Shown: one piece after another, positions 1 to 64,000 of the stretch
Numbering within the stretch: the first letter of the stretch is position 1
How the letters are laid out: each line of letters starts with the position of its first letter
Assembly: GCA_023078555.1 (NCBI GenBank)
Contig: CM041196.1
Coordinates: 6,583,985-6,647,984, forward strand
DNA: 64,000 nucleotides
Origin: Ulva prolifera
Taxonomy: Eukaryota > Chlorophyta > Ulvophyceae > Ulvales > Ulvaceae
Reading direction: 5' to 3'
Program-made: the position numbers and the translations under genes
Notes under the pieces: generated by a model
The model's database searches: none
What the model saw: the letters and a program-made list of their open reading frames with translations, nothing else
What the model was told of the DNA's origin: nothing

Positions 1-411
1 CTCATTGTTTTGCAAGTCGTCACAACAGCGACGAGAAGCCGGGACATCACGAGACAGTATACCTCACAGTCGTCGATTCTGCTCTGTACAGGACGAGACA
101 ACTCGATTAATGTCGTCAAAATGTTTTTTTGGGGGGACCGATGCTGACGACTCTTGACATTACATACGGCATTTGGACATTGATGTAGGCACGTATACGT
201 ATGTTGACAGTCACAATCGCGGTGCAGGTGCGTATGTGGCGCAGGTCGGAAGGACAGATTGGGTTGGCAGGCCTTACCATGGCCAGATGCACGAGCTGAG
301 TGCGCGACTGAATCTGCCAGCATCGATGATATCTGTGCGATTTCCAATTGTGTCCCTGGGCTCGCACATGAAACGCACTGGCAGCTCACATGAGCAAAGA
401 GTTTTGCCATG
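1..411. other. no gene seen
   Basis: No reading frame here shows domain-like or compositionally convincing protein. It may be the 3' flank of the cysteine-rich gene to its right, which reads leftwards, but no terminator or polyadenylation signal stands out. Confidence 0.3.
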
Positions 412-717
412 TCAACAAGCTGTGTCACCGACGATGGCCAGCCTCTTGCCAACTACATGGAAAAATGCCAGTGGCATAAATGGCATAAATGACAGTGTGG
501 CAACTGCCCGCGAGGAGATGCGCACCTTCTCAAGATGTGCAGAGATCCATCGCATGCGATGGCGGGCATGTACAGGCCGGGCTCCGCGCTCGCAGTTCCC
601 GGCCGCAGCGTGTAGCTGCTGGTAGAGCCGTTGATCCACGGGGACCAGGTCCCACATCCCTGCAGCAGATGCCATCTGAGCGGAACGCAGCGCCACAATG
701 ACAGTCAGGCCCAGAGT
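412..717 (-). CDS. possible last exon of the cysteine-rich gene
   Basis: On the minus strand a TGCAG acceptor just before position 717 opens a frame running 101 codons to a stop at 412. It is in phase with the donor that ends the confident exon at 968, so it could be the C-terminal exon. Unlike the rest of the gene, its product is poor in cysteine. Another frame over the same DNA is richer in cysteine (a SDGICC-like stretch). Which frame is used, or whether this is exon at all, cannot be settled by reading. Confidence 0.25.
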   Translation of the reverse strand, partial: TLGLTVIVALRSAQMASAAGMWDLVPVDQRLYQQLHAAAGNCERGARPVHARHRMRWISAHLEKVRISSRAVATLSFMPFMPLAFFHVVGKRLAIVGDTAC

Positions 718-967
718 CTGCATGCCTGGATCTGTGCATGGCATGTGCTGGTAGGCGTAGCGTGCACGTGCCATCCTCAAGCTTGATGCCACAGGACAAA
801 CCCACCGTGACGGTAATAAAGTTGGGCCTGCCAGTGGGGCGCTGGGTCTACAGTTCTGTGGGGGGCCGAGACGGCCTGTGATCTTGATACGCTGAACCTA
901 GCTTTCTCCTGTAACCCGAAATGACGATGCCTCGTGCATACATAAATACATGGCAGCAGCAGCGCAC

Positions 968-3442
968 CATGTCTCCACCCGCGCACAAGGCGTTCCCGCA
1001 TTCTGCCTCTCGCCGCGCCTCTGCGCAGTAGACATACTTGGGCGCAGCGTCGGCTCCAGCGGGGCAGTCAAAGGTCGGCACCATGCGGTCGCTGGAGTAG
1101 TCGATGCACCAGGCTGGCACGATGCGGCTGCCTGCCGGGTCTGCGAGCACCGTGTCCTTGCACTCTGTGTTTGCCGCAGCCCCCACGCAGGCGTCAAAGT
1201 ACTCCCCGTCCCCGGTCATCGGCAGCTCGGCGTAGGCAGTATTGGCACAGAATGCCTTGTCCGCATCGGAGCCCGCGGGAACGGGGTCTGGCGGGCATGT
1301 GCGCTGCGCAGCACGCAGGTGTCAGCAATTGCTTAAGCAGCGGTTGGGTGAGGCACACTGCCAGTGGTCGGGCACTACAAGCAGACAAATTCTTATGGCA
1401 TCAGACGAGGCTACCATGGCGGCACGACCCGCGCCGGGAGCGTGTGTCCCCATCATCGTGTGCAGCATTGATTGGCTGCGCGCACACTAGTGCCAAGCTT
1501 AATTGCAATTGCATCAAAGACTATATATGTGGACATGAGGGAGGCGCACCGATTCCGGGCATGCAGCGCCAGACCAGCACACAAGATCATCGGCATCAGA
1601 GCCCGTGCCTGTGATGGCGTTGTGGTCGTCTCCAGTGCAGCATGGCTCCCCGGGGCGCCCACACGCTGTGCACGCCCCCTCTAGACACATCGCGTTCCCT
1701 GCATGCTTGCATGCCCGCAGGTGAACTCGTTGCCCAGAGTTACCTCCAGTCAGTCCATACCAGATAAGAGAGCTAGAACTGATCACATGCTGGGCGCACA
1801 CCATGACGGCCAGCTGTGGTGCACTGAAAAGAAGAAGCATATGCGTCGCAGGCGACGATACGCTGGGCTTATCATAGAGTTACGTGACGTCTCAACGGCG
1901 GCGAATCGCCTGAGCACTCCTCGTTGCGGGAGAGGCACTTCCAGTGTCAGATGCAATGGAGTTGCAAAGGACCATTGCAGCCGCCCATGACACAACATAT
2001 ATGCACCATCTATCGAACGGACTAAGACACGCATACTCCAGCGTCATCTAGACGCCCAATGTGGTGCCGGACGTCTGCATTCGGGACACCGCAAGCGCTG
2101 TGACGCGTTAAATGTCACCCCTACATGCATTGGCCAGCCCCCCCACCCGGCCCCATATGGGCCCGGGCATGCCCGCAAGTGTGGTGGACCTGACAGGAAG
2201 GTGCATATATGTACGTATGCATGCAGCTGAACAGAGGCTGCATCTGTGCTCACCTGCGCGGCCGCACTGCCTCCACAAGTAGCTGCCGCTGCTGGGACAG
2301 CATGGCTGCCCGAGCTCTCCGCACTCAGCACAAGCGCCTTCAGAGCAGATGCCTCCCGAAGCGCAGTCTGGCGCGGAGTCAGAGTCGCAGCAGGGCTGGC
2401 CCAAGCCGCCGCATGCCTCACACTGCGAGGGGCCGTCGCCTGCCGCACAGCGGAACCCATCGTCGCACTCCCCTGAGCAGCAGGCCTGCCCGGCCTGCCC
2501 ACACCTTGCGCAGGTCGCATCCCCCGTAGATGCGGTGACACACGCGATCGTCAGGGTGTCATTGCTGGCAGTAGAATCACAGGTCGAGCTTCCGTACGAG
2601 GAGGTTTTGCAGCAGGGCTCGTCAAGACTGCCACACTTCTCACAGGTGCTGTTGCCGCCACAGTGCAGTGTCTTGGAGGCCGTCTCGGCGTACCCAGCTG
2701 GACAGTATTCTGTATCTGAATCCCCGAAGCAGCAGGGCATACCATCCCCTCCACACGCCGTGCACGTGTCCGCTATGCATTCAAGGGAGGGGTCATCTTG
2801 ATAGTCACAGACTGCGCTTCCGTACGTGGAGGTTTGGCAGCAGGGCTCGTCAAGACTGCCACACTTCTCACAGGTGCTGTTGCCGCCACAGTGCAGTGTC
2901 TTGGAGGCCGTCTCGGCGTACCCAGCTGGACAGTATTCTGTATCTGAATCCCCGAAGCAGCAGGGCATACCATCCCCTCCACACGCCGTGCACGTGTCCG
3001 CTATGCATTCAAGGGAGGGGTCATCTTGATAGTCACAGACTGCGCTTCCGTACGTGGAGGTTTGGCAGCAGGGCTCGTCAAGACTGCCACACTTCTCACA
3101 GGTGCTGTTGCCGCCACAGTGCAGTGTCTTGGAGGCCGTCTCGGCGTACCCAGCTGGACAGTATTCTGTATCTGAATCCCCGAAGCAGCAGGGCATACCA
3201 TCCCCTCCACACGCCGTGCACGTGTCCGCTATGCATTCAAGGGAGGGGTCATCTTGATAGTCACAGACTGCGCTTCCGTACGTGGAGGTTTGGCAGCAGG
3301 GCTCGTCAAGACTGCCACACTTCTCACAGGTGCTGTTGCCGCCACAGTGCAGTGTCTTGGAGGCCGCCTCGGCATACCCAGCTGGACAGTATTCTTTATC
3401 TGAATACCCGGAGCAGCAGGGCATACCATCCCCTCCACACGC
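968..3442 (-). CDS. cysteine-rich repeat protein, probably secreted (core exons)
   Basis: Three exons join in phase: 3442-2254, 1698-1550 and 1303-968. The first encodes four 76-residue units built on the pattern CxxCGxxGxPCC, followed by shorter, more diverged CxxCGxxGQPCC modules (about residues 300-390). The second adds one more such module (ACTACGRPGEPCC). The third is a different cysteine-rich segment of 112 residues. Regularly spaced cysteines in CG...PCC pairs suggest many disulphides and an extracellular or wall-associated protein. This is inferred from composition, as no catalytic motif is visible. The 5' end is not in this exon: a TGCAG acceptor directly precedes the first repeat. 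A signal-peptide-like exon at 6198-6076 ends in a compatible phase. A hAT element lies between the two. I do not recognise a named family. Confidence 0.6.
2531..3442 (-). repeat. four tandem 228-bp coding repeats
   Basis: Units run about 3442-3215, 3214-2987, 2986-2759 and 2758-2531, each 228 bp (76 codons). Units 2 and 3 read as identical. Unit 1 differs at a few bases in its first third (SGYSDKEY instead of FGDSDTEY). The second half of unit 4 diverges (KTSSYGSSTCD). The near-identity at the DNA level points to recent expansion or gene conversion within the exon. Confidence 0.9.
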
Positions 3443-3527
3443 CTGCACGCAATTTCTGATCAAACATTTGAAGCTGAGTGTGTAGTTCGGCGAAAGTTCT
3501 CATAGAGCTGGCAGCACGACTCGCTGC

Positions 3528-4668
3528 TAGGGCTGTAAATTTAACATCTGGGGGCACGATTTAACGTTAATTAACAAAGCTAAAGTAAAATAAAAGTAAA
3601 ATAGGCTAAAAAATCTTTACTTTAAACGTGTTTTAAACTAATGTTTTCCTGCTTTACCTGTAAAACTGTTAAACATGTGGAGGAGGCAGTTTCGGCCAAT
3701 GGCACGGCACAAACACGGCACAAACACGGCACAAACACGTCCACAGCCACCTAGATACACCTATTGCACCGCCTATCAATTATCTGCGTCTCCTGAGCAA
3801 CTTGACGACGATGGAGATGCTCCTAGGCTGTCAGACTGCAGGCCACATGCTACTGCACCCTCGTTCTGGCACACCAGATCCAGAAGAGTCTTCCTCATAC
3901 ACTTCATCAACAAAACCAAGCAGATGTTCAAAACATCGAATTTCGTCCACAGCTGCATCATTATCGCCTAGGTGATGGAGGTTGATTTTGGTGCACTATG
4001 TCGTTGCCAGCGTACTGTTTTTCATTGACCTTCTCCTGGAGGTCGAGTTGTCTAGAAATATATTCCACAGCCTCTCCACAGTTGCACAGCAGCGCTTCGC
4101 AGACATCATTTCAATGGCAGCCTCTCTCGAGCTCGGCAAACTTTTCAGCAACACCACGAGACACAACATCAGTCGCAGCTGGCTTTCTGCGCAGATTGGA
4201 GCCACCTACATCTGCCGAATCAGCCAGGTTTGCCTGATCGGAACTGTCAGTCTCTTGCAGAGGTTCAGCAGGACGTCTGTCTTGTGCCATGTGTGGAATT
4301 TGCTCACTGCCAAATCAATGACAGCTGCACACGGGCTACAGAAACTGACTCCCACAGCATGAGCAAGCGCATAGCGACACAGATTTAAGTACTAGGAGCC
4401 AGCAACAGGTGTGCTGCGACTTATATCATGACCACCGTGCTTTGTTAGTGATGTCTTGTCCTATGAGGTCGGTCAAAGCCATCAGAATACAGCCCTTTTT
4501 GGCTTCAACTTTGGTTTTAAAGCACCCTTAAAGTTAAAATGCGTGAAAGTAAAATAAAAGTAAAATGACCCCTTTAAAGCCTCGAAATCGTTTTAACGTT
4601 AAAATTGTAAAGTAAAATAGCATTTTAAAGTACGTTAAAATGGGGGTAAAGTTAAATTTACAGCCCTA
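3528..4668. mobile_element. non-autonomous hAT-type DNA transposon, copy 1
   Basis: The element is 1,141 bp with perfect 18-bp terminal inverted repeats starting TAGGGCTGTAAATTTAAC. It is flanked by an 8-bp direct duplication CTCGCTGC (3520-3527 and 4669-4676). An 8-bp duplication and TAGGG termini are typical of the hAT superfamily. Just inside each end is a direct repeat of GTAAAATAAAAGTAAAAT. Near the left end is a short tandem run of CGGCACAAACA-like 12-mers. There is no transposase. The only coding-like stretch is a minus-strand frame from an ATG at 4290 to a stop at 3961, broken once by TGA at 4111-4113. A copy differing at a single base (C4316) lies at 18343-19483. Confidence 0.9.
3961..4290 (-). 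pseudogene. interrupted reading frame inside the hAT element
   Basis: From ATG at 4290 the minus strand reads 59 codons, a TGA at 4111-4113, then 49 more codons in the same frame before TAA at 3961. The product is acidic and hydrophilic and I recognise no hAT domain (no BED finger, no C-terminal dimerisation motif). It may be a remnant of the parent transposase N-terminus, a captured host fragment, or an exon whose stop is spliced out. The second copy of the element carries the same stop. Confidence 0.35.
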
Positions 4669-4676
4669 CTCGCTGC

Positions 4677-6003
4677 GCACGCCACATTTCGAATGCCGAT
4701 GCGCTCTGCTCGGTCGCACGTAAAAACCATCGTATCATTCGGGCACATGATAGAGCTGCTGTCACCAGTGCAGCATCATTCGTCCACGTTGCCACAGCTA
4801 GTGGAAGCCGCCTGCAAGCAGCTGCGTCGTGCATCTTGTTTGATGCAGATTTGTTCGGCCAGGTTCCAAGTGACAGGCGCCTCGCTCGATGTCGTCGGCC
4901 CGATGCCTCAAGGCGCTTTCGGGGGTGGCCGCTTGGAGGAAAGTGTCGCAGGCAGGAAAGTGCGGACATGCAGCCCCTTCAGATGACGTTGAAACTGCAC
5001 TGTCACTGGGGTGATGTCTGATGAACAGGAGAGCGACTAACATAGCAACTGCACAAGAATCACATACACGCCATAGCATGCTAGGGGCAAAAAAGTAGTC
5101 TGGAAATGTTGGCCATGGTCGCAGCCTGTTTTGCGGATGGTTCGCTGGGTGCAGCTGCGACCGCAAGTAGCGAGACGAGTATACGCGCCATTCTAGCTAT
5201 GCTTTGTTGCTGCCACCCGAAACATATCAGACCTGTACATGTCTGCAACGTTGCGTGTGTAGCTGTCGGACACCAGCTTCATGGGGCATGTACAGCCACC
5301 CCGACATCGGCTGTGAGATGGGCGCGTAGTGCAAGCATCAATCCAGCGTCACGGAACCATACAACGCGATCCCAAGTCTGAGCGCTGCGCCGGAAAGGTC
5401 ATTGTTGTGGTGAGCCAGCGAATGTCCACGGCAGTGAAGCATTAATCTAGACGTAGAGCGCGGGCTTGCAATTGACAGCGCTGATGCTCTGCAGCAAGTA
5501 CACCACGACACAAGAGCACATGTACGATGGAAGGGAGCTTGCGAATCATTGCAGCGCTGATTTGGTACGTTTGCGAAAAATCACCGTGTGCAAGGCGCAG
5601 CGGTGCTACCTATACTCGAGATGGAGCTCGTCAACCTGCTCGTGACAATTGCGACTCGCATCGATACATCTGCGTGAACGGACGAATGATGTGAAAGCTG
5701 TACGGTCGTGTATGGACGCAAGCCTCAACACCGTCACGCGCTAACCTGCTAGACTGAGGCTCTGAGGTACAGCTCTCGGAGCAAGCGCGCCGTGATTTTG
5801 TGATCGCCCGTGCGTTTTGATACAGCTGCAGCTAGGGTTGCCCCAAAGCAGCATCGACGCCGCAGAAAAACAATTGACACACAGATCAGCCGGGAGAGCT
5901 GAAGTATCTGCTGGGTTGCAACACATGTCGCTTGGCAGGATACTGGTGTGGGGCTGCAGCAGACCTCGATCGTTACTGTTCAGCGAAGCACCTGGGACAA
6001 GGG
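4677..6003. other. no convincing exon; probable long intron
   Basis: No frame here shows the cysteine spacing of the flanking gene or any known domain. If the signal-peptide exon at 6198-6076 belongs to the cysteine-rich gene, this stretch plus the hAT element forms its first intron. Short frames at 4658-5166 on the minus strand are low-complexity and unsupported. Confidence 0.35.
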
Positions 6004-6070
6004 TATGTTGATGCTGATTCGGATGAGATTCGGTTTCAGTGTTTGTTTTCTCCCGTTCACTCTTTTGTAA
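6004..6070 (+). repeat. 67-bp dispersed repeat, copy 1
   Basis: Matches the reverse complement of 19616-19682 at 64 of 67 positions, starting TATGTTG and ending TTTTGTAA. It lies immediately downstream (minus-strand sense) of the putative signal-peptide exon. The second copy lies about 130 bp from the right end of hAT copy 2. No coding or terminal structure identifies the element it comes from. Confidence 0.75.
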
Positions 6071-6075
6071 CACAC

Positions 6076-6198
6076 CTGGGACAAGGACCTGCCGAGGCGG
6101 TCATGGTCGCCAGCCGGTTGCAGATCTGCGGCAGGCAGCGCCGTCAGGGGCGACACAAGGCATGCAGCCACGAACGCCAGTCCGAGCATGATAGCCAT
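6076..6198 (-). CDS. putative signal-peptide first exon of the cysteine-rich gene
   Basis: From ATG at 6198 the minus strand encodes a 41-residue segment: a hydrophobic core (MLGLAFVAACLVSPLTA) followed by an ALPA-like signal-peptidase site, ending at a CAG|GTGTGT donor at 6076. The phase is 0, which fits the acceptor at 3442 of the cysteine-rich exon on the same strand. A secreted start is what that protein should have. The link spans about 2.6 kb and the hAT element, so it remains a model. It could instead start an unrelated small secreted protein. Confidence 0.4.
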
Positions 6199-6742
6199 GT
6201 AGAGCTGCGCAGATTACCCAGGCCTGATTGGCAGTTCGCTCAGCTGTCTTGCTACAGGCCGGGCGATGCCAGCCAGCTGCGGCGTGTAGGCCTTCAAGTC
6301 CCTCACGACGTTCACTCTTCTGTAACGCCAGTATGCGGGCCTTCGAACGTGAATCCAAGTTCGCCTGAGTACGTCGTTACGGACGAGGAAGCGGGCGCCA
6401 GCTGCAGGAAACAGAAAACAAAAATCTATCACGATGATGATTCCATCAACCAGGGCTACGAGGAACCAGCATGCTGATGCTGCGCTTTTACACACAGGTG
6501 TGCTACGAATTCGAAGAGAGAAACATTATCGACGTACACGAGGATCTTCGCAACGAGGCATGTCACCCCGGTTTATTGCCAGCGTCAGCTGGCCTCGGCA
6601 ACGCGGCTCCAGCGCGACGCAACTGTGCGCGCCTGCGCAGTGCAGATGCCTGTTGCATGCAACAGCAGGAACTCGTAGCGAGGACATTAGCCTCACACTC
6701 GCATGCGTCATGCATGTGTACACTCACGCGTTCGGCTGCGTC

Positions 6743-6767
6743 TACGTCTACACAGGTCGTCGCTCAT
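6743..6767 (+). repeat. left 25-bp terminal inverted repeat
   Basis: Exact reverse complement of 15187-15211 over all 25 bases, with no match beyond on either side. It marks the left end of the Plavaka/KDZ-like element. Confidence 0.85.
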
Positions 6768-9045
6768 ATGCCACTCATATTTACAAGCGTCCACGCTCAT
6801 GCACGGTCGCTTACGCAGGCTCTTATTTACCCCCCCATTTTCCGCATATATATGAGCGGAAGATTTTCGATATGAGCGAGTTTGTTTTTCACGAGATGTA
6901 CAACTTTTGTATTTTCGGCACCAGCAGTGCGAGTTTGAATAGCACCATGTGCATTTGTGTAAGTGTGCTTGCCCGGGCAGTACCCCTGATTGTGGGGGGT
7001 ATGCACCGTCATGTACATGACTGCAGGCTGCAGCTTGGTGGCCAGCAGTCCACCCAGAACAGGCTGTATGCCATGCCCAACAGCAAAGCCACTCGTGGCC
7101 TTGCTGCAGGCGCATGGCACACCCCCCCTCTGCGTGGCCCTGCTCACTGCACCCGCCGCACGCGAGCTGCGTCTGTACGAGCTGCATTGGAGGTGGTCAG
7201 CCCCTCATGTGGCACAGCCCAAGCGGCTTCCGCCTGGGCTGTCACTTGTGGTGCATGCATATGCGTCATCGGCACAGCCCAAGCGGCTTCCGCCTGGGCT
7301 GTCACTAGTGGTGCATGCATATGCGTCATCGGCACAGCCCAAGCGGCTTCCGCCTGGGCTGTCACTGGTGGTGCATGCATATGCGTCATCGGCACAGCCC
7401 AAGCGGCTTCCGCCTGGGCTGTGCCGCAAGCGTGCAAGGCTGTGAGGCTCCTACCTGCCATGGCTCCGAGTCCGTGCAATTGCTGTTTCGAGCTCGTCTG
7501 AAGCTGTTCGGGCAGGCTGCAGCCCCCTTGAAGAAAGTAACCTGTATGCATTGTTCCTTGTCAACCCATACAGCGTTGTAGCAGTTGCAATTGACAATTG
7601 TACACGTACCTGATGTGTCAATGACTCGACGCACGCTGTCGCATTGTCGTAGCTGATGGGACAAACAGGTCATACTCAGGTCTCTCGATGCCAAACGCCG
7701 AACCATGTATGAACTGACCTGCACAAGTAGCTGGGCGACCTGGTCAACCGTCGATGCCTGAACAAACAAACGATCTGCACAGCCGGTGTTACTGGACCGA
7801 AGCCTGAATGCATACGAGTAGGAAACATACTACCTTACTGATCATCGGTCAAAATTGTGTTCTGTGTCTCTCCCATCCATTTGCGCTGAGATGTGTCGTC
7901 TCTGCCTCTTGATCGTCAGTGGCGGTTTCTCGTAACTGTCAAAAGTCAATCACCTGCATCTCTTTTGTAAATAATCACCTGCATTGGATTAGTCTGCTTC
8001 GTCCGCAGGTTCGTGCTTTCGCCGTTTGACAACCAACAGTTGCCTGCGTTGTTACGCCACGATACTACCGACGACACCTGACAACGCGATCTGGCACTGA
8101 TGGATTATCATGACATAATCGCAGCCATTTAAATGCCATGTGATGGACGCTATATGCAAGGCGGGGGGCGCTCTATGGCGCACCAGGTACCCCTTTCTCG
8201 TCATAATGAACGGTGCTAAGAGGACGGTATGACAATCACCCACACTTTATCCATCTGTCGAGTAGAAACGTACTTGTGAAGACATATGTCCTCTGCAGCG
8301 ATGGTACCTCTGCACTGCGGTGCAGCAGCGTTAACGATCAAAAAGGGCGCAATTCTTATCTTCCGGAGCGCACACAACCGACGAAGTGGCATAATAAGAT
8401 TGTCCATGAGGATGCGGTTTGGAAGCTGACATGTACTGATCTGATTTCGTCATGGCTGCGTTAGGCGGAGCCTTCCGTTGACTCGTTTTGTGACAACGGG
8501 GCACTCGCGGCCCGTGTAGCCATGGCCACCGGTGTCGCGTGTGCGTTCTCCTGGGTACCCATCACATCTCTGCTAAAGTCCGTCTCGGCATATCATGTTG
8601 GTTTTGGAGTTTTCTTTGGAAATTCACGCTCGTTTACTTCTTCTTCTGTGGGGCGGTGTTCACCACAAGGCCGTCAGACGTCACTTGTACTTTTTGCCGC
8701 CTGTGCTATGGGTGATGTCAGATCCGTGTCAGACCTCATCCTACGTGTACAGCGACACCCCCTCGTCAGCCCGATCGACCACGCAACACGCGCCTGCTCG
8801 AATCAAACGGGGAGACCAACCGTCCCCGTCGGATTCAACGTGCAGGACGGTTTACGACGGGCGATAAGAAGCACAGCATCTGTACATATTCACGACGTTG
8901 ATTACAGACGCCTCGTGACACCCCCTCCGGCGAGTACTCAGTTGGAAGAGTTACCGACCGGACTGCAGATGTGAAAAGGCCGCACGAGTAATCTACCAGT
9001 CCGTGCGCTAGCGATCCGCCCCGCTGCTGTTTCAAATTTGGATGA
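6768..9045. other. left arm of the transposon, non-coding
   Basis: Apart from the subterminal octamers and the 60-bp tandem repeat, no exon is supported. A 150-codon frame from ATG 8522 ends before the transposase start and has no recognisable domain. The stretch probably holds the transposase promoter and 5' leader. Confidence 0.4.
7211..7422. repeat. 60-bp tandem repeat with internal palindrome, about 3.5 copies
   Basis: Units start at 7211, 7271, 7331 and 7391 (the last is truncated after 32 bp). Each unit has a near-perfect hairpin of CAGCCCAAGCGG against CCGCCTGGGCTG with one mismatch and a short loop. Units differ at a single base after TGTCACT. The repeat is open in several frames only because the unit length is a multiple of three. 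Confidence 0.9.
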
Positions 9046-12000
9046 ATGCAGCCAGCTATTGTATGTGACACGTGCGGGATGGCTATAGTGGGGGCGCCAT
9101 GTAGAGGCGCGCTAGCAGCACACAGAAGGCATTGCAGGGGTTTCATCACGAAGCGGACCACAGCAGACCGGTTATACAATGAACGGGTACTTACAAAATT
9201 GACAAACAATCAGGCCGCTGCAAGCATTACCAACAGACTGGCTACCAGATCTGCAGAGTCTATGATACTCCCCAGCGGTCCTCAAGCAGAAACAGCCCAT
9301 GATCCAGCAGAATACAATCACACCACCAAGCCCCACCTCGCCCCAGCCCAGCCAGGCACCAACAAGGGTCTCTACGGACAGGATCTCGGTGAACCAGAAT
9401 GTGAAACGGAGTGCAAGCCTGAGTGCAATACGGAGACAGCAGACACAGGTTGGCCAACCTTTACTCTTCCAGACGCTACGAGTGAGGACAACTCCGAACC
9501 CGACAGTGATGGAGAGCAACCATCAGGTGCATCTGTACCTGCATACGTCGAGAATATGTTGATAGCGAATGATATCATTGCATGGATGCTCAAAGACCTT
9601 ACAGCAGTACAGCAAAGGAATTACTTCATGGGGGTGCGCCTGCTGGAAGTGCTGAGAAGGCAGACATCCCGACCTGAGCACGAGAGACGGCCCACGATCC
9701 ATACAGTTGAAGCACTGAATAAATACCTGGATGACAAAGCAGACAAGTACCGATGCAAGATGACAGCCAGGGAAGTACCTATTGTATCAGATCACGCATT
9801 ACTCAGGCAATTGGCCCCGGTCCCATTGTTCATCAGGCCAATCGCTGAAGTGTTGAGCTGCTCGCTTCAGAATCCTGTCATCGAGAACTGCAACATACGC
9901 ATGGATCCAGTCAGTACCTCTGAGGGCTCCCTCGACGCTGACATGGCAGGCAGAGTCGTGAGTTTCATGCACGGCTCGGCTGTACGCCAAGCGAAGCAGG
10001 TTCCGCTCCCCTCGTAGAAGGCAGGGCGACTTTGTATGAGTTACAGTCATGCACCACAAACAGCTGATGGTGGGGCGACGTGCAGGCTCGGATTCATGCC
10101 CGGATGCAGGGCGGACTAGGGTTAGCAGAGTCCACAAGGCCCATTTTCGCAGTGGCAATATTCTTTGACAAGACCCTGATCAGCCCAATTGCCAAAAGGT
10201 GACCTCTCTTAAAAGGACAGTGGTTTGACAAGCCTGTGCTGCATGATCGACCACACCCTATCCGGCAGAGTCAACAGTAGCCTGGGACTGCAGCATATAG
10301 AGACAGATCTAGATAAGCCAATGCGTGCTGCTGCAGTGAGCTGTACCCTATATTTGTGGCACCGATGAATGTAGATGCCAGTCTGCGTCAGAATGCGATA
10401 CAACTACTGTGCATGGTCCCAAATGTGAAGGAATGGGTACTTGCACAGAGGCCAAAAGGCCAAGAGCATGTACGCGTGGCAGACATCGACGCCGCTATAA
10501 GTGCCACCACCGCAGCGATGTGGAAGGAGATGCTCAGAGATATAGGGACGGCTACGCAGCCAGAATGCGGAGTGCGCTACCCCCGCCAATGTTGGTCCGG
10601 GATGACGAATGGTCCAGATCCAAGAAGGGGAATGGTATCCGGACGGCATATGCACTCAGCATGTTACAACCATGCGTGCCTGATCTGGTGCAGGTATGGG
10701 TGAAATTTCACAAGGATAGAGAAGAATTGTTACGCCACAGCAGTGTCGAGCCGGCGTTTGATTCAAGAGGTCCCTACCTGACAGCCCATTGCGACGTAAT
10801 GGTGGGTACATTGATTATGGACACCGTAGAGGCTGCAGCTACAATGGGGCTGATGCAGCGATTCGCGTTTAGGCTTGACAGCGTCAATGGAGGCACAGAT
10901 GCCGCCTGTTTGCTATGCCACACCTCTACATGCAAATTTGACCTCGCAGCACATGAGCTTTCCCCAGAAGACCGCAAACACCGGAGTCCCAGAGAAGCAG
11001 AAGCAATACGAGAGTCAGGGTCAAAGGCAGAGATGAAAAGACAAGGCAAGTCCCGGCACAGGAAGCCTACAAATCTGTAATTGTGGCATAGCAAAGGGTT
11101 CCACAAAACGAGTAACGAAGGATACGGCGACAGATCAAACTGGACCTTATGAAGCGTGCCACGTCTGAGTCTTGACCACTCGTGTTGTGCAGGCATAAAA
11201 GCCTCTAGCCCAGCACTACAGAGCATATTCTGGGACTCGCAGTTTGAGTGGGGCGCCCTCCCAGAGTTGTGGGGGGTGGACCACCTGCATCACTGGACAC
11301 TAGGCGTGATGAAGCGATTCGGGCTGGATCAACTGAAAGTATGTTGCATGCTATGTTGTATCATGCTCCCGTGGTGGGGGTCGCGCCACACCGCTACAAT
11401 TGTCCCACTCAGTCAAATCCGTAAGCTTGTGTAAAATGACTATTTCTCACAAGTGCAGAGCATAATATCCCTACTGGCCGGGCTTGGAAAGGAGTTAGGG
11501 AGAAAAATCACAAAAGCAGAGCTCACCGATCGCCTTAATTATTTGTTTGACGAAGTAGCCGTCTTTGTGGTCCCACCCTTTGCTTCCCTTCCCCTGGCCT
11601 TCAAGGGGGGCTTAGTGGGACCAAGCGACACAGTGGGAGGCGGCAAGCTCCAAGGTGCCGAAATGAATCGTGTTCAGGCTGTGTTAACGTACGTTGTTGA
11701 CGGACTGCCGGGCGCGGCACACACGGCGGCTCCACTGGCACTGGCACGGTAAGAACTCTCCGGCTCCAGCCCCATAGTGGCCCATGAGCTCTGCAATGCC
11801 ACCCTACATATTTTATGGGCATGATGGATGAAGTTCAGGTCGGATAGAATGCAGACTCACAGCGTTGGGGGCTTTGCTCTTGAGAGACAACCTTTCGTAC
11901 GTGGGCTGGACTGAACAGGAAGCAGATGGCCTTCAAGATCACATCGGACATGTGTTCCTCCCTATCATGCGCAAGTTTTTGGAACAACTTCATGACAGCA

Positions 12001-13207
12001 GTGAAGCGTTGACACAAGCAAGGGTACTGAAGACGCATCTGGTCGTTTCACACGCAACAGAAAAAATGATGACACATGGCGGATTACAGGTGCGAACACA
12101 AAATCATGTGCCTGCCCTGCAATCCACAACGATCAGTACTCTGGCATGCTATACTGCGGCAGCGGAACCGCAACAGCCCTGGCAAGGCCGAGGGGATTTC
12201 AGACACAACACCCCCCAGCGTCAGTCGGGATGAGCTATGGTGGAGGTAACATTCATGACGCTCGTGACCAGTTCACATGTGCAGGAGCACAACACGAACA
12301 TATACGAAACTGTACACAAAGACCAGAAGAAAATAGTGAGGATGACAAACATGGCACCGCAAACCTGGCGCGAAATGCATGCCATACATGCCAGTAGATG
12401 GCAATCGCTTGTACACGAGGCCTACATGAACCCGGGATTGGGTGCTTTATTGTTTGGGAGAATCACAGCCACCTCCATTGTGACCGAGCTGCACAACAGA
12501 GAGGACCCGGCACAGGGAACACGGCAAAGGATCATAGACAAAGATCCCCCAAGGTCAATGCAGAAGAGAGAATCGGCGCCGATAGTCCGACACATTCAAC
12601 TGGACCACGTCGCAGCGGTCCACCGAACCGGGAACGGCAGCACGTTCCGTACCAGATTATTTTACCTTGTAGTTCCCCCCACCCCGCCTCCCCTACCCCG
12701 GCCGGTTTTTAGCCAAGACTGTGTGAAAGACGTTGACCACAGGGATGGTTGACTGTGAGACGCGCACTTACACATGCAGGTACTCCTGGCAATGGCAGAG
12801 GCACAGAGAGGGACACCAAGACAATTGCGTGGGAGCCCGTGCGCCGCTATAACGGAGGCGGCCGGGCTCGAAGGGGCTGGACGGCAACAAGCGCGGTGTC
12901 ACAGCATTCGGATGGAAGCGATCAGGCGCCTTCAGGAGGGCGAGGTGAGTGCCCCGGTGCGGGCTGGGCTAGAGACTGCGATCACAAACGGGGTTGTCGT
13001 CGATACGGCACAACAGGTACTGGAGTTGCCCGAGCTACTGTCACTGCCGTACTGCTTGGAAAAGTATCTGGGGCAGCAGGTCGAAGAGAATCTTCGGACA
13101 ACGGGAGGCTTGAAGCAGACACTTCTGAGGCTGTGTTTGGTGACCAGCCCGAACATCAATGTGACGTACTACAACCACGGTGACGCAGGCAGTGCCCACC
13201 TACGGCA
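9046..13207 (+). CDS. Plavaka/KDZ-like transposase (multi-exon)
   Basis: Exons I can support: 9046-9957, 10110-10198, from 10337, through about 11080, 11193-11338, 11459-11748, 11855-12089, about 12240-12400, and 12780-13207. The first opens with a C2H2-like finger (CDTCGMA...HRRHC, residues 7-29), as Plavaka-type proteins often do. The second and third join in phase to give IFFDKTLISPIAKR then SELYPIFVAPMN, which matches the conserved Asp strand (YSDxTxL...G...PIY) of these transposases. Later come a CLLCH zinc-binding stretch, PELWGVDHLHHWTLGVMKRF (Asp/His block) and HNTNIYETVHKDQKK (Glu/His block). These are landmarks of the fungal and algal Plavaka/KDZ group as I know it. No in-frame stops break the supported exons, so the gene may be intact. 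Boundaries around 10560-11080 and after 12400 are uncertain. Confidence 0.65.
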
Positions 13208-13249
13208 GGTGCGTTCCGAGAGGTACCAGGAGCCCCTCATGGGGTGCAG

Positions 13250-14194
13250 AGATATGCAGTAGCCATCAGCACATGCGACGGGGCCACTGCCACAGGCCAA
13301 AAAGGCGGCCGAAAATGGATCTCGGAGATTCGGAGCTTGCAGGTGTCTTTCATGAACAGACCAAGCCACTTGAACTTTTTCTTGACGGACAGCGAAGTGC
13401 AAGAGACGACAGACAAGGAACTCGAGGCCAGACAGAACAGCATCAACTATCGCAAACAATTCAACGCCGTCATAAAGGGGGAGTCTTCCCTTCCACCCAC
13501 TAAATGGGTGTTTCTATTATGTACAGGACTTACGATGCTGGTATGCAGACCGGACGCAGCAGGGTCTGGGTTCACCGAGTTGCGGGTGGGAGACTCGGAC
13601 ACGAATCCGAAGGAGCGCACGGCTCAAGTCAACCTCCTGAGATGGTTACACCGCCTGCGCCCACAAAGACGACGAAATGTATCTTCTGTAAGTAGTCTGC
13701 TGCAGAGGGCAGACCCAAATGCCGAATTCTACGGATGCGACCGCATGGTGTGGTCGCGGATTGGGGAAGCAGAATACCCAGCGGACATTAGACACCTGAA
13801 TCAGAAAATTGCGGAAGCTGGACAAGAATCGAAGCTACGGAAAACGGTACGTCCAGGTAGCAAACGGAAGGATACAGACATCGCCGCAGAAGCGGCTGCA
13901 GTCACAAAATGTCGAGGCGCACTTGATGGTTTCGGGAAAGATCGACTAAGAAGTGATGATGCATACAAAGGTATTGCGTTTTGCGCGATCGCTGCACCGT
14001 GTCAGACTGCCACACCAGTCAGAGTCCTTCCAGTGCTTGGGACAGAGCGAGTGGACCAGTGGCGACCGGTGAGCGATAAAACTGTCGCAGGGAGGCGGTT
14101 TCGCGAGTTTGAGAGATCGCAGGGATACAAACTGAGTAGCTACTACCAGTTTCGGGTGGATTTGACTGCCCAGCCGCGCGGATACGAGGTGTAA
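13250..14194 (+). CDS. C-terminal exon of the transposase or second element gene, function unknown
   Basis: A 314-codon open frame follows the transposase exons and ends at TAA 14192-14194. It has no good ATG at its start, but begins after a TGCAG acceptor (RYAVAIST...), so it is more likely a 3' exon than a separate gene. The product is basic, with long charged and helical stretches. I recognise no domain. If it is the same protein, the transposase is unusually long at its C-terminus. A candidate intron joining it to the previous exon (13208-13249) would be only about 41 bp, which is short. Confidence 0.4.
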   Translation, partial: RYAVAISTCDGATATGQKGGRKWISEIRSLQVSFMNRPSHLNFFLTDSEVQETTDKELEARQNSINYRKQFNAVIKGESSLPPTKWVFLLCTGLTMLVCRPDAAGSGFTELRVGDSDTNPKERTAQVNLLRWLHRLRPQRRRNVSSVSSLLQRADPNAEFYGCDRMVWSRIGEAEYPADIRHLNQKIAEAGQESKLRKTVRPGSKRKDTDIAAEAAAVTKCRGALDGFGKDRLRSDDAYKGIAFCAIAAPCQTATPVRVLPVLGTERVDQWRPVSDKTVAGRRFREFERSQGYKLSSYYQFRVDLTAQPRGYEV

Positions 14195-15186
14195 TATTTG
14201 ACGCAAGTGAGACCCGGTTACACCTGGTCGTGCACAATCGGCACGTCGCTGGTGACAGGCAAGACCAACAGTCTGAGTCGTCAACGCATATCGCATAACA
14301 CACCATGTATCTGTGTATCGTATCGGAAGTAATGCTTCACGGGGTGGCGGTGAGACCGCCGACGCTGTCGGTGCACATGATCACGACGTGATCGTCTTTG
14401 CTATGCAGCCCACGAGGACGAGGCGTCGACCACAAACTGCTGTCACAAAACATGCACCAGATGGTAGACTGTGCAGGCTTAACCTGTGCGCGCCCAGATG
14501 GGAGGACATTATCGAATGATAAACAGACCCGTACAGCTTTGTGCGCGGGCCTGGCCACAGGCGTGTAGTGTTTGACTTCTCCCGTGATCTCTTTTGTTAT
14601 TATTCCATATTCGTCAGACTGCATTCCTGGTTCATCGCCGATCACCCTCTGCGCCACACTCACATTCAAGCGCCAGAGCCGAAACAGACCGCTCTCAGAC
14701 CCGCGGTAACCGACCATGGTTACCTGAAGGCTGTTCGGCCATCATGCCTTCATCATCATTCATCATTGATCAATCCATGTGCCTAGAATGGTGGTCTTCA
14801 AGTCGAAAGCCAGTCTGAATAAGAGCGAACCGGCCGGGTCCATCACCGATGCTCGTGGTGCATAAAATCAGCAGATTGCACGTATGTCAAAGTTGCTAAT
14901 GCAGACCTCGGGATCGTCGTGATAGCTTCCACCAGCACCTTTACCAGCGGTCAGCGCGAGCGTCCCCGCGCAGAGCAGTCCTGCATGCTTTCGGCAACGG
15001 ACTCTTCATCAAATGACGCAATCTGGCCAGGTACAGGCCTTGACCATGAAATTGCAAGGCTATTCAACCGCACGAGCCGAATTTCGGTATGCTTCCAATG
15101 ATGTCACATTCTCCAGGTCAGCGTTTCGACCCAAACATGGTGAACTTACCGCTCATATTGCCGCTCATACGGAGGCGCTCATACGC
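14195..15186. other. right arm of the transposon, non-coding
   Basis: No exon is supported. Three copies of the subterminal octamer CGCTCATA lie within 40 bp of the right inverted repeat. The rest has no visible structure. Confidence 0.5.
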
Positions 15187-15211
15187 ATGAGCGACGACCT
15201 GTGTAGACGTA
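15187..15211 (-). repeat. right 25-bp terminal inverted repeat
   Basis: Exact reverse complement of 6743-6767. The preceding 40 bp hold three CGCTCATA motifs oriented towards the repeat. Confidence 0.85.
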
Positions 15212-16663
15212 CTTCCCAGTCAGCGCTGTAAGTTTGACCTTTGGATGACCACCCCTCACACTAGCACTCGTGATCTCTTCATAATCTTCCGGACAGGCGT
15301 GACGTGGCGTGGCGGAAGTGAAGTGTAGATGTTTGCGGAGTACTTGTGCCTTGGCGTTGGCTGTTAACAGCAATTGCTCTCCTCATGCGTGCGCGTTAAC
15401 GCAACGTTGTGTTGCGTGTGCTCTCCCTCTTGGTCCTGGCGGTGCTACCGGCCCCTCCGGCTTTTTCCTGTGTAACACACCACACACCATTTCTCCACTT
15501 GGCCTAACAACCATGGCTGCAGCGGAACACTGGCAACCGAGATAAAGAGACGATGCAGCAGGCAAACTGCACTGAGAATGCTGCACAATGCGCCAGCATC
15601 ACACATATGAATATGCAAACACATGCAAATGAATCATCCATCTGCTGTTTTGACTGTTCCAGAGACTTTCTTTATAAGTATACTTACATCTTTAGGCGAC
15701 AGCTATTCTAGTCGCACCCACCCCCCCTCGCTTAGTGCATTCTCGGCTGGAGGACCCGGTAAAGAACCGGACAGAGACGAAAGTCCATGCAGGGACGGCC
15801 TGCAACAGCAGGTGGTATAACCATCAGGTGTGCACAGCAGGGATGCCTAGCAAGAGAGGCGAACAGCCTGATGGTAGTCCGCTACATTTCACAGCAGCCA
15901 TGTGCAAGACTCGAGGGAGGTTCAGAGCACCACTAACTTGTTGAACATCGTAGTAAACTTGCATATGCATATGGCGGCGCCCGCCCCGGGCCTGGAAGAA
16001 CCTTCGAAGCTTCTTACAACAGCTTTTCATTCCTGTGCTGTAGAATTAATATTACATGAACATTCAAACCATGTGTCCCTCTGATTACATTAGCCGTGTG
16101 AAGGCCGACTTTAAATTTGAGAGAGAGTGATCGATTACTGTGTAACTTAGCGATACTATCGGGTAGTACACGGCCACCTGGCGACAAAAAGCGGCTGCCA
16201 ATACGGTTGCTTTGTGACTGTGAAAGGCTACCGTACGGTTGCTTTGTGACAGCCTTGAAGCTGAGGCATGTTTTGTGTGTTTGTGCCAAAGGTGAGGTCC
16301 AAAATGGCCTGTCGAGCCTCAGCAAGAAACTGCTGTGTATTCATGCCCGCCACGACTGCACCCACAGCAGTTGTATGATAATTTCAGGCGGTTGTACAGT
16401 AGTGCTGCCTGCCTCGCCATCTTTCTCCTTGTAGCACCAGCACGAGTCCAGCGGCCTGCCCAGAGAGCTGCGGCCAATCGATATCGCGATATATCGCAGC
16501 AACCACCAAAATCTCAAAAAAAGAAAATACACAGAGTGAATGCACCAAAGCCAGCCCGCCATTTGGCCACATGAAGCCTACATACATATCATTTATATAA
16601 ATAATATGGATACTTGCACCTCCACACTGAGATATATACGCATAACCACTCTTAAGACCAATT
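15212..16663. other. no gene seen
   Basis: Only short unsupported frames on both strands and AT-rich stretches. I found no inverted repeats, tRNA or protein domain. Confidence 0.4.
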
Positions 16664-16891
16664 GGTGGCATGCAGTGCGCGTACGCAATCAAGTAAAGAC
16701 CCGCGGCAGTTTCCAAGTCTGAGACCAACGGAGCGCAGCAGCGGCCCCGCCCCCCATCAGGCCTAACCGCCACTAGACCCAAGCCACGTGCGACGTTAAC
16801 AACGTTCAGCAAGTTGACGCCATGCACTACAGCCTCTGCCTGCCCCCCGGCAGGGGGCGCCCCCAACTCCCCGCGAACCCTGAGCGACATC
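16664..16891 (+). pseudogene. truncated duplicate of the 5' end of the 20-kb membrane-protein gene
   Basis: Aligns with 19904-20128, which holds the upstream region, start codon and first codons of the gene at 20047. Both begin GGTGGCATGCAGT, share GACGCCATGCACTACAGCCT around the ATG, and share CTCCCCGCGAACCCTGAGC shortly after. The copy has a net deletion of about 10 bases between ATG and that block, which shifts the frame. Similarity stops about 70 bp after the ATG, with no downstream gene body. It is therefore a broken 5' fragment, diverged enough to be old. Confidence 0.7.
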
Positions 16892-17260
16892 TTTGCCGAA
16901 GCAGTCACGGCGTCGCTGTGCGAGCTGTCATGCGGCTGTGGTGATGTGTGCGAGCCGGCCGGAGTGCATGTCCCATGGACTTGAGCAATTTGACCAGATG
17001 CAAACAGCTACAGCTTCTGTGTTGTGAAAGTGCCTCGTAGTTCAAGTATCTGACTCAGATACTGACCATGCAGGTGTGATCCCAGATTTCAGGCGTCATG
17101 TGCTAAATACTCCGCACACATACTTAACATTTCGCCCAACTAAACTTACGGTATGACGCTTCCACTCGCGCTTGCATTCGAACATGCTGGGTTCGGCCCC
17201 CCCTGATCTTCGGGTCGGCCACTCGACCGCCGCTCCGTGCCGACTCGTCTGCTATGACTC

Positions 17261-17301
17261 TGGCAATCCAGTGATATAACCGCTATATCACTGGATTGCC
17301 A
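17261..17301. repeat. perfect 18-bp hairpin with 5-nt loop
   Basis: Arms TGGCAATCCAGTGATATA (17261-17278) and TATATCACTGGATTGCCA (17284-17301) are exact reverse complements around ACCGC. It is too perfect for chance. It could be the fold-back of a small element or a cruciform. No T-run follows, so a bacterial-style terminator is not suggested. Confidence 0.85.
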
Positions 17302-17606
17302 CACGTAGTGAATTTCCAGATCTAGATAAGCAATTCTGCCACAGGATAACCCCTCAACCATCCCACACGCGCCCGGCCTCGCGCACACTTGTACATGTCC
17401 ACCCACCCCGGCCTGAGCCCACTCGCGCACGTGGGAGACTCGGCCTCGCACCCCCCCACAAAAGGGGCAACGCAGCTGCGCCTGAAGCGGCCCGGCGTGA
17501 GCTCGAAGCTGTCCCGCCCGGGCCGCCTCACTGCGAGGGCCTCCCAGCCCCAGGCCCCCGGCCCACCCCACACATCCGCGTCGCAGGCCTAGGAGAGGCA
17601 ACATCG

Positions 17607-17637
<31 letters not shown>

Positions 17638-17701
17638 CCCGACCAAACCCTGTACACCATCCTGCCTCGTGTATACCAGACCCTGTACACCATCCTGCCT
17701 C
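17607..17701. repeat. poly-C tract and adjoining 33-bp direct repeat
   Basis: Twenty-eight consecutive C, one T and five C (17607-17640) are followed by two copies of CCCTGTACACCATCCTGCCT spaced 33 bp apart (17648 and 17681). The homopolymer length may be an assembly or sequencing estimate. Confidence 0.85.
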
Positions 17702-18342
17702 AGGGCCACATGCATGCCAGCCGCGCCACGATCACCGCAGGGCTATGCATCCGCCATCGATCCGGCTAGGGCCTCCAGACTTCACCTGCTTCACGTTCAC
17801 AGATTCAGAGATTTGTACGGTGTCTGAGCTGCTCGCGTACACCTGCATCGATGTTGCTCGAGCTCATGCATGTGTCCTGTTGATGCGGAGGAGACTTGTG
17901 CTGTGATTGCAGTCTCAGCAAAAGACATGTCACGCTGTCTGTGCACGCCCGGGCCCGTTCACTCTGCTGTAATAATCATGTGGCCCAGAGCTGACCCGTT
18001 CTTCCCAGGTTTTGTGCGCACTTGCAATTGGTGTTACAGAAGAGTTGATTTTGTGCACACTTTGACCAGCCAGTGCACACGCGCCAAATCTGGGCACACT
18101 TTGACAACTTTGCTGTAGCTTCCACAACGCTGTGGCAGCGTGTGCGCACTGACAGCGCCGAGAATACGGCGTCCTTGTGGCCACGTGGTGCACGTACATG
18201 TACATGTGGCGCCATGGGGTGTATCTGTGCTTGCGCCCCTCAATCAAACGTTCACGAGCGTGAACCATCATTTATGTTTCAGGGTAAAGGCTGCCACATG
18301 CGAATCTCTTGCGTCTGCGGCTGTGTACGCTCAACTGTATAC

Positions 18343-19483
18343 TAGGGCTGTAAATTTAACATCTGGGGGCACGATTTAACGTTAATTAACAAAGCTAAAG
18401 TAAAATAAAAGTAAAATAGGCTAAAAAATCTTTACTTTAAACGTGTTTTAAACTAATGTTTTCCTGCTTTACCTGTAAAACTGTTAAACATGTGGAGGAG
18501 GCAGTTTCGGCCAATGGCACGGCACAAACACGGCACAAACACGGCACAAACACGTCCACAGCCACCTAGATACACCTATTGCACCGCCTATCAATTATCT
18601 GCGTCTCCTGAGCAACTTGACGACGATGGAGATGCTCCTAGGCTGTCAGACTGCAGGCCACATGCTACTGCACCCTCGTTCTGGCACACCAGATCCAGAA
18701 GAGTCTTCCTCATACACTTCATCAACAAAACCAAGCAGATGTTCAAAACATCGAATTTCGTCCACAGCTGCATCATTATCGCCTAGGTGATGGAGGTTGA
18801 TTTTGGTGCACTATGTCGTTGCCAGCGTACTGTTTTTCATTGACCTTCTCCTGGAGGTCGAGTTGTCTAGAAATATATTCCACAGCCTCTCCACAGTTGC
18901 ACAGCAGCGCTTCGCAGACATCATTTCAATGGCAGCCTCTCTCGAGCTCGGCAAACTTTTCAGCAACACCACGAGACACAACATCAGTCGCAGCTGGCTT
19001 TCTGCGCAGATTGGAGCCACCTACATCTGCCGAATCAGCCAGGTTTGCCTGATCGGAACTGTCAGTCTCTTGCAGAGGTTCAGCAGGACGTCTGTCTTGT
19101 GCCATGTGTGGAATTTGCTCACTGCCAAATTAATGACAGCTGCACACGGGCTACAGAAACTGACTCCCACAGCATGAGCAAGCGCATAGCGACACAGATT
19201 TAAGTACTAGGAGCCAGCAACAGGTGTGCTGCGACTTATATCATGACCACCGTGCTTTGTTAGTGATGTCTTGTCCTATGAGGTCGGTCAAAGCCATCAG
19301 AATACAGCCCTTTTTGGCTTCAACTTTGGTTTTAAAGCACCCTTAAAGTTAAAATGCGTGAAAGTAAAATAAAAGTAAAATGACCCCTTTAAAGCCTCGA
19401 AATCGTTTTAACGTTAAAATTGTAAAGTAAAATAGCATTTTAAAGTACGTTAAAATGGGGGTAAAGTTAAATTTACAGCCCTA
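18343..19483. mobile_element. non-autonomous hAT-type DNA transposon, copy 2
   Basis: 1,141 bp, same orientation as copy 1, offset 14,815 bp, differing only at 19131 (T against C4316). The 18-bp terminal inverted repeats are intact. The flanks CTGTATAC and GTCGTTGG do not match, so there is no target-site duplication. This is unexpected for so young a copy and suggests recombination or a deletion at one edge after insertion. Confidence 0.9.
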
Positions 19484-19903
19484 GTCGTTGGCGTCACGGT
19501 GCACGCGTACGTGGCATCTCAGCGAGGTAGCTATACCTGCGTAGCGCTTTCTCAGGTGTGAAGCTCCATGACGTGAAGCGAACAAATCCAATTCTGAACA
19601 GCTTGGCTGTACATATTACAAAAGAGTGAACGGGAGAAAACAAACACTGAAACCGAATCTCATCCGAATCAACTGCAACATACACTCACACACACACGAA
19701 CACCACAACCGCACTCACAATTCAGTCCGGCAGGATCGCGTCCTCCAGGCCCGCATCATAGGCTGTACATATGTGTTTCAGCGCTAGCTGGACAAGTACT
19801 TCCCCAGCTCCAGCCTACTTGCGTGCATAGTATGCACACCCCCGGGGCCCATATCGAGGACATGTGCCACTGTGGCAAGACCTGCAGCATTATTATTGCA
19901 GCT
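19484..19903. other. no gene seen
   Basis: Holds the second copy of the 67-bp dispersed repeat and a short CA-rich run near 19685. No exon is supported. Confidence 0.5.
19616..19682 (-). repeat. 67-bp dispersed repeat, copy 2
   Basis: Reverse complement matches 6004-6070 at 64 of 67 positions. The three mismatches cluster next to the TATGTTG end. Confidence 0.75.
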
Positions 19904-20046
19904 GGTGGCATGCAGTACACACTGGCAGGCACAGGCAGTGACACAGACCGCCGGAGCACAGCGGCACGTACACCCCCCACCAGGCCTTGCCCCCTAGGCC
20001 TGTGCTCCCGGCTGGCTTTGCAAACCAAGGCAACTCCATTGACGCC

Positions 20047-21024
20047 ATGCACTACAGCCTCCGCCCGCGTGCCGGCAGGCGGCGCCCCGCCCCGGCCCCC
20101 GACTCCCCGCGAACCCTGAGCAACATCATCGAGGACGTGGTCCTGGCGGTGCCCTGCGTCTTTCTGCTCCGCAAGTTCTCCGGCGTGGCCGTCGACGCCC
20201 TTATGTCAAGACTGGGCCTAACGACGACTCCGCTCGCGGTGCTGTACAGCGCCGCGCGCCCGGAGTGCGCGCTCGCGCGGCCGCCGGCGACCCTCGTGTC
20301 CCTAGCCACATGCTGGGCGCCCCATGTGGTGCAGCTGGCAGCGCAATGTTCCCTCACCAGCATCCTGCTCTGCTTGAGGCGGGACGACGTAGTCGCGATG
20401 ACCCGCGAGTTGTTCACCAGCTGGACGGCGATTGTGCACTGGGGTATTGTGCTGCTCTGGCGTCGCCCACGCGATGCGACGCTGCCGCAAGTTCTGCTCC
20501 GGCACTCCCGCCTGTACGCCATGTACCTCGCGACAATGGCAGCGTACTACATGCTTGAGGTTGTCGCCGTGGTTGTTTGGCACGGCCCGGAAGCGCTGGT
20601 GCGCAAGGCACGCATGTGGCGTGAGCACGCGGCGGGCATGGGTTTCTGGCCACGGGGGTCTCGTACGGATGACATGAGCCTTGAGCAGGCTGTCGGCAGC
20701 TTCATGCGGGAGTTCGAGAGGATAGCCCCGATGTTTGAACGATCCCTCATGCAGATGGGGGAGAAAGCCGGGTTTGGTGACATGTTTGGGAAAGCTTCAA
20801 GTTCACCGTTCGCCCCATCTCCGTTTGCCTTCAGGCCGTACAGTGACGTCCATGAAGCGTTCCTGGGCGAGGTCCCAGCAGCGCCCAGCGGGGCCGATCG
20901 CTTCCAGGACTGGCGGCTGTACATGCCGATGGTGTTCCTGGGGGGCCTCCTCGGGGTGCTGTATGCTTGGCCTCACACTGACGCAGCACAGCGCAGGTTG
21001 CAGGTGCAGCTTGCAAAGGCCTGA
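20047..21024 (+). CDS. multi-pass membrane protein of unknown function
   Basis: Single exon, 325 residues. ATG at 20047 is the first in the frame, and the upstream codons lack a start. The N-terminus is basic and proline-rich (RPRAGRRRPAPAP), possibly a targeting region. Hydrophobic stretches lie near residues 75-105 (ATCWAPHVVQLAAQCS...ILLCL), 120-135, 155-180 (YLATMAAYYMLEVVAVVVW) and 292-312 (MPMVFLGGLLGVLYAW), so three or four membrane segments are likely. A hydrophilic loop around residues 185-285 carries FERSLMQMGEKAGFGDMFG. I do not recognise the family. Its promoter and first codons exist in a broken second copy at 16664-16891. It converges on the rhomboid gene. Confidence 0.75.
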   Translation: MHYSLRPRAGRRRPAPAPDSPRTLSNIIEDVVLAVPCVFLLRKFSGVAVDALMSRLGLTTTPLAVLYSAARPECALARPPATLVSLATCWAPHVVQLAAQCSLTSILLCLRRDDVVAMTRELFTSWTAIVHWGIVLLWRRPRDATLPQVLLRHSRLYAMYLATMAAYYMLEVVAVVVWHGPEALVRKARMWREHAAGMGFWPRGSRTDDMSLEQAVGSFMREFERIAPMFERSLMQMGEKAGFGDMFGKASSSPFAPSPFAFRPYSDVHEAFLGEVPAAPSGADRFQDWRLYMPMVFLGGLLGVLYAWPHTDAAQRRLQVQLAKA

Positions 21025-21503
21025 GAATCATTTCACGTAGAGTTCCAGTTCGCGAAGAAGCAGGAGATTACATGAAGAGTCACAGCATCCTTTGTAGTTA
21101 CAGTTATTGAAACTCGACAGTCCATGTACAATGATCGAGTAACATCTGCTTTCGATACTGCTGAGTACACAGGTTACAAATGCTGTGTCTGAGATGCTCC
21201 ACCATTCCACGTCTGTTCCCAATACAGCCTCCCACACGACTTTATCAGCTTTGTCTTATTGTGGCTGTGACCTAGATCGCAGTTCAAGCACAGTACCTGT
21301 ATCATCACTGCCAAGCCCACAGCATGAAATCTGAGATGCAGGCAGTACAGAGACCTGACACGGCCCAAGAATGTGGCATTTCCCCAGGCGATACAAGCCA
21401 GCTTTGTCACATCGAGGCACTCTCGTAGACTGCAGCACCGTCGACAGTAGAAGGAGCATTGCATTGGCCAGACTGGACCAGAGCTCCAAGGCGGGCGTAT
21501 GCC
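21025..21503. other. 3' ends of two convergent genes
   Basis: Between the stop of the membrane-protein gene (+) and that of the rhomboid gene (-). No further exon seen; it presumably holds both 3' untranslated regions. Confidence 0.5.
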
Positions 21504-22815
21504 TCAGAGAGAGATACGGGGTTTATTGACTAGTCGCTTCCCAAATCCGTCGGGCTTCAGTCTCGGCCCCAAGAAGTATGCCAGGATGAGCCCTGCCACA
21601 AAGCCACCAGCATGGCCCCTGCACGCATGCAGATTCATCAGAGAGTGGCTGGCCCAAGACTCTGTACGCATGCAGATTCGTTAGATTGCCGTGAGTGTGG
21701 CTTGCCCAAGCCTCTGTATGAATGCATGCACACGGCTGAGAGACTTGCCGCAGGACTGGCCAGCAGTCAGCGACACCTTTAGCCGGTTCAGCGATCCATG
21801 AGCAAGTACAACTATGCAAATGCCAACTTGCAACTCTGCGTCTCACTACTGAGCGCCGCAGGGATCATGAACGCATGAATGCCCAAACATTCAGCCCTGG
21901 TCTCCCAGGCCATAGCACTGCCAAGGCTTCTATACGCATACAATACAGCATGACCACAAGTGTATGCATACTGGTTGGTAGAAGCTAGAATTACTGTGGC
22001 TTAGACTTCCATGTTGCACCTCGCAGTGACTGTATTGCTCATGGGCTGTACAGCGCTCACAACAGGCACACAACAACGCAGGAGTTGCGCACCAGTTGTC
22101 TACTCGTGCGATGAATGTTCCCAGCACTAGGTTGATCATCATCGTCTGGAAGATGCTCTGCTGAGCAGCTTTGGCCCCTCGCGAAAGGTACGGCTTGTTG
22201 TTTTCAAAGTACATCCAGGTGGCGCTGAACATGCCAAACACAGATCCTGAAGCCCCTAGAGAAGGCACTGGGCTGAACAAGAAGGAGGCAATGGATCCGC
22301 CGAGGCCAGAGAGCAAGTAAAATGCTGCAAAGAGCTTGGGCCCGAGGTTTCGCTCCATGCCTGACATTGAGTCAAGAGCATACATGTTCATCTGCATACT
22401 CACAGCTTCATGATAGCATCCATGTATGAATAATGCTTCACAGAATTGGAGTAAGCACGGGGGGTTTGCCTCGGTGCGCGGGGTCTGCCAGCTGCAGCAC
22501 CCCAGCAAAACGTGACCGGTCGAGACCAAGGCAACACAGGAAAAGTAGCACAGTGCCGAGGAGGCAGGCGGATGAACGGCCATGTAGAAGTGCCTTACCC
22601 CGATGTGCAGCATGCCTCCATGAAGGAATGTGCACGTCAGCAATCTCCACCACTCCCCAGCCACAATCGATGGATTATGCTTGACTCCCAGCACGGTCAG
22701 CTTTGATCCCCAGAGAAAGTCCAGAGCGAAGATTAGGACATTTGCAAATATGAAGAAGTCGGTGACACGGCGATTTTTTCTTGCCTCCCATCTCTGTGCC
22801 AACGTGGGCGTTGGA
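21504..22815 (-). CDS. rhomboid-family intramembrane serine protease
   Basis: Exons 22815-22599, 22391-22093 and 21618-21504 join in phase. The order of motifs is that of rhomboids: a first membrane segment (VTDFFIFANVLIFALDFLW); the WWRLLTCTFLHGGMLHI loop; MNMYALDSMSG...ERNLG; the serine helix with GASGSVFG; and the histidine helix DNWGHAGGFVAG, split across the last intron. Both catalytic residues, the Ser of GASG and the His of WGHAGG, are present, so it should be active. Sequence order and the NxY/ER motifs are closest to plant organelle rhomboids (RBL8-11 type), by memory. The N-terminus is unresolved. A basic, Ser/Arg-rich leader that could be an organelle presequence is encoded on the same strand at 23165-22953, but I could not fix the intron joining it. 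Confidence 0.85.
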
Positions 22816-22952
22816 CTGCAACGCACACCAACGTCATTGACATGATGTGTTTCACGGAAGTTGAAATGAAACCAGCCTGGAACATTAGGAAAATATGCTG
22901 TGCAATGTAGCGGCTGCCATATTCTATGCTTTCTCCTTGGACTGGGGCACAA

Positions 22953-23165
22953 CTAGAGACAAGGCTTGTTGGACGTAGTTCGTCGCCACAGCCACGTGTG
23001 ATCAGCAGCGGGGACACGTGCTGCGGAGCGAGATGATCTAGTCAAATTAGCGAGGGTGAGAGACGCGACCTTCCGGACCCCGGTGTAGGAAAGTGTGCTC
23101 CGCTGGTGCCAAACGCTTTGGCTGCAATTGTACCCGCAGACGCAACATATAGACCAGTCCGCCAT
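22953..23165 (-). CDS. possible presequence exon of the rhomboid gene
   Basis: From ATG 23165 the minus strand reads about 70 codons of a leader rich in Ser, Arg, Ala and Leu with few acidic residues (for example VRKVASLTLANLTRSSRSAAR), typical of mitochondrial or plastid targeting. It lies 140-350 bp upstream of the conserved rhomboid exons on the same strand. The exact donor is not clear, so the link is an inference. Confidence 0.35.
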   Translation of the reverse strand: MADWSICCVCGYNCSQSVWHQRSTLSYTGVRKVASLTLANLTRSSRSAARVPAADHTWLWRRTTSNKPCL

Positions 23166-23634
23166 CGTGAGCGCCGATGCAACGCTCGAGGCTTAGCTGT
23201 CAGACATCTGATGGGATCCATGGTGGGAAGCAGAGGGCACTTGTTCAGGCCCGGTACAGAACAATGCCAATCAAGTCATGCTGCAGCTCGCATCAACAGC
23301 ACGCGATCCTGACTATCCTTGCCCAAACATACGCTGCCTTGCGTCATGCCGCTGGAGTATACTGTGCCACGAGCTGCAGTTCTCTCGTCAAAAGACTTGA
23401 AGCCGTGTTAGCGAGGCAGTACTGGCGGACTGATGCAACACCCCTGTTCACACACTGTACACCCACGCATTAATGCGAACATGAACATCATATATATAGC
23501 CCTGCTGCTACCTGAGATCAGCTGATCACGGTTGTCGTGAGCGCAACCGAAGTTTCAGCTGCCGGTCGCAAGTGCCGATGTGGCACATGCCCAGGTAGCG
23601 TTGCGTATACTAGTGCGTACACCAGCGAGTGACA
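23166..23634. other. divergent intergenic region
   Basis: Lies between the presumed start of the rhomboid gene (-) and the start of the HEATR5 gene (+), so both promoters should be here. No TATA box or other element is convincing. Confidence 0.4.
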
Positions 23635-26600
23635 ATGAACTCGGACGCATTACGCGATGTAGCTGCTCGTTTGGAGTCTACGTGCACTCAGGTAGCGCAT
23701 TCGGGGACAACAGGACAGACGCGAGTGCAGCTCAAAGTCGTGCAGGACGTCGAGTCCGCCTTGCACCAAGCAGATCAATCGGTGGAACTGAAGGATGCCA
23801 GCCATGGCATCATGGCCTCCCTGTTGCGCCTGTTGGAGCAGTCCGTGGCGGGGCCGGTACGATCGCCGGGCTGCCGTGATGCACATGAACAGCATGGTTT
23901 CGAATGCAGTACCTCAAATATGCAGCAGTGTAAACTCTCGACATTGTAGGTCCGAGCGAGCGTCCTGCGATGTCTGCAAATCATATTCAACTCGGACCCA
24001 ATCCGCGCGTCACTTGCGCACGGCACGGTCAGCAATGCCCTCCAGGACCGGCCAAAGGCAGGACAGGACGGAAACATCGCCATAGGATATCTAGAGGTCC
24101 TGGTGCTGCATGCACAGAAGTACGTCCCGATTCCTCCATTGTAATCTGTCCAACATGCAAGACATCCAAGCGGACCTTGCACACATGAGTCAAAGCAACG
24201 CCCGAACGATCGCGCGCCTGCAGGTGTGCTCACACGCACGTCGCACAAGTTAGCAACACCGTGGCTGCTGCCAAGGCGCTGGTGAAAGCCAGGTCCAGCA
24301 GCACCGACACCAAGGCTGCCAGCATCAAGGCACTGGCTGCGGTCACCATGAGCATCGGCCTCCCCAGCCAAGACAACACACCAGCACTGTCTGAGGCAAA
24401 GATCAGTGACCTGCTGAAGCTTGTGAAGGACTGTGACACTACAGCCACGCCCTTCACCTCCGCTACCTATCCGCCGGTCCTCCGGGCAGCAGCCTTCTCA
24501 GCTCTAGCAAGGTGCATTCTCCTCCTCTGAGACCTCGGCTGGGGCTTCAAGCAAAGCTTCACGAGGTCTCACAGCAACACCTGTGGTCTCGCACGGCTGC
24601 GTCTGGTTGGGGCTCTGTGAGACCATCGCAAATGCATGCATGCTTTTAACACAAGTCCACCCCACACACACAACTGCAAAGCGTAGCTTTGATGCTTTGT
24701 TTAGTCCCATACTTCGAAGCTGTCTTGCCCTTGTGGATGTGGCCATGTAAGCATGCATACATGCCTACAAACAAGAGCTCACACTGCCATTTGTGGCGGA
24801 CGGCGTTGGGTGCTGCTGTACCGTCTGTGCTGGTCGTAGTTCAACATGCATGGGGCCGCCTGCAGTGTCGCGGCCGTCGGCGCGCCGCACCTGTGGGACC
24901 GCCGCGGCACTGCATGGGACGCGCACTGCGGAACCTGCCGGAAGGTGCTCCGCGACGCAGACGGCAGCATGCCCGCGACGCGCCGTGCCGCGGCGCTCGC
25001 GCTGGGCGCGCTCGTGGCCGCACCCTGGAGCGCCGCCCCCTCCACATCTGGGTCACATCCCGGCACCGCCGACGCGGCGGCGGCGGCGAAGAAGGGGAAA
25101 GGCGGGCCGGAGGCTGTCGCGCAGGGGCTGTGGGAGGGCGCGATCCGGCAGCAGCTGCTGGTGCCCCTTGGCCGCGCTGCCGCAGCCGACGACAGGTGCT
25201 CACCCTGCTGGCGGTGCAGCCGCCTGCCACGACCGGCTGCAATTTCCTTGCAGCCCTACAGATCATAGATGGGCAGGGAGTGGATGGGAAGCCCTCTCAT
25301 GCAACAGGGCATGCTTGTCGGTCACGGCGCAGCGCATGCCACTGTGTGGTGTGCCAACTGTGCAAGGTTCCCCGTGGTGGCTGAGGGGTGGTGAGGGCCG
25401 GGGGCAAGCTTGGTGGGTGGCCGCTCCCCACTCGCAGGCCCTGCCCCGATCCAATGGACCTGAGGTTCCCTGTACCCACAACATCGGCATATGTGGTCCC
25501 GTTCATTCGGAGTTGTCCGTGTCCGATAGGATACGGCTCAGTAAACTCAGATTTACTTTACTTTGACATGACGTAGTCATACATGCATGGCGTGTCTGCA
25601 GTTCGTGGTTGCGGGTCGATTGATGCAAGCACAAATGTCAGCCATCTGTCCAACAATCAATGACCTGCTGGTCTGTACCCTGAAAACATCCAACACACAA
25701 GCAGCCGCTTGATTCAATGGAGGCGGTGCGATGTGGCCTCGGCGGCAACGCATTGAATGCCTCCGCCACCGCAGCCGTGTGGCGTGAACGCACCAGCAGG
25801 AGTGCGGGGCCATGCAGCAGTTTTGAGCCGCCTTGAAGCGTTATCCAGTCTGTCATCCAGGAACTAGACCCAAACGTTAGGGTTTACCCTATGTGATCCA
25901 GCCCGACGACCCAACCCTGGCATGCAGGGACGCGGTGTACCTGTTTGCGATGGCCTTCGCGGAGGCCCTCGCGAACATGCATGACCGCCACGGCGCCCCC
26001 GAGGGCGCCCTGCTCGAGGCCGTGCTTCCCGCTATCTCGGACTGCGACGACCTCCTCCCCGGCCCCTCCGGAACTGGCACCGCGACCGCCACCGAGTGCC
26101 CGCTGCTGCAGGCGGCGCTGCTCTACACGCTGCAGGCCGCGGCGCTGCCACGGCTCTCCGCGGCGGCGCAGCGGCAGCTTCTTGTTGAGCTCGGCGGCCG
26201 CTGCCGCGCGCTCGCGGCGGCGCCGGCGCCGGCCGAGGCGGTCGTCGTGTGCGGCGCGATGTCTCACGTGCTGCGCGCGCTAGGCGAGGTGCCGGTGGAG
26301 ACGGCGCGGTCGCTGCGCGATGCCGTGCACCGGCTGCTGACGGTGGCGCCGCCGGCCGGGCAGTACGCGGCGGCGGCGGTGCTGGGGCAGTTGGCGGCCG
26401 TGGAGGGCGCGTCGGCGTCGGAGCTGGTGATGGAGTACCTGTCGCTGGCGACGCTGCAGGCGGCGTCGCTCGGCAGCCAGAGCGGCCCGCGCGTCGGGGC
26501 GACGTACCCGGTCCTCTCAGCGGCAGACGGTGAGCTTCACAAGGCAATCATGTGGGTCATGCATGCCGCGCGCTTGCGTTGTCGGTGTTCTGCTGCCAGT

Positions 26601-29600
26601 TGTGGGGGGATTGGGGGTAGTACGGGTATGTCCAGAGAGGCATCTTGTGTGGCATCTGGTGTGGCAGAAGAAGCATCATCAGTCGCGCATATACGCACAT
26701 TCTGCACCACAGGTGGTGTGTTGCTGGCTGCGTTGACGAGGGGCCAGGAAGTCTGCACGCCTACTCACAAACAGCGTGCGGTCATGTCTACTGGTGTGTC
26801 ACAATGGCAAAGCCGGAGAACCGGGTAGCACCGCAGGAACCGCAGAAGCACACAAAGCCACTCCGCAGCCGCCACCTCACACACGTGCGTGCCTGAGTGT
26901 GCCGCTGGTGGTGCAGGCCCGGCGACGTCGTGGGGGCAGGCGGAGCGGGACTTCCAGGGCTGTGTGCTCGCGGCCGCGGCGCTCATGGGCGCCGTCTCGC
27001 TGCTGCCCCTCGGCTGCCCGAGCCGCCACGTGCACGAAATGTACGGCAACGCCGTACGCATGGTGGCCGACCCCCTCGCGGCCGGTGCCGCGCCGCGCGC
27101 GCTCGAGCGCCGCCTCGGCTGCCTCATGCTCTCCTGCCTCTGCGGCAGCCTCCCCCTCGCCATGCTGCAGGTGTGGCCGCTCTGCCCCCCTGCTTGCGCT
27201 GCAATGCTATGGCCGGCGGACTCGCGTTATACGGCCTGCAGACGCCTGTGTTTGGCTGGGGTGTTCCAGCACATGCGGTGAGCGTGTCCGTTGCGCCGAA
27301 GTCTGCCTGCAGCTGGGGCCCGAGACACATGCCCATGCTCAGGGTACATGATCTGAAGGCATCAAGCCTGCCTGCAGGCGTGCGAGGACCAGATATTCGA
27401 AACCCTGGCAATGCATGCGCTCGGCGACGCGGCGTGCAGCGCCCTTGTCTCCCCCGCGGGGGCCGCCGACGCACATGCGACGTTTGTGCGGGAGGCCGAG
27501 TGGCGCACCGCCGCGCTGGAGGCGCTGCATGCATGGCTCACCCACTACGTCGCCTTCCTGCCGCCACAGCAGCAGGAGGCCCTCTGCGGCCGCGCCGTCG
27601 CCGCACTCGCGCCGCTGCTGTCCCTCCTCTCCTCCCCCGAGTCCGCGCTGCCGCGGGACACGCCGGCGCAGCCGCCGCCGGTGCGGCACGCGCTGCGCGC
27701 GCTGCAGCACGGCGTGCTGCGCACGCTGCTGTACGTGCCATGCGCCGCCGCGCTGCGCGCGGCGGCGCCGGAGGCAGCGGCGTCGTGCCTCGCGGCGCTG
27801 CGCGACGGCTCCGCGTGGCTGACGCCGCACACGCGGCGCGCCGTGCACTCGCGGCTGCTGCGGCCGCTGCTCAACGGCCAGGACGCGGCGCTCGCGCCGT
27901 ACCTGCAGTGCCCGGACGACGGCTTCGCCATGGTGCGTGCTGTGTGCTGTGGCCTGGCGGATGATTCACGTGGGGGGCCGTGTGTGCATATCTCCTCTCG
28001 ACAGTTGGACCGTACAGCAAGCACGGACACGGCTGGGCAGCGTCTGCGCTCACGCGCTGGCTGTTGGACTACACCTGAGCCAAGGCAGTACCATACCGGC
28101 ATTCTCTCGAGGACGCCCATCACTGTTCTGTGATCCAATTGAATGCGGTACCATACGTGTGTCCTTGGATCGTGCACAATCCACCAATGGAGGTTGTCCT
28201 AACTGTGGATCTCATGAGGGGTCTGCTGCAGTGCGACCAAGCGTCTGCTGCCTCCGTATCGACACGTGCATCTGATGTTCGCAGCACACGCTTGGTCGCA
28301 CCGCATCAGACACCTCATGACATCCAACATTTGCACCTGTCCACAGGGACACATATCGCCCTACATGGCTTACAAAGCTACCCGTCCTTCTGACGGAAAA
28401 GGGGGGGTCATCCCTCACCGAGCTCCACTGCGGCGCCAGCTTGACTTGCAAAAGAAAACAAAAAAACCAATGCACCTTGTTGCACTGCAGTTTGCAGAGA
28501 GCCCGCTTGAGGAGGACCTCGCGACGTTTGCGGGGCAGCCGGGGGGGCTGCAGGTTCCCGCGTGGCAGCTGCGGCCGCCGCCGCCGCCGCAGGCCGACCA
28601 CGCGCCCCGCGTCGACGCGCAGCCGCCGCTGCTGCCGCAGCCCGTGTCCACCAGTGCCGCGCTTGCGATGACGCAGCTGCAGCTCCTCGGGCGCGTGTTT
28701 GCCGTGTCCGAGGAAGAGCAGCAGGCGCACATCCTCGAGTCTGTGACAGCCGCGCTGGCCGCGGAGGCCTCGGCCGGTATGTTCCACACATGCATGCACA
28801 CCATGCATTTTGCTATGGCATGCTCCGATTGTTCACTCAACGGCGCAGAGCAGCGCTCGTTGAGGATTCGATTCACGTGACTTTGGGATGACATTCCATC
28901 CCATCCCTGATGTCTGCTATGCCGGATCTGCTAATTCTCTGTAAGATCTTTGTGAACGTATGGATGAACGCCTGTGGTCGCATTGAATGGTGGTATGCTT
29001 TGGCGCTATCTCATACAGTGGCCCAGGCTCATGCAACGTGGTTTCACTGCTCTACAGTCTCTGAGGGCCCCTGGGACGGTCACCAGGCACTCCACGTGCA
29101 GGCAAGACGGCGAAGCGCACAGCACGCAGCGGCGACGAGGCGCCTCTGCGTCTGCCGGGGGTGTGCGCCTTTGCCCTCATTGCCCTCTCGGCCGTGGCCA
29201 AGGCGTGCAAGGCGAGTGGACGGCACTCGGAGCGCGTCGGCCGCCTCGCCGAGGACCTTGCGCTGGCCCTGCTTGCCCTCGGCCCGGCCTCCACCCGCGC
29301 CGGTGCGTCACACCTGCCCGCAACTGCATAACGGTGCCAACGCAAAACGCCTGCGTGCCGCAGTTCGTCTGGTAGCTGCTTGTCCTCTCGTCCGGTACGC
29401 GATGTGCCATGGACTGCAACAAATGGATGGAACAGTGGGCGGTTGGTGGTACACGCAGTCTAATGCACAAGTATATATCGATAGCATGGCTTAATCCTAA
29501 AACACGCTCAACGCGGTGTTTTTCGTACCTTCACCTCTGCAGAGGAGAGTGCTTGCAGCTCCAAGTGCGCACACCGCGATGCGGCTCGAGTTCAGCACCG

Positions 29601-32600
29601 TATGCTCAGCGGTACCACCTGTAACACCTTTGTAATCTGCACCGGCCCGTACAACTGCCATCTTGCATGTATGTCTGGCATGCGTATCATCACGCCTAGC
29701 CCGATGTGCAGCAATGGAGGTGCTGTCCTTCGCGGCCGTCATCGGCGGCGACCGCGCCGCCGTCGCGACGACGCGCATGGCTTGCGCGCGCCTCACCGCC
29801 GCCACCGCGCCGCAGCCGCCGTCCGCCCCGGCGGCGGCCGCCACGGGCGACCCCCGCCCGTGGGCGCTCGCGCTCGGCGCCGTGCACCGCTCCGTCGGCG
29901 GCATCACCCTACAGCCACTCCTCGCGACCATCGTCACCGCGCTCACGGCGTACGCGCGCTGCGACGGCGCGATGCGCGGCGCGGCCGGCGCGCCCGTGTT
30001 TGCGCTGCACGCGCTCTACCTCGTCATGGCGTCGGCGTTCGGGCCGTCGGGGTGGGTGGAGGTGGTCATGGACACAGCCCTGGACGCGCTCATGCGTGGG
30101 GGCGCCGCGTCGGCGGCGGCAGCGGTGGTGACAGCGATCGTGGAGGTGCAAGGCCCGGAGTTCTGCCCGAGCAGCCGTACACACCCTGTGGCAGAGTGCG
30201 ACCCCTCCCCCCCTCCTCCCCCGCTCTCGTGGCGGTCACGGGTTGCTCCATTTCTGTATGCATGGGTGGTACCTGCGTTTGCAATTGTGAACACTTGGGA
30301 GGTGTCGAAGAAGTGAGCGGCAGCAGTGTTGCTTGAGAGGCAGTGTTCGTGAGCGGATCGCCACAGCCCCCGGGCTGGGGGTCGTGTCTGGTTGTCTGGT
30401 TGTTTTGCGCTGCCACGTTTGCAGGTTGAAACAAGGGTCCTGGCTGCATGCGATGCATGAGGCGTGTGTGACGTGGGCACTTGTCACCGTGCTTTCAGGA
30501 AAACTGTGGCTTTCCTGCTAAATGGCATGCTGTCGTGTGGCTGGTGTAGCGCGTTTGTTGAGAGCTGTTGTGCACATCACGGCAGCGACACTACGCAACT
30601 CGCATCGAGCCGAGTGTTTGCCAGTCTGCAGTCTAAGCGCCGGGGTTCTTCCATTGCCCGGCCACACTCCCAGTGTCGCTTTCACTATTGCTTTTGATGA
30701 CCTGCCAGTGATGCACTTGTGTTGAGGCCAGTCATGTCTGATGGGCTGCCTTACGAACAGTGCTCGAAATTCCACTTGAGGAACTTTATCTGTTGGTCGG
30801 AGGGCTAGCCGCCAGGCTGTGACAGGTGTTATTTATGTGTTGGTGTTAGCTGTTGAGAGCACCCCATCGACCTGTTATGTGTCTTCAGTGAGTCACGAAG
30901 CCGTGGCGCGCCTCTGAGTGGAAGTGGCACCAGTAAGACACAAGCTGCTGACCGCTGCAAAACCTCCCCAGGCAACGCTTGCAAGGGCACACGTAAGCTG
31001 GGCCACCACCAACCATTCGCATCGAGGTATCTGCGCGTTGCGGTGGGTCATCCCCAGTGTGGCTCAACAACAATGTGAATCTTACGTAGGGTGACCTGGT
31101 AGAGGTTGTCTTTACATTCCTTGGCAGCGTCATGTCCTCTTCCTCTTGAGATGATTGGCGGAAAGGCACCATGAGTTGTGAATGAGGAACCAACTGTACG
31201 GGGCCTGAGCTGTCTGACCTTGAGCTCATTGGTTGCTTCATTCGCTCACACTGCCCTCACAAGGCCGAAGCGAAATTGACTGCATTTTGTTTCAAGTTTT
31301 TGGCCGTCGTCGATGCAGATTCGTCAATGTTCGGCTGGGTGTCAATTCAGTGACGAGGGTGAGTGCCAGCTTGGCGAGTCCAGACGGTCGCATCGCCACA
31401 TCCGAAAGCTGCCGTAGACTGAGCCATCAACGACCTTATTTAGTGACTTGTCTTGAAAGTCGCCTTGCGCTGAGGCTGTCTCTGTACGACAGGGCGGCAA
31501 CGTGTCGGCGGCATTGTAGCCGGACGTGTCAGCAAAGCGCAAGCCACGATCATGATATTCCGTTCTCCGCCGTACTCATCGTTATAACGTCATAATTTCA
31601 TGCTGCTAGTCTTGTCCTGGGTATGTCGTAGGCGCGGTGTGGGTCTCGGCAGGATGTGGATTGGTCCAGTAGGATAGCTGAAGCTGAGATACAGGTTTGA
31701 GCAGTACACAGAATATCCACCAGGACGCCCGGCGTTCCTCAGTGGTCATCTGCACGCAGGCTGCCGGGGCTTTGACAAGCCTTGTGCACAGGCGTCGTTG
31801 TTGCTGTGAATGTTGAACGTTTGTACCAGCATAAACCTGGTACTGGCGGAGAAGGGAACATCAGAAGCAGCCTTGGCGCAGTTGGCTAGCGCGTAGGTCT
31901 CATAACACATGATCCACTAACAGTGGGAGCGAGAGCCATCCTGAGGTCGCCGGTTCGAGCCCGGCAGGCTGCATTTTTGCCCATATTTTTACCACAGGAG
32001 ACTGTTTTGGTCGCTGGTGAGCACGATCACTACCTGTGGCTGCTCGGCCCCAACGCCCCGCACAGCAACAGCAGTTGCCGGCTGCATTTCCTGCCTTGTC
32101 CGCAATTTGGCCGTACGCCCACTTCCACGCAAGCCTGTGATGGATGAAGTTCGCACCTGTGCAGGGTCATCATGGCGGCTGTTGGCCGCGTCGATCTAAC
32201 ACTCTCGGAGCGGCCCCCGGCCGACGCGACGGCGGCAACGGCGCAGCGGCTGTGGTGCGCACGCAACATGATCGCCTTCGCTTCAGATGTCCCCAAGCAC
32301 ACGCACCTGCCCGTGCTGCTCGCCAACCTGCACGCGCCGGTGGCCACTCTCCGCCACGTCGCCGCCGCCGCGCTGCACCAGATCTCCTCCACCAACCTCG
32401 GTGCGCCTCAACACCTCTTCCAGCAGCACGCAGCACACAGCACGCGGCGGGTGATCGGTGAACCGCGTGGGCTGCATATTCAGCCCTGGCAAAGTTCTGA
32501 CACGTGCTGAGGGCTATATGTGGCGTTCTCAGAGGGATGTCCTGCATTGTAATGTGTTGTTGTTGTTGTGTCTAGCATTCATGTTGACAGGGCGCTTTGC

Positions 32601-35600
32601 CGGGCTGGTCACCTGCTTGGTGGTGCCAGAAGGAAGAAAGGCTGGGTGCAGAGCTGCTGGCAGAGGAGCATGCTGAGAGGGCGCTGCTTGCCGCTGTCAA
32701 CGCCGAGGCGGACTTCTCGGTGCGCGCGCTGCTCAAGGACATCCTCCGCTCCCTCGCCAAGTCAGCCGCGCGTGACGTGGCGGCCGCGGAGGCGTGGGTG
32801 GAGCTCCTTGCGGCGGTTGTCCAGGGCGGCAGCTGCTGGGGGGCCGCGGAGCGCGTGCCGGGGGGCCCGGGGCTGGACGCCGTTGGTGGCGGCAGCATGG
32901 TGCGGGAGGGTTTCGGCAGCCTTGCGATGGCGGAGGAGGGGCGGCTGGAGGACGAAGCGGAGGCCGTGGACGGCCGGAGCGGGCGGCTGGAGCCTCTCGG
33001 GATGAGCGGCGCTCTCAGCTCGCCTCGGGCGCCTGCTGTACGCTCGCAACCCTCTCTGCTGCCTCTCTGCTGTGGAGCTGAATTAGCGCCGTGAAGCGCT
33101 GTGCTCCACGACATCCCTGCGCTGCAGCGTGTGCTATGGCTTCGGACAGTTTTGCGTCCGCTTTGCACATGCATGAGTCCCATGCGTGCGGAACTAAACG
33201 CCCATGCTGAATTGGCCGCAATGGAATGTCCTTGTATGTGGGCCTCCCTGGCCATACCGCGCTGGGCTGTGCATGTGTGTGAGCTGGCGGCCATTGCGCA
33301 GGTGGCTCAGGGGGCCCAGGAGAGTGCTGCACCGACGCTCGCCACCCGCGCGTGCGCGCTGCAGCTGCTGCTGGCCCTGCTGGACGCCACCACTGCCAAC
33401 GCACCAGGCGACACCGCCGCCGCGCTGCTGCTGCTGCACATGCAACCGATCGTGCAGTGCGCGTTTGCCGTGACCGAAGACTGTGTAGAAACCCTGAAGC
33501 CGGACGCGCTCGAGGTGCTCGCCAGGGTTCTCGAGGCGACCGCAGCCGTCGGGAGCCCTGCCCTGGCCGGCGCCGCCGCGGAAGACGAAGGGGAGGAGGC
33601 AGACGAAGGGCTGCAGCTGGACGTCCTGGCGGCGCCGTACGTCACGGCGCTCAAGACGTGCCTCCGGCCAGACGCCCCCGTGGCCACTGCGACCGCGGCG
33701 GTTCGACTGTCCGAGGTTGTGCTGCGCTGCGGGATGCTGAGTCGCGACCCGAAGTCCCTGCAGGTATGACCACAGATCGCCGGGTCCTGCATTGCAAAGA
33801 CCGCGGCCACCTCGTACATGTAGCCGGCAGTGCAATCTGCAGAAAACATTCGGTCGTTAAGAGTATACATATAGTCCATAATCATTGGAAGACCGAGCTG
33901 GAGGTGCTGGTTGTGCAGCTGGTACTGGGGCGGGTGATCGCCTTTGTGGTGGAATTCGAGGCTTCGAAGGACATGAGCGAGTCGCAGCATGCGGAGTGGG
34001 CCGGGTCGCGGGCGCGCGTGGCCGTGCTGCGCGCGCTGGCCTCCGCCCTCTCAGCGACAGCGCCGCAGGCCGCCGCGCCCGCGGCCGAGGCGCTGCGCGC
34101 CGCGGCGCAGGAGGCACTAGACACCTCCGGCACGGCGCCGCTGCTGCTGCGCTGGCTGATGAGCCTCTGCGCCGACACGACCGTGCTGCTGACGGAGTCC
34201 TCGGCCGTGCACCAGGTGCGCCGTGCGGACATTGCCGTGTTCATGCATCGGCGAAACTCTGCCATCTGTTCCTTGTCATTGGCGGCCGTGGCAGGCCCCT
34301 GTCTATTCCCTGTCTACGAGGCTTCTGAGGGCAGCTGCAGAAGAGCGGCTCTAGCGCTGCGCTTTTGCGTTGCCGGTCGAGCCTGTTGTCAATGCATGAA
34401 GAGGCGGCGGTACACTGGCGTGCCACTACGGTGTGTGCATGCTCGCAGAATGCACTCGCGAACCTGTGCTGTGTGCTGTGTGCTGTGAGCCAGCCTTGAG
34501 CACGACATGATTCCTCTACTTCCATGACTGCACTCCCAGCTCCTGGGTGCGTGGAGGCGCTGCAGCTCCGTAACACGGCCGCATGCATGCAGGCCATCCG
34601 CTCGCCGCTGCTGCCGTCAACTTCCGCATTCACAGTGTCCAAGGTTCTGTCGCAAATGACAGACGCCCTTCCGCTCGGCCTCCATGCCGCGAGCGGCCTT
34701 CTCGGCCACATTGACGCCAACCTCGTTCAGCCAACTCTCCCCCCCACGCTCTTCCACCTTGCCTCCATGCATGCGCAGCGCCTGCTGGCGCCGCTGCAGA
34801 GCGGCGGCGAGGTACCGCAGCACGGGCCGCTGCACCACGTGCTGCGTGCTGTGCGCGGCAGCCTCCAGCCGGCCTCAATGGCGCGCGCTGATGCTGCGGA
34901 CGTGGCTGAGGTGGCGCGCGCGGCATGCGTGCTGCATGACGCGTGCTGCGGCCCCGCCTTGGCCGCCGCAATCGCAGCATGCGCGACAGGCGATGTGCAT
35001 GATGCCACGCTGGCGATCGCACGAGACCTCCTCGCCACCAACGCTGGCATGCTGGTCGCCGTTGCCGCGAACCTCGCACAGCGGCCGGAGGTGGTCGTGT
35101 CGACAGGTGCACTCGCGGGCCCCAGTGACAGGTCCGCAGCCCCCGTGGGTGCTCATGACAGCACCCAAGAGGGTGCAAAGGCCGCGAAGTCTGAGGCAGA
35201 GACGCCATCGGGCACTGCCGGACTGTTCAACAGTGACGAAGGTGAGAGCGACGAGGGCGCCGGTGACGGTGTCCACGCGCGCAACAGCAGCTCCATGGTG
35301 GCAACGCTGCTGCCGAGCTTGGCAAAGGCAGCAGTGACCTGCTGTGAGGCAGCAGAAGCGGCGGAGCTCCGCGAGGCAGCTATGGCGGCGTGCGCGGACA
35401 TTGTCGGAGCCATCTGCCTCGCCATGCGTGCCTCTGCGCAGTGTGGCGCGTCCGCATGTGCTCCATGCATTGACCTCGCGTGCACGGCACTGCTGTGCTT
35501 TGTGCAGCGCGGACTGCTCGGCGCCGATGACAAGGTGGACGCGCGATGCATCCACGCCATGCATGTGGGGCTCACGGCCCTTCAGACGGTCGAGGCTCCA

Positions 35601-37853
35601 GTGGACGCTGTGCGTGCTGCGCTGGGTGCTGGGATGCGGAGCCTTGGCGTGTGGGTGAGGCGGGGGGAAGAGGGCCGCAGCAGGGGCCGCCGGGAGGTGT
35701 TCCGTGTGATGCTGCTGCTGCTGGATGCGAGCACAGTTCTGCAGATCGAATCCACCGCAGAGCAGGCGGGCGGCTCCGCGGCAGGGGCGTCTGCGGCGCT
35801 CGGGTTGTGCTCAAAGACGCTTCACGGTGCGATCATCGTCGGCACCCACCAACTCGCCCCCTCCTGTGTGGGCAGGGCTGCTGCCCCGGTGTATGCAGCA
35901 CAATGCGTGATGAGGCATACACCGGCGGGAGTGCATGGCAGAGCGCGTTGCCATCGTGCATCAGCATGGGTTTGAGCGACGCGTACGTGACGAATGGTGA
36001 TGCGCGTTGCCGGTCGAATGCTGTGGCTTGCTGTGCCCCAATTCGCATGGTGTCGATAGCGCACGTGGCGTATCGCTGCTCGTCAGGCGGCAGTGCAGCG
36101 CCCGTATCCGATGGAACTGGTTTCACTTCAGAGAGCATCGTCAACCTCGTCACACAACGTTGCCCCTCATCCGATGGAACTTGTGTGCCGGGCAACGTTG
36201 CGGCTTGCCCATGTTCCGGAACGTCCGGCTCTTGCCGTGCCTCAACTTTGCTCCTCCCGCAACGAATCCCCTCCATGTCCTCGACATGACAGCTATCGAC
36301 CACCAGCTATCGATGCACATGCACTCGCACAGTTCCACGCTTCAGCCGCAGCTTTGCAGATCCTGCGTCTGCACGCTGACCGTATCATGTGATAGCACCG
36401 CCTTGCTGTGGGCCTGCGAAGCCGGCACGCGGTGCGTATGTCAGGGGCGGTTTGCCTATACGTATGCATGATGACAGATCAATATTGATTGGGGCATTGA
36501 CAATCCCGAGATTCGGGCCCGGATGAGGAATACCAGCTGCATGCTGGTGTGCAGGCGTCACCGCGGACGCGACGGACGCGGTGCCGCAGCGGGGGGATGC
36601 CGCGGTGGCGCGTGCCGGAGCGTGCGTCGCGGCGCTGCGGGATCACGTCAAGGCCGCCGTGGCCGCCGGGGGCGCGGCGGAGGTGGCCGAGACGCCGTGG
36701 CTGCGGCTGGCGTGCGCCGCGGCCCCGGCGCTGGTGGCGCTGTGCCAGGCGTGTGCGCTTGCAGGCTCTGCGTACGTGACAACGCTGCAGGTGCTCCTCT
36801 TTAACGCTTCCATGCCTTACACACTTGATGGTTGGAATGGTCAGCTACGACAGGCCGTATCTGAGCCACCGGAAGCCTTGCCAGTGCGGCATGGGACGGG
36901 GGCCTGGGACGGGGGCATGGGATGGGGGTCTTGGTCTGCACTGATTGGTTGCATCGCCGCCGGAGGTGAGGCATGTGCCGCCCCTGCTTGGCACGAACTG
37001 AATTGAAGTGCTGGTTCAGCTCAGGTTCAGGATGCATTGATAGAATTCAGTGTCACAACTACAGGAGATATGGTACAAGGCATGTGGTTCATCCAGAGTT
37101 GGAGATGTCCTTTCATGGACAAGGCTCAATAAGTCCACTTTCACTTTAATGTGCTTTACAAGGACAGACTCACAGTTGCCAGTAGCACCGCACAGTACAA
37201 CCCGATCACATCAACAGTGCTTGCCAATGCGTAACAGTCACAAGTCACCCCAGGCAATCTGGCACAGCCAAAAATTAATGACTTCAGGTGTACCATTGTT
37301 GTACAAGCACCTGTAATTCTGGTCAATTTGGAGTTGTTCTGCATCACGCACTGGTCACAGCTGGGTGTATTCGCATGAGGCCATGGCCATGAGGCAAATG
37401 CCACAGCAAAATGTAGCAGGCATAGCACTGGCCTGATTCGTCCTCAAGCGGTTGAAGAGTACTGAGAGTTTTGGTGGATGTGTGCAGGAGGTCTGGGGGT
37501 TGATGGTGATCCTTGTGGCACAGCCTGCAAGTGGAGACAAGCAGCAACTGGCTTTGTATGGGGCGCTTCTGCTGCTGCTGCTGGATGCCATGGCTCCTCG
37601 TGCAGGTGCTGCTCAGGCCAACCCGCAGATTCAAGGAGCAGCGTACCAAGTCTTCAAGGCAGGCTTGCAGAGCTCAAGGCTGGCACCCTTGCTGCCTCAG
37701 GCCCTCCAGGTGCTGTCTACGGATGACAAGGCCCGGCTGAGGGAGGGTGTCAAGGCAGTGGAATCTGCTAAGGGAGCTGGCGGTCTGCAACCTGGTAGGG
37801 TAACTCAGTCTCCTGCGAAGCCTGCAATCAACTTTGCAGCTTTCGGAAGGTAG
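23635..37853 (+). CDS. HEATR5: HEATR5/SWEETIE-type HEAT-repeat protein
   Basis: About 2,175 residues in 17 exons: 23635-23856, 23950-24119, 24254-24511, 24866-25195, 25928-26529, 26917-27170, 27378-27932, 28491-28776, 29102-29302, 29712 to 30159 or 30195, 32165-32400, 32652-33037, 33302-33763, 33919-34215, 34593-35826, 36555-36790, 37488-37853. All phases agree. The length and block order fit animal HEATR5A/B and Arabidopsis SWEETIE. Matching blocks include VRASVLRCLQIIFNSDPIR near the N-terminus, LAAAALMGAVSLLPLGCP (the ALAALLGGV...PLGIP block), ALGAVHRSVGGI, LDVLAAPYVTALKTCLRP, and a short C-terminal tail ending INFAAFGR. In animals HEATR5 partners AP-1/aftiphilin and dynein in endosome-Golgi traffic; SWEETIE affects carbon balance in plants. 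The middle exons are alanine-rich and very GC-rich. An acidic spacer lies around 35160-35280. The 2-kb tenth intron contains a tRNA gene. Confidence 0.85.
28207..28325. repeat. imperfect 45-bp inverted repeat in a HEATR5 intron
   Basis: Arms 28207-28251 and 28281-28325 pair at 40 of 45 positions around a 29-nt loop; the arm core is GTGCGACCAAGCGT. Transcribed within the HEATR5 pre-mRNA it would fold into one long stem with scattered mismatches, the shape of a microRNA precursor or of a fold-back element. Nothing in the sequence separates these two. Confidence 0.75.
31867..31973 (+). tRNA. elongator tRNA-Met (CAU) with intron
   Basis: The acceptor stem GCAGCCT pairs exactly with AGGCTGC. The D arm is GCGC-AGTTGGCTA-GCGC. 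The anticodon loop CTCATAA carries CAT at 31901-31903. An intron of about 34 nt (roughly 31905-31938) follows directly 3' of the anticodon. The 3' half resumes with TCCTGAGGTC, and the T arm has GGTTCGAGCCC. A T-run (31974-31978) gives a Pol III stop. The body matches plant elongator tRNA-Met, whose genes also carry an intron at this place. It sits inside a HEATR5 intron in the same orientation. Confidence 0.93.
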
Positions 37854-38331
37854 ATATCAGTCTGCGAATGCTTCCAGGCGCCCGCTGGCGCGCTGGTACG
37901 TTGGCCGGTATATGTGGAGGAGTGAGTTGATGCCTGCGTCAAAGTTTTGCAAAGCCCGATGATTGCATCGTCAGTGCGAAGCGTGCCCATGCATACCTGA
38001 TGTGAGCATTGTCGTGCGCCGCCAACCGATGTCTCCTGGACGTATCAATTGTACATGATAGTAGTAGTACATTGTCTGCATGAGGTCTGTGACTTGGCGT
38101 TCAATGTTGAATCGCTTCTTACGCGTCCACACAAGTCAGTGATTTTGAAACAGGTCGACACCTCTCGGGGTCCATCTCCTGTCGATTCCAAGTTTTAAGC
38201 GAAGCAGCGACGAGAACATTCCATTACTTTTGAGGCGGAATACAGAGTCGCACGCGGTCGTTCACATCAGCCTCTTAAAACACCTCTGTCTCTCAAGCCG
38301 GTTGTTGACAACCTTTTGAACACGAGTCACG
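37854..38331. other. intergenic
   Basis: Between the HEATR5 stop and the EFCAB10-like start on the same strand. It should hold the 3' end of one gene and the promoter of the next. No exon or clear element seen. Confidence 0.5.
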
Positions 38332-38805
38332 ATGACAGCGGATCTGCAAGCAGAAACACTGGAATGGATGCGCGAGAACTCAATAAAAGAAATTTTTGAA
38401 GTGCTCACCCAACCCGACGTTAACATGCCAATATTTGTAAACCTGTTTGCCATCACCATGTTTCTGCAGATCATCACTGCAAACGTGCTTTTCCACAAGC
38501 CAGATGACCCGAAAACGTTCATCATAGACCTTCTCACAACTATGAAGACTCAGGGTGCTAAGCCTCTACTGAATGAGAGCGATGTCCAGACGATGTTTGG
38601 CATGTTTGATGTGACCCAGCAAGGAATTCTCACTAAGCAGCAGGCTTTCAACGCCGTCAGGGCTGCGTTAGGAGCCAAGCACCCCATCGTCTCTCAGTTG
38701 GCAGGAGACGATGCTGGGGATACTCAAACGCTTCTCAACAAGGACGGCTTCACAGTTTATGTGCAAGGTGCTTTGACAAGAGCATCGCCCAAGACAAAGT
38801 CTTGA
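38332..38805 (+). CDS. EFCAB10-like protein with RIIa dimerisation domain and degenerate EF-hand
   Basis: Two exons, 38332-38400 and 38470-38805, give 134 residues. Joined, residues 9-48 read as a RIIa/DPY-30-type docking helix pair (LEWMRENSIKEIFE then IITANVLFHKPDDPKTFI), the layout of EFCAB10, a small protein linked to cilia in animals. A single EF-hand-like loop follows (FDVTQQGILTKQQ, about residues 67-79), but it lacks the acidic residues expected at positions 5 and 12, so calcium binding is doubtful. The intron (38401-38469) is 69 nt, a multiple of three, without stops, so the unspliced frame is also open; splicing is chosen because it restores the RIIa motif. TGTAA, the usual green-algal polyadenylation signal, occurs at 38889-38893. 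Confidence 0.7.
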   Translation: MTADLQAETLEWMRENSIKEIFEVLTQPDVNMPIFVNLFAITMFLQIITANVLFHKPDDPKTFIIDLLTTMKTQGAKPLLNESDVQTMFGMFDVTQQGILTKQQAFNAVRAALGAKHPIVSQLAGDDAGDTQTLLNKDGFTVYVQGALTRASPKTKS

Positions 38806-39186
38806 GAATATGCATTCCGGGAACATGCAGAAGCCCATAGTAACAAATAAACATAATGCAAGTGTATCATAGGTTTCATACAGAGAGCTGTAAAGTCCCA
38901 GGATTACAAGCGTCACCTGCAGTGACAGAAATTACCTCGCTAAGGCCACACCATGCTTCTCCACCAATGAACCTTCGTCCAGACTCGAATAATCAAAGGC
39001 GGATACACGATGTGGCGTGGCATGCTGCTTCAAAGCACACATACAGCAGCCAGTTTCTCCAGATGTTCACACTCACAAAAAGTCGATCACGATTAAACAT
39101 CTCTTCCTTTCTCTCACTCGTGGCGATCTGAGCGATCACATTTCCTTTCATCTCGTGCAGATTCCGGCGGTCCGAGTACTTGTTTA
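38806..39186. other. 3' ends of two convergent genes
   Basis: Lies between the EFCAB10-like stop (+) and the coiled-coil stop (-). TGTAA at 38889 fits the plus gene. No coding signal. Confidence 0.5.
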
Positions 39187-42100
39187 TCAATGCTGTACAC
39201 CTGCCAGTGGCGTGGCCGATTGGGCGGCGTCTTGGCCACCTGCTGGGCTGAACTCCACCGAAACGCCATTTTGACCATCCCCACTTTTGCCAAGGAAGTC
39301 AATAACGTTCTCAAGAGAGCCCATCCCCGTGACGCCCCACTGCGAAGTGCTCTCATCGACTTCCGCCGCGCCCCCACGCGTCACTCGCCGCGTACCTTGC
39401 GATCCAGCGGCACCGTGGCCGCCCACCACCGGCGACAGCGTCACAGTCGGGCCTGGCACAGGAGGCCCCGACGATGCAGAGCTGCCCAGGCCTTCCGAGG
39501 GCTCCCCCGCCAGCTCAGCATCCGGGCTCCTGCGACCAAAACCGGCCGGCCGGCTTGGCGCGGCGGCTGCGGAGGCAACCCCCGGCGTCGGAGTCGCCAC
39601 GGAGGGCTGCAGCGGAGACGCGGCTCCGTGCCGCGAGGACCCAGACGGCGACCGCTGCGACTCGGAGGAGTCCGCCAGGAGTGGCCCTGGCGGCGTCAGC
39701 AGGCTGAGGTGGCTGTAGGGGTCAGAGAGCGCTGGATGGTGGGGGGCTGATGCCTCGACGAGGCTCAGCTCCGCCTCTGGCCCGCCAGGGCCCTGCATGT
39801 CGGCCAGCGAAGCGGCGACCGCCGCCGCAGACGGCGTGGCATCACCACCCTCATCCGCATGCATGTGCTCACGCTGTGCAAGCGTGGCGCGTGACTGCGC
39901 CGTGCCCGCCGCGGCCTGCAGCGGCCGCCACGGCGGGGTGTCGCCGCCTGCGGGCATCCTCGACCCGTGCGGCACAAGCTCCAGCGAGCCTGCGGCCTTT
40001 GGTGACTCGGCTGCGACCGATGCAGAGGCGGTCGATGCTTCTGAAGCCACCTGTGGCGCGGCCGCGGGGGGGTTGCAGGAGTCGTGTCCGGAGTGGACGG
40101 GGGGCTGGGGGGCCGGGGAGGCGGGCGTGGGTGTGAATGGCCGCATGCGTTGTGGCGCGCGGCTGCGGCGGCCTGTCGCCGGCGCGGAAGCTTCAGCTGC
40201 AGCGGCCTTGAGACGAGCCACCTCCTTCCCCAGTGCGGCCACCTGTCGCTGGAGGTCGGCAACCTTGGCCCGCTCACCCTCGAGGGCCTGCACGCGACCC
40301 TCGCGAGGTGGCTCAATGCAAACACATCGACTTTCAATGCGGCTGATTGGACTCGTACATAGCGACGGTGGTGACCATGTGGCCGGCGGTGGAGGTTGTT
40401 TAAGTTGCACTATTGAGCCATGACTTATGCAAGCCGGAGAGTAGACCATCAGGGGAGACCCGGCCATCTGGTCGCAGTTCGGATGTGCCTGGGCATCCAG
40501 AAGCTGGCAGACTTTCAGGACCACAGCCTCTGCACCCCACATCACAGGATCCTTGGGATCACATGAAACAGCCCCGACCTTCTTGCACATCAATACCCAG
40601 GACGGTCTCACAGCCACGGCCCTGTGGACCCCGTGTCACTGCCAGGCTGGGGGTCCACATCCACCAGGCATTGCTTCACAGGCCACAGCAACCGAATCAC
40701 ACAACACAGCACACGCTTCCATGAACATCAACACATCCACATGCAGCGCTGTACGCAGTCAAGGAGAGGCCGCACCGCCTCGGCGACGCGCGCACAGCGG
40801 CGGGCGTCCGCGGCGCTGGCGTCCGGAGCACCCCGCTGGCCACGCAGCAGCTCGATGTCCTGAAACGCATTGCTCAGGTTCTGCTCGGCCTCCTTGAGCG
40901 TCAGCTCCAGCGCCGCAGCCTCGTCCTCCGCGGCCGCTGCACGGCGCTCCGCAGCAGCCACCTGAGCGGCCGCTGACGCGCCGCCCGCCGCCGGCGCGGC
41001 CGGGGCAGCAGCTGCGGTCGCCTGGCGTAGCTCCTGCCGCAGCTGCTCCGCGAGCCTGCACAATGCATGCATGCGAGTGTAACATCACATCTGTGCTATG
41101 CCTCTCATGGCCCCTGCTCCAGAGCATCTAAGTCTTTGTTGCCGAAAGCAAACGCAGGCTCCACTGCAAATGCATGGATCAAGAATCAAGATCGGTGTCA
41201 GGCAGAAGCAGCCGACAGGAAATCAGGCACTGATGTCGCACACGGCGCTGAGCACGAGCGGCGTTCGCGCCGTCCGTGGCCGGACCGGGGCGCACCGGGT
41301 GGCCTCCTGCCGTTGCTCCTCTGCTGCAGCCTTGCCGTCAAGCGCGATCTGAAGCTCCTTCTCCACCTCGAACACACTGTTCTCCGCCTCAAACGCCTGC
41401 GCCTCCAGCTGCTTGCGGTGCGTCTGCAGCCGCGCCACCTCCCGCTGCAGCGCCTGCCCCGCCTCCTCGGCAGCCGCCAGCTTCGCAGCCGCCGCCCCAT
41501 CGGCGCCGCCCTGCTGACTCCGTACCGCCGCCGCCACGGCCGCCGCCAGCTCCTCGTCCCGGCCAGCCTGCGCCGCCTCCCGCGCCGCAAGGTCCCCCGG
41601 CAGCGCCTCAGCGACTGCCTGCCGCAGAGCACGCAGCGTGCGGCCCCACACCTCCTCTGCAGCCGCCTGCAGATCCGCTGGGGCCGCGGCCGCTGCAACC
41701 AGCGCCGCCTGAGCCTCCCGCAGGTCCGCCTGAGCTGCATCCAGCTCCCCCTCAAGCGCCAGCGCACGCGCCCGCACCTCATCCCCCGCAACCGCCTCCT
41801 TCTCTGCCGCGGCGAGACGCCGCCGCAGGTCCGCGAGCTCTGCTTGCAGCCCGTCCGCACCCTGCAGCTGCCCCTGCACGCGCGCAAGCTCCTGCCGCAG
41901 CCCCGCCGCCTCCTCCTCCGCCTCTGCTGATCCCACCCCCGCCTCAGCGTCCCGCAGCCGCTCCCGCAGCGCCGCAGACTCCGCGGTGAGCTCATCCACC
42001 TGCCGCCAGCACCACCGCGCCTCCTCTGCCTCCGCCTCGAGCCGCTTCTGCACCTCCTCCGCCTCACGCCGGGCCTCCGCCACCTGCCCCCGCAGCGCCT

Positions 42101-45100
42101 CCGCCTCGTCCACTGCCGCCGATGACCCCTCCAGCTCCATCTTCAGCCGGAGCACCTCCTCCCGGAGTGTCCGCACCTGCCCATCCAGCCCGGTAGGGTC
42201 CTCCGCAGCCACATCGCCAGCGTGCATGCTGCGGGCTTCTGCAAGGGCATTCTGTAGCCCCTCCACCTCCCACCGCAGCCGTGCGCACTCCTCCTCTGCC
42301 GCGCGTGCGGCCGCAAGCGCCCCCGCGCCACCCTCCTGCGACCCACGCAGCCCCTGCAGCCGCTCCTCTGCACACTCGAGCTGCTGCCGCAGGGCCTCCA
42401 CCTCGACCCGCAGTGCCGTCGCGTCGGCCTGCGCCGTCGCCGCGCGGCCATCCGCGGCGGCGATGCGCAGCTCGGCCTCCGCCGCCTCGCCCATCACGGC
42501 CCGTGCATTCTCCTGTGCGGCGGCGGCCGCCGCCGCCTCAGCCGCGGTGGCACGCGCCTGCGCAGCCTCCGCACGGTCGTGCACGGCCTCCAGGTCAGCA
42601 CGGACAGCCGTGAGCTCCTCCGCAAGCCGGCTCTTTGCATCGCGCAGGGCGTCAGCATCTGCCTGGAGCCTCGCAAGTTCATCTGTCTGGCTGCTTGTGG
42701 GCTGCTGCGCTGCAGCCAGATCGGCCTCCAGTCCCTTCACCTGCACACACTCAATGCCCAAGGTCACACCGTGATGCCCAAAAGTGAGAGCCTTGTCTTT
42801 GCAGTAGCCCGAACTTTAAGCAGCCAATGTAGCCAGGGGGGGACGACCTTGCAGCAGGAAATGGCAGCGACAGTACGAACCTGTGCAGTCAGGCCATCGA
42901 CCCGCCGCTGCCACTCGCCAGAGCGCTGCCGCTCCGCCGCCTCGCGCCGCTGTAGGACCTCTTGCATGCGGCGCTCCGCCTCGTCCTGCCGCGCCTGCAC
43001 GTTCGCGAGCGTCGCCTGCACCTCCGCTGCCGTCGGGCCGCCGTCGCGGGCTGGCGCCGCGTCGCCGTCGCCGGCCACTGCCGCGTCCCCGGCGAGCAGC
43101 GGCATCTCGATGCCATGGATGTCCCGCACCGCGAGCAGCTGCTGCTGCAGCTGGTGGTGCCGGGAGAGCAGCGCGTCATGCTTGCGGTGCCACTCGGCCG
43201 CGGCGCGGGCGTCGCCGGTCCCGCCGGTCTCGCTGCGGCGGCGATTTGCCGCGGCGGCGCCGGGTTGCCGCTCGGACGTGAGCTGCGCCTCCAGCTCCCT
43301 GACCTGGAGCATCCCAGCAGCGTCCACACAAGAACCTCAAGGCACTGTATGTCCGCTGCGCCAAGGGCAGCTCTGAGATTCTGAGACGTGCTAACATGCA
43401 TGCACTACAGTGGATAACGACCAAGCTTGTGATGCACTGACGATTGCCGATGAAGCATTGATACATGCAGCATGCTGACAGCAGTGCTCTAGAACCTTTT
43501 CTCGACAGATCCTGACAACACATCGTACATGCGCCATAGGCGAACAGACGCCAAATTTGTGCATGTGAGCTGCAAACAAGCATTGCGATCATCACACTCT
43601 GGCCATGCAGACCAAGCGGCATGGCCTTGCCGGCCCGCACCTGCTGCTGCAGAACTTGCATTGTTTCGCCGGAGGACAGCTCCAGGTCAGCGTGCAGCTG
43701 GTGCGCCGTCGCCAGCTCCTCCCGCAGCCGGGCAACCTCCGCAGCTGCAGCGGCACCACTGTGAGGCGGCGACCCCCCAGCGCCAGCAGCCTCGATGCGC
43801 CACGAGTGCGCTGACGTGTTCGACCCCGCCGTCCGCACGGTGAGCTCATGGTCGCCGTCCGCCCCCAGCGGAGCCTTGCCTGCTGGCCTGCGGCTGCCGG
43901 GCGCCGGCGTGCCGGGCCGCGGCTGCGCCCCGCCCGCATGCTCCGCCTGCAGTGCCTGCAAGAGCACCGCCTCAGCAAAGAGCAGGGACGCTGACCCAAG
44001 CCGTCAGCCCATCAATTTGTTGCAAGACAGCCACACCATCACACCATACTCAGACACCGTACTAGCAAAGCAAAACAATCACTGATCTAGTCAGTGATAA
44101 CTTTGCAGTACAGCCGGGAACACTGATAATTCACAGCGCACCTGCTCAGGGCCGGCCGTGAGCGCATGGAGCCGCTCAACTTCCGACCGCAGCGCAGCGC
44201 ACTCCGCGTCCAGCAGTACCTTCGCCCCCTCCGCCTCAGCCGCACGCCGCTCCGCTGCCCGCCGCTGCTCCATCACGCCCTCGAGCTGCAGCCTATGCTC
44301 GTCCGCAGACCCATCCGGCTCGTGCCGTGCACCCGCCGCCGTCGCCGTCCGTGCCGCGGCGAGCTCCCCCCGTGCGGCAGTCAGCTCCCGCTCCTTCGCC
44401 TCCAGCAGGCACCGCAGCTGCAGCAGCTCAATAGCGCCATCTCCGGGGGCCGGGGTCGCGGCGCCGCTGCCGCTGCGCCGCTCCTGCAGCGCTGCGTTCA
44501 GCCGGGCGATCTCAGCCTGCAGCCCGGCGACCTCCGCATCGTCCGGGGCCGCCGCGGCAGTCATGCGTGCGGCCGCGCTGGCGGCGAGATGGCCCTGCAG
44601 CTCCTCCACCTCAGCACGACTCTGCTGCAGGGCGGCCTGCGCACTCGCGAGCGACTGTGAGCGGGCGTCCAACGACGCCTGCGCCCCCCGCAGCCGCTCC
44701 TCCAGCGCGCCGACCTGGCTGCACTTCGCCTCCAGCTCCCACCTCAGGCTTCCCGAGTCATCACGCTGCACAGCACGCAACCTTGACCTCGGGCGGGCAA
44801 TGCTCTCTGACCGGCCGTGACTCAGCCGCCAGGCAAGCACTGGTATTGATGGCAGGTACGGCTGCTCCCGCAATGGTGCAGCCCCGATCGCATGCGAATT
44901 TCGGCTACTTGATACTCACCCAAATCGGCCGGAGCAGGCATGATTACAGTTACGCCATACATGGGGTGCATACTGTGCAAGGTCCTGGTGCTACCACCAG
45001 AGCAGCATCACAGAACAAGACCAGGGGAATACAATCTACTGCCAAAACCACAACTACGTGGCATTGGGTGGCACAAGCAAGGCGTCTGAGGGCAGAGACG

Positions 45101-46640
45101 CACCTGTGAGGGCTCGCGCCGGGAGAGCTGCTGCTCGAGCGTGCGCACCAGGGCCCGCGAGTCCCGTGCGCGGTCCTCTGCGCGCTTGCGCTCGTCCTGC
45201 TCCGTCTGCAGCACACGCTGCACATCTGCGACACGCTTCTCGGCCGCCACGCGGCGGTCTACCTCCTCCTCCTGCATGGCAACGACAGTGCAGCAGGCCA
45301 GCAGCCCCACGCAGCCAGCTCGGGTGACCTGGCGTGTTGTACCTGAGACAGCAGGATGATCCCCGGCAGGCTAGCCTGCTTTTACATGCTGCTGCACTTA
45401 CACACACTGGTCGCGGTCGACTGCTGCTCATGCTGCACGCAAAGGCACCTATGGCGACATTGAGACCTTCGGCAATGCAGGTCGGATGATGGCTGCGGCC
45501 TGTGCCCCCCGGTAACCCCTGGTGCGCGCAGGTGGCACCCGGGATCAGGGGGGATGGGCATGGACTTGAGAGGCGCAGCAGCGTTCGGAGCAAGGGCACG
45601 CACCAGCTGGCGTGTGGCTGAGCGTGCATGAGAGCGGGCGTCATGCACCGCATCGTCGCGCTCCCGGACGGTGCGGCGCAGGCGCTCAGACTCTTGCTGC
45701 TCCTGCTGCAGCATGGACTGCCCCCGCTGCACGTCGTAGTATAGCTTCCGCAGCTGCTGATGATGCGAAGGCGCCGCGCTAGAGTCAAGTAGCGTTAGCG
45801 CATCTGGGGCCGGCATGGCTGCGTGCTGGCTGTGATGGCCGTGGGAGGTGTGGGACTGTGGCGCAGAGGGGAAGTGGCTGTGTGCTGTGTGCTGCATATT
45901 TGAGGCCAGGTTGGGGTGTGAAGGTGGCCTGGGAATTTGTTGTGTGTGCGAAGAGTTGGTGAGTACGGCTGTGTTGTGGGTGAGGTAAGCATGGGAAGGT
46001 GCAGCATGCTGTCCTTGATGCTGTGGCTGCATCACGCGGCTGTGAGCGGATGCTGGCCGTCGGTACTTCTGTGCGCCCTTCATGACATCCTCAAGCTGTA
46101 ATTGGAACTCCTGAGACAACGCTGGGACTCTGTGGCGATCACCACGGGTTGGGGAGCAAGTGGATGAACGAAATCCGGGGGGCGCCCTGGCAGTGGCTCG
46201 AGATGATGGCCGAGAATATGCCTTCGGCCATGCGTCGGCCTTGGACATGTCGAGTGGAGTATTCAGGAATTTAGAGTTGTTGGCCAGAATTTCACTTGCC
46301 TGCGCTCCATCTGGCGTCAAAGGACGGATATAGGTTTGGGTCTGATGCTACTGTGCCTCAAGCTCACTGAGCGCAATCAACGACAATGCAGCTGAATCAG
46401 CATCGTTTCAGCAGCGAAGAATAACTGCATTTGGTGTGATAGAGTTGTGGCTAACTCGCGCGAAGGCATGGGCCGTAAGAGCCACGCGCGCCTGCAGCTG
46501 CCGAAGGCGTGCCCCACGTACAGTGTAGCGCGGAGCCGGGCCACAGAGCAGCATTAGAGTTTGAACTGCTGTAAGCATCGCACTTTCTGCATGATGGCCG
46601 GGCCGTCCAGGAAGTTGGCCCTGGGCGTTGCTGCACTCAT
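39187..46640 (-). CDS. large coiled-coil protein, function unknown
   Basis: Nine exons give 1,724 residues with all phases closing: 46640-46584, 46347-45604, 45268-45104, 44765-44142, 43955-43641, 43303-42881, 42740-41296, 41055-40755, 40287-39187. The first is a 19-residue exon chosen because the next has no ATG and opens directly after an acceptor. Residues 20-200 are low-complexity and His/Ser/Pro-rich. About residues 220-1360 are almost continuous heptad-like coiled coil rich in Ala, Glu, Arg and Gln. The last exon is a Ser/Pro-rich tail, ending in a more ordered segment (SLENVIDFLGKSGDGQNG) that may be a binding site. The build resembles centrosomal, basal-body or Golgi tether proteins, but no named domain is visible and I do not assign a role. 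Confidence 0.75.
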
Positions 46641-46741
46641 GGCGAAGTTTCAACTCCCCCCGCTGCTAACCAATATCTGTTCCGAGGCATAAGAGGCTAC
46701 AACATGAGTCAAGAAACTCGAGCATAAACTCATGAACCCGC
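46641..46741. promoter_or_regulatory. short shared region between divergent genes
   Basis: Only 101 bp separate the start codon of the coiled-coil gene (-, ATG at 46640) from that of the gene at 46742 (+). If both starts are right, the promoters and 5' leaders overlap and the two genes may be co-regulated. No core promoter element is recognisable. Confidence 0.4.
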
Positions 46742-47428
46742 ATGCCTCAAGATTTAAAGTTTCGAGACATGGCAACCCTCCACGCAGATTGTATGCACAC
46801 GCTAAACGGCGTGGCTACGAAAGTCATCTCGTTTCTTCATCGAAAGCTGCGAATTGGACCACCAGCTCCAGTGTCCTTCACAGGGTGCGGGATTTCACTT
46901 TTGGCGCGCTGTCAACAACGGTGGCGAAGGGGCCGTCGACTCGACGCAATTAGGTTGCGGACACCCGCTGTACACAATGGAAGATGGTGCGGCAGGATAT
47001 TGACGCTACGGATATGCTGGCATAGTTAGTGGCTGAACTGCATTCAGTAAACCCGCTGTGATGAGGTTGATTTGGGTCTTACAAGGCGACAGATAATGGT
47101 GGAGGAGCATGGCGACGTTGTCGACGAAGTGGTTGAACAGCTGATTGGATGTGCTGGAAGAGAAACTGGAAGTTCATTTGGACAATTGTCACGACAACTG
47201 AGTGGCCAGCCGCAAGATGGCTTGAGGAAACATTCTGTTGACATGATTATCAAGGCAGAGGCTGCGGACCCACCATGGATATGTTCGAAGAGGGCTTACT
47301 TCCATCCACATGCTCGCCCAAGTGAGTACATCAGAGATATTCTTTGGGATCCCTACTTCAATCACCGTGAAAATTGGAACCCACCTGACCGTTTAACAGC
47401 GATGCCAACATTGCGAGGCCGGCGCTAG
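46742..47428 (+). CDS. protein of unknown function, two exons or more
   Basis: A first exon from ATG 46742 encodes a basic N-terminal segment (MPQDLKFRDMATLHADC...). A later exon opens after a CGACAG acceptor near 47093 and runs to a stop at 47428. Its product (MVEEHGDVVDEVVEQLIGC, then ADPPWICSKRAYFHP and ILWDPYFNHRENWNPP) has the mixed composition of a real folded protein, with many aromatic and charged residues. The first donor is unclear (a GTGCGG near 46884 is one option), so the joined protein is not defined. Head-to-head with the coiled-coil gene. Family not recognised. Confidence 0.5.
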
Positions 47429-47764
47429 AAGTACCATGCCTGAGATTGCAACTAAGTGAAAATGAGAGGCGGATTCAGACTCAAAAGGTGTCTGGAACAA
47501 GCATGAAAGGTCTATCCCATCTACAGCTTCTTTGCAACGTGTCAAGGGCAATGAGCAGGCAGTCAGAAGAGCGATCAACAGCAGGTAGTGATGATAAATA
47601 GGTCTGAATGACACTACAGTACACCCGGGAGAGCCAGCTGGTCGTCTCGCTGCACCTTCATATGATGCGAGGCCTGTAACCTGGATGATGCATTGTCTGA
47701 GCCACATGCACATTTTCCCAAAAATTGCTCCCTCGGCAGGAAATACATGTGAAAAAGATTGCAC
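47429..47764. other. 3' ends of two convergent genes
   Basis: Lies between the stop at 47428 (+) and the Hsp33 stop at 47765 (-). No exon seen. A TGTAA at about 47676 on the plus strand could serve the plus gene. Confidence 0.4.
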
Positions 47765-50700
47765 TTATGCTTGCTGGGCAGACTCAACTTCTGCATCAGT
47801 AAACTGATACGTGTCGGCACAAAATTGGCATGTAACCTCGATCTTCCCCTGCTCCTCCATGAGCTTAGCTGCTTCTCCCTGCCCCAACGCTGCCACTGCC
47901 CGCATCATGCGCTCCTGTATGCACATTCCATGTGTTGCGTCACTCCACAACCTATACCAGTAGAACATCCTACATCTGCACCACACCACCCCACCTGGCC
48001 GCAGCAAATGTGTGTATACATGCACCTAACTTCGCATACATTGGGCTCCTGCAGTGAGATCCACATTTCGCCGCTGATTCTGAAACATGATGCGTGATCG
48101 AGACCACACAGGCATTACCTGTGGCTCTGATCCCCACATGCTTTCCCATCTGTGCCATGATGGGCCACACATGTTCCTTGGCTGCCGATACTCCCAAATG
48201 CGCAATGCGTGTGGCTGCCATGACATAGGAACGTACATCCAGCAATTCATCGGCCATCACACAAACGCGTGCTAGTCATGCCTGTGAGCAGTGTTTCAAT
48301 GCCAAAGATTCATGTACTAACACGAGGGAGGAGGTCACCTGGAGCCCCTCTTTGTCACATGGCCCGTATTTGGGCGTAATGCTGCTCACATGTTGACCGT
48401 CCACACCAATGCCCTCCAGGAGCACCTCTGTCAGGCGCTCGAGCGTCATGCCCATGGCCATGACGTCGGTGACGGCTGGCAGCCCAGCAATGTTGGCCTC
48501 GAGCTGTGACAGCGTCTCGTCGGATGCAAACGGCAGCACCTGCAACCTCAACCACACCATCATGAACGACCCACCGCTGCTGCAGCTGTGCCACAGCACC
48601 TGCTCGGCCGCCACTGTTGTAAGCTGTGGTGCATGTACCACTCCTTGCAACCCATGGCCGGAGAAGCGCACAGTGCAGTGGTGAAACAACAGGTACAATC
48701 CACACAAGCCTCGCCTTGTGAGCAACACACAGGACAAGCACAAACTTGACATGCAGCAGAACCACCCGTTGAATGACGTGGCTGGACGCCCTCACTAACG
48801 TCCTACAGACTTGAGCGGTACAGGGAGCGGTGCGGCATGAATCATGGCATATCGCATCGAGTCGAGGCTGGCAGACAGGTCTCAATCCAGCGCTTGCTTG
48901 TGGCAGGCAGACTGGCAGGCCCAAACACACATGGGGCACGCTTGCAGCAGTTCATGTCATATAGATAATCAAAAATCATCAGAATCTCCTGATCGTCACG
49001 GCAGGGACAGAATCTGGCACAGCAAACCTGTTGGTGGGACCAGCACTGTGCGCACAGGCTGTTTGTAGTCACTTTTCACATACAGCACGATGGAAGCCCA
49101 CATGCACTGTAAATGTGCTTGCAGAAAACGCTCCGCTCCATGGACGTTGTTACACGTAACCAAGAGTTCTCGCATTCTTGTTTGATCGTGCGTGTCATGA
49201 CGACAGGCAGAACTCTGTAATGTCTGCCTGGCTATCATGGCAGCTCAAGACCGCCACAGCAAGACGTCAAGTTGCTATGTAGACGATAGAAACGACGCCA
49301 AAGATGACACAGGCTCAGGGCATGCTGGCAAGTGGGTGCTGGAGCGGGACCCGCAGGACCAGAACAATGCAGACCTTCACTACATGTGTACGACAACATT
49401 GACACGTAACCTGCATCTGGGACGCATGAAGGCACCAAAACCACTTGCTGTTGCTGACGGTCGCTGGCGCCATGGGATGCACCCGCGTGAGCCAAACGGT
49501 GCGCAGGGCGAGAGTCCTGACTATGATAGTTCCACAGGTGTACTGAGTGATTCAGTGCACCTGTGGAACTATGATATTCAGGACTTGGTTCAGCTGAACC
49601 GAGTGCAGCAGCACTGTAGGAGGAGGGCGGACCTGGATGAGGTAACCCCCTGCAGCTGTGACCTCCCCCTCCGTCCCGATCTGCACACCCAGTGCAACGG
49701 CGCTGTTCGTTTGCTCTGATTCGGACATGTACACCGCTAGATCCTCGGCGACCTCCCCCGATGAGATCTCGACCGTGCCGGTGTAGGGCTGGGGCGATAG
49801 AGGCTGCGTGCGGACGACCGCTAGCGTCCCTGCACCCACCGGGAGGCCACGTCAGGTGCTTGTGGTCCCCAGTAAACATCGGCGTGAGTGTTCACACCCG
49901 TTCACATCAGCCCACCTTATGATGGAGGAGACTGCTGGTGGCCCAAGCTTCTGAGAGCTTCTCACGTCCGCCCATGTCGAGCGGCAGCGCAGGAAGCACT
50001 CACGGTGGCCTTGGAGGACAGGGGATCCAGATTTGATCGCAGGAACGGCCCCAGGACCAGTCACATGGTCAAGGAAGGTGCGGATACGGGCACATACGCC
50101 GGAGTGCAGGGTGGTGGGTGGGTGGATGATGAGGGGGCACTCTGTCTGACAGTGCACAATATGGTACTACAGTCTGTGCGGTGGGCCGTTCTGTGCCAGC
50201 TCCGATACAATCCAAAGAGCATAAAAGCGAGGGCAATGATGTACCTTTGCCCACGGCGCGGCCGACGTCTAGCTTTCCGTCAGCTCGCACTGGTAGATCG
50301 CATAGCGAGTTGCCAACCTTTCCTTTGACGAGGCCAGTCGACTCTGCAATCACCTGCACACCCTTCAGGGGGCCATCTGCGGCGAATGTTATTTGTAGGC
50401 TCTCATTGTCCTTTCTGAAACAGCCCATGAGAAGGCTGCCCAGCAACGCCCTACCCAGAGCAGCTGTGGCTGTTGGTGCTGTTTTGTGGCGGGCTTGCGC
50501 CTCAGACACCAGCCCCAAGCCGTCCACCGCCAGAACTGCCACTTCCTGATTCGCTGAAAGGCTGCATAGAATTGTTGCAACTGTTGATGGGAGCATATGC
50601 ATGAGTTCATGTACATTACCGACGGGCGGCGTGGGAATGGCTGCAACGTTGGTCAGGTGTCGGACACCAATTTTGAGGGCAGCCGATCATAAAGTCCGAC

Positions 50701-51172
50701 ACAGTAGGACTAGCATGATGACATGCCATTGTGCGTGTAGCATGTCGTTTTGAATGTTGCCGGCAGTTGCGTCGTGCTGCGAAGGTTATGTGGTGAAAAC
50801 GTGTTCAAAGTGCTGGCACTTTCGATAGGCGCTAGGGCCACGCTCCACAGGACGCATATACGCTTGTATGCTATATTTATCTCAGACAGTGCTTTGCGTG
50901 TCCTGGGATACAGAGGAGAGCAAACGCGCCGCTGCAACAACCAGGCCATACGCCACCGCCAGCTTCAAACACTATTGCTCCAAACTATAATATTGTGGTC
51001 GGCTATTGAAACGGGGTCCCAGATGTTGCTTTGACATATTTTCGTACCTTCGCAGCATTCTGTCTTGATGCTCTGCACGTGCTATACAGCATGAACTTCG
51101 ACACGCACGGACATGGGGTCGCTGCAGGCGCAACAGCCTTGTCGCGCCTCGTGCTGCCAGGCGAGATGCCAT
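47765..51172 (-). CDS. HSP33: Hsp33 redox-regulated chaperone, organelle-targeted
   Basis: Five exons, 51172-51048, 50561-50245, 49829-49633, 48539-48339 and 47914-47765, give 329 residues with all phases closing. The first 36 or so residues are an Arg/Ala/Ser-rich presequence (MASRLAARGATRLLRLQ...), suggesting plastid or mitochondrion. The body follows bacterial Hsp33 throughout: DRMLRSLSANQEVAVLAVDG, TAALGRALLGSLLMG, GNSLCDLPVRADGKLDVG, PYTGTVEISSGEVAEDLA, ESEQTNSAVALGV, AGGYLIQ. The C-terminal redox switch has CQFC (Cys 309 and 312), but the upstream CxC of bacterial Hsp33 is replaced by KYGPC (one cysteine, about 274). Hsp33 unfolds on oxidation and holds unfolding proteins. Loss of one of the four zinc ligands would change zinc binding or the switch. 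Confidence 0.9.
49526..49572. repeat. 21-bp inverted repeat in an Hsp33 intron
   Basis: ATAGTTCCACAGGTGTACTG and its partner CAGTGCACCTGTGGAACTAT pair with one mismatch around a short loop. It lies in the third intron of Hsp33. Origin unknown; a small fold-back element or structured RNA are both possible. Confidence 0.8.
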
Positions 51173-52543
51173 GTAGCCTACGTCTAGGAGTAGAACACAA
51201 CGATACCTTCAGATCACGTCAGTGTCGACTAAGCACGTGCAGCAGTCCTGCGAGACGACAAGCACCGAAAGGTTGAAACACACAGGCATCTCGTGTCACG
51301 CTTCGCACGGTAGTTTTCTCTTCCGGAAGTGTTGCTTGAGTCACGTATCTGCGAGTAACTAGACGGATGGAGGGGCAAAACATGCTTACCGCGTTGACTC
51401 GTGACAACTTTGTACACGGCGCAGCTGGGGGACGACGTGGAGCTGCAGTGGGAATCAGCGTGGCTTTGACACGCGCAAATAGCACACCTTTGACGCTTCC
51501 ACATACAACATGGTCTGCGCCTTTGGTGTATGGATCATGACAGACACTTGAGCTGCAGAAGGGGGAGGAGTGGCATGGAGTGACTTGGCATGGGTTGGTT
51601 CGGTTTAACCGCAGTGAACATGGCCAGGGTGACAGCATTTGGAGCTTTGTCCTATGCCACCAAACAATCGACATTATCATCATGATGTACATCTCTGGCG
51701 TGTTTAGTGGACTGCGATCCAATCATGGGCTGCGTAAAACTTGATGCAGGTGCGGAAGCAAGGCAGCGCATGTGGCAAGCGGAAGCAAGGCAGCGCATGT
51801 GGCAAGCATGATGTATGTATGCATGTAAGTTGGTTTGTTTTTGTTTGCATGGGTACAGCCACGAGCAAACAATAACGTCGTGAGCATCAGCATGAATATC
51901 CACATGCGATTGCGCAGAGTCGCTTCAGAGGATATTACTTGGTGTGTCCAAGATGAGGCTTTTTGCATTACATCACCTCCCTATGCCCAACACGATGTGA
52001 CGTATTTCGCACATTTACACTAGATGGCCATTTGCACACTTTCACCTATACTTCACTCCTAATGCCTTGCTTGTACTCTCAGACTGACCATCACAGTATT
52101 ACACATGCCTCACGCACTGCTGTTGGCAAGACTTTTATCCCTCCACAGACATAAGCCAGCTATAGCATGCTTACTCAACTACCGCGGATATTGCTCCTCC
52201 CATCACTCTCCGCCAGTCTGTCATCCCCTATATCACACGCAGCCGCGTGTTGGACATCTGTACAGTCATCACGCATCTGCCTATGCAGAGGATCGTCACA
52301 GGCATGTCTGCCGGACATTCTCGATGTCTGATTGAAGCCTGATATGGTGCGGGAGGATGCATCGCACACATGCCGACAACAGACTCTCTGAGAACTGACA
52401 ACCACCAAGCGCAGGTGCCCTGAAGCGTGTCATTGCAGGCCAACCGATCTCGTCTAGTCGTGAGGGTACGTATGCATCAGACACCAGGCACCAGCCTGAG
52501 CACACGCAGATCTAGGCTATCCACTCTCTGGACCCTGCCCTGT
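51173..52543. other. intergenic, no gene seen
   Basis: Between the Hsp33 start and the alanine aminotransferase stop, both on the minus strand. Contains a 29-bp direct repeat around 51755-51805 (GGAAGCAAGGCAGCGCATGT twice). Minus-strand frames at 51219-51722 have no recognisable domain. Confidence 0.4.
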
Positions 52544-55500
52544 TCACTTGTACTCAGCCATGAACGACTCATGGAAGCTCCTCCAGTTCTCGAGGATGGC
52601 GGGAAGGTCCTTCTCCAGAGGCAGGATGGTCGTCCGCAAGTGGAATGTGCCCGCCTTCTGCCCAAAGCCAGAGCCAGGCACAGTCGAGATGCCAGTCGTC
52701 TCGAGCAGCTTCAGGCAGTAGAACACATCCTGGGCCTTGCCAGCTGCCTTTGCAGCCTCCACAGCCTTAGGTGGTAGGCTGCACACGTCTCGTACCATCA
52801 GCATCACAGACCCAAATCTACAATTCCTCGTGAACACCACCTCCACATTACAGACCAGTTCACAACCGGGGCAACAAGTCAAAGGCACACACAGTCGTCA
52901 AACAGATCTTGCATGTGTCCTTGTTGTGTCAGCCCTTGCTACATGCATCTCATTGTGTATCATCAAGCTATGACAGGGCCATGGGGACCTTACACAGATG
53001 TCCCGCGGCACTCTGGGGGTGGTGCACAATGCAGCACAGCCAGTGCTCAAGCACCATCTCCAAGCAGGGACCGAGGGAGGGCAGGAGGGGGCCTGGGGGC
53101 GCACGTGATGAGGGGGAAGGAGTACATCGCGCCCTCGGTGAAGGTGCAGTCGACGCCCTCGAGGCCGTTGAAGAAGTCCGTCATCATGTGCGCCTTGCGC
53201 CGCAGGCTCTCCAGCAGGCCGTCCTTCTCAGCCTTCCAGCTGTCGTAGCTGACGTCGCCGGGCTGAGGCTCGTTCGTCATGAGCGCGATGGCCAGCTGGC
53301 CGACGACGTTGGGGCACAGGTTGATCGAAGCAAGCTGCAGAGCACCAGCACACCTCAGCCACACGCCAGAACATCAACAGGAAATGCCACCATGTTCATG
53401 GCAGGCTTGAGGCACGATCGATTCCGGTCACGAGGATTGTCTGTGTCCAAAACAGGATATGGCTTGGTGGACATCACAATCACCTGACTTTCACCACTTC
53501 TCTCATAAATCTGTGGATATGCCGCCACATGCGTTGGTAATCCGTAAATCTGCTTCACAGGCACAGCTACTGAATCAAGTAGCGGCCCCACATTTGGTTT
53601 CTGCTCCTTGTGACTCTAGGGCTCGCTTGTGCGTGTGGCTACCGGTCATTACAGGCGTTGCACCGTAATGTGCCGATAAACCCCGCAGCTTGTGCACACA
53701 AAACGGTACAAGGACTGAGCAGGTGGGTCCGCGAGCGGGGGCCACACCTTGTAGAACTCGTCGACGGTGCCCTGGTGGAAGTTCATGAGGTCGAAGTAGC
53801 CACCGCGCAGGCCGCACTCCCCGTACGCCCCCTTGGACACGGTGTGGAACGACGCGAGCTCCAGGCTGCTGGCGTACTTGCCTCCCATCTCGGTCGCGAC
53901 CTTCCTGCACACGCCGCGCCCCGGTCACCCCCCCGCTGCACCCAGCTGATGCGGACCCACCGTCCCTCATGCCATGTGTGCAACCACCGACAGATCATCA
54001 CCGTGGCTACGCCAAAATCAAGGATATGAACAGGCCAACATGTCGCTGTATCACCTGACATTGAAGCGGGCAGATTTCAAATATGTGCATGGGTTCGGGA
54101 GCTACTCTGGTTGGGGTGCTGTCGCGAAGAACAGATGATATGGCCCATGCAAGCCTGCAGGCGCATTGCGGATGCCCGGAGCCGGGGCGGACCTGGCGGA
54201 CAGGAAGGGCTTCTCGTCCTGGTAGATGTTGGGCTGGTAGACCTCGTCCGCCATGAGCACGACCTCGTTGTCGACTGCAAACTTGATCAGGTCCTCGAGG
54301 GACTGGCGCGTCAGGCACTGGCCGGTCGGGTTGCCCGGGTTGATAAACACGAGGCCGCGCACGCGCTTGCCCTCCGCAGCCGCGGCATCGAGCTTGGACT
54401 GCATGCGTGACAGGTGTGTGGTTGTGCTGTTTGGCGGGCCGGCATGGAGGGCGGCCCACAGAGGGAGGGCTTGCATGCACTTGCCAGCGCCGCCACGGCT
54501 GCTGCCTCTCATCAAGTTATCATACCAAGCAGCCATGCTCCACGGTCCGCCTCGGTACCGCATGGGCACAAATGACGTACGAACAGAAGCATGAACATGG
54601 TGGTACCAGCACGATCGCGCACTGTATGAAATTCACCGGCTTTGCACTGCAAACTGGAGGCGTCTCCGCGACAGCGGTAGTCTAATGGAAGATACAGCCG
54701 CCCGACTAAGCGTGAAAGGATGTCACTGCAAGCCCGTGGCAGACACGGACCGGCAGAGGCAAGCTCTGGGAGGTGTGGCGCAGGGGGAGTGCAGGCGGCA
54801 ACGGGAGGCTCACCTGGAGGTCGTTGACGTCCATGCCCCAGCCGTTCCCTTCGTCGAGCTCATACCCGACAAAGTTGCCGTTGTACAGCGCCACGGAGGC
54901 ACTATACAGCGGATACTGCGGCACTGGCACCATGATGGAGTCGTTCGGCCCCCGGATGAGGGCATTGAGAGACATGCGGACGCCGACGGAGGCTCCGTCC
55001 GTCAGGAAGATGTGATCCGGGTTGACTGACATCCTGCAGCAGCTCGGGAGGTGAGGCTGCAATCCCGGAGTTGGCAGCTGTCACTCCTGCCTCTTGCAGC
55101 ACGAGGGGATGACTACAGCGCGTTTGCACAGCGCCGTTGTGCTGCGGCACATACTGACGTACAGCTACGGTGGTGATCCAGGTGAATGTGCAGCAGTACC
55201 ATTCAGAGTGATTCGATGAAGAGCTCTTGCGGCATGGAACAGCATGCAGAGCCACAGGGCAAACACACCGCAACAAACTGGGCGTGTGATGGCGTGAGCA
55301 TGTTTGCAGAGCAGTGTGCATGTTTGTTGGTCAGGGTGGACCTGGGATCGGCATGGGAGAAGGGGGTTGTGGTGGCGTACCCGTCACGTTTCTGGATGGA
55401 GTTGGCAACTTCCTGGCGGATGCCAGCAGCTCCTCTCGAGTCTGAATATGCACCGATAGAGCCGACGTATCCCAGAAGTTGTTTAGCCCGTGCAATGGCA

Positions 55501-56245
55501 TCAGCGGGGAACATCTTGTCCACATCGGAATGCTCCAAGAGGAAGGGAGCAGCGCAGAGGGAGATGACTTGCCGCATGAATGTGACTGGCTTCTGGCCAA
55601 GCTGCTGAGGGTTACCCACTGCACAAACCGTTCCTGACGTGTAAGGTGCGCCGATGTAGTCCTTTGCGCTTCACGGGATTATCCCCGCTACTCTAGGTGT
55701 CACTGGCATGGATAAGTTGCAAGTTTGGCACACGTGGTCGTGGGTGTGCCTTGGTTCATCAGAATCACCAGGAGATCTATGCCGTGCGCGCAGTTCAATC
55801 CATGAACGTATGTATAGATGTATACCTCCATTTCGCGCGTGGTCGATCAAGTCGGGCGATCGCATCGCCAAGACGTGGACAGGTTTACATGCACGTGTGT
55901 TCAGCCTTCGGTCTTCGACTTTGATGTGCTTGAAAGTGCGCGCAGATTATTTGGCGCAACATTATGAGATCATAACTAGGGCGCACCGTTAGTGAAAGTA
56001 ATTTTCATGCCTTCCTTTTGCAATTCCATCGCGCGCAGGTAGAGTTCCCCCCGAACAGCATACTGTGTCCGCTTGACAGCTTCATTCAAGAGATCTGGAT
56101 GGGTGACGTGACCATCTTTCGAATGTGGGACACTAAAAAAACTTTGCGGGGTTGCGGAGAAACATCGCGCTAGGCTACATCCCTCAGCTGCGTATGGCAG
56201 TGATGCACTCTGCGCCGCTTTTTGCAGGACGTTTCGAACAGACAT
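52544..56245 (-). CDS. AlaAT: alanine aminotransferase, with organelle presequence
   Basis: Seven exons give 514 residues with every phase consistent: 56245-55987, 55618-55381, 55033-54814, 54398-54193, 53904-53748, 53334-53105, 52778-52544. The first 35 or so residues are a mitochondrial-type presequence. Then come motifs of the AlaAT / glutamate:glyoxylate aminotransferase family (class I/II PLP enzymes): TNVGNPQQLGQKPVTF, FLTDGASVGVR, INPGNPTGQ (about 259-265), ADEVYQ (about 289), and TVSKGAYGECGLRGGY with the PLP-binding lysine near 332. The C-terminus TGISTVPGSGFGQ...FHLRTTILP is nearly invariant in the family. It interconverts alanine plus 2-oxoglutarate with pyruvate plus glutamate, linking carbon and nitrogen metabolism. 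A glyoxylate-using activity cannot be excluded from sequence alone. Confidence 0.95.
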
Positions 56246-56919
56246 GGTCAATTTACAATATGCTGTCTCTAGAAGCAATCAATGTCAATGTTATTACCGG
56301 AAGGGCCAAAATTGTGCATTGAATCTGATCGATGCAGATGTCGATCGCATGCCATCGAGTGATTTTGCACGTAGGTCCTTGCGCAAGCCACCCAAGTGTA
56401 TTGGTTATATGTGCATGTTGTAATTGTTCGTGGGAGGACTGTTGTTGCTTCGGGCGTAGAGCCGTGCATGTGGTAGTACTTGCGATCCATCAAACGCCCG
56501 CGTTTCGTCGGACCGTGACCCCGATGTCGTTGCAACGCGCTTGGTTAGCACATCAACTCTGCGACACGATGACGCAGCATTTACGGAACTCTTGATACAG
56601 ATGGTGGACTGAAACAGCTGCCAACGTTTTGCAGCCGACGCACTAGATCTGCCAGTTTGTACCGCTGCTCTCAGGATTCCAAGTACGCGCACAATGCGAA
56701 AGTGTCTGTACCATCCGAGCACATCTCTCAGCAATCAAACAGCTGCAACGTTACCGCTGCCTACATGGCCGTCGAATCTGTGGTGCAAGAGGTGTTCACT
56801 GGATTTACAGTATGCATTGGTCGTGCACACCCTGTCAGCTGTCAAAGTTGATAAGCTGCAACAGAGGAAACGCAGACCATCCTGGAGTGCACCTGACACA
56901 GCAGACAAAGCACCCACGC
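56246..56919. other. intergenic
   Basis: Between two minus-strand genes. It should contain the alanine aminotransferase promoter and the 3' end of the mTERF-like gene. No exon is supported. Confidence 0.5.
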
Positions 56920-57935
56920 TCAGGGGTTGTATGGTGCCAACGGTGAGGTCTTGAACTTCGCATTTGCAGAGTAATAGCTGACAAGCAGCGTCTGCTCCCC
57001 AGCGTCGTTCTTGCCAACGGTCACCTTTGCCCGTGCCCTACGCCCGTTCATCAGCTCGGAGCCATCGCTGCTGACATCATACTCTAGCAGCTTGGGGTGG
57101 TGGAAGATCACCTTGGGCACATCCTCCACTCCCACAGCCCGCAGGTAGTCTGCAACAGCTTGTACCTGATCGGGCTGGCGTCCCCAAAGATTCCACGCGA
57201 GGGTGAATGCATGCTCGACTTGTGCCCCCTTAAGGCCGATGCCTTCGATCGCATCTAGCTGCAAGTGCGCGCCATCTGTCAGACTTCAAACCATATGATC
57301 GAAGCTCAATCTGGCAGCACATGGCCATGCAAGTCCAAGTACCCCGCCCCTTATTTCATTCTGCGTTGGCTTACTGAATATCGTGCTTAACGAACCACTG
57401 CTGGTGGACATGGTGGCCACCAATCTGGAATCAGCATGCATCGGTTCCACGGACGCCAAGGAGTACCGCCAGCAATGCAAACATGACTGGGCATGCACCC
57501 AGGCCGGAGATGCTTCGCAACATGTGAAAGAACAGGAGACCACTTTATCTGAAAATTACTGACCTTGAAACCATAGAATAATTCAATATGGATAAGTGGT
57601 ACAACACGGCGTGTGGATTGTCAAAGGCCCAGCAGATGCTGTGCAATGGAGGCCAACTGCATTTGTACAGTTTTCTTCCATCACCACTACGAGTTGCATG
57701 AGACAAAACGCACCAGCTGGTTCATGTGCTCCACGCTAGGGTCGACCTGCTTGCGTGTCATCCTCTCTGTGACACCGTCAATCCATGCTCGATCCCACCC
57801 TCGCGCAGCCAGCACTTTACGGGCTTCTGTGATTGTGGCAGCTTGAGCTCGGCATATAGCTTGCCTACGACGTCCAGGCACTACTCTTTGCCTCGTTGAG
57901 GCTTTCAATCCAGCAGGTAGCTGGGCAACTGGCAT
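56920..57935 (-). CDS. short mTERF-like protein, probably plastid-targeted
   Basis: Exons 57935-57714 and 57258-56920 join in phase to 186 residues. The first 30 or so are a basic presequence ending near AICRAQA, typical of plastid import in green algae. The second exon carries one clear mTERF-style helical repeat (QVQAVADYLRAVGVEDVPKV then IFHHPKLLEYDV) and a weaker one before it. mTERF proteins bind organelle DNA or RNA through arrays of such repeats, usually many more than here, so this one is very short and may act differently. The C-terminal segment (VTVGKNDAGEQTLLVSYY) is not mTERF-like. Alternative: an unrelated conserved plastid protein with one chance-similar helix pair. Confidence 0.6.
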
Positions 57936-58840
57936 ACTGGCAGCTTGTTTCTGGTGCAGAACTCGCCAAGCCTACACAGAAGAATACTGTGGTGACGGTC
58001 TTACAAAAAGATCGTCATTGCATGTTCCGTTGCACTGGTTCTGGTATGCAGTCATCGCTGCCCACTGTCAACCAGGCATGGATGAAAGGCACGGCCAGCC
58101 ACCGTGATGAAAATGACAGCCGCGCGTTGCGCATCACGAGGAAATTGACGGGCGGAAGTTTACAAATTCAGTGAAACTGATGTATTCTTGTGTGAGGGTG
58201 AATGCTTTGGTCGGGATTGTTCAGCATGCACGTGGAGATGCCGTGCACAGTCCGTCTCGCGGCAGATTGCACATTCTGAGATGGAAGCGGGCCAAAAACT
58301 GATCATATCGCACCCTAGCCGACGTCTTCAGATACCAAGCTTGGATTGATCGTTAATGTGCTCGTGCTTGAATACTTCCGTGCGCAGTCTTTGTATCTCC
58401 CATGAAAATGCTGGCAGCTCAGTGCAGGCGTACGCTGTACCAGGTCCGGCTACAGTGCGTATACTGCCGCTCAGCGTTTTCTTGCTGGAATCATTTCTTA
58501 GAGTCCTGAGTAAGCAATGAAGACTCGGGTGATGTGCCGCTCAAGCCACGAGCGCACTCATGCCACGACAAGTGGGTCGTTCAGCACCCCGTTGCAAGTG
58601 CTGCAATGCATCGCAGCAAGCCATGATAACACTTTCAGATCCAACTTCTGAACAATCACTCCCTGCTTGACGTACGATCACATCGTAGAGGTATTGTCGT
58701 CGTGGCCTGTATTGCCTGCTTATCATAATTCTCAGCAGCCTTGAACTCGTTGCATACATAGCTGCACAGGCTTCAAAGAGAAATACTGCATCTATTCAGG
58801 GTTTCTAGTCTGCGCCGATCTGTGGCCTTGTGAAGAGGAC
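57936..58840. other. divergent intergenic region
   Basis: Between the mTERF-like gene (-) and the small membrane-protein gene (+). Short frames on both strands are unsupported. Promoters of both genes should lie here. Confidence 0.4.
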
Positions 58841-59881
58841 TGCAGGTGCCTGTGTTCAAACGATTGTTTTGTGCTTCGAAGCACCTATCGAAGCCTGTGG
58901 GCAGATGACGCAGCAGAGCTTCATTTCGAAGGTGTGCACTACGTAATGGTGGCTGTCCTTGCGTTCGTTGCTCTTCTATTGGTGCTGTATGTACCACATC
59001 AGACTTGTTTGCAGCTGGCGAGCGAATCTTTTGGATTCTTCAGCTTGAGAGGTGTAGCAGCATGGACTGTGGCAGGTGTTGCTGCGTACCTTTACATCGT
59101 GTTGCCTGCACAGAAAGAAGAAAAGCAAACAATGGTACGTGCTGTTCTGGAACGCGCATTCTCACACTCTTGATGCAAAAAATTCTCGTCCAAAATGGTG
59201 TCTTGCATCTTGTTTCTGCAGAGCTGCAGCTGCTTCCACAGTTCCGACTTTGAGGCCGATATGTCCATGTGCAGATTCGAAGAGAACATGCCCGAAGACG
59301 CGCTTTGGAGAAAGGCGAGCTAGAATTTGAGCGCCGAACAGGGGGGCACTTGCAAAAGGATTGAAAACTAGGGAAATTCCGTGTCTGAAATGCTTGTGTA
59401 GGCCAATGTGTGTGGGGTCCCAGGCACAGCAACGTGTGTGCTCCAGGCGATGTAGCTCTGCCCGGAAAGTTCAACCACACCATCTAAGTCCTCCCGCACA
59501 TCAAGTCTCTCTCTAACGACACATTGTCGCAGCTCTGCTCGCTGCTGCCAGTGTTTTCATTCGTGTGTGGGCTGTTTCAGGTGTTGTTGGCTGTTGCTAT
59601 CACGTCGACTGGAATCGAGTAGATGGCATCATCAATGAGGAGTGCTCTTCTGTAATTCAGCTTACGAATCATTCCGTTTTTATCTCGTGCTTTCAAAGAT
59701 ACATTACATACTGGGAAACAGCTGTGCATGTTGGCACCTTCACAGTTGCAAGAACATGTGTGAGATGTCCTGTTCCACGGCAAGCGACATCATTCCCGGG
59801 CATGACATTCTTGACTGGCCGGGACTCAAGCGAGGAATGCCGGAAGAGGGTTCCGTATGGCGTGCCCAGATGTTCAAGTAG
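58841..59881 (+). CDS. small membrane protein with two transmembrane segments
   Basis: The exon ending at a GTACGT donor near 59134 encodes two hydrophobic helices (YVMVAVLAFVALLLVLYV and GVAAWTVAGVAAYLYIVL) separated by a short polar stretch, then a charged tail (PAQKEEKQ). The start is not fixed: an ATG at 58946 lies inside the first helix region, and an upstream exon is likely. A later segment ending at the stop 59881 (SDIIPGHDILDWPGLKRG) looks like a genuine C-terminus and may be the last exon. The hairpin of two helices with a Pro between them resembles ER proteins such as PIG-P, but the match is too weak to assign. It lies upstream of prenylcysteine oxidase on the same strand. Confidence 0.45.
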
Positions 59882-60258
59882 GTGTCCAGTGCGTGATGTG
59901 AGCAAAGTAAGGCGTGCATGCATGGCGCATGTGCTCTCTTGTCTCGAAGCAATTATGAAAATCCACGTAGCGAATGCAACGCAGATATGTTAGAAGTGAA
60001 ATACCAATCGTTGCTTTTGCACGTCAGGTACTGTGAGGCTTTCGTGGTCGTGTACGGTACATCAGTTCAGACCACCACGTCAGATGTGTGCCGTTTACAT
60101 ACAGAATGCATACAAGACGATCAGCAAGGACTAAGTGAATAGGTTCTCATATTTTTTGATTTGTTCTCTTCCTCGCCCAGGTAGCATGATGTTAGGTGAC
60201 GCACACAGATGTCCGGAATCGATTTGAATACCTTGGTTGCCTGATAATTGTGCGAAAG
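59882..60258. other. intergenic
   Basis: Upstream of prenylcysteine oxidase; no exon seen. Presumably its promoter and the 3' end of the preceding gene. Confidence 0.4.
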
Positions 60259-62977
60259 ATGGCTATGCTCGGGCGATATATTCTCCTAGGCCTTCTTTCA
60301 TCACTTTGCGTGCATGTCTATGCGCAGCTTCATGGCGAATCCAAGTTGAAACGCCTTGCTGTGATCGGAAGTGGCATGGGGGGAGCCACTGCTGCGTGGC
60401 TCATCCACAATGCAACAGGATGCCATGTGACCGTATTCGAAGCGTCAGACATAGTTGGAGGGCGTTTGAAAGAGACTGTCATAGACGAGCGTGTGGTGGA
60501 GTTGGGGGGAAGCATTGGCATCGAGGCGAATCGCTACTTCGTCGAAACCACGGACAGGCTTCGGCTAACGCGACGATCCCAACCGCCTTCAAGTGTTGGT
60601 ATATGGGACGGCAAGGAGTTTATTTTTAGATCCAGCGATTCTCTGCTTTCGAAGTTCTTCAGGTGTGTTATACCGGCTCTATGCTGGGCAACAATTGACC
60701 TCGGTTGTGCCCCAACACTCTGGCGAGAAGAGCCATCCACTAATTGCTTCACTCCCTTCCCAGCCACGTGACTGCGTCACTCAATGCAAACATGGGCGGC
60801 TCATAGATCCGTTGACAATCTACCGATGATGCGTAAGCGGAGGCAAGCATGCAGATATGGAGTGTCCCCGTATGTCCTGGGTCCAATCGTCAACGACGCA
60901 GTGGAGAAATTCGATCAGGTGTACAACCTACAAGAGGCTGGTAACGCCTATGAGACTGCAGAGGAGTTGTGGGAGGCGTTGGGCCTGGCCCCCCTCATGA
61001 ATGTCACCCTGCACGACTACCTCCAGGATGCATCACGCTTCCTCGGGTTTCCACTCATCAACCACAACTTCATCACAGAAGCTGCAGCTGCCTCCACCAG
61101 AGTCAACTACAACCAGAACCCGAGTGTCATCACAGCCCTAGCAGGTACTCCCTCTGATGAGAGCTCTCCCCCTCCCCCTGCGCATCATCCACATGCAGTG
61201 CTGCATGCCACACTTGCCCACATGCGCTGCGGCGGGAGATGAAGGCCGTCAGCGGAGCGCTGCACGGCTCATGCCTATTCCAGGCAGCGGCTGCTGGATC
61301 TGTGTGCGCATCATGTGTCCTTCATGCAACAGCCTGTGATGCACATCTCGTCCGTGCACAGTATCTCCACTCTGCGCGAGTCACTCGATGCTGCATCTGG
61401 ATCAGTCACAGGTAGCCCCTCTGGGGTACTCCCACAGCCAGGCCACACTCTGCGCTTCACGCTTCCTCACCACCGCTCCACGTGTCAAGCATGCCTGCAC
61501 CTTCCACTGCCATTCCTTCAGGATGACCGAATGCAGCGGAGGTCGGCAGCAGACGATCCGATTCGACCGCGTGGGCGCGCGTGTGCGCCATCGCCTCTCA
61601 TATGCACGGAGAGTCGCCATCGTCACGTAAGGGAATGATCCTGGCCGACAAGTTGGGGCCCGGATGACAACTTACAATAACTTATGTCATTGCATTGCAG
61701 CGCAGCAAAGCATACCACAAGGCACTGCCATCAAATGCATTCATGCAAAGGTCTCCCCAACACAGCTTATGGCCTGGATGTGGTAAGCCGTACATGGTAT
61801 GTGGCAGGCGTGGCATGCCCACCCAACCTCCCCCCCACTCCCCTCCCCTTCCACTCCCGTTGCGCTGCACCCATGCTGTCCTGATACCGAGCTCATCAGG
61901 GCTCTACAGGTGGTTTTCGTTCGGGCGAAAGAATCGATGCCTCGCGTCGCTCACCATCGCGAATCCCCTGTTTTTTCTCTCTGTCCAGTTATGACGGGAA
62001 ATCGATTGGATTGTAGACCCTTGGTGCTCATTCTGTGGTCCCAGCATGCAGGCCTCATCGCGCTCGCACCAAACGACGGAGCCTTTACAGTCGACGGCGG
62101 CACCGGCCAGATGCCCGCAGGCCTGCTCGCACTCGCCAACGCCGACATCAAGCTCTCGCACAATGTCTCCGCCGTCCGCCGCTCCGGCGCCTCGTGGAAA
62201 GTCACCGCCAGCAACACCGCGGCGCAGCTGGGGGGGGGCCCCCTTCACAGCGCCGACCCCAGCGGTGACGCTCACGGCGATGAGGGGGTGGGCGGGTGGT
62301 GGGGGGACGACACGTTCGATGCTGTCATCATCGCGGCGCCACTGAAGGAGTCTGGGATATTGATCGAAGGTATTGAGGGTGCCTCGGCGGGCGGTCCCGG
62401 CAGCGGCAGCCACTCAGCCACGCCGGGGGGCACGATTGACTACCAGACAGTGTACACAACTTACGTCAAGGCAAAGCTACGGCCGGAGTACTTCTATCCA
62501 GGGACTGGTGCAGTGGGAGGTGAGGCTGCAGCGGCTCTGCGAGCGGATGCAGAGCTGCCGGGATTCATCGGCACGAGTGAGGGCAGTGCGGCGGGCTTCT
62601 CATGCATCGGGACGCTGAACGCGTCAGTGGATGGCAATGGCACCCGGCTGATGAAGCTCTTTTCGCGGGAGAAGCTGCAGCAGGAGCTGCTGGACAAGAT
62701 GTTTGTAGCGCCGGAGGTGCCGGCGGAGAAGCGGTGGGAGGCGTACCCGGTATTTAGGGTTCCGGAGCGGGAGGAGGGCCGCATGCGCGTCGCGGGGGGG
62801 CTGTACTACGTCAATGCGCTGGAAGCCGGGGCGTCGTGCATTGAGATCGCGGCTGTGGCGGCCCGGAACGTCGCGGCACTGCTGCTGCGGGATTTAGCGC
62901 AGGGGGAGATTGTGGGCGGAGTCGTGGCGGCTGAGAGGGCTGCAGCTGACAGCCTCACGGCTCAGCAGGAGTTGTGA
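60259..62977 (+). CDS. PCYOX: prenylcysteine oxidase (farnesylcysteine lyase type)
   Basis: Exons 60259-60662, 60855-61144 and 62052-62977 give 539 residues with phases closing. Residues 1-22 are a signal peptide (MAMLGRYILLGLLSSLCVHV). An FAD-binding dinucleotide fold follows at once: AVIGSGMGGATAAW (GxGxxG at 37-42), then FEASDIVGGRL (61-70). Other family landmarks are ELGGSIGIEANRYF, the SPYVLGPIVNDAVEKF region, RVNYNQNPSVITALAG, DGGTGQMPAGLL and a C-terminal VAGGLYYVNALEAGASCIE. The enzyme oxidises the thioether of farnesyl- or geranylgeranyl-cysteine released from degraded prenylated proteins, giving cysteine, an isoprenoid aldehyde and hydrogen peroxide, in a lysosome/vacuole-type compartment. 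A Gly/Asp-rich insert at about residues 285-310 (DPSGDAHGDEGVGGWWGDD) looks lineage-specific. The 907-bp second intron has no supported exon. Confidence 0.9.
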
Positions 62978-64000
62978 TTGTGTGGTCATGACCATGTCCG
63001 TTACGTCTGAGTGTATTATAGTGTGTTGAAGGAGGTGCGTGGAATGGTGTAGACTGTACGACGTGACAGCGTACATTGCTGCGTGACTGTGGGTGCACAT
63101 GACCGACAGCAGGATCGAATGAGTACTTTGTGGACTGATGTGGACTCTGCCGTGTGATAGCATAAGCACTTGTGCATCATTGATTGAATTGATCAGATGA
63201 GATCTCAGCACTGGATGCTTGTTTTTGTATGCATCCAAGTAGACCTTCGGCAGGTGCTGAAAGTGTAGACTGAGAAGGGACGATTACGGGTGGTCCGCAG
63301 TTCAGTGGCCCCGGTGGAGGCAGCCTTGTTCCCCTTATTCAAGGTGTCGCATGGTCTGACTTCCTGTCCTGGTTATTGGTGTTTTGCTGAAGTCATGGAT
63401 GTGCCTGCCCTGAAAGGTTCAGAGCAGGACTGATCTGCATGCGGGTGCACCAGCAAGCCAGACAGACGCAAGCTAAGCAGCATCCTGCAGCACGCATGTG
63501 GAGTGCTGGTCAGCAGTCAGAGGCGCTGCTTCCCTATGCTGAGAATTTCCGCTGGCAGCCCCTGCAGGGTCCTGTGTGGGCATGACCCAGGCTTAGGTGA
63601 GGGATCTGAGACAGCGGATATCTCGCCTCATCTCGGCACCGGCCATGCACCATGCACGAGATTTCCTCTTCTGTAACACGCATCGATAACCCCAGTTGAC
63701 ACAGCCGCACGTCATTCAGGAGGGCACATCCCACTGCGCCTGGCGCGTTGGTCTGCGCATTTTAGAGCAGGCGTATGTACATGCGTACATGATGCGTTCA
63801 CTGAGCTTGGTCAATTTCAACCACAAGCACTGTGATGGCAAGTACACAAGGCCCAGGTTTTTGCAGCATTTGACAATGTGAGGGGTTGAACACCCAGGCA
63901 CGCACACATCGTATGGCAAAAGATACGTCTAGGGCTCGATCAAACAGGCGTACATGTTACAGGCAGTTGTTATAGATGCACTTTGCAACATGCCTCGTTG
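62978..64000. other. no gene seen
   Basis: Downstream of prenylcysteine oxidase. A CTCTTCTGTAACAC stretch at about 63665 contains a TGTAA but is far from the stop. No exon, RNA gene or repeat is recognised up to the window edge. Confidence 0.4.

Follow-up and report, generated by a model that had tools for sequence, protein, structure and literature searches.

Two exact 25-bp inverted repeats, at positions 6743–6767 and 15187–15211 of the 64-kb window (the whole stretch of DNA that was analysed), enclose a multi-exon gene and raise the question of whether the locus is a complete transposon, and of which kind. On base composition alone, chance would produce about 2e-6 such 25-bp pairs in the window. 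An earlier note had read the locus as an apparently complete transposon related to Plavaka and KDZ. Its completeness is borne out by true ends, a target-site duplication, an intact transposase gene and many genomic copies. Taken as a single joint statement, it is highly probable that the locus is a complete and recently moved cut-and-paste transposon of the EnSpm/CACTA-Plavaka-Transib (CMCT) group, with Plavaka as its nearest relative.

The ends of the element were placed first by the repeats themselves. The pair is exact and lies 8.47 kb apart, as the earlier note had stated, but the repeats do not form the element boundary: each consists of a 23-bp terminal inverted repeat (TIR; CGTCTACACAGGTCGTCGCTCAT) and a TA target-site duplication, which appears inverted because TA is self-complementary. 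The transposon thus measures 8465 bp on the plus strand (6745–15209), with the left TIR at 6745–6767 (plus strand), the right TIR at 15187–15209 (minus strand), and the duplicated TA at 6743–6744 and 15210–15211; the 15 copies compared, together with one empty site, establish these boundaries. Two other placements were ruled out. The full 25-bp repeat cannot be the true end because its outer TA is the target-site duplication, and with CACAGG as a CACTA-like end the element would have no flanking direct repeat.

A search of the source genome (88.9 Mb, 44 contigs) with the element ends for further copies and empty sites, which the earlier note had put forward, delivered both. A 20-bp end piece gave 74 matches at up to three mismatches, 41 of them exact, compared with 21 for the reversed control pattern. 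Fourteen genomic stretches were compared, one of which (L018) stops before its right end; together with the window copy and the pair L005/L006, this yields 15 copies with both ends. CGTCTACACAGG is found at both ends in all 15, with one base changed in one end each of L020 and L022. Exactly outside CGTC..GACG, 14 of the 15 copies carry a 2-bp direct repeat, which reads TA in five copies, AG and CA in two copies each, and TT, GA, AA, GG and CC in one copy each. Shifting the boundary leaves matches in only 0–2 of the 15 copies, except at +2 and +6, because the TIR itself contains the palindromes CG and TA there. The sole copy without a duplication is L011 (TC versus TA). Copy L013 lies in a tandem array, and its flanks, joined by one TA, are found uninterrupted (120/120) within that array, 224 bp further upstream; this sequence is a perfect empty site.

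Sequence comparison of the copies bears on when the element moved. Five of them (L009–L013) differ from the window copy by 7–12 substitutions over ~8.47 kb (99.8% identical), L014 and L015 differ from it by 62 and 58 substitutions, respectively, and L022 is ~97% identical to it over most of its length. A 5-bp stretch in intron 5 is present in L009–L013 and absent from the window copy, L014 and L015. Because several almost identical copies lie elsewhere in the genome, the movement is taken to be recent, and it is included in the joint statement above. If the copies were instead segmental duplications or assembly repeats, identical flanking sequence would be at home in this picture, and one pair does show it: the right flanks of L011 (C2:10796324–10805587) and L013 (C4:9346263–9355526) are identical over 397/397 bp, while their left flanks differ, which points to recombination between the two copies or to a misjoin in the assembly. 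The other copies, however, each have flanks and a 2-bp duplication of their own, placed at the same exact boundary (14/15), and the perfect empty site speaks against segmental duplication. We regard an origin of the copies other than transposition as extremely improbable.

The exons of the transposase gene were set by comparing the window with four relatives from the same genome, three at ~50% identity (L053–L055) and one at 32% (L056). All ten lie on the plus strand. Exon 1 (9046–9999) begins with an ATG at 9046, directly upstream of which a stop closes the frame, and encodes a zinc finger at ~9064–9135. Exon 2 (10086–10198) encodes FFDKT with the first Asp (FFDK, 10161–10172) and is followed by exon 3 (10337–10571). 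Exon 4 (10694–11045) holds MDTVEA (10817–10834), with the candidate second Asp, and CLLC (10907–10918), and exon 5 (11193–11338) holds LWGVDHLHH (11267–11293). After exon 6 (11459–11748) come exon 7 (11855–12089), with the H(4)H motif HLVVSH (12036–12053), and exon 8 (12285–12668), with YETVH (12303–12317) and its candidate catalytic Glu. Exon 9 (12780–13208) and exon 10 (13343–14194), which runs up to the stop codon, complete the gene.

Joined, the ten exons give 1329 amino acids plus a stop, uninterrupted in the window and in seven further copies (L009–L014 and L022), and all nine splice-site pairs are present in each of these; the gene of L015 carries a frameshift. This single open frame agrees with the earlier proposal that the exons splice in phase across the finger and the FFDKT, VDHLHHW and ETVHK blocks. 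Eight introns are GT-AG. Intron 4, which follows exon 4, is GC-AG in the window; L013 has GT at this donor, and the relatives have GT rather than GC. In an alignment that allowed for splicing and used the window protein as guide, intron position and phase are as in the window for nine of nine introns in L055 and for eight of nine in both L054 and L053. The missed introns fall at apparent frameshifts, and one further bridged stretch in L055 is a 1.6-kb insertion; the genes of L053–L055 are damaged, or seemingly so, by a stop, a frameshift or an insertion. Judged from these sequence comparisons, the ten exons would be spliced in this manner in the cell.

The gene has also been held in shape. Between the window and L022, the exons differ by 1.7% versus 2.8–3.9% in introns and flanks, with a dN/dS of 0.38; against L014 the dN/dS is 0.31. 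Against L012 there are three non-synonymous and no synonymous codon changes, too few to weigh. By these ratios the transposase gene is under purifying selection. The element is probably autonomous, and may be active at present.

The predicted protein shows, as read from its residues, the order D..D..C(2)C..H(4)H..E of the CMCT group. The motifs F[FY]DK, [ML]D[TS][VP]EA, CxxC, LWGxDxLHH, HxxxxH and [YF]ExxH follow one another in this order in three lineages with 32–49% identity, and C506-C509, H758-H763 and E783 are kept in all three. C(2)C and H(4)H are a likeness to Transib/RAG1. In all three lineages the Glu lies 20 residues after the second His, which we take to be the spacing in RAG1 (RAG1 numbering). 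In a profile search against solved structures in the PDB, no RAG1 chain appeared among the matches at E up to 10; the best match, at E 0.68, was to unrelated enzymes, and none was convincing. The predicted fold of exon 10 alone was uninformative (mean pLDDT 34.7).

Catalysis would be of the DDE type, with D346, D477 (or D468) and E783 as candidate residues. The Asp of MDTVEA (residue 477), which lies before CxxC, is the stronger candidate for the role of second catalytic Asp, ahead of that in VDHLHHW, because in the accessible part of Kojima 2025 (PMC12730594) this residue precedes C(2)C; on that motif order, VDHLHHW was set aside in this role. The N-terminal finger reported in the earlier note is present, but conservation with a relative makes it C2HC, not C2H2; it is a DNA-binding candidate.

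Assignment within CMCT was approached through these motifs, the ends and the target-site duplication, for which the accessible part of Kojima 2025 (PMC12730594) supplies the frame. There, C(2)C plus H(3-4)H occurs in all CMCT lineages, a group to which Transib, from which RAG1 derives, also belongs. CA..TG termini are usual in CMCT and not obligatory; the Plavaka termini are of two types, TGT..ACA or CATCA..TGATG; and target duplications measure 2 bp in PlavakaA and 2–3 bp in PlavakaB. The motif order gives strong grounds to expect that the protein works like a CMCT transposase. The element is like EnSpm/CACTA in this order (PMC12730594, as accessible) but does not start with CAC, and its duplication is 2 bp versus 3 bp in fungal EnSpm (same source). 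With the fungal PlavakaA/B described there, it shares the 2-bp duplication and the placing of C(2)C and H(3-4)H ahead of the last Glu. In contrast, its CGTC..GACG ends match neither Plavaka type, and its termini are CG..CG rather than the usual CA..TG of CMCT.

Profile searches point in the same direction with little force. The Pfam Plavaka model (PF18759) left all three versions of the window protein unmatched (947, 1329 and 540 aa), a further difference from Plavaka. It matched two of the four versions of the relative L054, at E 0.0021 for the 1015-aa version and E 0.00061 for the 530-aa core, leaving those of 888 and 1315 aa unmatched. The match is strongest at the first-Asp block, and its best score (19.5 bits, L054 core) is below the cut-off of 26.3 bits. 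Plavaka is nonetheless the only Pfam-A family that the 1015-aa version and the core match at E up to 10. Both versions of the distant relative L056 (702 and 480 aa) were unmatched by PF18759, and the model run by itself against the genome found nothing, in a search in which the controls were silent too. Matches to DUF2711 (E 0.16, window core) and Bestrophin-like (E 0.049–0.081, exon 10 frames) were disregarded as chance-level. No relative was found in plasmids (megablast), IMG/VR or GTDB genomes.

The Plavaka claim of the earlier note is therefore upheld in part: motif order and the 2-bp duplication fit it, whereas the termini and the PF18759 cut-off do not, and the profile search of the spliced protein returned only the weak, sub-cut-off match in L054. 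These same discrepancies are what a separate CMCT lineage of superfamily rank, lying outside Plavaka, would account for. It would be characterised by CGTC..GACG ends, a 2-bp duplication, a 1.3-kaa C2HC-finger transposase and, within a single genome, three or more diverged branches, of which one would still be moving. CGTC..GACG is not among the termini described in the accessible part of PMC12730594, and Pfam matches are absent or sub-threshold; set against this, no Pfam family other than Plavaka scores twice, its match being strongest at the first-Asp block, and the length of the duplication is that of Plavaka (same source). We consider such a new lineage conceivable but unlikely. We place the element nearest to Plavaka with moderate confidence and treat it as a diverged CMCT family of Plavaka-like type, a formal place in Plavaka being at most tentative. 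It is a far-diverged branch, with unusual ends, of a known broad transposon group.

The same evidence bears on KDZ (Kyakuja-Dileera-Zisupton), with which the earlier note had grouped Plavaka. KDZ elements have been reported in Chlamydomonas. The duplication here is 2 bp versus the 8 bp stated for Zisupton in the accessible part of Kojima 2025 (PMC12730594), where the C(2)C..H(4)H..E order is that of CMCT and Plavaka should no longer be grouped with KDZ. Pfam searches of the protein versions gave no KDZ match to the transposase, and the Pfam KDZ model (PF18758) had no match in the genome, where the controls were equally silent. KDZ membership was rejected on the 2-bp duplication and is very improbable. 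Nor did the suggestion that the element might travel with a TET/JBP gene hold: no such Pfam domain was found in the transposase or in the 11 non-transposase open reading frames of at least 120 aa that overlap 6745–9045 or 14195–15209, a search that a gene in small exons could escape. None of these 11 frames has a Pfam match better than E 0.02. Many Plavaka families are likewise without a TET/JBP gene.

As the earlier note had observed, an octamer is repeated inside both ends of the element. TATGAGCG occurs six times in the window, against a whole-window expectation of 1.7, and all six occurrences lie within the terminal ~140 bp of the element, among them those at 6851 and 6871 (6851–6878, plus strand) and at 15150, 15162 and 15176 (15150–15183, minus strand). 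The core 7-mer ATGAGCG is found 13 times in the window, eight of them within these same terminal stretches; it lies inside the TIR and is repeated beside the TIR at both ends. Plant CACTA elements carry short subterminal repeats in a layout of transposase binding sites. The ATGAGCG layout is as expected of such sites, and by this analogy the motifs are probably binding sites of the transposase.

In a second element group (L018–L020), ATGGGCG mostly replaces ATGAGCG in and beside the TIR. The idea that the end motif co-varies with the transposase type was dropped: relatives A and B, compared at their right ends only, as their left ends were not found, have CGCCCAT within the right TIR and, immediately internal to it, ATGAGCG, and L020, with one ATGAGCG, undercuts the idea further. 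The element also contains a 60-bp tandem repeat (7211–7422), whose unit number varies from 3.5 in the window to ~5.5 in L015 and ~7.5 in L014 by BLAST coordinates.

Based on these features, we propose a plausible mechanism for movement of the element. The ATGAGCG motifs, terminal as well as subterminal, are probably bound by the 1329-aa zinc-finger transposase that the element itself encodes, presumably an enzyme of the DDE type. The transposase would then excise the element at CGTC..GACG, and insertion at a 2-nt staggered cut would leave 2 bp duplicated, whatever their sequence.

Some elements share these ends but have no complete transposase gene. L016, L017, L020 and L021 have family-type ends and no transposase match beyond chance, whereas L018 and L019 combine family-type ends with only the last part (end of exon 9 and exon 10) of a diverged transposase. 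Exact 2-bp duplications flank all five testable elements of this kind (L016, L017, L019, L020 and L021), which fits mobilisation in trans. L017 (5.4 kb), L021 (4.0 kb) and L016 (6.5 kb) carry family ends around middles that are mostly unrelated to the family and related to each other; these three form a group of non-autonomous derivatives.

Fungi are the best-known hosts of Plavaka-type elements. EnSpm-Plavaka elements have been named in the green alga Auxenochlorella in the accessible part of PMC12636532, so the kind is already known in green algae. Among the open-licence papers listed in searches on Plavaka, algal Plavaka and Ulva transposons, we found no description of the family to which this element belongs. 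It remains one family of known mechanism. The full set of features described here, from the ends, target duplication and empty site to an unbroken gene of many exons, comes with different termini and widens the CMCT group. As its gene is intact in near-identical copies, the element is a candidate working transposon and a possible tagging tool in its host.

Several other features were observed in the window. Two 1157-bp copies, 99.6% identical (3527–4681 and 18342–19498), flank the transposon on both sides and have inverted ends around CTAGGGCTGTAAATTTAAC; the pair looks like a short non-autonomous TIR element. A 56-bp sequence, present in exact inverted orientation at 6015–6070 and 19616–19671 and resembling part of the left flank in both L012 and L019, is a dispersed repeat. 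At 2588–3449, a 228-bp unit is repeated 3.8 times at 98% identity inside a 463-aa minus-strand open frame, which had no Pfam match at E 0.1. Open reading frames for a rhomboid-family protein (21930–22952, minus strand; E 4.7e-19) and a prenylcysteine lyase (61787–62977, plus strand; E 6.3e-31) are likely host genes. Finally, a tRNA gene on the plus strand (31867–31973; Rfam, 49.5 bits), missed by ARAGORN in bacterial mode, probably contains an intron, because it is 107 bases long.
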